Positions 1 through 64,000 of a stretch of 64,000 nt of DNA are shown in pieces. The notes beneath the pieces were generated by a model that worked only from the letters and a program-made list of their open reading frames with translations, was not told the DNA's origin and made no database searches. The position numbers were made by a program, and so were the translations under genes. Origin of the DNA: Rhodamnia argentea (taxonomy: Eukaryota > Streptophyta > Magnoliopsida > Myrtales > Myrtaceae); assembly GCF_020921035.1 (NCBI RefSeq), contig NC_063155.1, positions 24,421,294-24,485,293 on the forward strand, written 5' to 3'. Within the stretch, counting starts at the first letter, position 1. Every line of letters begins with the position of its first letter.

Positions 1-653
1 GTGAAGCACTTCTGAGAGTTCTCTCTGTTCGGTCTGTTTGATAAGGTTCTTGGCGATGCGAATCCTTGTTGAGAGTTTGCGTATTCCTTACTGTTGAAAT
101 TTTGTTAGGCGTACACTAATTTATGTAGGGCAATTGAAGTCCTTAGAACCGACAAGATTTTCAATATGCTCCGGGATCTGTTGCTGTCGTTCTGTATTTC
201 AACAGTTTTTTCAATCAAAAAACATTGATTCCGCAATATGTTGAGGCTAGTATTTAAAGCATCAGCTTTTAGGATTATTAAAGCGGTAAAGGAGTCAACA
301 TGCTAGGCCTAGGCAGGTCTTTAGAACGGCTTCACGCTGAAAATATATCTGGCACATGCCAGTTTGCTGTAGAAGAATACTATTCAATTGTCAATTTCAC
401 ATCTATTAAAGACTTCACCTTCTTGCACATGCCAATTTGCCATAGAAGAATAAAATTGTCAATTCCATCATCAAAGATTTCACGTTCTTCAATTTATGCC
501 AATGGGCCGAATGCAGGTGCTATTTTTGCTGTTTTGTTGGACAATAAAAATGACCGAGTCCAGAAGCATACAAAATCTTAAGGGGCAGTAGTGAATGAGG
601 TTTTGAATGGACTGGAGAGTTCCCAGATAATAGCATCACAATGACGAAGGTCC
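1..653. other. Intergenic, downstream of ASY1
   Basis: No gene recognised. The stretch is AT-rich. An open frame at 300-581 shows no recognisable domain and overlaps a diverged local duplication (about 351-419 and 424-484), so I do not call it. It lies just past the ASY1 stop on the minus strand and probably includes that gene's 3' UTR. Confidence 0.5.
351..484. repeat. Diverged tandem duplication of about 70 bp
   Basis: Two adjacent units share GCACATGCCA, TTTGC, AGAAGAATA, AATTGTCAATT and AAAGA.TTCAC in the same order, at about 351-419 and 424-484. The second unit is slightly shorter. It explains the open frame across the region; no function is apparent. Confidence 0.6.
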
Positions 654-3600
654 TCAGAGGGCTTGTGACTTCTGGCGCTTTGAGGACTGAAGGATCGGGT
701 CCTTAACCTGCAGAAGGAAAAAATGAATTGCCTTTATAATTAGGAAAATACTAGGCATTGACCATGTTTGCGCTCTGAAAGCAGCAAGAGAACTGCATCA
801 TTTGAATATAAATGGGTCATGATTTTATACTGTGCTCGTTTTTCTTGATTGCTTGTCCTGAGTGGATCCATTGTATGCAACAGTGTCCATGTCGTCAGCA
901 TTTGTCGTAGGTCCATTGGTTCTGCTGTTTTGATTTCCTGGAATAAAGCTCTCTCGAGAGGCCACCGACTGGCACAGAGAGAGAGAGAGAGAGAGAATCA
1001 TAACCTTACTGTTATGTGTACAAACATATAATAGTTAAATGTGAGTAAGAAGCAGAAATGAAAAGATTGATCACCATTCACCTTGGCCCTGCTTGTGGGA
1101 GTGTTCTCGTTCCCCTTCATCCCAGAAACAGTCTGCTCACTCTGGATGGAACCATTCAAATTCAAGTTAGATCTGACCTTCATGCGCGTGAGATCTGATC
1201 CAATGGAGTGTAGGATGCCACAGGTGGACATGTCTGGGTGGCGGTTCCCTGTTGTATCAAGACCTTGCTTTGTGAAATGAGAAAAAAGAAAAGAGAGTAT
1301 CGTTGAAGGCCAAATCACTCTTCTGTGAGGATATTGTATTACCCTTAGTCATGAGTTCCTGAGGGTGGAGGCTACTGGACTGCTCATGAGTATCCACATC
1401 CTGTTGAATTTGAAAGAGCTTGATAAGCATTGAACAATATCACGCAAGCATGAGAAAGATGGAAGTCAGGCACAGCAAAACTAAAGACAGTCTTGCCATT
1501 GCGTCATTCTCCAAGGCTTTCTTGGCTTCATTTAGCTTCTTCTCAGTCAGATCAGAATGGATAACGCGCTTGCCTATGTCATTGGAGGATCGTGGGTTGA
1601 TAAGATTGAGAATTTCACCGAGAAAAATAACAGTATACCCAAAAAATTAGCATATTGCAGCATACCTAGCCTGCGACTGCCTTTGGCTTCAACCATGCCC
1701 TCACGGACCATCCTATCAATGAGTTTCCGGATGGTAGCCTGATTCGCTTCTCCATTGAGCTTATCCTGAAGCTTCGTAACCGTTACATACTTCATCGGGA
1801 GAGCGTGACACAAAGCCTGTATTTATGACATGCAAGTTGACACATACTCATCTGCAGTGATCTCTCAAATACTTCTGCAACCAGAAGCCTAATGAAAGAA
1901 AATTCATAGGCCACTTGACAATCAACAATGTGCAGGACAGAAGTGAAGTTTAGCATCAAATTTTCTCTCTTGAAAACCTACTTTTGGTATTAGTTTTGAA
2001 GGATGGGTATACATTTTGAAGGAATAGAATAGTTGAGGTTCCATGAATTTTGCCCCAACGCAACCCACAGAAGCTCATTTTCTGTTGATCATTTGAGTGA
2101 AAGGAAATTCATTATCTAGTTTCCTAGAGGAAAAAAATATGAAAATGTTGGTACTTAGGTAAGGGTAACTAGAATAATCTCCAAAATCATTTTACGTCCC
2201 TACACACCGAAAGGATGTTTTGAAATATGACCAACAACGTCATGATCTTGTTCTGTCTAGTGTAAGTTCCTCAGTGCATGAAAACACATCCATCGTTTGC
2301 TTGGAGATTCATATATCAAGTCATCCTTCTAATGAAGCCAGAAAGGAACAGGATCAAGCATACAACTATGGAAGTACAGAAGACGATTGAGTCAGAAAGA
2401 TGAGAAGGTATGCAAGCCAAATAGAGCACAAAACAGCGCTCAGATTTTCAACAGCTTTACTCAAAGAAATACAGTGAAGGATAAGCACAAGAACCTTCAT
2501 GTACATGTGCTCATCAACCAAGGGAGCTTTGTCACCAGCTGGAACTACCTGACCATCCCCTTCCAGTTTCACCTCAGGAAAATCAAAGTCCGATGTCTGA
2601 AGAGTTTAACGACAGAGAAAAAGATTTGCCAAAAATGAAAAAGGCAAAAGGATGAAGTATTTAAAAGAAGTTGATGACCTCCGATAGATATAGTTGACAA
2701 TGGGAAAAAGAAGTGAAGGTAATAGAAGGGAAATTTAGCGAACTAACACATTCATCTTACAACCTTAAGCTTGTTTACAATGTAGGCGTCCTTTGCAGTT
2801 TTTGATATAACACCTTCCTTCTCAAGTTTGTCCATAATCTCTGAATATAATCAAGATGGGTGAATCCATAAATAAGAAAAATCATATGGACCTGTCTCTT
2901 AAAATTTATGGGGATGAAAGCCTCCATTACCTTCAATCAAGACCTGCAATATCAATAATATACCCAAATGTTATCCATATAGAAGTAACCTGAGAAATTA
3001 GGCCTCTTGTTGATAAATCTCTTCTGCAGCTGTAAAAAAAAAAATCAAATATAGCAAAAGTCCTTACCAATGAGATGTCTGGGAAACTTGAAAGGATATC
3101 TGTTAGTCTGAGAGTGCCAAGGTGATGAGAATTAATCCAGTCCTTGACCCGGGCCAATTGCTGTTCATCTTCCACAGGATCCTGAGTGTCATCTGTATTA
3201 TGCAGTATTAATTAACCATCTGTAGTCTTTTAAATGTCCATAACTTCCTATAGCTGAAAAATGTAGTCAAACTCTACACCATTTCATTTTCAATTGACTC
3301 TAGTAATAATAGTCAGGTGTACTGAAAAAGAAAATGCACTATTGTGCATCAGGGAAATTAAGCGGTATTTGCTTTGTAATGATGGTACCTTCATTGACAA
3401 AGCCATTATCATCAACTTGCTGTTTCTCTGTAAAGTCCAACTATTTGTTACTTTCAAAGAGAGATGCTTGAAACATAGAAGGGTAGCCTATAAAGTACTT
3501 TAAATAACATGAAGCGGAAGTTTGTGCAAGTACCAATTGGCGCAACAATGTACTGGTCATCGGCTGAATGGTTAACCTGAAAGAACATAAGACAAATATG

Positions 3601-6280
3601 ATCATTCTACAGCACTAGAATACTTTGAAAGTTTTAAATGCAGAGACTTCGGTAAAGTGTGGCCTCTCAACCTCACTGTCAGATTCAGAATAATCATCCC
3701 TTTGCATAGAATCACCTCCCAAGCTCACTTCATCATCTTGACTGTCATCATTCTCATCCCCACAAGGATCAAGCACACTCTTTACCTGAAATATCATAGT
3801 TGACAGACTGTCCATCAAACATACAGTGAGAAAAATCATGATCATTCAGGTTCTGTCTTGATCTCTTACCTTAAGAGCTAGTATGAGATGCTTGCTATTC
3901 ACATGGCCAACCTCCATTTTCAGAGGATTCTTCATCCATTGATTATGGGCTTCTTCTTCACTGCAGCATCTAAAGAATGGAGGCTCGTAATCTGCAGGCT
4001 GCAAAATGATATCGTGCTATCATAAGTTTCTAGTTTCCAATATTTGTCTGACTAATCGCAAGCTCCAAACACCAGAATAAAGTTTCAAGTGCATCTGTGC
4101 ATACATGAACATGAAGAGACTTTAGACTGAAAAGTGCAAGAGCTGCTCATTGACACTGCAGTATTAGCACGAGCACACAGCCTCTTTATTTGTTTTTGAC
4201 CTTTTAATAATGTTGAACTTGAAGATAATTTTTTAGCAATATAGAAACATTAAGCATTCTTTGGCTACTAAAAGAGGAACTCAAAACTTGAAAGCAGCAA
4301 AAGAGGCATACCGTTACATCATCATAGTAGAGGAGCTTCATCAATATCGTACGCTGAAATACAACATTTTCCATTTCTATCATTTGTAGTTCTAAGAAGA
4401 GGTGAGCAAAACAAGACAATGGATTCTTAGCCTCCAGAGTCATGGTTTACCTCTTCAGGCATCCTGTCCAGAGTTCTCATCAACTGAACAAGGGTACGGA
4501 CCATCTTACAAGCAGAACTCCTGAAAATTAACGAGTTCCATTGCAAATTAAGCCCTCTATTTTGTTTGATGCTATGAGGTTTGACAAATGTTATATGACT
4601 TCTGAACGAGTTACCTCATCTGATTGGGAGTAATCTCTGCCCCCGAATTGCACCTGAAAGTACTTCCCTTTTTGTTCCCCGTGCGACTGATATTCATAGA
4701 GACCTCTTGATTATCTGAACTCGAATAACTGAATGAAACTGCACGAAAAAACACCCTAGGGCCTCAAACAAAAACTCTGAAGTTGTCCTTACAACTCAAG
4801 CCACAATATGACTCGTTTCCACGTGAAAAGAAAATATACATTCTGGTTCTGCACGTTGAATTATATTATCCAAGGCATCAAAGAAGAGTAAATGAGATCG
4901 ACCAAATTTGATATCTTAGAAACAAATAATGGATCATTTGGAAGATTACATGCGTATTGCTCTATCATAGGCCCTTGAACTGATTCACAAACACAAAAGA
5001 GAAGTGTCTTCAGATACTTCTTTTGCAGTGCATCGTATACACCTGTGGCATAATCATTCACATAACAAAATGATATTTAGAAAAGAAAACAAACAGAGGT
5101 CAGAACTTCTTAAACTAATTGAGGAAGGAACAAGATCATCATACCTTTTTCCATCCAATCAATCATTCGGCGGGACTCAGCATCCATTGGCATTAGCTTC
5201 TTAATCTTCATCTCTGTAAAACAGACCGCCTATTGAAAAGACACACCAGTAGGTAGTAACTAGGATGAAATCAGACCAAAACAAACTCACCTAAGGCAGG
5301 AACAGACTTATCGCTGAAATACTTCTCAGGAAAAAGGCCTCTGATGTAGCTGATATTAAAGATAGCAATGCGGAGCAGGTTCCTTGTCTATTTCACGACG
5401 AGAGATGGCAACAGTCACTATATAGGATCATGTACTTAGATTTACACTAACTTATTCTCCAAAACTCTCAAAAATAGCAGTGGTCTAAAGTTAGCTGATG
5501 CAATATCCTTTTTCTCCTTCCGACGCTAATAGATATGAAGCTATAACAATCACAAAAGCGAGGATTGAAAAGCGAGCAACAATTCAGAGAAAATAATGCA
5601 CAAACCGTAAAATAACTCCTGATATTCAGAATATCATCGTCTGGATTCAGAACAGGTATAGGAAACAACAGACACAGAGTGAACATACAAACCATACAAT
5701 CTTAAGGAAAGTGAGAGTATCGTTATTTTGGATTCTTACACGATGTTCCTGTGGTTTAACTGAAACAAATTGCGCCAGCTCGTTACAAATAATGGCCGGA
5801 TTGGCAGATGACAATTTTCTAAAGCACATTCAACTGCGATCTCTATAACATTCAAATAAACAGCGGCGATATCCACATTGTTTATCTTCATAGTGGCAAG
5901 ATCCGAAGTTAAAATGAAGATCTAAAGCTATGATTAGAGAAAACAAAGAGTATCTCTCCGTCGTGGCCATCAGTCGCCGTGCACAAAAAGTTAGGTCGCG
6001 ATTGAAACCGAATAGGAGCTAGTCAAAAGACAAGAGTGTCTCTCAATCGCGACCGTCAGTAATAACGCAGGAAAACTCTGATCGCGATTCAAGTCGAAGA
6101 GCTAGCTAGTTACTAGAAGAAGCGAGTCCTGCTCGGTGATCTCCGCCTCTTTCAGCTTCTGCGCGACAACCTACACCAAACGATCGAGCAGGGAAACGTG
6201 AGGACCGAGCTCGTGTCGAGTGAAGAAACAACTGAAAACGCTAGCCAAAATCGTTCATCAGATTCAGACTAACTCACCAT
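654..6280 (-). CDS. ASY1: Meiotic chromosome axis protein ASY1 (HORMA domain)
   Basis: ASY1 builds the meiotic chromosome axis and promotes synapsis and inter-homologue recombination. I model 22 coding exons: 6278-6280, 6114-6170, 5291-5387, 5145-5213, 4950-5042, 4615-4738, 4451-4520, 4312-4353, 3870-3998, 3672-3785, 3534-3576, 3389-3415, 3068-3192, 2931-2943, 2761-2840, 2495-2596, 1666-1816, 1497-1573, 1343-1400, 1075-1263, 831-937, 654-707. They sum to 1824 nt (607 aa); Arabidopsis ASY1 is about 596 aa. Exons 2-9 encode the HORMA domain (about residues 14-228, with [21 protein letters not shown], split here only by memory of the family, and [10 protein letters not shown]). Next come an acidic linker ([13 protein letters not shown]), a SWIRM/winged-helix region ([24 protein letters not shown]) and a basic C-terminus ([14 protein letters not shown]) matching the closure motif known in the family. 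Oddities: the start codon is alone in exon 1, exon 14 is 13 nt, and the intron after exon 18 appears to use a GC donor. The start is fixed by M+[16 protein letters not shown]. Confidence 0.96.
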
Positions 6281-8700
6281 GGCTCTCGAGCTTCGACAGA
6301 GAAACGAAGAAATCGAGCGCGCGGGCGAGAGAGAGAGACGCGTGAGACGATGGTTCTGAAAGATTTCGGAGCAGAAAAGAGCGAGTGGCGGGAGAGGAAG
6401 GCGTTTGGACAGGACTATATACGCGACTGGGGGGGATTGCTTAACCGTGGTCAGGTCAAGTTTACCGTGGTTAATTGAGCAAAAGTAAATGAGGACTGCA
6501 TGAGTCGTGCATGCAACCGATCGAAAAGTAATCAAAATGGAAGCCATCGTAGTTTCTTGGGTTTTGTTGTCTAATTACGAATTTACCACGTAACCGTTGT
6601 GGGATCGTTTCGTGATTATCAAAACCGCCTTTTAACAAATATTTCTAAAATTGAATGTAAATGTTTCAATTGTCTTGCGCATTAATTCTTCGGCCAAAAC
6701 AATTGAGATTCAACGATGGCCCACCTTAATCTATTGTACACAAAAGATATCTTAAGGACAATCAAGGTCGCGCTCTTATCCTTTTTAGAATGTAGTTTAT
6801 ATAGAAGTTGACAATTCAGATCTCATTTAAAGAAAGTCTATATTTAAAGCTTGCATTTCCGTTTTACATTTTACTAAAAGATGAGGCGAAATTTCACCTT
6901 TATGTTCAAAGCCATTGGCTCGAATTTTAACTTTATAAAATCCCAACTTTCCGAAAGATAATTGTCTTAAAGGTTCCTAAATATATTATGCAACCGCCAA
7001 TTCAATTCTAAACCTTTCAATTTCGACTTTCGTTTTGTCCTTTCGAGTAATTTTGGTCAAATTTAATGACGTGGACGTCACTTGTTTTAATTTTTTTCAT
7101 GATTTTTAGCTTTTGTTTTATATTTTTTAAAAAAATTTACGGCTTTTTTCCATGAGGGGCAGGGGGGTCGCTAGCCATGAGCAATGGCCACGAAGTCCTT
7201 GCAGTGCTAGCCATGCTGAACCCTGGCGAATCCGCCAACCCTTTGAGGAAGAAGTACAATAAAAAAACAAAGGAAACTAATAATTACAAAAACAGATCGG
7301 AAAAATTTTAAAGGAATAACAAAAATTGTCCACGCCACGTCGGCGCTGATTGTGCCATGTAGGATGGTCAACGTTCTTATTGTCGATTTCCAACCAAAAT
7401 TGACCCCGAGTGATTGAATTGACGAATTGTCAGAAAGTTTAGGATTAAAATGGTCAAATTAAAATGTTTATAATTGAGTTAACCAATGAAAAATAGATTT
7501 AGGGCTTTTGGGATTATTTTTCCAGTTTTTTTAGCAAAGCTGTTAGGTTACGTATAAAGAGAGATAGAGTGCCTAAAGTTGTGGAAGATGTTGGTGGTTA
7601 CACTAAAAGTGGGTAATTGTCCATCAAAATCGATGACGGCAAACATGTCAAATTGTATTCATAGTCTATTTTTTTTTTTAAGTAAGAATATCCATTGTCT
7701 AGTTATTAACCTACCATCAATTCTGTGTTAGGTAATTGTGGGAAGTCGCAAAAAGTCAGACTAACAGAAGTTTACCATTCGTATGTTAGGCCATTATTGT
7801 ACTTAAAGATTACGTTTGGTAGTTCGCATTTGAGTTCGGATAGGAGAGCAAATCGTCCTATTCGATGTTTTACGGCATCCTTTGGACTGAACTTAATTGG
7901 ATAAAATGTTGGATAAGAAATATGGGATAGGGATAGGATAAATCCAAATCGGATAAAATGTTCAAAAAATAACTTGACAAAATAAGAAGAACAAGCAAAC
8001 CATGTTATATTTTAACGATAGAATGATGGAATGCCGCGTGCAAAATTGCATTGCTAGCTATCATGCAAGGACCACCACCATGACTGCCGATTGTCGTCAC
8101 TGCCGACCACCGCACAATCGTCATCACCATCAATCACGGCCTATTGTGTTCCAACAGCTGAGGGTGAAAAATGGAATAGAGTCGGTCTAGTCGGTGCTTC
8201 ACTGCTCTTGTTGCTGCTGCTATGTGCTTGTTTGTGCTTCGCTTCTTCTTCTTCAATCTAAGTGGGAAGAAAATGACTCTGACGAGGCAACATTTCACTC
8301 CATGTATGATTCTGGCAACTACAAATATTTGGGTGATCATCACTTTGAATACTTGTGAATCAGCAAAACGAGGGGAAATGAGTACTTTCACCAAAAAAAA
8401 AAAAAACCGTGAATAACCCATGCTTGCATAGTCTCTCGAGCTTATTCAACCAATTGGCGACCCGGATCGATCCCGTCGAGCTCTACCTTTCTATTTTTGT
8501 AATGTAAACAGAGTTTGCGACAGTCTCACGGGGGTTGCTTAGACAAGGACAGCAGACTCGAGGCATTGCGGAGAGCGTCGCAGGTGGGGGTGGAGGCCAG
8601 ACGAACTGGACATGGCGCAGCATTTTGAAAGATTTTGGATCCCATCGTACTCTACCCCTGTTCGAATATGGTGGACATGACGTAGCCTTACTTCGTTAAT
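6281..8700. other. Intergenic between ASY1 and the ENY2-like gene
   Basis: No gene recognised. The proximal part (to about 6420) is the ASY1 leader and promoter, with GA-rich tracts. About 6950-7530 resembles a non-autonomous DNA transposon. The segment near 7830-7960 (repeated GGATA-type words) looks like another decayed repeat. Open frames at 8002-8421 on both strands overlap each other and show no domain. Confidence 0.5.
6950..7530. mobile_element. Possible MITE-like element
   Basis: An AT-rich stretch carries a GC-rich core (about 7145-7240, with a CTAGCCATG word repeated) flanked by ACGTGGACGTCA near 7071 and CACGCCACGTCGGCG near 7332. The same architecture occurs in the better-bounded element at 36800-37326. 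It has no coding capacity, and the ends are uncertain because I could not find clean terminal repeats here. Confidence 0.35.
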
Positions 8701-8715
8701 CATAGTGAATCAGAA

Positions 8716-8735
8716 TGGGCCTGCTCGTCGGCCCA
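8716..8735. promoter_or_regulatory. Paired site II motifs upstream of the ENY2-like gene
   Basis: TGGGCC at 8716-8721 and its reverse GGCCCA at 8730-8735 lie about 230 bp upstream of a TATA-like CTATAAAA at 8951. Site II pairs are typical of plant housekeeping promoters expressed in dividing cells. They suggest the ENY2-like locus still has a promoter even though its first coding exon is damaged. Confidence 0.5.
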
Positions 8736-8950
8736 CTTAATTATCCTTGAATCGGGCCTCTAGCTTCGTTTTCCCTCGATGCATTTTCGGTTGGCCCCTA
8801 CAAATCGTTCGATTGATCGCTCGCCACAAACTCAAATTTTCCCGCAAAATTGAGCTTTGCATGTACCTGCACTCGCCTCCACCGACGTAAACCATCATTA
8901 ATCATCGATCGCCGCCATCAGAGAGAGCTTGGTTCAAATTGTGATCCCTC

Positions 8951-8960
8951 CTATAAAAAC
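8951..8960 (+). promoter_or_regulatory. TATA box of the ENY2-like gene
   Basis: CTATAAAAAC lies about 50 bp upstream of the first plausible leader sequence and downstream of the site II pair. A strong splice donor-like GTGAGT at about 9076 may end a 5' UTR exon. Confidence 0.45.
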
Positions 8961-9124
8961 CGCCCTCTCGCCATCGATTCGCCTAGCCAGTCCTCTCTAG
9001 GAGCTTCGACATGAGAGGATCTCTGGTCACAGGCATTTTTGCTTCCAGAGCACTCTGAGATTCTTGTTCGGAATGTGAGTTTCTCGTTCGGAAGCTTCAG
9101 CGAGCTCTCAAGCTGTCCTTGCTG

Positions 9125-11174
9125 ATGCTATCTTTGATGTTTATTCTGGTGCCCAACGGGAGAGGTTCCGTCAATCGTCCACTGATGCCAGAACCATAGG
9201 ATGGTGGCGATCATCAGCCCACGCTTCAGGAAACCATAAACATCAAGGTTGGTCTGTCTCTCTCTCTCTCTCTACCGGTTTCGATTTCAGTGAAGACTTT
9301 GATTTTTTCGTTTGTCCTGGTTGAATCAAGACGAGGAATTATGTTATTATGGCGAGTAGTATGCATTTGCAGTTAATTGAGAGTGGGGAGGAGGAGCAAC
9401 TGAAGGAGCTTTTGAGGGAGAGGCTCATTGAATCTGGTTGGATAGATGAGATGAGAGGTCTTTGGAGGTAGCATTGGCATTCGGAGTACATCCTCTCTGA
9501 TCGATCGCTGTTCATTGATTATGTATGTTTGATACGAGGACTGATGCTCCAGTTCTTTTTGGGGTTCGAGTTAGATAAATATATTTGCTAGGAAATATCT
9601 GACAACTTCAAAGCAATTATGTCGGGCCACCCACCTTCGAATGATGTTGGTTCTACAGACCGTGAACAGATTCGCCTATGGCCTTTGGGCATGTCGGAAC
9701 CGCATGAGTTCACGGGGGTGGAGCACGGTCCGCCAAAATCAGCATAGGTTAGGTGCTATTGATGGAACATGGCGTTCTTTATCTTTTGAATCATAGCTAG
9801 AAATTCCACTCTTTCTCATTCACTCGGTTGGCTAAGAAGTGATCTAACTCCCGGCGGACTAACTGATATTTGGATCAATTAACGAAAGAGACTAATAAAT
9901 AAAAAAAAAGGCCCACCAAGCGTATTTGGGTCTCGGGGAACTCTAGAATCCGATCTAGTTCCTCGCATGATGTGGTCATAAATGGCTGCATTCGAGGTTT
10001 ATAACTAGATTATCTGTTAGCTGAACAGTGAACATCACCAGAAATTGCACACATGCACTAAATTTTGTTGGGAGCATAAGTTTTTGCTGATATTATGTAC
10101 AATTCAACTTACACAATCAATTGGGTCAATCATCTCATTGATCTGTTCGCTCAAATAGAGGTTTTTCTTCAACCTCGACATGGGGTAGAGATTCTTTCTC
10201 ATACGAGTTGATTTCTTTTCTTTTACCATTTGCAAGTGTTCACATTATTTATGATTTCGTCCCTTATTGCCTCTGAACGCACTGGGAATCTGGGATCATT
10301 AATTTTGATTAGCATTGCTTGCTGTGGGAAGTGACAGCCCTGTGAAGTACTATACACTGCACATGCATGTTATCGTACTTTTATAGTTCTTACTCTTATG
10401 AGTTGCGGTGGTCTCTTAAAATTATGTGCAGTCCTATTTGGGATAGACTTTTGAAGCTTTACTAGTTGCTAATGCGGTTTTCTTGCATTCTTACAGAACA
10501 TTTGTGAGGAAACGAGGAAGGACTAATGTAACTGTATGTGATCTTGTACATGTCATTACTCCAAAGGGCAGGGGTGGTTCAATTTTCCCTTTAGTTCATT
10601 ACTCTTATGTTTGCTAAGTTTTATGTTTCAAAGTTCACTGATGGCCTTATAAGTTCTGTCTGAGTTTGTCGTATGCAATTAGAAAAAAGTTTTCGGTTCT
10701 TTCATCAGGAAAACTGAGTACTGCTTTAGTTTTATCCTGAAAATTTTGGTTAGAGGAGAAAATCTGGTGGAAAGTACTTCTGTATATGATCTTGCAAGAG
10801 CTTAACGCGATCACAGGACGAAGGAAATTGCTGAATTGTTGGTGGCGCATTCATCAGTTTGTGTGACGTGCATTAAGTTTGTTGTCAACTTCATCAAGCC
10901 ACAGCGTAAAGTTCCCATCTTGGTTTGCTTCTGTGCGTCTTATTTCTTGATCGCTGAGTCCATCCAGTGGAGAAATATGTGTTTGCTCTTGGGATGTGAA
11001 ATGGAGAATGTTGCCCTTCAAGAGCCTTGAGACTTGAATAAATCTTCAAATACATCAGTCCCGCATCTTTAAAGTCATGCATTCTCGTGTCTTTATGCAG
11101 CTTCTGTTCCTGATTCTGTCAAGTCGGAGCTGTTGCAGCGCATCAGATCTCTTCTTGAATCAACTTCTTGCTGA
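9125..11174 (+). pseudogene. ENY2/SUS1-like mRNA export factor gene with broken first exon
   Basis: ENY2/SUS1 is a small helical protein shared by the SAGA deubiquitinase module and the TREX-2 mRNA export complex. Three downstream exons are intact in frame with good splice sites: 9373-9467 (LIESGEEEQLKELLRERL.., ending ..DEMRGLW), 10497-10573 (FVRKRGRTNVTVCDLVHVIT) and 11101-11174 (ASVPDSVKSELLQ.., stop TGA). The first coding exon ends at 9247 (..TLQETINIK, then GTTGGT). It resembles the family N-terminus (SVNRP..PEP), but an in-frame TAG at 9197-9199 interrupts it and the expected start codon before RGSVNRP is GGG. An upstream in-frame ATG at 9125 also runs into that TAG. The introns show this is not a processed copy. 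An ATG at 9349, reading in frame through the end of intron 1 into 9373, could make an N-terminally altered protein. It is either a young pseudogene or a gene using an alternative start. Confidence 0.75.
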
Positions 11175-12251
11175 TTCATCAGCGAGTCCTGCAGTTTGGT
11201 AATTAATGTACAACTCAAGGATGTTATCGGACATGTGCATGCACATTGTTACCGCACACAGTAGTTCTCTGCTTCAGCATTAAGCCAAGTCCGACTCACC
11301 GAGCAAAACCTTCTGTGGTGGGGAGTTTGGAGGCCCGACGATACGCCACGCAGATCCCAAGCAGCAATTTGGTACGGCACTTGGGTTAGGACATTGAATG
11401 TGAATAGGCACATCGGCATCAGAAGGGTTTGTCGAGGTCTAATATCCGGTTTTGCCCTTGCACTCCCGTCAGGTGTCGCGGTGCAACAATGCTTTTGGAC
11501 CTGTGAACTCTCTTGGACTTCGAATCTGGACATGGAAGCATGCTTTTTAAGGTGCTGATGTTATGCTGTCATCATGGCTGCAAGAGCAAGTTCTGGATGA
11601 ATAGGATATCATTCATCTTGCCTAAAACCTTACATTAAAAGCACATCTTTGTCAAAGAGCAGTTGGTACTCTTAGCAAAGTTTCAACAAGTCAAAAAATT
11701 TGTAGACATAAGTAGCAACCAAGCGGGGTAAACTTTATACGAGACGGACGGAAAAGGTTGATTCGGCCGAGAGAGGAAAGAGAGTGAAGGATAAAAAGAA
11801 GTAAAAGAATGGTATCTAGAGGAGGCAATTTACTGAAGACAAGATTTTAACAATTTAGTCTGAACAATTCAGTGTGAAGCTGTGAAAGTGAATTTTTTTT
11901 TTTTTTTGGTCAATCAAGCTGTGGAAATTAACTAAAGAGACGATGAGTATTTTGGCACGTCAAGTGCATAATTTGACAATAGCAAGTAAGAGAATATTAC
12001 AAAACCTTAATTTCAGTTCAAGTAACATTAATTGAAATCAAATTTGAAAATCTCTATCTTTACTCGGAGGATCGAATTCTTTTTTATTGATTTAAAATTG
12101 TTCCAACTAAATTGAGCGGGGCCCAAAGGAAAAGCCCACTAAAACCGCGAACGAGGGAAACGGAAACCCAATTGATCCCTTCCCGCCACTTTTTAATCCC
12201 TCGCTCATCCCCCCTCCCCCCTCTCTCTTCTTCCACATTTCGAGCTCGACC
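11175..12251. other. Intergenic, ENY2-like 3' region to NF-YC13
   Basis: No gene recognised. An open frame on the minus strand (11249-11533) has no familiar domain. A short poly(T)-GGTC insertion with flanking direct repeats sits at 11877-11926. The last 150 bp before 12252 is the pyrimidine-rich leader of the next gene. Confidence 0.5.
11877..11926 (-). mobile_element. GACC-poly(A) micro-insertion with direct repeats
   Basis: The repeat AAGCTGTGRAA occurs at 11877-11887 and 11916-11926. Between them lies a roughly 28 bp insert which, read on the minus strand, is GATTGACC followed by about 15 A and TTCAC. The layout (target duplication, GACC, poly(A)) matches the copies near 20.8 and 52.5 kb. 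Confidence 0.55.
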
Positions 12252-12656
12252 ATGGCCGAAGAAGACACGACTTCAACGATCCGGCCTGATTTCCCGACCG
12301 GCCGAGTCAAGAAGATCATGAAGCTCGACAGAGACATCAACAAGGTGAACTCGGAAGCGCTACTTCTGGTCACCTGCTCCACACAACTATTCCTGGAGTT
12401 CCTCGCCGGGAGATCTGCTCAAGTCGCTGCCGAGAAGAAGCGAAAGACCGTGAAGCTGGACCAGATGAGGATCGCCATCAAGAGGCACCGACCGACCAGC
12501 GATTTTTTGCTCGACTCCCTTCCTGCACCGGCTCAGTCTGCTAATGGCGAACCAGCCAATAAGGTCCGGTCTCGGCCGGTCGCTGAGAAGCCGGTTCCGG
12601 CCGGGACGCGGAGGATCGATGATTTCTTTGGCAAGCCCGTGAGTGAAGTTTCTTAA
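12252..12656 (+). CDS. NF-YC13: NF-YC13-like histone-fold protein
   Basis: An uninterrupted 134-residue protein begins MAEEDTTSTIRPDFPTGRVK. It has the histone-fold core of the NF-YC/Dpb3/CHRAC family: the PTGRVKKIMKLD entry (residues about 15-26), INKVNSEALLLVT, FLEFLAGRSAQVA and KTVKLDQMRIAIK (about residues 70-82). A conserved tail RRIDDFFGKP resembles a PCNA-interaction-like DDFF motif. It closely matches my memory of Arabidopsis At5g43250 (NF-YC13), also intronless. The family pairs with NF-YB/Dpb4-type partners in chromatin or DNA polymerase epsilon complexes; which complex applies here cannot be told from sequence. The start is the first ATG, in a good context (GACCATGGCC), after a CT-rich leader. 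The stop is TAA at 12654-12656. Confidence 0.93.
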   Translation: MAEEDTTSTIRPDFPTGRVKKIMKLDRDINKVNSEALLLVTCSTQLFLEFLAGRSAQVAAEKKRKTVKLDQMRIAIKRHRPTSDFLLDSLPAPAQSANGEPANKVRSRPVAEKPVPAGTRRIDDFFGKPVSEVS

Positions 12657-13707
12657 TAAGGGTAATTTTGTTCTTAAAGCACTGCGTTGAATTGATGATT
12701 CTGGATGCTGCCATGGCTAAATTGGAGGAAGTAGGTTTTGTCGATTTTTTCCTCCTACAGGAAGATTAATTTTTCCTAGTTCAGATTGTCATCAATCCAA
12801 CGAGTAAGTTACATGCGTATATTGGATATTCTGTTTCGGTTAATTATGTGAAGGGACCATGGCCCTGAATTTTTGGGGTTTTCTAGGGGTAACTTTTGGC
12901 CATGCCTACGTTCCCTTATTTGCTGATAACCCCATTCACATTTTTGAGTTGACCGTTTTCCTTTTTGCTGAATCTCTTGATCTGTGATGGGGGACTCCAA
13001 AAGATGGAATGGCACTTATCATCGAGATAGATTTATTATTTAGGTTTAAAGAGTTGCTTTTCCTGTTCAGCATGTGACCAGAAGTAGTGGAGAACTCATA
13101 CGAATCACAGACGTGCATGCCTAAATCTGTTTCCAGGTTTTGCTGTGACTTTGGAGTTTTCATCGAGTCTAACCCTCCTCAATCGTCTTGAATTGGTTCA
13201 AAATGGTTAAACATGGATGCTTCTCATTTCTGAAGTTATATTCCATTGCCTCTTTGTTGGGTGTTTGTTGCAGTAGGCATCACAGGGTCAGAGATGATGC
13301 ATGCAATTCTTTTAGCCGCTGGTCTCTCAGTGATGTATATTGTCTATGCCGTTTAGTTTCTTAGGCCCTTTTGTAGGCAAAGATGGACTAGAGTTAAGTG
13401 CACCCTGAACCTTGTGTCTGTCATTCTTGTAGAATTAGTTTGTGTAATTTTTGTGCATGTTAAAATGGGAAAAGGAAGCGAAAAGGATGTCATCTGTCGA
13501 GGCTTTGGGTGAAGCCATACAAGGAGTGCGTCCAATTAAATACACAAATATCTTAAACAGACACTATGGACAAAAGAAAATCAAACAAACTCAACATCAA
13601 CTCAACATCTTTTGCACTTCCTACTAAAGTCATGCGCACATGGACATTCGACCCGTTCTAAACATGTTTTATCTGAACTCAACCTGAAAATCCCCGACTG
13701 TGAACAT
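12657..13707. other. Intergenic between convergent NF-YC13 and MAP65-8-like genes
   Basis: The stretch holds the 3' UTRs of two convergent genes and AT-rich spacer. Short open frames on the minus strand (12809-13163, 13353-13535) have no recognisable domain. I see no repeat or RNA gene. Confidence 0.6.
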
Positions 13708-16700
13708 TCATGGGGATAAAGGACCTGAACAAGTAGACACTACTGAAGCTGTTTCATCTCTAAAATGTGAAGAAAGGCGAGGATGTGATAGCATCTTTTG
13801 ACCTGGTCTTTCTTTCCGTTCTTTTATGAAGGATATTCCTTGATTCAATGAACTGATACTGTTTGGTTCTAGTTTTTGGATACTTGATGAGAACCTTCTG
13901 TGCACTGGGCTGGCATGGCCAAAACTCCCAATCAAGCTTATATTTGACACTCGCCTACTGCTAGTGCTTGGCCTGGATCCAATTGAATTTTCTTGTTCAA
14001 CTATCACCTTGGTCTGTAAACGCTGTACCTTTTTCTTTTCCAGCAAGAGAAACTGTACGTATACAGGGTCAGTATTAGTTTGAAGGCTACTGATGAATGA
14101 AGGATCGTGATGTATAAGTATATAGCATCTCATTAGCAGATCTAAGGAGCCTTTCTGAAAGTAATTAAAAGTTCAACTATCTATGAATTTATAGAAAACT
14201 AGCACATAATGGCAGAGTAAATTGATACAAACCTTTTGCTTTTGCTTCTCGACTTCCTTTTCCCGTCTTAATGTGTTATACTCTTCCAACATTGCCAGAA
14301 GGGGTACCTAGACAATCAGGAGTTTTCATTTCTGTGAAGACTCTTTTTGCTGATTATTATCAATTTGATAGACTATGGAATGGTGGTTTCATAATTGTGC
14401 TCTAACAATGCATATAATTCTTAGTCTTTTAGATTATGAAGCTTGCCTCTGTATGACTTACAGTTACATGAGAATCTCTTTTACTGATGGTTTTGGTCAA
14501 ATGCCATCTGCACCATACTGGCTTTTAAGAAATCCTATCTTGTGCAGTTGTAATGCAATATTGCTTGAGACTGTGAATGTGATTATGCTTTGAGAGAGTG
14601 GAAAAGGTCTATAACTCAATAATGTCACAGAAGTGCAGAATTATATGTTACCTCATCATACAAGAAAACTTTCTTCCTTTCTTCTTCCCAACTTTGAGTT
14701 GTAGTAATCAGCATGTCCAGCAGAGCTGCATGAAATCACTGGGTAAATAACTGAAGTGGACTATTTTTACACACATCCTTTCACAATGATCTTGAGAAGC
14801 TCATTCTAAATATCTGGCTACTCTATTCTGGTGTGATCTTTTCTTTTATTACTTAATATGTGTGTGTCGCTCCTGACTTATAGATTGCTATTACAGTATT
14901 CATGAGCTGAAAGTATGGTACAAGTATCACCACTCTGAATTATTTGTGTTTGTTCGACGCTTGTTTTAATTACACTATCTCAACCTCACACCGTTGCTGA
15001 CGTTAAAATTAGTTATTTACCATGTCAAAGAAACGTAAGAGGAGTTTCTATGTGTTTAGTCATTATTCTATGTTTAACGGCTTATTTTTTAAGTAGAACT
15101 ATCAAAATATGCTATTACCTGGAATCTTGTTAACTGTAACTCGGGCACGTTCAGCGCGCTTTAGGTTCTTGTAAGCTCCTCTACTGACTGAATATCGATT
15201 CTCATCCTGAAAGATAAAAGAACGGTATCCAGAAAAGATTAAGTAACAAATAGTTTGCCTTAATATATAAAGTCAACTCTCTGTCGGAAACCGACCCTAT
15301 TGTATTCTTCCAACCATCGCTCTTCATCCCTAGCTGAAATCCATTTTTCCACCTTCTCCATTATAATATTTCTACTTGAAGCTTCTTCTCCTGCTCTTGC
15401 TATCTGTTCGTCCATGCTCATGAGGAGATCGGCATGATCAATGTTTCCTTTTTGGCATTCAAAGTCAGTTTGTGGTGCAGTTGTGTATTTAAACAGTATG
15501 AACAAAGATGATGTGATCAGATCGTCATAAACTTTCTCTTACCACAGTTGATAAGGTTTAGTATATTATCTATCTCAGATCTCGAAGGAACCTCCATGTG
15601 TGATCTCTTGCATATTCCTTCCAGCTCATTCTGCTTTTTCAGAAACAACTCTCTCATCTTGCTAGCTTTCAACTGATCCAGCCTCTTGACTTCAGCTTCA
15701 GCCTACAAATAGTATCAACCGTTAGTACATTATGGATCATGGGTTCTCGAGTGATTAACATTACATTACAACCTGTTGGATTATGTTTAGGGTGAGGCTT
15801 CCAGGACTTGACACTTCTGCTGGCGTGACTGATATCATATACGTAACATGGGAAGACAGTTGACGATCTTCATAAGGTGTGTCCATAAGATTCCACAAGT
15901 TTGTTAATGCTTTAGCAAGATGGTTTAGCTGCGAGAACAAGTTAAATTTATCTCAAGAGTTGTTCACTGCAACTATATATATCTGCCATATGAGGGCAGT
16001 CAAGCAGAAAATTTCACTTGAAATATTCTAGCATGATAACACAAGCACTCTACACCTTCTCAAACCGCTGTTGCTTTTCTTCCTCCAGAGACTTCACAGT
16101 GCTGTCAAGTTTTTCTAAGATGGTGTCACTTATGTTCTTTGATATCCCACACAATTCGTTCAAGGTTGGATGAACCTTTGTGATGATCATGGAGAAATCC
16201 ATTCCCAGAGTTGCAGAGAGTTTGCGGATGGTGTCTATATAATTGTCCACTCTCAGTAGCCTGTCGTTCTGCAAGGAAAAATAGATTTTAGCTCCGATTT
16301 TGCCTAGAGGTCGTTTAATTATGGATTGTCTGGTACCTTCTCACTGTGAAGCCTCTGAAGTTCATTCTGATACTCTTCGAGTTTCTTCAGTGAGAGGTCA
16401 CTCTCATTGATGATTACATTCGATGACGAGTCTTCATACTCAGATTGACCTGCTATTTCTGCAGAAATTTTCTGGATCTGACCTTGCACAGCTCTGAACT
16501 GTTTCAGACGCGCTTCTTTCCTCAACTGCATGTCTCTCAAAGCTGGGGTAATTGAATCTAGCTGCACCTTTAGTGTGCCCGCCATCTTTTCTGGCTGTTT
16601 GGAAAGGGGGAAAAAGAAACAGCATTGTAGCAAGTAAAGCGCGTGAAAGTTACCTCTTCTCCAATTAGACATCTTGCCTAGTATACGTCAGCACAACATG

Positions 16701-17366
16701 GTGGAGAATTCTTAACTTAGCAAATACTATATTCTTGCTGTGATTATTTTTAGATTCAGTAAACTTCTTTTTGCGATTCATTTCCGAGTGTATTGAAAAT
16801 TTTTTGTCCTCATTTCCAATAACCAACATGGCATTAGATGCCCAATCCTGAAAGTTCATCATTATAGAAAACAAAGAGTTTGGTTCAGATACGACATTTC
16901 GTGAATGATTAGTAATGGTTCATCTTAAGAAAAAATCTGCTGCACTTTAGTATTTCTATTGCTATGGTTGAAGTTTTTTAGTTAGAAGTACCCGTCCAGG
17001 CAGAGAACGTTCTCCGAGGGATAAAAGGAGATGGGTGACTTCTGCTTCAGCTTCTGCCAATTGCTGATGCAAGCGAGTCCTTGAAATATTTGCACTGTCG
17101 ACTTTTCTTCTGTAAACCTCGAGGCATTCCTGCTCCAAGTCTAGCAGAACCTTCTCCCTTGTGAACTGATCTTCTCCAACTTCATCCCATATTATCTGCT
17201 CAATTGTACATGCACTTTATTACAACAGAAGTGGTAAAGAAGTTAAACTCATCACCCATAATTTATGTGCATAATCTCAGACCTGAAGTTCTTGGAGTAG
17301 ATATCCGCATGAAGTTTCAAGCAATGCGGAGCTTCGTGTACCAAGAGGTGTTTGAATTGAGCCCAT
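13708..17366 (-). CDS. MAP65-8: Microtubule-associated protein MAP65-8-like
   Basis: MAP65/PRC1/Ase1 proteins cross-link antiparallel microtubules, including in the phragmoplast. Eleven coding exons: 17283-17366, 16992-17195, 16337-16594, 16056-16268, 15773-15928, 15543-15702, 15296-15447, 15119-15206, 14652-14725, 14233-14307, 13708-14034, giving 596 aa (family usually 550-600). The N-terminus reads [12 protein letters not shown].. then [19 protein letters not shown]. The long helical rod includes [18 protein letters not shown] and [20 protein letters not shown]. The conserved microtubule-binding region holds [38 protein letters not shown] and [18 protein letters not shown]. The basic Ser-rich tail ([20 protein letters not shown]) is the variable part. 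The [10 protein letters not shown] and PLGTRS words point to MAP65-8 rather than MAP65-1. The acceptor of the last exon is the least certain border: 14034 preserves the KKVQ..EQE pattern, while an upstream AG would add about five residues. Confidence 0.94.
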
Positions 17367-19449
17367 TCGACCTTTTCCTTTGGATATGGATAGTTTTCTC
17401 CCAACTTTGAGTTTACTTACCTTGGGCTACTAGAAGGTAGTGAGCAATGACAATGGTGGTAGTGGTACTTAGAGAATGTGGAGGGAACTTTGTGCTGGTG
17501 ATCCACATGTGAAATACTCAAAGACAGAATGATTGCTAGGATCTATTGGGTGTGAGTTTTGCTTAAAAGACAAGGTTGGAAGAAGTGGGTGATGTTGAGG
17601 CTTTGGGTTCAAGAATCAACTGGTTCTGCGACCGATCTCTTTTCTTTTGGGGTTCTTGGCTTTTATTCTTGCCTCTCCTGTAATGCCTACTTTGCAAAGG
17701 GTAGGACGCGAGTCCCCGTCTCATTTTTATTCGTAAGTTGGAACTTCTCAGTCATGGGTTTTAAGATAGAGCATCATATCGTATTCTAATGCGGTCAGTT
17801 GGATTTGAATAGGGAATTCGACTCCATCACCAAGCAATCTTTAAACCTGGAAATTAGCTCAGCATCAAGCACACGCTTTAATAGTTCTTATGGATGGACT
17901 AATTGTCTATGGTCAATTAGAATTAGGGCAGGCTAATTTCATCCATCCGATGTTACTGTTTTGTTAGATAAGCTATTAGCTTTTGATGTTCCTGTTCGAA
18001 TCTAACTTAAAAACACAACCAAGAATCGAGCCATTGTTTTTTTTTTTTCCTTCCTAAATCCGGGTTAGAATGCTGAATAAACATTCTTTTTCTGGAAGCG
18101 AGCAGATAATTTCAGGACAGCATGCAGCTTGAAGCTTCCAAGTAAGGGACCACTTTAGAGATGGATGCTAGAATGAGGCGGAAATAAGCAACCGATGCTC
18201 GAAAGTCTAATCTAATCCCAGTAACCACGTCAATATAATGGAAGGGTGAGCTGTTGTATAAAGAGACTGGTCATCTGTATGCAGGACGTCCAAGCGCAAA
18301 CATCACTTTCTCATACTTGAGACGCATCTCTCGTTTTTTTATGATCAATGCCCAAAAAGACACGTTGATATATACCTTTTTTTTTTTTAAGTTGATGGGT
18401 CAATTCAGCCTCGATTATCAGTATAGCTGATCTGATTCCTGCTTTGGTTGTCTTGCAATACACTCCATTCGATGTGATAAAAATTGAAAGAAGAAATTTG
18501 GAACTCGGATAATCGAATAAGGAAATAACCGAGTTTATTCTCATGGGATCATAACGCATCTAGAAAACTTCCATTGCTTGTTAAGAATTATCATTCATGG
18601 ACTGAAAAATCATGATTTTTCACTCGTGGGTTTGTAGATTCTTGAGTTGGTATGCATTGGGATTCATATGTATTTGAGTACCTGGGTCAGGAGCCACCTA
18701 ACGCAAGGGTTCCCTTTGGGACATTTCTTTACTACGTTATGTCTATCTCCTTAGGTATGATTTTGTTGTGAAGTCATAGCGTGACCCATATCGTCAGGCA
18801 ACGATGTTATGTGTCATCTTCGATAACTCATCGCACCTTGTCAACATATTGAATACTATTGAGAGACAGTTATGAGGAGAAAAAGGAAAATAAAGTTCAT
18901 TTAGGAAAAAGAGAAGGGTCAATGAGATCCTTATGCTCCTTTTCCACCTAAACACTTCCATAATGCAGATTAGATTCCCCGTGCGTAGATAGGGACTAAT
19001 CAACATATGATTTGTGCTTTTCAACATTGACATTATGCAAGCACAAAATAATTAAATATTTTGGAAATATTTTCCTAAAAATGGTTGTTTATATCGCTTA
19101 TGAAAATAAATAAATAAAAATATATTGTCAACGTCCACTAAGATGTTTAGACATATATTTTTATCGATAATTGAAATATTTTTAATCGACTAATCATTTT
19201 AAGAGACATAAGCTATTCTTTTTAAGAAAATAATTTTAAAATCATTCAATTTATGTGAAAGAAACAAAGCTTACAAAACAACAACGTGTTTTCTACGTGT
19301 ACAATCCGGATTTTTTGTTTTCCTGTGATGATATTTTCAAAGCAATGAAAAAAAAAAAATACTTTATGCGAGTTAGTTGCCAACACATTAAACTCACCGA
19401 GTAAGATATAGTAACTTTGTATAAGAGCCAGCAGCATGTTCGTAAATTA

Positions 19450-20232
19450 TCAGAAGAGTTGGTAATTACAGGTCAGTTAAATAAATGTTTGTAATTAACC
19501 CAAATGAAGTTAGTAATTTCACATAAAATTTGCTAATTTAAACTCCACAAATAAATGTGAATCAATTATTGGAATAGTCGGCTGTTTTGAAATGAGTGCG
19601 TAATTTTTCATAAGAGTTAGAAACTTAACAGGTTGTAAGCTCCTAAATAGATGTGGTAACTAAAGGGACTCAAATACGAGCTGGTAATCTTTTACGGATG
19701 GTTCCCGCTAGCTTTAACATGATGATAACATCCGCAAGATGTTGGTAAATTATTAAAGTAGGTGGTGATTTCGAATCAATTACATAAAGTCGGTAACTCA
19801 ATCGAATAGAGTTAAAAAGCCTAAAGCTAAACGGTAACTTAATTTTTCAAGAGTCAGTAAATCACTCAAATTAATATTGGTAGACTGCCATGAGAATTAG
19901 TACGGAGGTGATTGTAATCTGTAACACATAACTATTGATAAGTTCTTTAAATGATTGGTTATTTGAATACAATAGAAAAAATTGATGGGTAGATGGTATT
20001 TCCCATACGAGTTAGTTACTTTAATACAATGGCAAGCTATGTAAGTAAATATTGACAAATAGCTGGTTATTCAAAACAATCAAATAACTATAGCTACTCC
20101 CACAAAACTCTTGGCAACTTAAAAACATGTCGCGGGAGTAATACGTTAAGATGCTTGCTGGTAAAAAAATTTAGTTGCCTACGGTTTTTAGATTTACCGA
20201 CGCTTTTAAGAAATTACCAACACGAAATAGTA
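19450..20232. repeat. Degenerate GGTAA-type short repeat array, possible CACTA transposon remnant
   Basis: About two dozen imperfect units of some 20-45 bp each begin with GGTAA, GGTTA or AGTAA and often end in GAGTT or GAGTC. Near the right end the motif inverts (TTTACCGACGC, AATTACCAACACG) and the block ends at AAATAGT. Subterminal repeats in both orientations containing TTACCGACGC, with a TAGTG terminus, are typical of plant CACTA (En/Spm) transposons. No transposase frame remains, so the family assignment is inference. Confidence 0.45.
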
Positions 20233-20784
20233 TTCCGTGTTTTCATACATGGAACGATATGAATTTGCTCTGTGTACTCTAACCATTGTCATTGTCGTTT
20301 AAATATTAACACATCTCAAGTGTCATCCAACATGTTATAGCTTAAGATACTTAATAATGCCAAATGAAAATGATTGCACCTTTTTTATGCCGTTGGCCAT
20401 AAGAATCTATATTGATGTCAGCATCAGCACCAGAATTTCCTCGTGTTGCTTACCGAACCATCAATGAATGTATCAAGTCCCAAGCCCATGTAATTAAAAT
20501 ACAGGATCGGAGAATTTTTGCAAATCAAAGAACTTTTCTTTAATGCAAAATAGAGAATTTGCTCGACAACAGGCTCATTGGGACAATTATGACGAACTTT
20601 TTCATTCGCGATTTGCAAATGTAATGCTGTTCTTCTTTCGTTTGTTGGGTCGAATGTGCAGGTTTTTTTTTTTCACTTGCGATAACAATGACGAGAAGAT
20701 ATCTTGAAATTAGAATTTCAATATTCAGCATACGGGGGATTCGAGAAAATTATGCCATTGCCAAGAATCAGAGTGAACAATGTC

Positions 20785-20819
20785 AACCAACGTTTTCGAC
20801 CAAAAAAAAAACCAACGTT
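20785..20819 (+). mobile_element. GACC-poly(A) micro-insertion with 10 bp direct repeats
   Basis: AACCAACGTT occurs exactly at 20785-20794 and 20810-20819. The 15 bp between is TTCGACC followed by A residues. It has the same build as the copies at 52456-52694. Confidence 0.55.
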
Positions 20820-20984
20820 GGGTTTTGGTCTTGAAGCAAAGCCTTTTAGGGTTCCAAAAAAAAAAGAACCCATGAAGAAAACAGGTTGCACGTATGTCAA
20901 GGGCAATCTGCAAGCCCACCAAAGGTCCAAAGGTACTATTGGGCTGCGAAAAGAGGTCCGCGCGGGAGGAGATCCTGGACTACA

Positions 20985-20995
20985 GTCCCACACCG
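20985..20995 (+). promoter_or_regulatory. Upstream sequence element (USE) of the U6 gene
   Basis: GTCCCACACCG differs at one position from the plant snRNA USE consensus RTCCCACATCG. It ends 23 bp before the TATA box, the short spacing typical of plant Pol III rather than Pol II snRNA promoters. Confidence 0.85.
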
Positions 20996-21018
20996 ACTGC
21001 TCCTGCAAGACTCAACAG

Positions 21019-21027
21019 TTTATATAC
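21019..21027 (+). promoter_or_regulatory. TATA box of the U6 gene
   Basis: TTTATATAC begins 32 bp before the RNA start at 21051, the standard position for plant U6 promoters. With the USE it makes a complete external Pol III promoter. Confidence 0.85.
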
Positions 21028-21050
21028 AACCTATCTTCCATATGAAGAAT

Positions 21051-21070
21051 GTCTCTTCGGAGACATCCGA

Positions 21071-21102
<32 letters not shown>

Positions 21103-21152
21103 GGCCCCTGCGCAAGGATGACACGCACAAATCGAGAAATGGTCCAAATTTT
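21051..21152 (+). ncRNA. U6: U6 spliceosomal snRNA
   Basis: U6 forms the catalytic core of the spliceosome with U2 and U5. The RNA begins GTCTCTTCGGAGACATCC and contains the invariant ACAGAGA box (GATACAGAGAAGATTAGC) and the AGC triad. It ends in GGTCCAAATTTT followed by the T run (21149-21155) that terminates Pol III. The length of about 102 nt is normal. The 5' stem-loop reads GTCTC/GAGAC around TTCG; the usual plant form, from memory, is GTCCC/GGGAC, so both sides changed and pairing is kept. One further change lies in the 3' half (GCACAAATCG for the usual GCATAAATCG). With an intact USE, TATA box and terminator the gene looks functional. Confidence 0.96.
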
Positions 21153-21744
21153 TTTGCGATTGTGTTGTTTTTTTTTTTCTTGCTTCCATACAATTGTCGC
21201 ATTTCCCTTGTTTTTTCTTGCATCGACAAAGGGGCACATTCCCGTTCCGGTGCCGGTGTCGGTCTTTAGCCCATTACAGGCTGTTATTGTTTGCTTAGAC
21301 AGCTATGAACGAGGCTCATGTTGCAGTATCGGTCCTTGGTCTTCTCCTTGGTTCCGGATACAGCTCGGCTTAAATTGTTGGACTCGTCAGTTATCACGCG
21401 TTGTTTCTCACATCAAAAGTTTCTTACTTCTAAGGCCCAAAAAGAAGGGGTTGTTCTTACAGCACGGGAGAGGTCCATGACCTCGAGATCTGCCAACCTC
21501 GCGTTTGTGTTCCGACGGTCATAAACTTCGACGGTTTATAAAGTAACCGATTTGACAAAGATATGCAGGTCGAACAGGGATTAAAAGAGTACAGGTCGAG
21601 TGGGACTATACATGAACTTGTCGATCAAATTAGACAGCTACGGCCAAGTTTTTTTATTAGCTACAGTCTCTGTTTTCATTGGTCTCTGTGTTGAACGGAT
21701 GAAAGGATTAGTTTTGCGGAAGCATACGGAAATGTTTTACATCT
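21153..21744. other. Intergenic after U6
   Basis: The T-rich U6 terminator is followed by about 590 bp with no recognised gene. Open frames at 21118-21524 overlap each other and show no domain. I see no second snRNA. Confidence 0.55.
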
Positions 21745-23347
21745 TCACCATGTGACGTTGATAAGTACCACAAGAACAGCCAAACAAGAGGAAACAATCT
21801 CATCGTGCAGTTTTCCCCCCAGTCCAACTGAATGGAGTTTGACATTGTCGATCCCATGGCCGCAGGAAACGTTGTCGCGCGTTCGGGACTCGTTGAAGCT
21901 CATGAAACTAATCGGAGTCAGGCTCGACTCCGCCCTGAACGAGATGGAATAGTTCGTGGACGAGCCAGTTCCGTCGCTCCTCGTGGTGAAGTTCCATATC
22001 GATGATCCTGCTTGCACGTACATTACTAGATTGCCGAGACACAACTACTTGGTATCGCCCATCGCGAACCCCAAGTTATAGATGGATCCCTCGGTGAGGG
22101 CTAGCGTGGCTGTGACGCCGGAGGGAGCGGCGGAGACAATCTCGATGGCAGCTTCGCCTTTACGGGCATGGCGTAGTGTCTGTAGTCTATGTACTTGACA
22201 GTTCCTATCCCGAGCCAGTGAGCCACTGCTGGAGGAGGGACTCTAACCGTTCTTGATCTGGTTCTTCTTGGAGCAGAATTCCCTGATTCGAGTTGCCGAG
22301 GAATGCGGGACCAACTTCGAATCCGTTGTTTGACAGCATGATATTGTTTTCTGCATGCAATAAAAGGTTGATCACAGAAAAATGAACTATGCTCATAATG
22401 CAACATAGGGCGGAATTAATCGCAATCATTCTCCGAAAAAGATCTAATCCTTCCTGTTCTTTCTGATTCAAAACATGATTCAGCAGCAGTTGGTTGGACC
22501 CTCCATCTCTGTAGTATGACCTTAGCATCAAAATCATCAAATCGTACTATCAGTTGACTCATCAGTCACACATCTCACTCTGCAGGTCTCTGAGCTTTTG
22601 TAAAACCACAAGGTCAGGATCATTTGATGTTCACTCTACAATCCAACACCCAGGCAAAACCCAGTACAATTCCTCAGCCCTTGCCCAAACACGGCTCGCC
22701 GATTTTCTTGATGAAGAAGTTGTCCACGACTGCTCTGCAAACCATGCTCAAATTAGCACTCTCCACGAGAAGGCTCTTTATCTCGAGGTTAACGGCCTCG
22801 CCAGCACCGAATCAGATCCCCAAGTAGAAGGCATGGCTCTCCCACATTTGCATTCCATAGCATCCTTCGAGCTCGAACACCTTCGACCTATTAGACGCTG
22901 AAGCGTACCGCCGTGAAATTGTGCGGACACGCTTCATTCCCGGGAGCAAGAGTGAAGGTAAGAACATAGTCCGTGGTCTCTCCATCGCCTCTGAACATCT
23001 GGTTGATCTTACCGCCTCGACCAAGCAAAATCCCATGGCTGTTATCGGGCAAAGAGACGTCGAGGCCGGACGTCACGTGAAAAACGATGCCGCCAAAGGA
23101 CCGGCTGGGTATGTTATTGGACTCCATCAAGAGGACCGGAGTGGTGGCGTTGGAGGCAGTGATGCCGGTCGGGGGAGACTCGAAGTCCGAGTTCTGAAGT
23201 AGATCTTTGGAGAAAGACGCGTTAGAAGAGTGTAGTTACTTCAGTTTCCAAATGTTGGAGCTTGGGTGTTGAGGATGCTTTACCTGATGCAGTTGAGCTT
23301 GAGATGGCCACGAGGAAGTTCAATAAGAGCAACATATGAAGAGCCAT
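21745..23347 (-). pseudogene. Decayed DUF642 cell-wall protein gene
   Basis: DUF642 proteins are secreted plant cell-wall proteins with two carbohydrate-binding-like domains. Exon 1 (23284-23347) encodes a signal peptide starting MALHMLLLLNFLVAIS and ends at a good GTAAAG donor. Exon 2 starts at 23204 (DLLQNSDFESPPTG) and carries the first domain as far as PHNFTAVRFSV, where two stops in a row follow. The homologous continuation (NRSKVFELEGC.., WESHAFYLGI) is in another frame, with a further stop before FGAGEAVNLEIKS. A last exon from 22350 (NNIMLSNNGFEVGPAFLG) shifts frame again before GTVKYIDYRHYAMP. A stop also precedes LCLGNLVMYVQAGSS, and SSLTPISFMSFNESRTRDNV is intact near the end. At least two frameshifts and two internal stops make a working protein very unlikely. 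Confidence 0.85.
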
Positions 23348-24159
23348 TCTTGAGTGGGGTTGTTCCTGGGGAAGAAGAGGGGGTTGACTTTTTTCTAGAT
23401 GAATTTAAATAATGGTTGCTTTGTAAACCGTTTGAGCTTTGACTAAAGAGAGAGAAAAAGGTTGATCTTGCTTTATTGACGAGCAAGCTAGTGCAATTTA
23501 AATTCCCAAGTTTCGGAGACTTTGATGGTCAAACATGAGAAGCAATAGGTTCAAGCTCTTCTTGTATTGGTATTGCGAAGTGGGTGCTAGAAGTACATCT
23601 ACTCCTGATTAATCAGTACCATTTTCAGTTCCTTTACAAGTAAGACAGTCACACCCAGCTCTCTTAACATGAAAGAAATTATCCAGGAAGCACTGTCGTT
23701 CTTATGTTTTGGCGAAATGGTGCATAGCAATCTTTACAGGAGAGAATTGAGGACAATCATGAAAATGATGGTTGACATAGCAACGGCGAAACTGTGAACC
23801 ACATAAAAGATAACATTTACAGGTCGAAGGAGATGGAATTGAACATGACAGTTCTGCGATGATCATGGGAACATTTTCGTGGTAATGCAAAACAGCATGA
23901 TAGAGAATTTATCTCCATTCCTCTGATGGGAGATGTACATTTTCCGTCAAGTGAAACAGAAGCAGAACTGTTGCCAGAAGCAAAAACAAAAGCAGCAGCA
24001 AAACGAGATGCGCTTCAGCCTTCTTCCACGAGTAAATTCAAAATCATAAAAGAGATGGTTTCAATAGTATAAGCACACAATAAGAAGTTTCTCTTGGGTG
24101 AAAATACTTGGCTCGTGGAATTCAACTCGCCCTGAACTACTGCCTGTCCTTGAAATTGG
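23348..24159. other. Intergenic between the DUF642 pseudogene and the ELMO gene
   Basis: The stretch holds the old promoter side of the DUF642 pseudogene and the 3' UTR of the ELMO gene. No domain-bearing frame, RNA gene or clear repeat was seen. Confidence 0.55.
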
Positions 24160-26806
24160 CTAGCATAGAAGGCCATACGAAGGCATATCTTCAATTCGCA
24201 AGACTTCTTCCATGAGAAGTTCTCTCTCTAGCTGGGCTCGAGTAGACTTCAGAACATCCTGCTTGTTTTGATCAGTATAGCTCAACGAAACTATCTTTCA
24301 ATTTCGAGAAAGTAAGAAAACAGTTGCTCACATTGAACTCCATGTATGTCGCGTTTCTTTCCAGCCATTGTTTGTCCATAATCATGAAAGCCACGCAATA
24401 TAGCAAATCAAATGCCCACTGATCCTCTGTAAACAGATTAAAAAGGAACTAAATGTCAGTTGAGCTCAATTACCAACAGCCAGTCTAGACTACAGAATAA
24501 AAAGGGCCCCCATAGGATCAAGGGAAAGGCACTCCTTAGATAACCTTATACAGCCAGATAATGAAGGACATGACGTATATGTCTAAGCTGTGCATTGTCG
24601 AATAAGAAATGCTACCCACATTAAAGTCCTCAGTAGAAGATACGGACTCCGCAACCACAAATTTTCAGCAATGCACTTGTATTTGTTGATCATGCCAACC
24701 ATAGAATCATATTCCGCATATTTTTGGAAAAAAGATGAATTACTGTTCTATTACCTGACAACATCTGCAGAAACACTCCTCTAATAAATGTCCTGGGTTT
24801 TGCTGCAAATAAATGAGCGGTCCATGTCTTATCAGTGAACCCAGATGCCAAAAAGTTCACAAGTAATGCAACATTGTAGCAGTCAGCTTGGAATTTGGTC
24901 CCAAAAATCTTTTAACAATGCATTACTTGCTTCGAGGGCTGATGGTTAATCACACTCCAAAACTTGCTTCAGATTGAATGAAGAAATCTACAGAATCACT
25001 GGTTTGACCCTTACATGCATCGAGATCAAGCATTTGCATGATCATGAATGTAATATTGACACCAGCAACAGCAAATGGGTACTCCCATGCTGCTCGCTTT
25101 CCTCCTTGCTTTTCCAGCAGATGCTGGAAAGATATCTGCAACGTACAAAATGTAATATAGTAAAGCTTCATTAAATGTAATATACAACCGGCAGGTTAAG
25201 TGTAACGTCCAAGTGTTGGAAAGTTCAGTCCTCAAAAACTAATTCATCATAACCAGGGTATAATTATTTCACACTAGTCTCCGCCACTAAGGAAAAAGAT
25301 ATGCAGCCATTACAGGTAGATAAGATATCCTTGTGCAGATTGAATATGACTTCACAAAGAAGACAGGAAAGAAATCTCACCGAAAATGTCTTTGCAAAGA
25401 AGAGCAGGTTCTCTAAAGAAATGAATCCAGCCCCCCTGATAATCAGAAAAATGGCATTGATTAGTAGGAAACAAGATAAAGAAGATGTTGAAGAACATCA
25501 ATAACAAGATATGGAACAGCATGGACTAGAAACCTGAAATCGGTGGATGGATCCTTCCCTTGCCACCCCATTTTTTTCCATTGATCAGATATTAAGCCTT
25601 GTAGTTCCTCATTGGGATATGTAGCAGACCAGAGAGCTCTCAAAGCATCCTTTTCTTGTGAAAGTAACTAAATTAATAACTTAAAAAGAATGGGAGAGGT
25701 ATTCTCTTAATGAACTTGGCATATATCAAACTTGTACGCTTTCATTTAACAGCGACTTTAGATTTCATTCTGGCAACATTATGTACCTGGTGATCTCGCC
25801 TAGAAGCATCAAAGAATACTTTCATACGACACTTCAATCTTTTAAGCCTTTCCTCCTACCAGTCAACAAGAGATAATAAGTCTAAATGGTTCTACATCAA
25901 ATTCCTTTAAGATAGCATATAATACATACACGAGTTAGAATGAGGGAGGACTCCCAAGGACAAGAACAAATGTAAAGAACCACAGCACTTTCAAGAGAAT
26001 ATTAAGGGCCAGTGAAGTTAAAGCATATACATGACCAACAAGTACAGAGGCAGGTTCCCTCTTTTTCCATGAAGGTGCAAGGAGGCCTACTGATCTAATA
26101 CATGGAGCAAAATGACTTTTTTTTTTCTTTTTATGTTGTGTGACAAGCACATTTATCTTCAAAACTTCCAGAAAATAGGTTAAAAAATAAACAAAGGATG
26201 ATATTCTTCCCAAACATTAGATTTTGAGAATAGGGCTGGTCAAACATAGATCAAAGAACGAGATTTTATCTTGGGAAAGCAGTTGCAGAAGAAAACCGCC
26301 TACAGTATAGTAGTCTTGAGACAAATGACAAAGAAATGGAGGAAATTACAACTACCCTAACCTGCCAGTGAGGGGGAAAATTGCAAATATGCGTAAAGCA
26401 TCAGTATTGGAGTTAACAGAAGAAAACCGCCTTCAGGCTGGTCTCTCTTTAGCAGCAGCTACTTGCCTGTATGGGTGTCAAGTGAAAACAAATGCGTTCG
26501 TATGTCCCCTTTCGCTTAAAGCAAACACATGTGAGGCCTTTCCCAATCCAGGCAGGTGCTCCACAAGTTGCATTATCTACAAAAAAGCTAATCAATCTAA
26601 GCATTCTGATCCCTATATAGGCCGCTCAATATGCAATGAAAGCATTGTGGAACTACTAATTGCACTCATTATGACAAGAAAAACAACTAGTAAGCAGACA
26701 CTCTCAACAGCTCAAAGAAATTCTTTCACTGAAGTTACCACCAGAAATTGGAGGCGGCCCCCAGACCTTGAAAGATGTTCTGATTGTTCCTGCCAACTCT
26801 GCTCAT
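24160..26806 (-). CDS. ELMO/CED-12 domain protein
   Basis: ELMO-domain proteins act on small GTPases in animals (ELMOD types are Arf-family GAPs); the plant members are largely uncharacterised. Coding exons: 26767-26806, 26467-26576, 25787-25855, 25534-25649, 25381-25435, 25015-25135, 24755-24802, 24332-24426, 24160-24258, giving 250 aa, normal for the plant family. Landmarks in order: APAWIGKGLTCVCFKRKG; ALRALWSATYPNEELQGLIS; DQWKKMGWQGKDPSTDFR|GAGFISLENLLFFAKTFS (the ELMO core); KRAAWEYPFAVAGVNITFM; DQWAFDLLYCVAF; and ERELLMEEVLRIEDMPSYGL at the C-terminus. The junction HLTPIQ|EERLKRL needs a GC donor (CAG|GCAAGT at 26467/26466). The start at 26806 (MSRVGRNNQNIFQ) is my choice because the reading frame and splice phase fit. 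The upstream exon near 28.5 kb is probably leader, although a longer N-terminus cannot be excluded. Confidence 0.9.
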
Positions 26807-26825
26807 GTTTAATGCATTAAAAGAT

Positions 26826-28800
26826 CTGCCATGAATCTAAGAGAAAAAGGAAATTAAGGGAAATCTGCTCACAGCAGAAAATCAATTGCATGGGAGCTAA
26901 TCTAAAACTCCTTAGCCTATGTATGCTTACAATGTTGAGAGCCATGTTTTCTTTTCAATGGAAATTGGCTTTATTGGTGATGTCATAGCTTTGCCACAAT
27001 TTCGATGCCATTGGATTCGCAGTTTACCCCTATTGTACTATCTTGATCCAGACCCACATAAATGCACCAAAAACGGAGGATTGTGCAAAATGAATTAGGA
27101 ATGTCGGACAGCAAGATAGCCGCCTGGGAATCATGATGTTTCCATGTGAGCAGTTGATCATTGAGATCACATTGCACAGGCTATTGACTTCAGTAGCCCA
27201 TCATTCTTTTAAGGAACACATCTCCCACTTTTGTTAGGGAGTATTAACAATCCTACATGAAATTTCGTGAAACCACAGCACATAACTACTAAAGATTACA
27301 TCTAGCACCAAGCAGCCACTGGCAAGGGGCACCCATCGGCCCTCGCCAGCCCCCCATTGGATTCATCACTGCATTCTCACATCTATCGTCTCTCAAATGC
27401 GAACCTACTTGAACAGACAAGACTGCATAGGAAACCAACTGAAATTGAATCTGCCAAGAAACAACTAAGACATTAAATGATAGTTTTTAGGACCCACAAA
27501 GGAATTCCTTGATAGAGATAACTCCAACCCATACGTATCGACAAAAGTAATATGAAGTGAAATATATGTCTGTGTGCCCATATTTGGCGAGCAGTGAAAG
27601 AACCACCCCAAATGGAGGACCCGGCCTTGCATGAGATGGGACCCTAAGAGAAGCAAATTGTTTCTGGTAAGACCTGTTCGTCCACAGTTGCGAGTATGAT
27701 CAAGCATTGAATTTTTAATTAATGAACCAAGTCCTTTTCTTTCCCACGGAGCAAGTCAGCGACCCAATTCCCACCAAATCCGGCACCTCTCTCCTTCTCT
27801 CTGTTTGTGCTTTTGCGGAATCAATCAACTACAAATCACTAATTAGCAGATGTCTGATTATGACCTCAAGGAACCCGGGTAAGTTCACCTAACACGCGAG
27901 ATTTGTGGGGTGATTATACTTTCCATCCTCTATGAAACGTGTTTCTTTCTACCTTTCAAGCTCGTTTTGAAAAAAATAAAAATAAAAACTAAAATATTGA
28001 TCGGATATAGAAGAAACAGGGTGCCTTTCAAAAACTATCCTGTTGACATACCCAGATGCTTGGATTCAGAAACAGCAAAGGAAGGAGCAGGGGGTCGATT
28101 GATTAATCAAAACGAGACTCAAACTGAAAGCAATTAATCACCGAAACGGACACGACCTTCATTGGCAGTGATAAAAACGATGACTTGGCCCCAGGCCTCG
28201 TGCTTAAATAAACGGATGTCACCGACCTTCATAGCCATTCTTTCCAGAAAACAGAGCAGCGAACATGGCCATTTGAAAAAAGAAAAGAAAAACGAAAACA
28301 CTCAGCGCGCAAAGAAGCGAGAGTCTGCATCGAGAGAATAAAAAACCGTCGAAAATCTGTCGCGGAATCAAAAAGAAGCATCGCATTCGCATTGTGTGCA
28401 TGGAGAGAGGGAGAGAGAGAGAGAGAACCTGAAGGAGCAAGACCTTCAGAACATCTGGAGATTGAGGAGGAGGAGGAGGAGGAAGGAGCTGAGACCGAGA
28501 GGGTGCGAACAGCGGAGTAATTTTGCTGAGTGTTGACGAGGCTCATCGATCCAGAACTAGAAACGCACCCAAGCTTCTTGAGATACGACTTCTTTTCCCG
28601 ATCAGATGCCTGGACGTTGTTCCTTTTCCTTCTTGCACGGTCGAGTCGAGACGGTCTACATGTAGATGACGAAGATGCTCAGAGGGAGAGAGAGAGAGAG
28701 AGGGAGAAACGAGCGAGATTAGCGTGACTGAGAGTGACGAACAGACAGGGACAGCGAGATGATACGACTAGTACCCCCTTAATCTTATTGGGTTAGTCCT
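26826..28800 (-). other. Long 5' intron/leader region of the ELMO gene
   Basis: No separate gene recognised. The minus-strand frame at 28430-28546 (MSLVNTQQNYSAVRTLSVSA, then a Ser run) lies in a CT-rich, promoter-proximal setting and ends at possible GT donors near 28440. It is the likely first exon of the ELMO transcript, but its phase does not join cleanly to the exon ending at 26825, so I treat it as leader. GA dinucleotide runs occur at about 28409-28427 and 28684-28707. Confidence 0.4.
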
Positions 28801-31737
28801 AATTGAATAATATTACGTGTCTTGGACGTGCATGGCGACGGCAATTGTGCGGGGCGAAGTGACGCGATCGTGGGATCTCCGCCGTCCAATGAAATGACAG
28901 AATCTGATGGACAAGCTCATCAGAAATCACAGTGCAAGCCAATCTCTATTCCTTTATGTTCAAATTGCATCAACAGCGCTTTAGAACTAGTTTCGCCCGT
29001 TGAATCGGATCGACTTGAATTAGGGTCAGATAAAAAATTATCCGATCCGTATATACTCATTTTATCCATTTTATTACAACACAAATTTAGTAATTAGAGC
29101 CTAACTCAACTCGTACCCTATTCGAATTGAGGTGAGAGTGCGGAGTGAGTGAGTGAGCGAGCGCGCTAGATCAAGTAAGAGCTAGAGAGAATGAAGAGAA
29201 AGTTTTAAAGATGAGTTGTATCCAAGTAAGTTGTAAACACATTTACGGCCCATTCAACACCAATATTATGTTTACACCCATTTATAATTCGTTTCTTAAA
29301 TATAACTAACTCATTTAATAACTTAGCTTATCATGTATAGGCTAAGAAATAAATTTATAACCCATTTTGATTGATTTAGCTTCACCTCTCATCTTCTCTG
29401 CTAAAGATATTTTAGATATCCTCTAGAGATATATAGCATGTTTTCTATATCTATTTTGAATATTCATATCTCATTTGATTCCTTAAATAGTCATCTAATA
29501 TGGCCTATTTATTTACGGGCTCTCAATATAATCTTTTATGTATATCGAAATATACGAAAACTTTCTATTTTTCTCTTCTGCATTATTTTCAACTAGGTAT
29601 AGATGGCTATCCAAAAATTTCTAATTTCATTTTTCCGTTTTATCGGTTTTCGGCATGCACCCGTGCATCGTTGAAGCAAAATAAATTCATCTGGTCTTTT
29701 GACAATACAAGTCGTGTCGCTCCGTTACCGTTCCGCAAGCTAGCGGGTTTACCTAACCTAATGCCACGCGGCGTGTTGGATTGGGGGAAGATGTTAAATA
29801 TATTTTAGATAGCGTGTTGGATCGGAGGAGGATGATAAAGATATTTTAGATATCTTCTAGAGATATAAATGATATTAGAGTTGTATACTTATTTCAATTA
29901 TGCATATCTCATTTAATTCCTTAGATAGTCATTTAATGTAATCTATAAATAGACTCTCAATGTAAAATCTTTTCTACATATATCGAAATATACGGAAATT
30001 CTCCATTTCTATTTTCTGCATTATTCTCCACTTTCTCCGTCATTATTCTCCTGAATCCTGACTCCCGAGCACCAATTCATCTGAATATCTGTTCGAACAT
30101 CTTGCTTCGCGATTCTCATCCACCCAAGCGGAACTGTCAATAAGCAAACCTGTTTCCACTTGCGTCAATTCGCCTGCCACCGTCGGTTCATCGCTCGAAA
30201 CACGCAACAACTGAACTCGTCGAATTGCAAAATCGGGACTAAAAGCAGAGCGTTTTCCCATGTGCCTGGTCCCGGCAACGACGAACAGAAGGTGGTCCTC
30301 AGGCGGCCCGAGAAAGAGCGTGACGGAGGTGCGAAATCGGTGGTTCCTCGGATTTTTGCTATAAAAAATCTCCAGCGACAAGACAAAGCAAGAGCTTTTG
30401 TAAGCTGAATCCCATCACCGTCCTGTCGTTTATCGTTACCCATCGGACCACCCTCCGCCTTTCAGCATTAGATTTGATTTGACCGCCACATGGCTTTTTA
30501 ATTGCAGAAACTGGCTGACTGAAAGGTACCGATGCTGCGGCTGAATTACATCATATCTCATGCTCCAAAACAAATTAAAAGTGGAGACAAAACAAGCCAG
30601 CAAGAATCGTGACTCTCACCCATCTCACGCTGCATCCAAACACAAAAGGACAGAGCGGTGAGCACTGTGCTTTGACCGGCCACAGGGCTATTCTATTCTA
30701 TTCTTGTAGGGGCTTTAATGAAAAGTACGACAAAATCCCAACAACAAAAAAATTTCGAGTACGATGAGTACGTTGATTGGCGCATCTTCCTCTTTGACTT
30801 GACCCTGGCGGCAATGTGGATCCAGTGGAATACGGGCCCACATCCCAAAATTTGGACATGGATAGTATATTTATGGGGTAGATCGTTCGGAGGTTTTAGA
30901 GTTTGGGCTTGTGTTTTGTGTGCCCTATCAGGTTTGAGTTAACTTCATGGGTCTCCTTGGGTTCCAATTATTTCGCTGATTCAGGAGTGAGACTCCTAAT
31001 CGAAAAAGAAAACAGGGCATATGGCACACCTCTCTTTGTTCCCGTAAAACATCTACTCCGAGTTCAAAGGGTGAATGTGCTGCCCAAGGATTGTGTGCTG
31101 ATGATGAGTCAACGCAAATTTTTCGCAGTTGAGACGATCTCTGATCACCGCATTCGATAGGGTCTCAGGTTATGAAGTACAGAGCCCTAGCAAATTGCGG
31201 TACCAAGACAGGGAAACATTGGCTCTAGAAACATAACCCACACGACTCATGGCTGATGCTGGAGATTACAGATCACTCGAGTTCAATCTGGGAAATCTCG
31301 GGTACAATACCAGAGTCCTTCAGTTGATCACACACAGGTGCAACAACTTGACGTATTTGCAATGAACAAAAGAATGGGCAATTGTTTCTTCTGCAGAATG
31401 ATACAAATCCCAATTACACTTGCACATCCTCTGCAGCTAAAGATGCATAGAGCTAAAAACATAAAAGGCCAATCCCGAGAGACACTGTACATGCATAGAC
31501 TCCACAGTATTTGCTAGACATCAACAAGCAGAAGTTGCTACAAAAATCTCAGTGAAAGACTATGAGATTGGGAAGTAAAGGGAACAAAACAAGATCCAAT
31601 TAACAGATCACTGATCAGTATAAAAGGCCGCTGATTGTGGTTGGCAAAATCTCTGCATCTTGTAGATTCTTGTAAGGGCGCTGCTACAATGATAGAGAAC
31701 GTAGATGTACAGTATCTTAACAGCAAGCTCCTCCCCG
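28801..31737. other. Gene-poor region with LTR-like fossils
   Basis: Two related LTR-like blocks lie at about 29404-29600 and 29814-30040. A minus-strand frame at 30043-30381 (112 aa, starting MSLEIFYSKNPRNHRFRTSV) and overlapping frames to 30443 match no domain I know; the stretch is GC-richer than its flanks and could be a gene fragment. The rest (30450-31737) shows nothing I can name, apart from the 3' UTR of the GT47 gene at its end. Confidence 0.45.
29404..30040 (+). mobile_element. LTR-like fossil pair (Ty1/copia-like or TRIM)
   Basis: Two direct repeats of about 200-225 bp share TTTTAGATATC, TCTAGAGATATA, CATATCTCATTT, TAGTCATYTAAT, TCTCAAT and TATCGAAATATACG in order. The second begins TGTTGGATCGG near 29814 and carries a CTATAAATAGACTCTC promoter-like core. 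A GGTATAGATGGC stretch after the first copy faintly resembles a Met-tRNA primer site. The roughly 210 bp between has no coding capacity. It looks like a broken, old, short LTR element or two solo LTRs; the family is inferred from the style of the LTR only. Confidence 0.45.
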
Positions 31738-34700
31738 TCATCTCCTTTGCCCCCACCAGTCTGGAATTTTTAACCTCCGGTTTCTATGTACAGCAAGTTT
31801 GACCCGGGGAAGTTTGTGCTTGATCTCTCTCCATAGCATGTCCACAGCATCTTCCTTCTGCGGGGGGTAATGGAATTCATAGTGATGGGAAATTGTTCTA
31901 AGCTGCTTCCACATTTCTATCCATCTCTCTTTTGGGAACAGACGCAGTTGAGCAACCATGTAACCCGGTGTAAGTGCCTCCTCAACTGAGAAGAAAATCG
32001 AGAACTGGGAATAGTCAATTTCATCCTCATATGGGAGCTCAATCTGATCACTAACGATGACAGGAACACAGTGGCTGACAATGGCATCAAAAAGCCGGCA
32101 TGATGATGGAGTATCTCCAGCTGGATGCAGACAGAACTTCGACGAACGCATTCCTTGAGTGGACTGGATAAAAACGAGAGAAAAGTTAAAGAATAAGCAT
32201 TGTCCATTATGAGCATCATTGCTGCTAGCAGATGTCAGTGGATCTCCACTGTACAAATAAAGAGCTTTCCGCTGGTCTGAGTACTTTGTAATTGTAGTCA
32301 AAGCATCAATTACAACCAGGCAATTCAGAGCTGCAGCCAAATGCAAGCTAGCACATATTACAACCAGGCAATTCAGAGCTGCAGCCAAATGCAAACTAGC
32401 ACATTGTTATAATTCATATACTCCCACCTTTGGGTCATAGATGACACTCAAAACAGAATCAGACAACATGAATCACCTTAGCTTTCTATGCTTTAAAAAT
32501 TTACATGACAATACAATTAGAAATTATATTCTCAAGGAGACATCTGTAATCCACTAATTGGTAAGCATATCTCATACTAAATTCTTATGTTTGATATGAA
32601 ATAAGGTATACTTCTGACAGGACTTTTCAGACTTCTATACTTCTAGATAAAGTTAAAAACAACTAACCAGGTAACGTGCTACTTTACATTAATTTTCTTT
32701 CTTCCCTGCTGCCAAGCAGCGCCACTCAATGACCAAAACAAGTATCACAAATTAGATTCTTCAATCACGCTTGCATTTACTTATAAGTTCTCCGCAGGTC
32801 TTCCATTTCGAAAGATTGTTCAAACAGGACTTTTAGTCCTGCTAATCTCAACTTCAGAATCTAACACTGAGCAACCATAAGCAAACGTACCAGGAATTTC
32901 TACAACAAAAAAGGCTAAAGAAATTCATTTGTAGCATTTTAAAAGCCTTCTATTGCTATAAACTTTGAAGGCATTGGTGGACACGATTTATATGAAATTC
33001 TACTTCACTTTTACAACAATCAAATCCCTGGGCAGGTATTGAGCTTGCAAGGGTATAAAAGGAATCAACTAAACATAAAAAAGCAAGAGCATACTCTTGG
33101 AACTTTATTATCAAAGAAATAAAGGTAAAAAGTTGCACACTCAATGCAATGCAAACTGGATTGTTACTAGTATTTTTCCCTGAAACTTATTTAGCAAATG
33201 TGCATAATCCTTGACCCCAGACACGAGATTCTTAAAAATGGCTCTAAAGAACCACGAAAATAAAGTGATCCATATGACCGTCATCACAACCAGTTAAAAG
33301 TTTTGCTGTAACTGTATATGAACGTCCAAATCACTCCATATGCTATATATGAGATCTTACTAACAATATAGGCTGAATAATTGAGAAAATGGCAACTCTA
33401 CCTACCATTTTAATGCTTTCAACAGTTGCAATACTGCGCTCGTAATGAACGTCATCATAACCGGCTAATATTTTTGCCAATTTAGCACGAACAATCCCCT
33501 CCTGCATGGTAATAGGCATAGTGATTGAAAAATATGGTGTCAAATACTACTCAGATTTCAATTTTCAAAGATAAATCACACAGCAGGGCCAGGCTGGCTT
33601 ACATCTTTCCTGACTGTCCTCCCACGGAAGAATAGAAGCAGGGGGCGCAACCCGTACGGGTCAACAGTATCATCATCTAGAAATGACTCCACAACATGTA
33701 CATATGGAGCCACCACATCTTTGTTCAAATTTGACATGGTTTTAGAGAAGCGACCAAAATCTGCAACAATAAGAATAGATGCGTTCACCTGTTCCCGAAG
33801 AAATCTGAAAGCATTTGGGTGTGTCATAGGAATTACATGGTCTCTGCCTCCAGATCTCTGCCAATATTTGGATTGCCGCAAGAACTCCATAAGGTCAATC
33901 TGAAATCAGAAGAACCCATATTCAACTGTAACAAGGATACAGCTGTTCACAAAGAAAAAGCACATCAGAAATTACCTTTTGAAGGGATCATTAAGTCCCA
34001 TTTATAGAGGACTTATAGTGTGACGTAAATTAATAAGCTATAAAGGACGATCCCACATGACGGTTTAACAGAGGCTTGAAAAAAAATAACTGATTTGTCT
34101 CACTATGGTAGTAAAGGCTCGATGAAGATGTCTTGAAACCAATCATAATATAATCAAAGGAAACCAACGGACTGGAATTCATCCTCCATGTCAAAGAGAG
34201 TGTCAAAACAATAGGATTGACTCCAAAATCACTCCAGCCTCTAAATAAAACCACCACTAAACACTCCGTTCTAATACCAAAAAGTAACTTGACAACAAAT
34301 TGAATTGTTTAAACTAAACAAGTGAACACTTGAAAAAGGAAAATTCATATGGACCTCAACATCTTGTCAGGATTCAAAAGATTTCCTCGTTGGAACCTGA
34401 AGGGTCCCTATATTTACAGTTCATCCCCGAATCTGACTATCCTATAGGTGATAGCCAGAAGTCACGTGCAAGGAGATAATGTTAATGGGGGCAAAGAAAC
34501 AGAAGTTCCCCGGTTCACTAGATCAGAGCCTGCCATACATATACACTTCAAAAGCTTTCTCAAAAGCTTTCTCAAAGCATCCAACTTTTAACAGGTTAAT
34601 ATCTCATCTTGAAATGCTTTCATGAGAAATTATCTCACAGCAAACATTTCCAAAATAAGGGCCAGTTCTTTCTTTTGTCGAATAAGGGCCAGTTCTTTCT

Positions 34701-35564
34701 TTTGTGGAAAGTGAAAGCAATTGGATATCCCAACTTCACGAATACTAGTTTTAGGTGTTGACAAGTGCTAAAAAAGAAACAGGCAGAGAGCAAGAGGATG
34801 CAATACAACATAAGCACCGTAGTAGATGCCAACACAGTGCGATAAATAAGCACTTGATAAGTTCAAAGAGAGTAACATCGACACAATGTGCCTAAAAAAT
34901 ACTGCTAATCCAAGAGACAGATGACCGCGAGCCATAGTAGACCGACGCTCTCTCCCTCTCCAAAACATATTGTCGGTTCTTAGATTAATTCTTGGGAGCA
35001 GAATATCAACGAACGACAAGAAAGCAGATATGATTTATTTCTGCAGGAAAGATATAAAACCTACTCAATTACCTGCAGCTTGCGATCAATCTCGGTCTCC
35101 GGATCCGTCATGTTATGGCCGTGCGTGTTGAAGCTCAACGAAGAGAAGAACGGCACAAAGAAAACGTCAGCCGATTCCGGATCCAAGACTCTAACCGCCT
35201 CCCTCCCGCCGCTCCCGCCGCCGCCGTCGTAGACGAGCGAGGCCATCATCCAGTACTCCACGCTGTGCTGCTTCTTCAATCCGGTGTTGCGCGGCCACGG
35301 GGGGAAGTTCCCCGCGGTCACCGGCGATTCGTCGGTGCTGTGGCGGTGTAACATGCCCACGTGGAACCTCCGGGGGAGATCGTACATGTAGACCCGGAGG
35401 GGGGGCGAGTCCGCCTTCGCCCGGAGCGAGGCCGCGCCCGGAGGAGATTGCAGCAGAGGGAAGAAATAGGATCGGACGTCGACGGAGCCGATGATGATAG
35501 CGTACGTGATCAGGAGGAGGAGGAAGCCCAGACCGAGAGAGAGACCGATGGATTTGCCATACAT
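31738..35564 (-). CDS. Exostosin-family GT47 glycosyltransferase (ARAD-like)
   Basis: GT47 enzymes are Golgi type II membrane proteins that add sugars to pectin, xyloglucan or xylan. Coding exons 35073-35564, 33603-33899, 33406-33501 and 31738-32163 give 436 aa. The start [11 protein letters not shown] is followed at once by a signal anchor (about residues 6-27, [14 protein letters not shown]). The catalytic region holds [118 protein letters not shown] and a basic end [26 protein letters not shown] and PVIVSD..ELPYED are family hallmarks. It matches my memory of Arabidopsis At1g67410/At1g34270, whose acceptor sugar I cannot state; ARAD1, a relative, is an arabinan-related enzyme. The 3' intron contains a 48 bp tandem duplication, which creates a misleading in-frame extension of the last exon. 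Confidence 0.94.
32309..32404. repeat. 48 bp perfect-period tandem duplication in a GT47 intron
   Basis: Units 32309-32356 and 32357-32404 begin ATTACAACCAGGC and end CTAGCACAT. They differ at one base (GCAAG versus GCAAA), so the duplication is recent. It lies just upstream of the last coding exon. Confidence 0.9.
34654..34705. repeat. 27 bp tandem duplication in a GT47 intron
   Basis: The 25 bp word starting AATAAGGGCCAGTTC occurs identically at 34654-34678 and 34681-34705, separated by CG. It is a small intronic duplication with no evident function. Confidence 0.85.
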
Positions 35565-36799
35565 TTTGCCAAGATCCACTCGTCGCGAACTCGTCGAGAT
35601 GCTATCTCTCTCTCCCTCTGGCTCTGCGTCTCTCTGCAGATTTGGCAGCTAGGTTGGAGAGAGAGAGAGAGAGAGTATATTGGTTGGCTGTCTATTAAGC
35701 AAAGTGTGATTCAAGCAATTTTCTCGTAATTAATTGCGATCGAAGTAAAGCCGAATCTCTGCGAATGATCTGAATTTAGTAATTACACTAATTCCTAAAA
35801 TGAAACCCAAGGTAGCATCAACGAAATTGCCCGTTTACTGTGGTCAATTTCTTGATGCTAATATAAAATTTCACGAGGTGCGATCCATAATTGATTTTGT
35901 GACATTGTATCACAATTCGTACGAGGCACGATCACACGAATCGTATCCACTTTACTAGGGTATATAAAAAAGGATCTCTAAAAAAGATGAAAATAAAGTT
36001 GCTTCCATTCTCTTCACTCTCTCTCTCTCTCTCTCGATATCAATGGATTTGGATGGAAAGCTTAAAACGGATGGTCCATTACCAAGGGAAACATTCGTTT
36101 GATGTCACGAACAAGGAATCCTGCCCATTTTAAGTAACTCGGAGAAGATTCCCTTCCGTTGTTTGGATGACAAAATTCCTTAACCTTATTGGAAAGAACT
36201 TCTCAATGATTCCCAGCGGTGAATCAGGGACAGAGACGGCGGGCGACTAGTGGTGACTACCGGAGGTGGACTTGGGTTTTGATTTTTGTGTCAATAAAAG
36301 GGATAAGTAGCGAAAATCCAATCACGTCAACATTTCCTATTAGCACGTCATAAAAGGTAATGTGTCTCGAGAAAGTATAAGAAAAAGTCGTATCACTATT
36401 TTGTTTGCCAATTTGAAATAAGTTAATAGAATGACTTGATTATATCAATTTGATAACTTTTATGATTTGATTGGATTTTTTTTTAAGATTTTAAGCTCCA
36501 TTTCACTTTTCTGTAAGTTTTATGATTTATGATGCACTAATAACCTCTTATAAACATATGGAGGTTGAATATCGATGCGAACGAATTATATCTAGGTAAT
36601 CCAATTCCACGTATTTTGAGGAATTTTATTCCCCGTGATATCCAAATTTCCACTTTTATTTCTCTCCAAGCACGAAATATGTAAGAACTTTTTATTCAAC
36701 GAATTCACGATCTGTCGAGGTGGACAGAGTTTTCCCTATTATCTCTTGTGATTGATATAAACGGTACATCCATGTAACAACAAGAAATGATTTTTCCTA

Positions 36800-37326
36800 G
36801 GAAAATGTCCCAAAAAAGTCGTAGACCGTTCGCATTTTTTGCCAACTCAGTTCTAAATTTTTTGAGTTTGCTGATTCGATCCTAAGCATTTTTATCTTTT
36901 GCCAATTCGGTTCTATTAGCTGAAAATCGCTTATATGAACGTTGGTCGTCTTGTGATGTTGCCAGTGCTGACGTTGACAATTTTTAATAATATGTTAAAA
37001 ATGTATATAAAAAAAATTAGAATTGTTTTTTATTTTTTTCCTTTTTTTTTCTTTCGGGATTCAGAGGCTGATGGCCCCACTGGCCTTTACCCAAGGGCCC
37101 GGGGGCCACCGGCTTCCTAACCGAGAAAGAAAAAAGATTAAAAATAAAAAAAAATTATTTATAATTATTTAAAATTATCCACATCGGCGTCGGCGGTGCC
37201 ACGTCGGACAGCCGACGTCCACGTCAGCAATTTTCGATCAATAAAACTGAATTAGCAAATTTAAAAAGGTTTAAGACTATATTGACAAAAATGAGAAAGG
37301 TTTAAGGTTTTTTTGGCAATTTTCCC
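36800..37326. mobile_element. MITE-like non-autonomous DNA transposon
   Basis: Left end GGAAAATGTCCCAAAAAAGT and right end TTTTTTGGCAATTTTCCC are imperfect inverted repeats. Inside each end is a matching AT-rich arm (AATTCGGTTCTA on the left, ACTGAATTAGCAAAT on the right), around a GC-rich centre (about 37060-37105) and CACGTCGGAC-type words. It is about 527 bp with no coding capacity. A related, less complete copy lies at about 6950-7530. Superfamily unknown; target duplications were not clear. Confidence 0.6.
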
Positions 37327-39058
37327 TTTTTTTCACGTGGCAAACAAGTCTTCGTATAAAACAAGTAAGCATCGCTATACTAAGTTAATATCCTAAGCAA
37401 ATTTGTCATCGTGATGGCCGACTTATCATACTTAAAAAAATTCATTTTTCATGTGATTGCCGTCCTCCACGGAGGAAAACTGTATTTCAACATAATTAGG
37501 TATGTCGTTTCCCCCACGTGATTAGTAATTTAGTAGCACGAGCCTCAACTGACGAGAAGTCTTTCGATTAATTTTACTATTGCTGAAAAAGGGGAAATTT
37601 TCAAACCAAATTATGAAGAGGGGCTATTTTTTCAAAAAAAAAAAAAAAAAAAGACTTGAAGTATCGACTTAACTTCGGATAAGGGTCCACACCGGTAGGC
37701 CGGTGCGCACGTGCAAATTGCTTGCTTGTTCCGACAACTAGAACATTACAAATTTGTTACCTTCAAGTTATTTACTCAACTGCATTTTCACATACATCGC
37801 TATAATGATTATTTTGTCGTTAGTGGACTATGACTCGTTTTTCGAGTTTAAATCGCATAGCTCTTTCTCGGAGAACTAGCTTTGATCCGTCGCTTACTCA
37901 TATCAAGTCAAAGCAAAAAATTCAGACAATATTGCTCCTGCTCTAGCCTTTAAAATAAGTATACGAGTTGTATGCACAAGTCGATCGGCGAGCTTGATCC
38001 CTTATTTGAGACTAAATTCAGGTCCATTCCAAATTCTCTTTTGAAAAATAGGGTCCGACCATAAAAAAGTCACACATGTATCTCTTCAGATCCTCAAATG
38101 TTTATCGAAGATCTTGAGATTATAATTCAAAATTTTCTAGAGGAATATAAAAAGGTGATCTCCTAAACTTGTTCTTTCGTTTTCTTTTAGCAGTGTCTGG
38201 GAGTGGGGCCGGCACTAGCAACAGCAATACCGTTTTGTTTATTTGCTTATCTTCGGGCGGATTTGCTAGAACTTGGTTCTTATTCCCATCGGGGGAGAAG
38301 TGGGGGGGCCAGAAGTGGCGCGGCGATTAGCCCAAAACCTCTCGAGCCATAAACGTCAATCGACACAACATCTCGAAACCTACGTCCCATCAACTTCATC
38401 TCGCACGAATCGTCCCCACATAAATTTCCACGTTGTAGACGAGGAGACCCATTTCCCACGAGAAGAATTCTGAAATTTTAAACATCCTTTTATTTCGACA
38501 AAAAAACAAAACATATTTAAAAAATAATTGCTCGCATTGCTCAAAATAATTAACTAATAAAAATATTTTTATTGCTAAATATTTTTTATGGACGATCGAA
38601 TAGTGAAAATTTTATATTCGGGAGAAAACTGTTTTAAATCATTATGTGTATATATATATAAGATCTATTAAAGATTTATATTCGGAAATATGTTAGGTTG
38701 CAGTTTTTTTTACTGATTTGGTCCATTTGGGATCGCAACGCATTGTATTCACTCCATGATCACAAAACTTGTTTCTGATAATCACCAGGAGGATGACATG
38801 CCATGCTTGGTATGAATTGCTCAGGAGTATAAACAATCTTCAGTACTCCAAGCTAGGATCAAATCTTCTCATAAGATATTTGAGGATATGATAGTTTCCG
38901 TAATAAAAATAAAGTTTGCATGCTGATGTACAATGTAATAGTCAACTTCATTGAAACGTGGATACATGCAAGTCATTTTGTTGACGTATATCAGACAATG
39001 CAAGGCTCTATCTACAGAATGGTAGGTGCGATTTTCAAGTTTACTCTCAGTAGAATTT

Positions 39059-39491
39059 GTAATCTATAGTACTATCAACAGAAACAAAAAAAGGGTTCCA
39101 AGTTTTAAGTAGAGGAACTTTTCTATCCCAATTTTAATCGGGGTACTAGGCCGACAAGTCGGTTAAATGACATTGTGTGAAGCACAGGTGAACCCAACAA
39201 AAATGTTGAAGCTTCCGTCTATGATTCAAGGCTTGAGAGGCTACTATACCTACTTATCCAGCAGTTGCCGGTTTGAAACCGATTAGGGTTTAATTTCTCC
39301 TATTAGATGCCTATAAGTTGAGAGATTATTTTTCTTCCCCTCATCTCGGGGAATACCCTCGAATTTAACGTCCCAAAGTTCAGGCGAAGTAGTTTAAGGA
39401 ATTGCTTATGTCCAATCTACGGTACTATTAACAGAAACAAGAAAGGGTTCCACGTTGTGAGTAGAGGAACTTTTCCATCCCGATTTTGACC
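39059..39491. repeat. Diverged direct repeat flanking 270 bp
   Basis: About 80 bp at 39059-39138 and 39412-39491 share AATCTA.RGTACTAT, CAACAGAAACA or TAACAGAAACA, AGGGTTCCA and AGTAGAGGAACTTTTC in order. The intervening 270 bp is unrelated and has no gene. It may be a small transposon with terminal direct repeats or a local duplication. Confidence 0.5.
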
Positions 39492-39498
39492 TTAGTAA

Positions 39499-39528
39499 AT
39501 TTAGCGCTGCATATAGGCAGCACTAAAT
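39499..39528. repeat. Inverted repeat with 12 bp arms
   Basis: ATTTAGCGCTGC and GCAGCACTAAAT are inverted copies with one mismatch, separated by six bases. It directly follows the second direct repeat. No adjoining T run supports a terminator. Confidence 0.5.
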
Positions 39529-40563
39529 GCATGTCTGTTTTAGGACAACCATAACCTAACAAAAAATCAAAATTGAAACAAACAAAATCTACTTTTAGAA
39601 GGGCCATTTCCTCTCAAATCATTTTACCAATTATTTTGTTACATAGCCTTTCCTAAATTTCAAAAGTTACTCAAAATCCCTCTATAACATACGGACCATC
39701 TCGAGTTCATTATCGCAATCAATATATAAAAAATATGAATGGCATTTTGCTAACAAAAGCTAATCAAAATTTTCACATTCCTATTCGTATTTCTCTCAAA
39801 TCGCACTATGCTCTGTTTTTGTATTCATATACTACGAGTTCAGATGACATAATTTTGTTTTTCTAGTTATACAAAAACCTATATTTCTTCTCCCAAAGTT
39901 TCAAATACAACTATTTTTTGTTATGCCACTATTAAGTTGAATAGTTTTTTTCGCTTACTTTATCTTGATAAAATTATTGGCAAGTTTCACACATGCATCG
40001 CGTGTTAATATTCAAATTAAACGCTTAATCACTCATCAATCAACTTTTAAAGTTTTGTTTATTTCGTGAAAAACAATATTTTTTGTAAATACTAACTTAT
40101 GTCGCTTAAAAAGTAAATGAAATAAAAAATATTTTTATTAATCACGAAAATATTTAGATATAAATCGCTATAGAAAATAAAAATAATTTTTTATTAATTA
40201 ATTATGGTAAGAAATATGAGTGAGTATTTTCAGAATAAATAATGTTAAAAAAGAAAAACGACACGGGGTAGATGCGGAACGACGTCACGTGGCAGCCCAC
40301 CCGCGAACTCTTTCCGGACAGATCCCCCAGCATATATCACCAGAAACCTCGACCGACCCCACTGTCCCTGCTCTATTGTTTCGAGCTTTCAACTCTATTC
40401 GTTAATTCCCGAGAAAGCAATTGATCCTCCAATCGGATACGCACGTTCAATCTAAGACGCGAGCCGAGCACACACCGAACGCAAGCACGCGCCGCCGATC
40501 GCGTCTCTCGCGAAGAGAGAGCCTGCTCCGCAGAGCTGAGGAGGCGAAGCCAGAGAGAGTAAC

Positions 40564-43500
40564 ATGGCGTTGAGTTTTTGGAGTTCCCGAGACGCTCCGG
40601 GCTTCAAGCTGCTCCTCTCTCTGGCGGTCATGTACGGCCTCATGTCGATCCTCGTGTACCACAGGGTCCAAATGAAGTTCGTAGACCCGCTCGGGGTCGA
40701 CGCTCCCCCCGATCGGTTCTCCGAGGCTCGAGCCGTCGAGCACGTCCGCGTGCTGGCGCAGGACATCGGCGGCCGTCAGGTGAGTCAGCTGGTCGTTCTT
40801 TGTTGCTCTTCTCTTGGCGCGGCTGTTTAGCTTTGACTTTGAATGTGTTTTCATGCCATAATATCTGGAACTAGAATTTTTCTGCTGCGTTAATTAGACT
40901 TCGGGTAGGTGAAATAGAGCATGACTAACAGAAGATTCGGCATTTGGTTAATTCGGGCAAAAAATGTCCACCAGTGGGAAATTCATGCTCGGTTGAGTAA
41001 GTGAAAGCAGAAGTTGCCGTGGAATAGCGTAATCCTTGTATCTTCAGTTTGCGTTTAGCTTAATGCAGCATTTCAATCTGGTGCTGATAGGAAGGAACTC
41101 CTGGATTACAAGAAGCTGCTCGATATATCAAATCGCAGTTGGAGATGTTTAAGAATCGAGCGGGACCTAAGTTAAAGTAATGTGTTGCACCTATATCTTG
41201 AAATCTGATTGAATTTGCAATTTCTTTTCTGGAGTGTCTCTTTTTGGTCCTTCCTTTTCGGTAGGTATTATATTTGCTATTTGTTTATCTTAGAAGTTGT
41301 CAAGTTCTACAAACTCGCTACTTCCGCCAAATTATTCTCAGAAACTTTTACGCAGAGTCGAGGTTGAGGAGTCAACTGTTGCCGGATCATTCAACATGAT
41401 GTTTTTAGGCCACAGCATTTCACTTGGGTACAGAAACCACACAAATGTTGTTGCCAGGTAACTTACCCATGGCAATGTCTGGAATTTGACTGCATGGTTG
41501 TGGCTTCTCCCCCTTCCAAATTTCAAGATTTATTCACCAAATTATTGATGCATGGAGCTCCTTGCCGCGGAGGCTCCCTCCTCCCTTTCTTTATAAATTA
41601 CATGAAAGATCTGAAAGGCCATGTGAAAAATAAAAACTTGTGGTTTTCGTTTTCTCGTTTTGCTACGGAGGTCGGCTTTTGTATAAAAAATCCATTGATG
41701 GAGATGATTTTCATCTTTAATAGCCCTGAAGAGATATCTTGTAATTGTGTTGAGGTGACAAACTGGTTTATGCCTTGTCTTCCTCGAGAGGCCTCTTCCA
41801 ATGCTTATAACACAATAATTGATCAAGCAATGAGAGGCCAAGCTTCCAATATCCGTCCATGCTTGCATATCAGGAGATATCACTTTAAGCTGAATTTTGA
41901 TCTAATGGCAGGATATCATCTTTATATTCACAAGACACTGATCCATCCCTTCTAGTCAACGGGCATTTTGATAGTCCACTTGGTTCTCCTGGTGCTGGTG
42001 ACTGTGGTTCATGTGTTGGTATGTGGAAATCCCATTGAGCTCTCATCAAGTGTCTGGTAATATTTTCCTTTATCATGTTGATCCAAGCAACCAAAGAAAG
42101 GGTGGAGGTGTAAAAGTATACATTTAGCCAATCCTTCCTTGTAAAGTCTTGATTTTATTGCTCTGTATTAGTTTTACATTCTCTTCGCAGTATCAGTACT
42201 TTAGTTGTGATTTTTTGATGATTAACCTGGATAAACATTTTCTGCATCATATAAGGTTTCTCACTCGTATTGCAGCATCAATGCTGGAACTAGCAAGACT
42301 TATTGTGGATGCTGACTGGATTCCTCCTCGGCCCATCATTTTTCTTTTTAATGGTGCAGAAGAACTTTTTATGCTGGTAAGTGGTAGTTATATATCTCCG
42401 CCAATGAATTCTCAATCTGGTAGTCTAATTGATTTATTTTTACGTTCTTATTTTGACATTAAAAGTTTGAGTAACACTATTTCTCTTTAAAATTTAAAGT
42501 TCTTGCGGACAAAAAGGTGTTTTTGCTTGCTAAAATGGCCATTAGCAAACTGTTGTTAGATAGAATCACCTTAAACTTTGCATGTTCTGAACATATTCAG
42601 CTAATGAAGCTATTTGCTTATCATTTTCAGGGTTCACATGGCTTCATGACGACACACAGATGGCGTGATTCAATTGGAGCTTTTATAAATGTGGAAGCAT
42701 CTGGAACTGGAGGACCTGGTATTTGAAAAGTGCAGGGGTCCTTTAACTATTTTATTACAGAGCATCACTTAACTGAGATGTAAATATAATAGTTTACGGG
42801 GAAATGATAAAAGGAGAAACTCCATTTCCATTTAGTCTCTTTTCAAGTGTCTTATTCCCACTGTTCCAATGGGATGACATCTATCTCCTCATTCTTATGC
42901 TCGATTGTTCATATTACAAAGCATTAATTATACAGAGATAAATAGAGTGGTAATGTTCTGGGGAATTTTGCTTCAATTTCAGAATCAGTAATTGCAGGTT
43001 GTGATAACTCGTCAAGATATAAATAATAAAATGGCAGTTCTCCTCATGCTCAACTGCTTTTCTGGTGATATTGCATCCCTGATGATCTTTTATTTTTCAA
43101 TGCTCTCAACAGATTTGGTGTGCCAATCTGGACCCGGTTCTTGGCCTTCTCTTGTTTATGCTGAATCAGCGATATATCCCATGGCACATAGTGCTGCTCA
43201 GGTTCTTTATTTTCTTTTCCTATAATTGGGTTACATACGTGTATATAATTTACAAGTATTTATAAAGAGAAGCATGCAATTTATACATATGAGTCGGGTT
43301 AGATCTTCAGGTTGTTAAATAAGAAGTACGTGTATCATATATGAGAAGTTAGAAGATTATGAGGTTCTGCTGCTATAGGATTAATTATAGAGTGGTACTC
43401 TCTTTTGAATGTCTTTTAGGCCAAACTTTTCTCGCTCCTCTGTCCCTCATTTAACAACCCCCCCTCCCCCCTTTCTTTCTCTCTCTTAGTGGTTATGTTT

Positions 43501-46500
43501 TCTTAATATGCTGCAGAGGTCTAGAAGCTGGTCTCACTTGTGAATTATCTCTTCGGGTGCAGGATGTTTTTCCTGTAATTCCCGGTGATACGGATTACCG
43601 AATATTTTCTCAAGATTATGGCAACATTCCTGGCTTGGATATTATCTTTCTTCTTGGTGGTTATTTTTACCATACCTCATATGACACTGTGGACAGACTA
43701 TTGTATGCCTTAAATCTGCTATTTTGGTACTGATATGTATGGTCTTAGAAATCACATAATTTTGACCTTTTTGTTTTTTCCCTCATAAATCCAAACTTTT
43801 TAAAACAGACCTGGAAGTGTCCAAGCACGTGGAGACAATTTGTTCAGCTTAATGAAGGCCTTCACAACTTCCTCTATGTTGAGAAATGCTCATGAAAGAG
43901 AACGTATTGGATCTACTGGATCGGATGAGCGGGCTGTATTCTTTGATTATTTATCTTGGATTTTGGTACAACTTTTTTAGATATGTCAATGAGTATCTTC
44001 ATAGTTGGTTATATGAATAAGGTTGCTAATATTGTGGATTTTTCAGATATATTATCCTAGAAGGGTGGCTGTGGTGCTCCATTGTGTTCCTATTGGCATC
44101 TTCTTCGTCATGCCTTTCCTTTTGCATTTACTAAACTTTGGCTCTCGTTCTTGGTTTGCAATTCTCTGTGACTTTGTGAAAGGTAAAGAATGATTGCTAC
44201 CCGTTTTCTGCTATAACTCATTTTCATGTTATGCGGTTTCATTGTCTTTGTCATGACTGTTTGCTCAAGTACCTGGTCTACAGCAAGTTTTACCAACATC
44301 TTTTGCTCTCTCCAGGGACTATGCTCCATTCTGCTGGTATCATACTGGGGGTTCTTTTTCCAGTTGTCTTCTCTATACTGAGATTGCTCTTCTCAAGTTT
44401 TGCAATGAATTGGTGAGTTCTCATCATTTGATTTCACATATCATCTCAGCAGATGGCAACCGTTAAAACTTGATAGGTGTAGCCTGCTGCTTTTCCTTTT
44501 TGCTTTCTGGAGAGAGAAAGTAGGTGGGGTGCGGGTTGGTGAGGGGATACTATGGCATGTGTTCATGTTAACATAGGCAATTGCAGGCTATGCATGATGT
44601 GCTGTAGCCAAATGCAGGTTTGCTACTCCATATTTGGCCTTCATAATGTTCATCCCCAGCTCTGTCGTTGGTCTTTTGGTTCCAAGAATTGTTTGGAACA
44701 ACTTTCCTCTCTCTCAAGAGATCTCAAATCTTAAATTATCAAAGGAGGTATGATCCACTCTGAATAATTATTGTCAAAGCTCTGTTTCTTTTTATTTAAT
44801 CTGTGTGCAATTCTTTCAAACCTTGAGAATGATTACTTCAGCTGGACATGCAAAACAGGTAAATAGTAATTGAATGTATGCGACTGAGGTCTGCCTGCTT
44901 CATTATACTTTATAATGCCGTGATATGAAGAGTCGTCATGATAATGCAAGCAAGTTCTTTTGGACTCTTCAGTGACACTACTGAGTACATGACTGAAATA
45001 TTCATGCAGGTGCTCTTTGATGAAGCAAGGTTTTGGGGAGCATTTGGTTTCTATTCTTTAGTAACGTTGGTAAGTCACACGATTCAAAATTTATGACTTC
45101 CTCTTGTTGAAAGGTGTCAATGAGCTAAATGTGAATTTGGAATATGTTCACTTATTCTACTGTTGAACTTGATCTGACCAAAAAAAAACTTGCTAAAGCA
45201 ACTTTGGTTACTGCAGGCCTACCTTTTAGCTGGGCTGAGTGGTGGATTCGTGACTTTTATGTTGTCCACTGCAATGCTTCTTTCTTGGATATCCTTCAGC
45301 TTAGCAATTCGGTCAAGCAGTCGACATTCACCATGGTAGTGATTGAAAAAGTTCTACTATGGCATGCTTCTATAAATTTTTTCATGGAAAGCACTTTGAA
45401 TGTTATAGGCTATGGCTAGTTGCTAAGCATATTCGATGCTTGCCCTTTGTGAGTTATCCTCCAAGGGACTCCTAAACTTCTTCAAGGAAAAGAACTACTC
45501 TTGCTTGGAACTCATGATGAGGTTTCAGTAAGCTTTCAAGAAAACCTAGAAATGGTGTTTTCCTTCGGCACTAATTGCTGAGTACTCTCGTAAAAATGGT
45601 GTCAGCTTTGATGGTTGATAATTGACGGCTTTGTACAACTTTAGTGATGATTTGGAACCTTTGCGGTTTCCGAAGGAGTGAAAGGGAACTTCACTGTTAA
45701 TTTTCTCTCAGGATTTTCAACAAAAATTGAGTATTGGCGGTAAGATATGATGGCTACTCTACTGTTTCATCTAGAGAAGTTTGATGATTGTTACATGCCA
45801 TGAATAGATCGGCTGTCCCTTCTGAAAATAGCTATTTATCACGATTCTTCTCCGGCAACTTGTTACTTTTTTATATTCCTCCTGATATTTCATTTTTCGT
45901 AAGTATGATAAGGAAGTACAATCTGATTGGAGTGACTTCTTTCAGGTCGACTGTTGCTTTCGTGATACCTCTAATTCCGTGCCTTACATACTCTGTCTAT
46001 TTTGGCGGGTTTCTTATCCAGTTTTTAATTGAGAAGATGGGTATGATGGGCTCTGTTCCACCTCCTTATGGCAAGTTTTCTGGACCTGTATCTTTTCCGA
46101 TGACCTTCATTGACATATGCAATGTAAGGTGTTCAGTAATTGGCATTCTAGGATTACGATGGTAGTAATGCGCATCATACTTGGCAGCAACTGATGACGT
46201 GTCACCTTGTCTTGTATCTTAAGTGCATGCAACTGATATGCCAGAGAGAGACCCAGTTTGGATTAATATCAACATCTCTTTCAACTGTTCTTCCTCTTTT
46301 AAGTGCAGCAACTACGCTTTTGTGATTATCGTCTCAGTTGTCTATACTGTCTGTTCCGTGTGCTTAGTTCTAGCCAAATTGTAAGAGCTTTCTTTTCATA
46401 AAGGTATCAAAGATGATATAAAGTGAAGTGAGATTCTCTTGATGGCAATATACTACATCATAACTGCAAGTTTGGCTTCGGTTCCAGTCCCATTCTTCAG

Positions 46501-49107
46501 TGCCTACATCAAAGCCAAAATGGGTTCGTCACCCTGAAATAAGACCGACTATCCATTTTTTTAATCTGAAAATGGCATACGCTTGTGCTTCAAGTGATTC
46601 GTGTTCTCTTGCTAGAAACCATCATGTTAATTGCCGGCAGATTCATATTTTTGCCTTTGGTGGCAACTTTGCTATTGATGCAAGAAGTTCCCCTGCAAAT
46701 GTTCATGAAAATGAAATGATGCAGTCATTGTTATATCTGTGTACTGATATCGCTTAAAGTTTTGGTGAAAATGGTTTTCTAACATAAACGATAGTTGAAA
46801 CTTCGCAGAAGTTCATTACTTGAGCAAGAAAAGCTCAAGGAAAAAGGACTGATGCCATCAAGTACTTTTTGCAGGGTTCTTTGTTCCTGATATTGTAGTG
46901 GCAGCTGTAACTGGGCTTGCAACTGGGTGGAGTGTGGGCCCTCTGATACCTATCTGTGGTCGTTGGTTAGCCAAGTCTTCTATCTTGCAGTTCCTGGTGC
47001 ATCTTACAGTACTTACCATGGCAGTTTCTTCCCAGCTTTTCCCATACAGCAGAGATGCTCCTAAGAGGGTTGTTTTCCAGCATACCTTCCTTACTGCTGG
47101 TAGCGAAGCAACTAAACTCAAAATCGGAAGAATTACTTTCAGAAGTTTATCCATAATTCCAGCCTTCTTGATTACATCATATAGTAGATGAATTGTAGAA
47201 CCTTACTTAAGATGGAAAGCAGCATCGGATGATTATCTAACAACACTTCACATTTCCATTTGATAGGTGGAAATCAAGTTCTCAACTCCAGTTATGATTT
47301 GGGCATAGTGGATTCCAATCCTTTGCCTTTTCTTTTCAAATATGCGCCTGAAGTGGCAAAAGAAATGCACATCAGCCCAGATTTTTCTTTTGATGCTGCA
47401 AATCTGTCTTATAGAGAGAACTGGATGGTATGTAACCACAACTGAGGAGTCAAACGGCTGTCAAATTGACTGCTTTACTCATGAATCCTAATTGGTTTTT
47501 GTAAAGGGAAATGTTAGTCAGATATTTCCTGTATATTGATCCACATTGGAGGATCAAATTGGGCCCATTCAGCTTCGTCTAGTAGTCTATTCAAGAAGTT
47601 TGATGTGTGTTTGTAAAGCAGCTTCGTGTGGATCATACGATGCAAACTGTCTAGCCAACATTTTGACCTCGTGTAATTGTTGAGGATGAATTAATCTAGG
47701 CTGCTACAAAATTAAAATGAGGTTTTAGAAGAATCGATCCATGTCAACTTTAAAGTGAGGTACAATGAAATAGTTCTTGTTGTACGTCTACATATTGATA
47801 TTGTAATGCATACTAGATCCAAATTTCTGTTTCATCTGAATTTTGTATTTCATAGATGCCTGAGGATTTTTCTTCCTTCTCTTGCAGGGGATTTTCCCAG
47901 TATCGTTTTTGTTTTCGCGAAGCTTAAAGGTTCCTGCACAAAGTGAAGACATTCTCAAGCACCATCAAGCTTTCCCTCATCTATCTGCATACAAATCACA
48001 GAGTAGTGGCGATAGTTTCCGTAGAATCTACTTGGAATTTTCCTTGGGGTAAGTAGAACGAACCGTACTATAGTTGATCTATTGATGAACAGACATTTTC
48101 GCATCCTTAAACCCCATGGCTCATTATCTCCGATTTCAGATTGAAATACAAGCAACCGTGAACAATATTTATGAATTCGTAGCCTCATAGGTCATCATGA
48201 CAAGCGAAAATTGGCAGGACTTCAATTTAGTGGGAATTTAGTGGGAAAGAAAGGCGGGTTTTATCAGTTTGCTGATATGTTGTTTGTTGGTGCATCAGAT
48301 CTGTTTACTTTAGTGAAACCTCTTACTTCCTGAACTCTAAGTCAGCTCTGCAGTGCTAAAATACTTTTTTTCCCTTTTGGGCGGGGGGTTCTCCCTTTTA
48401 GCTCTTTGAATGAGGTGTGGGTTGCAGTGCTCAACATAACTGGTCCTCTGTCTGGCTGGTCATTTGCAGATGAGGCTCTTCCAGGTTAAGTGGAGAACAC
48501 TTCAATTCCTTCAATTTGGCTAAATTCTATTTTCCCTTACACTTAGTTGCATTGCTACAGCTCCTGAGGCCGCCGGTGGTGGTCCTCCATCGTACATATG
48601 CAGACTGAGCGGCTATAGTAATGAAAATTGGACTTTCTGGCTAGAGGTAATGTTGCTGCATTTGACTCGAACGTTCGGGAAGAAATCATATTCGTTGTAC
48701 GAATTTGAAGCTCACCATGCAATGTCCATTGCATGGTGATCCTACCCACTTATTCCTGTCATTCTCTTGTATGTCATTTGTCCCTTTGACACAAATTTGA
48801 TTTCTCTTATCATTTCTGGAACGCGAAAATTGTCTGCATCAGTTGCACTCGCTTTTCCTTTCGCTACACTCTACAGTGCGATCCGTGCGGATGAGACTTC
48901 AGTTGCTATTTGTGATTCTGGCATCATGACATGTTCATCGTTACTTTTTTGCTGTAATCGCAGGCTAGCAGTTCCAAGGATTTAAGAGTTGATGTCAATG
49001 TGGTGGACCAACATTTGGTCGATGCAGCTGCAAAGTTGAAGAGCGTTTTTCCTGACTGGGTGGATGTCATCGCGTATTCGAACTTCATGTCCACTTACAC
49101 TTTCTAA
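40564..49107 (+). CDS. ERMP1-like M28 zinc metallopeptidase, membrane-bound
   Basis: ERMP1/Fxna-type proteins are ER-membrane M28 exopeptidases. Twenty-one exons: 40564-40779, 41091-41176, 41356-41457, 41912-42018, 42276-42376, 42631-42718, 43113-43201, 43563-43702, 43809-43965, 44047-44182, 44316-44412, 44618-44747, 45010-45069, 45217-45335, 45946-46070, 46875-47099, 47267-47427, 47888-48048, 48402-48484, 48561-48646, 48964-49107, giving 870 aa; Arabidopsis At1g67420 is of similar length. Residues about 14-33 form a membrane anchor (FKLLLSLAVMYGLMSILV). The M28 domain shows NGHFDSPLGSPGAGDCGS (His153, Asp165), NGAEE (catalytic Glu199, ligand Glu200), NVEASG (Glu226) and YHTSYDT (His300), a full zinc-site set. 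Several membrane segments follow (VVLHCVPIGIFFVMPFLLHL; IILGVLFPVVFSILRLLF), then a luminal tail. Exon 15 ends TATG|GCAAGT, a predicted GC donor, because no GT in reach keeps the PPPYG|FFVPDIVV frame. Confidence 0.95.
45166..45192 (+). mobile_element. Possible GACC-poly(A) micro-insertion in an ERMP1-like intron
   Basis: AACTTG at 45166-45171 and 45187-45192 flanks ATCTGACC plus A residues. The direct repeat is only 6 bp, so this copy is weaker than those near 52.5 kb. It lies shortly before exon 14 of the peptidase gene. Confidence 0.3.
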
Positions 49108-49761
49108 TCTCATTCATGCAAAGTATATTTCTCCTTTCCAGGACTTCAGATGTTGAATTAGCTGGTGAATAACAGGAGTTTGCACTGGTGTTGCCATTTG
49201 TCATCACTTATCAATAGACCTGCCAAATACATTGGGTTTGGATTGGATCATAAATGATTCCATCCAAATTGATTCAGATTATCTATTTATAACCCATTTA
49301 TTGCAATGCAAATTTCTCTTTACAATTTGAAAATCAAAGGAATAAAAAACGAGACTAGCAACTCATATGCACATATCACGCTCTGAGCATGAGATAAACA
49401 TACATGCATTCAATTTTAGAAAGAAGCCTCTCGAATACAAATACGATCTTCACTCGGTTTTTCCACGAACACTCTGTGTTTCATTCAAACATAGAGCATA
49501 GAAGCATTATTGAATTGTTAATTCCGATCTAGACGAATTTAGTGACATTAGAGTATGCTCAAACTATTGTTTTATCCCTAATCGGTACTTAATTTTTACA
49601 AGTCTTGTCAAATGAGTGCTTAGAGAATAGCTTCGATCCGCAAGAACGAACTGATCTGCAGTTGAAGTGGAAAGTGGTAGGTTATCAGCGTTTCGCGTTC
49701 AAAGCCCATGGAACTTGCGCCGTTGCTCGTATGTTCAGATGCTCACGAGCTCGACAATGGT
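49108..49761. other. Intergenic between ERMP1-like and RPL17 genes
   Basis: The 3' UTR of the peptidase gene is followed by AT-rich spacer. Small open frames at 49605-49876 overlap the RPL17 promoter and are not called. No repeat or RNA gene seen. Confidence 0.6.
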
Positions 49762-49790
49762 TGGGCCTCCGAGAGCCCATGACAGGCCCA
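49762..49790. promoter_or_regulatory. Paired site II elements of RPL17
   Basis: TGGGCC at 49762-49767 and GGCCCA at 49785-49790 are site II elements, which drive ribosomal protein genes in growing tissue through TCP-type factors. They lie about 80-110 bp upstream of the TATA box. Confidence 0.7.
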
Positions 49791-49840
49791 GATCAATATC
49801 CCTGGTCGCTTCACCCAATCTCTCCAGTCGTCTCTGGAGA

Positions 49841-49849
49841 TTAGGGTTT
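49841..49849. promoter_or_regulatory. Telo-box of RPL17
   Basis: TTAGGGTTT is the reverse of the AAACCCTAA telo-box, which accompanies site II elements in plant ribosomal protein promoters. A TATA-like TTTATATAAAG follows at 49868-49878. A second AACCCTA word lies in the leader at about 49928. Confidence 0.7.
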
Positions 49850-49962
49850 CATTCTGCGGCCGTCGTTTTTATATAAAGAGCGCCGTCTCGCTACCTCCTC
49901 CTCCTTGCTCATTCCAAGCGAGTGAAAACCCTACTTCATCGAGGCGTCTACCAGAAGCCGCC

Positions 49963-52232
<2,270 letters not shown>

Positions 52233-52455
52233 AGTTAACACCAAATGAACCAGGACACACCCAACAGAGACTCCCGTTCTCTCAGGCCTTCTTTTTGGAG
52301 AGAGTCGTTTCAGTTTTCCCCATAGAATGTACTCTGGATTTTTGGAACAAATGTGATTTTTCCGTCAGCTGTTATGTCCGACTTTATTTGCAATATTGAG
52401 GATAGCGTACTATATTTTAATTTCCTCCATCTTTATAACTCTACACTAGACTTAA

Positions 52456-52497
52456 AGTACCGTGTTCTTTTGACCCAAAAAAACAGTACCGTGTTCT
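52456..52497 (+). mobile_element. GACC-poly(A) micro-insertion, 13 bp direct repeats
   Basis: AGTACCGTGTTCT occurs exactly at 52456-52468 and 52485-52497. The 16 bp between is TTTGACCCAAAAAAAC. A long exact duplication around such a small A-rich insert fits target-site duplication by reverse-transcription-type insertion. Confidence 0.7.
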
Positions 52498-52541
52498 AAG
52501 TTGTAATTGAAAAAAATTCAACTTTTTTAGCATTATTTGAT

Positions 52542-52595
52542 GTGGAATTATGCTTCTGACCAAAAAAAAAAAAAAAGCAAAAGTGGAATTATGCT
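52542..52595 (+). mobile_element. GACC-poly(A) micro-insertion, 13 bp direct repeats
   Basis: GTGGAATTATGCT occurs exactly at 52542-52554 and 52583-52595. The 28 bp between is TCTGACC, a run of 15 A, then GCAAAA. Confidence 0.7.
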
Positions 52596-52642
52596 GGATA
52601 TGCTAATTTGATTAGCCCTCTCTCAGTAGGATCCACGGAATA

Positions 52643-52694
52643 ACCTATTAGATTGATTGGACCAAAAAAAAAAAAAAAAAACCTATTAGATTGA
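52643..52694 (+). mobile_element. GACC-poly(A) micro-insertion, 14 bp direct repeats
   Basis: ACCTATTAGATTGA occurs exactly at 52643-52656 and 52681-52694. The 24 bp between is TTGGACC followed only by A residues. Confidence 0.7.
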
Positions 52695-53640
52695 CGACGA
52701 CAATAGATAACGATCATCTATTCCCACGATTCCGAACAATGCCGTGTTTAGATTCGGTCTTCTGCGTAGGTAGCTGTAGGGCGAACAGAGTATTTCTATC
52801 CTCGTGGAGAACGTAACCTCCAACATCTATGAATTATTTTTCCCTATAATGAATTATGAGATGGACTTCTTAAATAGTGTTGAGCGCGACGTTTAGAAAA
52901 GTTAATGCAGTCAGTATGCTACGTTTTTTTCTCTTTCGCCCAGTTTTTAAGTTTTGTTTTGAGTTACTATACAGTCACAGCTCATTTTCTATATTTTCCA
53001 TTGATTTGACACAATAAAATGCATTTAAAATTTTTGTGCCACCTTTGGTTCAAGTAATCCTTGCGCAATTATATTACCAAGGATATCTAGCTTTGTTGCA
53101 ATTCTTTGGTGATTGGCAATACAATATCCATCATTTGGCAAATCATGTTCTTACATAATAGTCACATTTGCCAAGTTAAATTTGACTTGATAAAATTTTT
53201 CTCCGAGTTTTGGTTTTTAACTATTTATAAATATAATGAATTACCCATTTTCTTCCTCTGCCCCTCATTAAGAAATTGAATTACCCATTCTCTTCCTTTG
53301 CCCCTAATTAAGAAATTGAATAAGGCAAATATTGCAATTTTTAATAGCACAAAATTGAGTATATTTAATGCATGAAAAGATAAAAAGAGACATTAAACAT
53401 CGCAAAATTTTCCTTATTCAATTTCTTAATCAGGGGCATTAAAAATGTTGCAATTGTTTTTCCTTGTCATGCATTAAAACACTCAATTTTGTCACGAATT
53501 ACCCATTTTCTTCCTTTTTCGATGTAGTCAAGATACTCGATTTAGTTTTATTTTAATTTTAATTTTAATTTTTTTTGCTTTACCACTTTCTTCCGCTCAG
53601 TAGACATATTGACTTCTGCGAGTCACGCTAAAACAGAGGC

Positions 53641-54083
53641 TTTGTAGCGTCCGTTTCCTTAGTGCCCTCTCCATATTTTCAGACAAGAGCGTCCTCAGTG
53701 CCGTCTCGATCTTGTCAGCTCACGTCGCACCAGTAAGCGTCTCTCTCTTCCATGCTTCTTCTGTTTTGGGAATTCCAGGTTTTAGGGTTTTGTCCGGTTT
53801 GATTCTGTTCCTGATTTTGGTGCCGCCTTGGTTATTGGAATCCGATTGAGATCAAGAAATTCGCCTCTTGTTGCTGTAATTTTTCCTGGAAAGTGTCGGA
53901 ATTTATAGATCGGACTCTCGTTTATTTCTGTGAAATCGATCGTTTGAACTCAACCTAGCTTTTCCAGTTCAATGCCCTCTATCGCGATGGTTAGGTTGGA
54001 GGGTGGTGACTGACCATGTAATTAGGTTTGGTAGTCGCTTATTGTATTCACTCTAATTCGCATCCATTCTCGTGATGCTACAG
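53641..54083 (+). other. SPC12 leader exon and 5' UTR intron
   Basis: A GC-richer stretch at about 53641-53732 ends at CACCA|GTAAGC, a strong donor. The matching acceptor is CTACAG immediately before the SPC12 start codon at 54084. This gives a 5' UTR intron of about 350 bp, a common arrangement in constitutively expressed plant genes. Confidence 0.65.
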
Positions 54084-54368
54084 ATGGATTGGCAAGGGCA
54101 AAAGCTAGCGGAGCAGCTGATGCAGATAATGCTCGTGGCATTTGCTGTGGTGGCATTTGCGACTGGTTACGCCATTGGGTCTTTTCAGATGATGATCTTG
54201 ATATATGCAGGTGGTGTCGTTTTGACCACGTTGGTCACAGTCCCAAACTGGCCCTTCTTCAATCGCCATCCGCTCAAGTGGTTGGACTCGATTGAAGCCG
54301 AGAAGCATCCTAAACCGCAGCCCCAACAGCCCTCCTCAGTTTCAAAGAAGAAATCTTCTAAGAAGTAG
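54084..54368 (+). CDS. SPCS1: Signal peptidase complex subunit 1 (SPC12/SPCS1)
   Basis: This is a small non-catalytic subunit of the ER signal peptidase complex. The 94-residue protein starts MDWQGQKLAEQLMQ, has two membrane segments (about residues 15-34, MLVAFAVVAFATGYAIGS, and 36-55, MMILIYAGGVVLTTLV) joined by a very short loop, then PNWPFFNRHPLKWLD and a Lys-rich cytosolic tail ending KKKSSKK. It matches my memory of Arabidopsis At2g22425 over nearly its full length. The start at 54084 is preferred over in-frame codons further upstream because those lie in the 5' UTR intron, whose acceptor abuts this ATG. It is a single coding exon. Confidence 0.95.
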   Translation: MDWQGQKLAEQLMQIMLVAFAVVAFATGYAIGSFQMMILIYAGGVVLTTLVTVPNWPFFNRHPLKWLDSIEAEKHPKPQPQQPSSVSKKKSSKK

Positions 54369-57300
54369 GCTTGTTCTAGTAGTTTCCTCAAAGTCTACAG
54401 CCTAGCGATTTGTTCTTTTGAGCGTTGGATGAATGGATTTTCAGATGACAGATGGCTGAGATTGTCGAGAATTTAGACTATCTGGAATAGAAAATTTTTG
54501 GACTCAACGTTTTCTTTTTGCTTGCTGCTGCTATTGCCAATTTCACTGCTTCATAAGATGCTCGCTTCTTATGGTTGTGTTGAAAGAGTCACTTTCCTGT
54601 TGATTATATGCAGTAAATTTGTAGTATTCATGCCATGACCATGGAATTCAGAATCGTCTGTCTAAGCATGCAAAATGTTCAGATTGGTTTCAGTATGCTT
54701 AATCATTGACTGATTCCACTTTGACCCTGTCTATGGAGAGAATGTAGTGATGGGTGGACTGACATCTTGATAGTTTGGGTTTTTAACTTCAGTTTACCAG
54801 TCATAATTTTTAGTAGGAACTTATACTGCATAGGGTGGATGGCAATGGCGTAAGGGATCCTTGTAGCCGACTTCACTTAGTAGGTTAAGGCTTATTTGTT
54901 GTCCAGACAAGTTATAGAACTTAATTCTACCTTCATCTTTGCTTAAAGCAGCCATTTAGTGAAACTTTAGTCCAGTTTTGTCATATCTTTGGGCAATAGT
55001 AATGGTGCTGTTATGCCCACGTTAGTTAGAATCGGGAGTTGGAAATTGAGAAAAGGCAAAAAAAAATCAAACTTACTATTTACTATTGAATGATTTGAAC
55101 TTTTATAGCACAAAAGTGTGGAAGCTGATGTCTGTCTATCATAATTTGATATCCTATAACCAAAGGATGGCTGTTTTGGGAACGGCCTTCATTTAGATGT
55201 TATCCTGAATCATCTTGTTTTCCCTGATGATTGCTTTTGACACATTGCTGTAAAATTCTTGTTGAAGGATGGTCATATGATGCTTAAATCATGAGATCTT
55301 ATCCCTTTAGTATTGCCTTGTATCCAGGAAAATAATAGAAGTAAGGGATTTTCTTTTAATCCTTGAGGTTACTTGCATCGGAGATGCTAGTGTCATATTT
55401 GCTAAATTCTTGAGATGGCTACAAGTCATCAAGCAATATTTTACGTCTTGCTATGGTTTGTCGTTGATGTGCCCTAAGAAACGCCGGTTGTTAGGTTGTA
55501 TTGCCTGTCACGCTCTTCAATATATGTTTTAGTGATGCCGAATTCGGTTATCAAGAGACTCTAAACAGGTATGAAGTGGCCAGCTGAAGACATCCTTAAA
55601 TCTCCTATAGATCTTTTTCTCATGTTTTCTTTCTGTGTGGCTCTTAATTTGATCGTTATTTGGTTTTGAGGTTCATCTGAGGTGCTGCGCTATGATTATC
55701 TTGCTTCGTCAATACTTTGCCATCCTGGAATTATCAAAAAGCACCCCAAAGTTCATATGTGTCCTGGAAGTGACATGCAGAACAGTCTTGTATTTTCCTC
55801 GTATGATGTTCAACTGCCTATAGATTCGCTGTCCGAAATTCTCATGGTCGGTCGACTGACTGAAAATGCTATTTCGTATGATCAAGTTCGTCATAGATAT
55901 AGGCTGTGGCTTCTATGGTTGAATGATTAGTTTATTTGGGAAGAACTTTCAGAGCAATTTCTTGAAAAGTAGGCTTTAAGAAAGCTCTTACCTCCCTCCC
56001 ATTTGCGCAACCAACGGCTCTTATCGTCCTTATCTCATGAAGAATTATCTGTCATAGATAAATTTATGGAGATAAGAACGTCGGGTCCCTAAATTCGGAT
56101 CTCTATTTGGATCGCGGCTAGATGCAGAGGGCGACTGTCCAATGACTTGGCAATGGGCTCTTCTGATTTGGTCGTTTTGTTGGTCAGTTTTTGCTCTGTG
56201 GTCAACAGGATTTGGTAGGGTCTCCGGGATTACAAAATTCTGGCAGAGAAACAAGTGGTCGGATGACATAAAGAGAGTGAATAACATCTGCACCAAACGT
56301 AGAGCTTCAATATTCCCTCAATAGATACTATGATTTTCGATGAAAATACCGTAGACAGAACATATGCACATCACGTGCACCGATTTGTTATTCCGTTGAA
56401 TTGTTAAAAGCCGATAACATCCGATCTAATAATAATACGGCACTATGTACTAGAAGTCACCGATTCTTGCGAATTTTCCATGACGCCTTTTTTTTTGGGA
56501 CTTTTCGCCAATTTGATTCGCAAATTTTGCTCATAAGGGCTCGAGACTCGGTTGTTCCTGGATACCTTTCTTTACTAAAAAGAAATATGGAAAGGAATAC
56601 GCAGAGACTTTTTTCATGAAGTCGTCCCTGAAAACAGATAGATAATGAAGCAACAGCCCGTTCCGTCGGTCAAGGAGCGCCAACTCTATCCAAAAGTTTA
56701 GAAGGAAGGGAGATCTTCTTCTCGCTGACGCGGTTGCTGACTGTCACCTTTATCTTCTCCTTGACTTGCATATCCTTTCTTCCGCCTACTCTATGTTATC
56801 CCTCCTTGCTTTCGGATTCTTTCCAAGCTGTCGGAAAACCATGTTTAACCACTCTCTCTCTTATCACCTCTCTCTGCTCTTCCAGGAAGACGGTCTTCCT
56901 GAAGAAAAGCTGCTATATCCATGCTTGCTGTGAACTTGGTGGCATCCATCATCTGTGCAGCTTCACGGGTTCCCTCTCTCTGGGTCTCCCATCACCTTTC
57001 TACATCTAGGGATATACAACAAGCTTGCAAGTTTAAGGTGACTTCTTCATTTCATTCCACTTCTCCATCTCTCTGCTCTTCCTGAAGAAAAGCTGCTATA
57101 TCCACGCTTGTTGGGGACATCTTTTCGTTGATTCTGAATGTCTTTGATGGATATTGTTTATGGCATCTATCATCTATGCAGTTTCGTGGGTCCTCTCTCT
57201 CTCTCTCTCTCTGTGTTTGTGCCCTGTTCTAGGAGTAAAGCTAAATGGGTGAGATCTGAGTGTGCCTTGTCAGGCAGGGTTAGGAAAAGGGGTTTGAATT

Positions 57301-57660
57301 AGTCATTTCGCACCAAGTATTTGATACACCAGTTCAGTTAAAATGCTTGTTTTCCCTGGTTTGGTTAGTATAAACAATGGGCTAGAGTTGGCTGGATCAG
57401 TTCAGATAAGATTTGGCTTATCATGACCTTCCATACACGTGGTCAGTCCAGATGAATCTTTCTTTCTTACAGGGAGGCAAGAAAATTCAGACCCGCATCG
57501 GCATGGTCAAAGTCATGTTTGCGAATTATGTTTTCGGGCTATGCGATGTATATTGTCATGACCTTCTGATGTGTAACTGTCTGCTGCATATTTGAATTTC
57601 ACGTGCAGGTGTTTTCCACCACTTAAGAAACTGCCTTTGGAAGTGGTTCGAAATCCAGCG
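54369..57660. other. Intergenic between SPC12 and the F-box/kelch gene
   Basis: The SPC12 3' UTR is followed by about 3 kb without a recognised gene. Frames at 55682-55930 and 56045-56324 have no domain. A diverged duplication of about 110-130 bp (56874-56985 and 57077-57207) contains CTGAAGAAAAGCTGCTATAT, and CT runs lie near 57193-57212. It probably belongs to the kelch gene leader. A GTGCAG acceptor at 57608 suggests a 5' UTR intron. Confidence 0.5.
56874..57207 (+). repeat. Diverged direct repeat upstream of the F-box/kelch gene
   Basis: Two blocks, about 56874-56985 and 57077-57207, share CTGCTCTTCC, CTGAAGAAAAGCTGCTATAT, CCAYGCTTG, GGCATC.ATCATCT and a pyrimidine tract after GGGT in the same order. 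The second carries an extra segment of about 25 bp. They lie in the presumed promoter/leader. Confidence 0.65.
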
Positions 57661-59603
57661 ATGTGTTCCTCCACTTTGGTCCGGCCAAGGAAAATGGCCC
57701 TTCCTTCAAGAACGGGCCCCGACTCATCTTCCAAGCTTCTCGATGAATTCGACAGCCCGATTATACCCGGTTTGCCTGATGATGTGGCGAAAACGTGTCT
57801 TGCACTCGTTCCCCGTCGCGAGTTCCCATCTATGGGCTTGGTTTGCAAGAGGTGGAGGTCATTTCTCGGGAGCAAGGAATTCCTGCTCGAGCGAAAGCTA
57901 GGAGGTACTCTTGAAGAATGGGTTTTTATCCTAACCACAGGTGCCGGAAAGAAGGAAAGCCATTGGGAGGCCACCGATGGCTTAGGAAACAAGCAATGGC
58001 GTCTCCCCCCGATGCCCGGTCCGTTGAAGTCCGGTTTCGGGGTGGCAGTTGTCGATGGAAAGCTTTTAATCGTTGGCGGCTATGCAGTGACAGGTGGATC
58101 CGGCGCTGTCTCTGCGGAAGTTTACCAATATGACTCTTGTTTGAACAGGTACACTATTAAGCTTCACGAATTTCTCCAAATTTCTGATGAAGTTGTTCAT
58201 TGCACGACGCCTTCCAAACAATAAGAAGAGATCATTTTAGTTTGTGATGATCAAATTCTCTTAACTCCACATCTAATTTGATTGGCAATCGCGGATTCTT
58301 GCTTCAAGTCCTCATAGGGCTGTCGTATATTTGCATAGTGCTTTCTCTATTTCAAACAAGTTAGGTCTCTGCATGAGAAATAGGCAAATAGCTGCAGCAC
58401 ATAGTTGACTCCCTCATTGGATTTTTCAATCATTTCCCTTGAAAAATCTCTGGACGGTTGCGTTGTTGAAAAATCTCTCTGCATGCCTAAATAAAATCAA
58501 ATGGAAAAGATAGAAATCTATTTTTTTTCCTTATACTTTAATTACTTTTCTAATCAAGTCCCTCTACTTCCGATTAATCCAGCTAAGATGACCTTTGAAG
58601 ACACCGGAGAGTGATATAGATGAAAATATTGCCTAAGTGGATATCCACCGCGGGTCGGTCGTACATAGAAAATAGACTATCATTTTGTCAATTTGTCTTC
58701 TATGCTCCCACTGATTAAATATTCGTGGTAGGTATCACGTAGGCAATTTAATTCATATCACACTCTGGTGTTCTTTGGTCATATTAAGCTGGATTTGATA
58801 GGATTTTTGCGCAGGAAATGATTGATTAGATATTGAAAGTATGTGACTCGATTAGAAAAGCAATAAAAGTATTGGAGGTAGAAATTTTTCCAGCTGAGCA
58901 GGTGAACTGAAAATCTCCTGTAAGGATCTACTTAGCTCGGCTTGCCTAACGGAAATGAGTTACTTGTCTATGCAGTTGGAGCAAATTAAGGAATATGAAC
59001 GAGGCTCGTTGCAGCTTCGCTTGCGCCGAAGTAAATGGAATGGTCTATGCCGTCGGAGGGTACGGAGCCGACGGCAACATCATCGGTAGCGCCGAGGCAT
59101 ACGACCCCAACACGGGCAAGTGGACTCTGATAGAGAGCCTCAGGCTCCCGAGGTGGGGATGCTTTGCCTGCGGTTTCGAGGGCAAGCTCTACGTGATGGG
59201 AGGGCGGTCGAGCTTCACTATCGGGAGCGCGAGATCGGTCTGCATCTATGACCCTGAGAAGCGGGCGTGGTGCGAGCTGAAGCACGGGTGCGTCATGGTG
59301 ACCACCCACGCCATGCTCGGGACGAGGCTCTTCTGTATGGAGTGGACAACACAGAAAAAGCTGTCTGTTTTCGACCTGGGAAAGAACTCGTGGGACACGG
59401 TATCGCTCCCGCCTCACCGGAGCTCGGAAGCCGGGTTTCGGCTCGGGACTTTGGACGGGAGGCTCTTGCTGTTCGCGGCTATGGAAGTGGCAGGTTATCA
59501 CACCTTGTCCTATGACCCGAATGCGGCGCCCGGTTCGGAATGGCAAGCTTCGAAGATCAATCTATCCGGGTCATGCTTGTATAGTGTAACAATCAAGGCA
59601 TGA
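57661..59603 (+). CDS. F-box/kelch-repeat protein (At1g67480-like)
   Basis: F-box/kelch proteins are substrate receptors of SCF ubiquitin ligases: the F-box binds ASK/SKP1 and the kelch propeller binds the target. Two coding exons, 57661-58148 and 58976-59603, give 371 aa. The F-box is about residues 33-75 (PIIPGLPDDVAKTCLALVPR, SMGLVCKRWRSFLGSKEF). Kelch blades follow: WRLPPMPGPLKSGFGVAVVD with KLLIVGGYA; W-S-KLRNMNEARCSFACAEVNG with VYAVGGYGADG; AEAYDPNTGKWTLIESLRLP with RWGCFACGFEGKLYVMGGRS; then FDLGKNSWDTVSLPPH; ending SGSCLYSVTIKA. Length and order match Arabidopsis At1g67480. The splice AACAG|GTACAC to GCAG|TTGGAGC restores C-L-N-S-W-S-K-L. The start is uncertain: the frame is open upstream to the acceptor at 57608, so the ATG at 57661 is the first codon in the spliced frame that I can support. 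The second exon is clearly GC-richer than the first. Confidence 0.94.
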
Positions 59604-60609
59604 GAGAGTCATGCCCATACCTGTATCCCCTCCTGTAAATAGTAGCTTTTGTTGGATCGGTCGTATGATATTCACGGTGACTTTTCTAAACTGACGTTTT
59701 CAAGATTTCTCAGAAGAACACCTTCAACACTTTTATGATTCAAGATATTCATGTCCATCTCCATTCAAGAAATCAAGAAAAGTAAAAGTATATATTCACC
59801 ATCAAATTCCATAAAATCTATATTAATGAACCGTACTCGAGAAGTTACATACATCTTAGCACACGTAACAAGCTCATTCAATCACGTAGGTTCTATGGTC
59901 GATCCATCAATGTAAGACAATTCGGTACTTTGGGTTCATATATGGATGCACCTAAAGTTTTTCAAGAACTATTTTACGAGAAAACATTGCATAAATCTAG
60001 GTTTATCAATGATGCAGCAGATGGAATCAAACAGGATGTAGAAATTACGGGAAAACTTGTGCTTCCAGCGAAATCTTGCGTGAAATCCGACGGATTCCTA
60101 AAACGCGATTAATTTTAGTGCACCGTGTTTATCCTTCAAGCAATCCAAGGGATTTCCTGTTATGGATTTTATCACGAACAAGCTCAATTTACGGTCGATA
60201 AATATGGTATCGCACAAAATAAATAATATTTTATGGACAAGTATACTTTATTACGGAAGATACTGTATTTTCATTTTGGAAAAGAGAGATTTAAAAAGAA
60301 ATAAGTTCATTTTTAGATTATTATGAATTCGATTTAACTAAACATGAACCTGTGATTTGCTGCCCAAAGTAAAATCTCTTATTTCACGGGAGGATTCGGA
60401 CAGAAGGGGAAAAAATTCTCCTTGTCGTTACGTGACGCGTGATACGGTGGCGCGTGGTCTCTCTCTATTCACAAAACTAGTACGACGTGAAAAAGCATTC
60501 GAGAAAGTTTGCAGTATTCACCTCCTCTTCCGGAGGGAGAAGCGATGGCGATGGCACGAGACAGAGCATGAGAAAAACCAGAATCAAACTTAAAAAAAGT
60601 ACCCGTTTC
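59604..60609. other. Intergenic between the kelch and carrier genes
   Basis: The kelch 3' UTR is followed by AT-rich DNA. The frame at 59930-60112 (MGSYMDAPKVFQELFYEKTL) shows no domain I recognise; the surrounding 59850-60180 has the feel of a decayed repeat. The last 150 bp before 60610 is purine-rich leader of the carrier gene. Confidence 0.45.
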
Positions 60610-63600
60610 ATGGAGAGAGAGAAGAGAGAGAGTGACGGAGGGGTTTCTGCAATGGAGGACTCTCACTCTCACTCTGTCAGCAATGGACGGAGTGGCGCCT
60701 CTTCTTGGTGGCGCGCGGTGAAGCCATTTGCTAATGGAGGAATGGCTCGAGTGCTCCAGGCCCTCCTCCACGAGATGATCGCACGTCACCATCCGGCAAA
60801 GATCAACCTTGACAAGGTCGACCATTTTCAATCTTTGTTTTTCTTCTTCTTGCTTTCCTTTCTTTTCGGAGACAATACCACATCTTGATCCCGTCTTGTT
60901 TCACTCGAAAATGGTGCAAACACTCGTCTGTTTCGCTAGTGAAGCGAAATCTGTGCGTGCTTTTGAAGCCGCATTTTCGCCATCTGCTTCTTTGCAAAAC
61001 TGACGTTCTGTGCAAACGCTCTCTCTTCTGTCTCTGGGACGATAAAATGACACAGACGTCGAGCTTTGAGCTTCTTGTTGCATACTAAACTGGAGGTAGA
61101 TGCTGTGTATCTCGAAGCGTTGCTGCTGTTCTGGTGCGAAAGCAACATCTGGAAATCAGTATGAATGGAGTTGCGGAAATGATGCCAGACCCGTTTGGCG
61201 TTGCCAGCAAAATGAGTATAATAAACTTGCAGTTTAGTGAGGAAGAACCGAAAAAACAATCGAAAGAATTGTTATACGGGCGAATGGACAAAGTCATTAA
61301 CCAAATGCCAAGAGAATGAAGTGTCGGGAGGAAATTTTGGATTTTGCTGAGTCTAGATACTGAGATCTCAGAGGAAATTTTGTGGTAAATCATGAGTCCT
61401 TTCGGCGGTCCGATGGTCGTGTTAGTTTGCCGGGACTTCATGGTTGGGTCAAAGAGAAATGAACTGAACTGTAGTCATCCACCATTTTTACAGAATGTAG
61501 TACAAACTCGAGCTTTTGGAAAGAATGCTGCCTTTCTTACACTGCTCTATCGAAGGACTCTTTAAATTTTAGCTTTTGGTTCCATCATTTCCAACAAACT
61601 TACAAGAGTGTATTGACGAGGGACTGAACGCTCACATCTGCATTCACTGTGTGTGTGGAGGTGCTGATATCACAGCTCGATCCGCCGTGTTTTAATCAAA
61701 TTTGTTGTTTCTTTCCTTTTAATGGCAAGGAGCGAATCTACATAATTTGAAGATGTTGGGTCTCTGTGCTTTCCTTTCGCAAGTTAGATGATTTATTCTT
61801 TGTCAGTTATCTTGTTTGCCATCCAAACTCTCTTCTTAATCTTCATTCTATCTAATACTGCCCAAACATCATAATGCCTGAAGCAATGTAATAGGAAACT
61901 GATGATAAGCGCTTGCTCGGCTACCACCCGATACCGATTGATTATCCTCTTACGTTTTCCTTTTCTCTGTTTCAGGGCAGTATGCTGTCTTTTTATGCTT
62001 AGAGGAAAATGTATGTTTTTGCGAGAAAAACAATAATAATCGCGAAATCTGCTTATTTTTTCCACCAGTCTCTGCCTAAATTTTGATTTCCAAAAGTGCA
62101 GGTACCCGGCAGGATGATCCTGGCTTCTCTACCTGACGCGGTGATGTTTGGCTCATACGAGTAAGTGCTATAATACCATTTACTTCAGGAGGCATGTTCT
62201 TCTCTTCACGTCTCTCTCTAAAAGCAAAGGAAAAAGAGTTTGATTTTGCTTGTTCTTGTGACAGAAAGTTGAGTATTTTCCCCTCGCAGTACATGGACCG
62301 TTTCCCTGTAGCTGAAGTGAAATATCAACAGCGAAAACAGAATCATTCGGTTGGTCGAATGATTTAAACAATGGGGGCAAACATTGAATTTCAAATTGCT
62401 GCGTCATCAATTAAGAGACGAATTGCTTAATACTACTGCTGATTGTTATATGCTGTTGGTACTGCTCGAAACCCGATCACTCGGACAAAGACAGTCTTAA
62501 CTCTCACGTGCACCGCTCGTCATTTTCTGCTTTCCTGTAACTCGAGTCCCAGTTCACGAATGCATGGAGTCAGTAGGTTTCTGAAGTGAGATTGATCGTC
62601 TCAGGGATGTTAGTTGTGTACCGCTTGCGTCAATTCCACCAAGAGAATGACAACTAGAGGAAAAATAACTTAAACATTTCATATGTTGCGGACTAATGGA
62701 TTGGTTTTCCGAGTACTAATCAAGTTTCGCATCACATGCTGCATCGACATAGCGCTGTACTCTTGCAGAACACTCAGCTCAATGTAACTATCAATAGCAA
62801 GTGGATCTTCTACTTGACTTGTTTATGACCTTACTACCACTGACCTCAGCTCGCGTTTTCCGTTTTGTTTGAGCAGGACTCTCAGGAGAAAAGCCACATC
62901 TGCCAATGGAGGCGTGCCTTTGCTTTTCTATCAGGAAGCAGCATGTGGGATACTTGCGGCAACATCCGCATCGTTAGTCTTCATTCCGAGGTTTGAAATA
63001 GAAAAGCTCATTGTGGCTGATGCGGCCTTACCGGCTGTGCAACGTGTGAATTATAAAAGCGCCGGTCATGCGATCTCTTGGATTGTTGCGAAAAAGGGAA
63101 TCTCAGGGCTGTGGAAGAGTCAATATCGGGTGACATTGTGCACGTTACATTTCACGACCTTCCTCCTGTCATATAACCAATCGTTCTGTTATTTCAAGGA
63201 TTCCGTTCGCTTTGACGAATCATGTGCACGTTTCGGTAAGTCTACTTCGGGTCTGTTGTTTAGTCATTTTCATCTTCACATTCTCCTCAGTTTTCTGCTG
63301 AACAACCGCCGTAGCACTAGTCGAATTTATGACATTGATCGATTCGCACTTATTTCCAAGACAAATTTTCTGGCTTTGCATGTAATTCAGCAGATGTATG
63401 ATTTATGTATCTTGCTCTTTAAGCCGCATGACTCTTAGGGGCCTCTGTGGTTTCCGGTCTCGCTACGCCGATCTGCTGTACTCCGTTTAGAAATTTCGTT
63501 GGCTTCATGCAATCCATCAAATCCCAGGCAGTTCAGAGGCCTCGTCCCATTAGCTCCATCGATTGTGCCTTAAACATGCTGAAGTTCGGAGGACATTTCA

Positions 63601-63806
63601 AATTCTTCACCGGTCTCTCTGGTTATCTATTGGCTTGGTCACCTTTCCTTATGGTTCGGTTTGTTCTGTCGATCATGGTTCCATCAGTTCTTTCATCGAG
63701 ACTATTTCCGCTTTCGATTTACTAACTTCTGCAGAAAACACTCGTGCAGACCATGTCCGTATTCCGAGACAAGCTCCAGGAAATGGAGGAGCTCAATGGA
63801 TGGTAA
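60610..63806 (+). CDS. Divergent SLC25-type mitochondrial carrier-like protein
   Basis: Mitochondrial carriers have three repeats of about 100 residues, each with two membrane helices. Six exons, 60610-60816, 62102-62160, 62877-63129, 63199-63235, 63439-63677 and 63735-63806, give 288 aa, normal for the family. Repeat 1: KPFANGGMARVLQALLHEMI, then VPGRMILASLPDAVMFGSYE, which is carrier-like. Repeat 2: EAACGILAATSASLVFIPRF-EIEK (Pro126) then HAISWIVAKKGISGLWKSQ. Repeat 3: GASVVSGLATPICCTPFRNF, then LKFGGHFKFFTGLSGYLLAW. The P-x-[DE]-x-x-[KR] signatures are degenerate: repeat 2 is offset by one residue and repeat 3 lacks the acidic residue, so normal transport is doubtful. The C-terminus is KTLVQTMSVFRDKLQEMEEL-NGW. 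The start could instead be the in-frame ATG at 60652. Exon 4 (37 nt) is the least certain. The substrate is unknown. Confidence 0.72.
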
Positions 63807-64000
63807 TTCTGGCAACTCCCACGCCCAGTTTTGGCTCCTTCGCCTGCATACTTATCCTTGACCGACTGCTCTGTTTTAACTGATACTAATTGGAACTTCG
63901 ACAATTGTTGCCAGATTTCTATATTTCCAAGACAGGGTCTTTTCGATCTGCATCTTGCTGCAGTAAATTAGGTGCGATCGAGCTTGATGTAGCTCCTTTA
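63807..64000. other. 3' flank of the carrier-like gene
   Basis: About 190 bp follow the TAA stop. This is presumably 3' UTR, with no further gene visible before the window ends. Confidence 0.5.

What the first reader, a model, noticed from the sequence alone, without database searches (positions are those of the whole stretch)
52456..52694. Cluster of three GACC-poly(A) micro-insertions, each with 13-14 bp target duplications
Three insertions within 240 bp each consist of a few bases, then GACC (or GACCC), then A residues, and each sits between exact 13-14 bp direct repeats (AGTACCGTGTTCT, GTGGAATTATGCT, ACCTATTAGATTGA). Three such pairs with a shared core are hard to explain by slippage. They look like target-primed reverse transcription in which only the last few bases and poly(A) of one RNA family were copied, that is, extremely 5'-truncated SINE or LINE inserts. 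Similar objects occur at 11877-11926, 20785-20819 and possibly 45166-45192. If general, this is a mini-retroposon class seeding poly(A) tracts across the genome.
Basis: partly seen in the sequence, partly recalled or inferred. Interest (0 to 1): 0.78.

Follow-up and report, generated by a model that had tools for sequence, protein, structure and literature searches.

The report
Tiny GACC-poly(A) insertions with target duplications
A stretch of plant DNA holds several very short insertions, each a few bases plus GACC plus a run of A between copies of the target site, which look like copies of just the tail end of a jumping gene's RNA; whether they are a genome-wide class could not be tested.

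Summary
Three inserts at 52456-52694, and a fourth at 20785-20819, each read target repeat / 3 nt / GACC(C) / A-rich tail / exact repeat of 10-15 bp. Of 127 A>=6 runs, 4 of the 6 preceded by GACC(C) have flanking exact repeats >=9 bp with insert <=40 nt, against 0 of the 121 others; 0 of 297 other GACC sites tested had a spanning repeat >=10 bp. Two further sites (11893-11907 minus; 45180-45188) fit weakly. The window is plant nuclear DNA; the cluster starts 224 bp past the stop of what I read as RPL17. The anatomy fits target-primed reverse transcription. Best guess: copying of a plant L1-type LINE or SINE RNA that aborts at a hairpin just upstream of GACC-poly(A), by analogy with some grass L1 and SINE 3' ends (PMC3747384). 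No parent was found in the window and the plant's genome is not held, so the genome-wide claim is untested.

The parts
52456..52468 (+). left target repeat of insert 1
   Evidence: exact 13-bp pair
52469..52484 (+). insert 1: TTT-GACCC-A7-C
52485..52497 (+). right target repeat of insert 1
   Evidence: exact 13-bp pair
52542..52554 (+). left target repeat of insert 2
   Evidence: exact 13-bp pair
52555..52582 (+). insert 2: TCT-GACC-A15-GCAAAA
52583..52595 (+). right target repeat of insert 2
   Evidence: exact 13-bp pair
52642..52656 (+). left target repeat of insert 3
   Evidence: exact 15-bp pair (the leading AA may instead belong to the tail in the right copy)
52657..52679 (+). insert 3: TTG-GACC-A16
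52680..52694 (+). right target repeat of insert 3
   Evidence: exact 15-bp pair
20785..20794 (+). left target repeat of insert 4
   Evidence: exact 10-bp pair
20795..20809 (+). insert 4: TTC-GACC-A8
20810..20819 (+). right target repeat of insert 4
   Evidence: exact 10-bp pair
11877..11926 (-). probable older insert: GATT-GACC-A15 with an imperfect duplication
   Evidence: score 8.5, reached by 2.7% of random positions
45166..45192 (+). possible insert: GACC-A9 with a 6-bp repeat
   Evidence: score 6, reached by 31% of random positions

Best explanation
These are aborted or minimal target-primed reverse transcription events. An L1-type plant LINE endonuclease nicks the bottom strand; the reverse transcriptase primes on the poly(A) tail of a LINE or SINE RNA, copies the tail, the short single-stranded flank GACC and about three more bases, and stops at the base of a stable 3'-terminal hairpin. 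The top strand is cut 10-15 bp away, the stub is joined, and the gap is filled, giving the target duplication. Shown: anatomy, duplications, shared core, uniform length. Inferred: the enzyme, the RNA, the hairpin stop. The 3 variable bases would be stem bases of different source copies or untemplated additions.
For: Exact repeats of 10, 13, 13 and 15 bp around A-rich tails; duplications of full-length human L1 peak at 14-16 bp (PMC2912911, passages). Shared GACC core: 4 of 6 GACC(C)-A runs are repeat-flanked against 0 of 121 others. Exactly 3 nt before GACC in 4 of 4 strict inserts, which suggests a fixed stop. Almost all flowering-plant L1-clade LINEs end in poly(A), and one grass L1 group with its SINEs ends in a putative hairpin with a variable stem and a strongly conserved 4-nt flank, CGAG (PMC3747384, passages and section 4.3); a variable triplet, then conserved GACC, then poly(A) resembles this. 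[quoted passage not shown] the cluster lies just past a gene.
Against: No parent LINE or SINE was found in the window: a crude motif scan for reverse transcriptase in six frames gave 4 short matches that I judge unrelated by context, and none of 4 B-box-like sites had an A box or an A run after it. No convincing longer copy was found, although read-through of a hairpin should give some. In human L1, 5'-truncated copies have short duplications (<=9 bp) more often than full-length ones (PMC2912911); these extreme stubs have long ones. The nick contexts (TTAA|AG, TGAT|GT, GAAT|AA, TGTC|AA) do not clearly show the L1 TT|AAAA preference (recalled), with n = 4. The published conserved flank is CGAG, not GACC, and is from grasses. 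Insert 1 has GACCC and a C in the tail, insert 2 an interrupted tail. 2 of 6 GACC-A runs lack a clear duplication.
Confidence: 0.45

Rival explanations
1. Ordinary random 5' truncation: these are simply the shortest copies of a LINE or SINE family ending in GACC-A(n), and longer copies lie elsewhere in the genome.
For: Poly(A), duplications and a shared 3' end are what truncated LINE copies share. An A7 run at 38500-38506 preceded by TTTCGAC, close to the core, has an 11-bp repeat 3.5 kb upstream and could be read as a long copy.
Against: 4 of 4 strict inserts stop 3 nt before GACC. The 38500 candidate would enclose an exostosin exon at 35064-35648, so it is probably chance. If stops were uniform over even a 150-nt element, four stops within 8 nt would have a chance near 1e-5 (my arithmetic).
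Confidence: 0.2
2. The template is itself a minimal RNA (a processed or cleaved 3' fragment starting at or near GACC), so the inserts are full-length copies and the 3 leading bases are untemplated additions by the reverse transcriptase.
For: Constant core with a sharp start at G and a variable 3-nt prefix.
Against: No such RNA is known to me; no Rfam match up to E = 1 in 52200-52900, though the inserts are too short for this to mean much. The prefix begins with T in 4 of 4, so it may be templated.
Confidence: 0.15
3. Break repair with filler: paired nicks are repaired with duplication of the overhang and capture of filler, with no retroposon involved.
For: The window has short-spaced repeats with non-A fillers, e.g. 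58439-58478, 25148-25184, 30019-30051, 1994-2023. Small tandem duplications in humans and plants are ascribed to error-prone repair of breaks from nearby nicks in opposing strands (PMC8355091, passages).
Against: It does not explain the same GACC-A(n) filler in all four strict A-run cases, with the A tail always on the same side of the core.
Confidence: 0.12
4. Sequencing or assembly artefact, or coincidence.
For: Three inserts lie within 240 bp; three of six random sites would fall this close in 0.06% of trials (post hoc).
Against: Four unrelated target sequences, two places 32 kb apart, variable tail lengths; GACC-A(n) is part of no adapter that I recall.
Confidence: 0.08

Closest known systems
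5'-truncated L1-clade LINE copies of flowering plants
   Same: poly(A) 3' end, target duplications of 10-15 bp, a shared 3' terminal sequence
   Different: only about 7 bases of body, uniform length, no convincing longer relatives found in the window
Poly(A)-ended plant SINEs, and ZmSINE2/ZmSINE3 with LINE1-1_ZM (hairpin plus conserved flank at the 3' end; PMC3747384, PMC2774510, passages)
   Same: variable bases then a conserved 4-nt flank then the tail (ZmSINE3 ends in poly(A), ZmSINE2 in poly(T)); gene association
   Different: no promoter or body; flank GACC rather than CGAG; no hairpin present in the inserts
tRNA tailless retrocopies of primates (named in PMC2912911, passages; their properties otherwise recalled)
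   Same: short retrocopies with target duplications
   Different: the inserts here have A tails and no recognisable RNA gene body; a match of GACCA to a tRNA CCA end was considered and rejected from recall
Small tandem duplications with filler from break repair
   Same: direct repeats around a short insert
   Different: shared filler with an A tail

Membership tests
Non-LTR retroposon insertion by target-primed reverse transcription | target-site duplication, variable in length, unrelated in sequence | tested here: met
   10, 13, 13, 15 bp exact in 4 strict inserts; not demonstrated at 2 weaker sites
Non-LTR retroposon insertion by target-primed reverse transcription | 3' poly(A) or simple repeat tail next to the duplication | tested here: met
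   A-rich tails in 4 of 4; a C near the end in insert 1, GC within the tail of insert 2
Non-LTR retroposon insertion by target-primed reverse transcription | endonuclease nick preference (TT|AAAA type, recalled) | tested here: inconclusive
   four contexts, weakly T before and A after
5'-truncated LINE family | copies of variable length sharing the 3' end | tested here: not met
   3 nt before GACC in 4 of 4; no convincing longer copy in 64 kb; the rest of the genome was not seen
5'-truncated LINE family | parent element with reverse transcriptase and endonuclease | tested here: inconclusive
   motif scan of the window gave 4 short matches judged unrelated; Pfam was run on 9 of 165 ORFs of at least 75 aa, none a reverse transcriptase; genome not held
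tRNA-derived SINE | A and B boxes upstream of the tail | tested here: not met
   4 B-box-like sites in the window, none with an A box upstream or an A>=6 run within 400 nt
Grass-type L1/SINE 3' end (hairpin plus conserved flank) | hairpin immediately before the conserved flank | not testable with these tools
   the inserts end before any hairpin; no parent available

The most novel reading that the evidence does not exclude
A distinct class of mini-retroposon: reverse transcription that always stops a fixed few bases past the poly(A), leaving NNN-GACC-A(n) stubs with target duplications, perhaps about one per 11-16 kb if this window is typical. It would seed poly(A) tracts across the genome, near genes, while remaining invisible to repeat annotation.
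Probability: 0.3. Interest if true: 0.75.

Novelty: new variant of a known kind. Interest (0 to 1): 0.5.

Why it matters
If general, it would show that target-primed reverse transcription often aborts at a fixed point set by the RNA's 3' structure. That would give a natural record of the first step of LINE integration in plants, and a source of poly(A) microsatellites and small gene-flanking insertions that repeat annotation would miss because of their size. The claim is directly testable in any plant genome.

Tried and rejected
Slippage: rejected, since the duplicated sequences are complex and unrelated between the four loci. tRNA CCA ends with poly(A) (GA-CCA): considered from recall only; the G before the discriminator base and the GACCC variant do not fit ordinary tRNAs. 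U6: the gene at 21051-21153 ends in GGTCC-AAA-T(n), which holds the reverse complement of part of the motif but with the run on the wrong side; rejected by inspection. RPL17's own transcript as template: no GACC or GGTC lies between its stop and insert 1. Long retroposons ending at an A>=7 run: two 11-bp pairs with 3.5- and 6.3-kb inserts, judged chance, although the first (38500-38506) has TTTCGAC before its A run.

Relatives elsewhere: no plant genome could be searched. A 50-base U6 pattern in genome contigs gave one record, a bacterial MAG (L001), not examined; a 45-base one in viral contigs gave none.

Literature, from listings unless a paper is named as read: the string GACCAAAAAAAA gave 5 papers, two on rodent BC1 RNA and none on plant retroposons by title, none opened; 'GACC' with SINE and duplication terms gave 1, on primate TRIM genes; searches gave none; one search gave 11, none on such stubs by title or abstract start; some searches gave 95, 304 and 146 papers, of which 25, 20 and 12 were listed; one search gave the review used here. 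Absence from this open-access library and these terms is not absence from print.

Full report
What the window is. Pfam families were found in 8 of 9 ORFs tested, of 165 ORFs of at least 75 aa: F-box, kelch, exostosin GT47 (two ORFs), an NF-Y-type histone fold, ribosomal L22/L17e, SPC12 and DUF642. There are a U6 snRNA and two matches to snoR74. That it is a flowering plant, and that the L22/L17e gene is RPL17 with its last exon ending in the stop codon at 52230-52232, is my reading of the translations, from recalled plant sequences. No genome is held for it. The three-insert cluster begins 224 bp after that stop, with its A tails in the gene's sense.

Observation. Searches confirm three inserts in the cluster and a fourth at 20785-20819. 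All four have exact repeats (10, 13, 13, 15 bp), exactly three bases (TTC, TTT, TCT, TTG), GACC or GACCC, and an A-rich tail. An A14 run preceded by TTTCACC at 8393 has no duplication.

Controls. Of 127 A>=6 runs on both strands, 6 are preceded by GACC(C). With exact repeats >=9 bp and insert <=40 nt, 4 of those 6 and 0 of the other 121 are flanked. With a looser limit, three other runs on the minus strand show 9-10 bp repeats around 50-65 nt. Allowing gaps and mismatches, the non-GACC run at 37434-37440 scores above insert 4, so approximate repeats alone do not mark the class. GACC sites without an A run: 0 of 297 tested had a repeat >=10 bp across them. In 200 third-order Markov simulations, flanked A runs averaged 0.33 (maximum 3), none with GACC. 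These tests are post hoc, because the motif was noticed at the same loci.

Not slippage, probably not ordinary truncation. All exact direct-repeat pairs of at least 10 bp within 400 bp, after a composition filter, were listed: 73, against a mean of 29.5 in 60 second-order Markov simulations; the 73 include tandem arrays. Several have short non-A fillers, so break-repair duplications may exist here too; the fillers of the four examples that I name in the rivals differ from each other. Those of the A-run inserts share GACC-A(n). The uniform 3-nt prefix speaks against random truncation of a long RNA. So does the lack of a convincing longer copy, with the reservation that the A7 run at 38500-38506 follows TTTCGAC and has an 11-bp repeat at 34961; that interval would enclose an exostosin exon, so I take it as chance.

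Mechanism. The parts match target-primed reverse transcription. A uniform stop is best explained by an obstacle in the RNA just upstream. I infer that this plant has, or had, a LINE or SINE ending hairpin-GACC-poly(A). The window shows no parent: no A/B-box pair, and only 4 short motif matches to reverse transcriptase that look unrelated. The alternative that the template is a very short RNA, with the three bases added without template, cannot be excluded.

Age and place. The four exact duplications (51 bp in all) suggest young inserts, but the search selects for exactness. Three of six sites within 210 bp is unlikely for independent sites (0.06%, post hoc); a preference for gene flanks is plausible, since maize SINEs favour genes (PMC2774510, passages).

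Verdict. The inserts are real in this sequence and share a core; their identity as retroposon stubs is likely; a genome-wide class is a fair but untested extrapolation from 64 kb.

Noticed in passing
58439-58478: 13-bp direct repeat around a 14-bp non-A filler (GGACGGTTGCGTTG), possibly a break-repair duplication; similar at 25148-25184, 30019-30051 and 1994-2023.
   Followed up: partly
38486-38517: A7 run preceded by TTTCGAC, close to the insert core, followed by an 11-bp sequence also present at 34961-34971; probably chance.
   Followed up: partly
37400-37475: A7 run without GACC between imperfect repeats (CATCGTGATGGCCG and CATGTGATTGCCG), gapped score 11.5, above insert 4.
   Followed up: no
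50692-50818 and 51212-51340: Two snoR74 H/ACA snoRNA matches on the + strand upstream of the L22/L17e exon at 51485, possibly in introns of that gene.
   Followed up: no
20798-20830: Shortly after the right repeat of insert 4 comes TTTTGGTC (20823-20830), the reverse complement of GACCAAAA.
   Followed up: no
8386-8406: TTTCACC followed by A14, one base from TTTGACC, without a visible duplication; possibly an old copy.
   Followed up: partly
20849-20871: GGGTTCC-A10-GAACCC, a short inverted repeat around an A run, about 30 bp from insert 4.
   Followed up: no
32309-32404: 48-bp unit, two copies in tandem (97% matches), within the minus-strand ORF 31741-32406 that carries an exostosin domain.
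   Followed up: no
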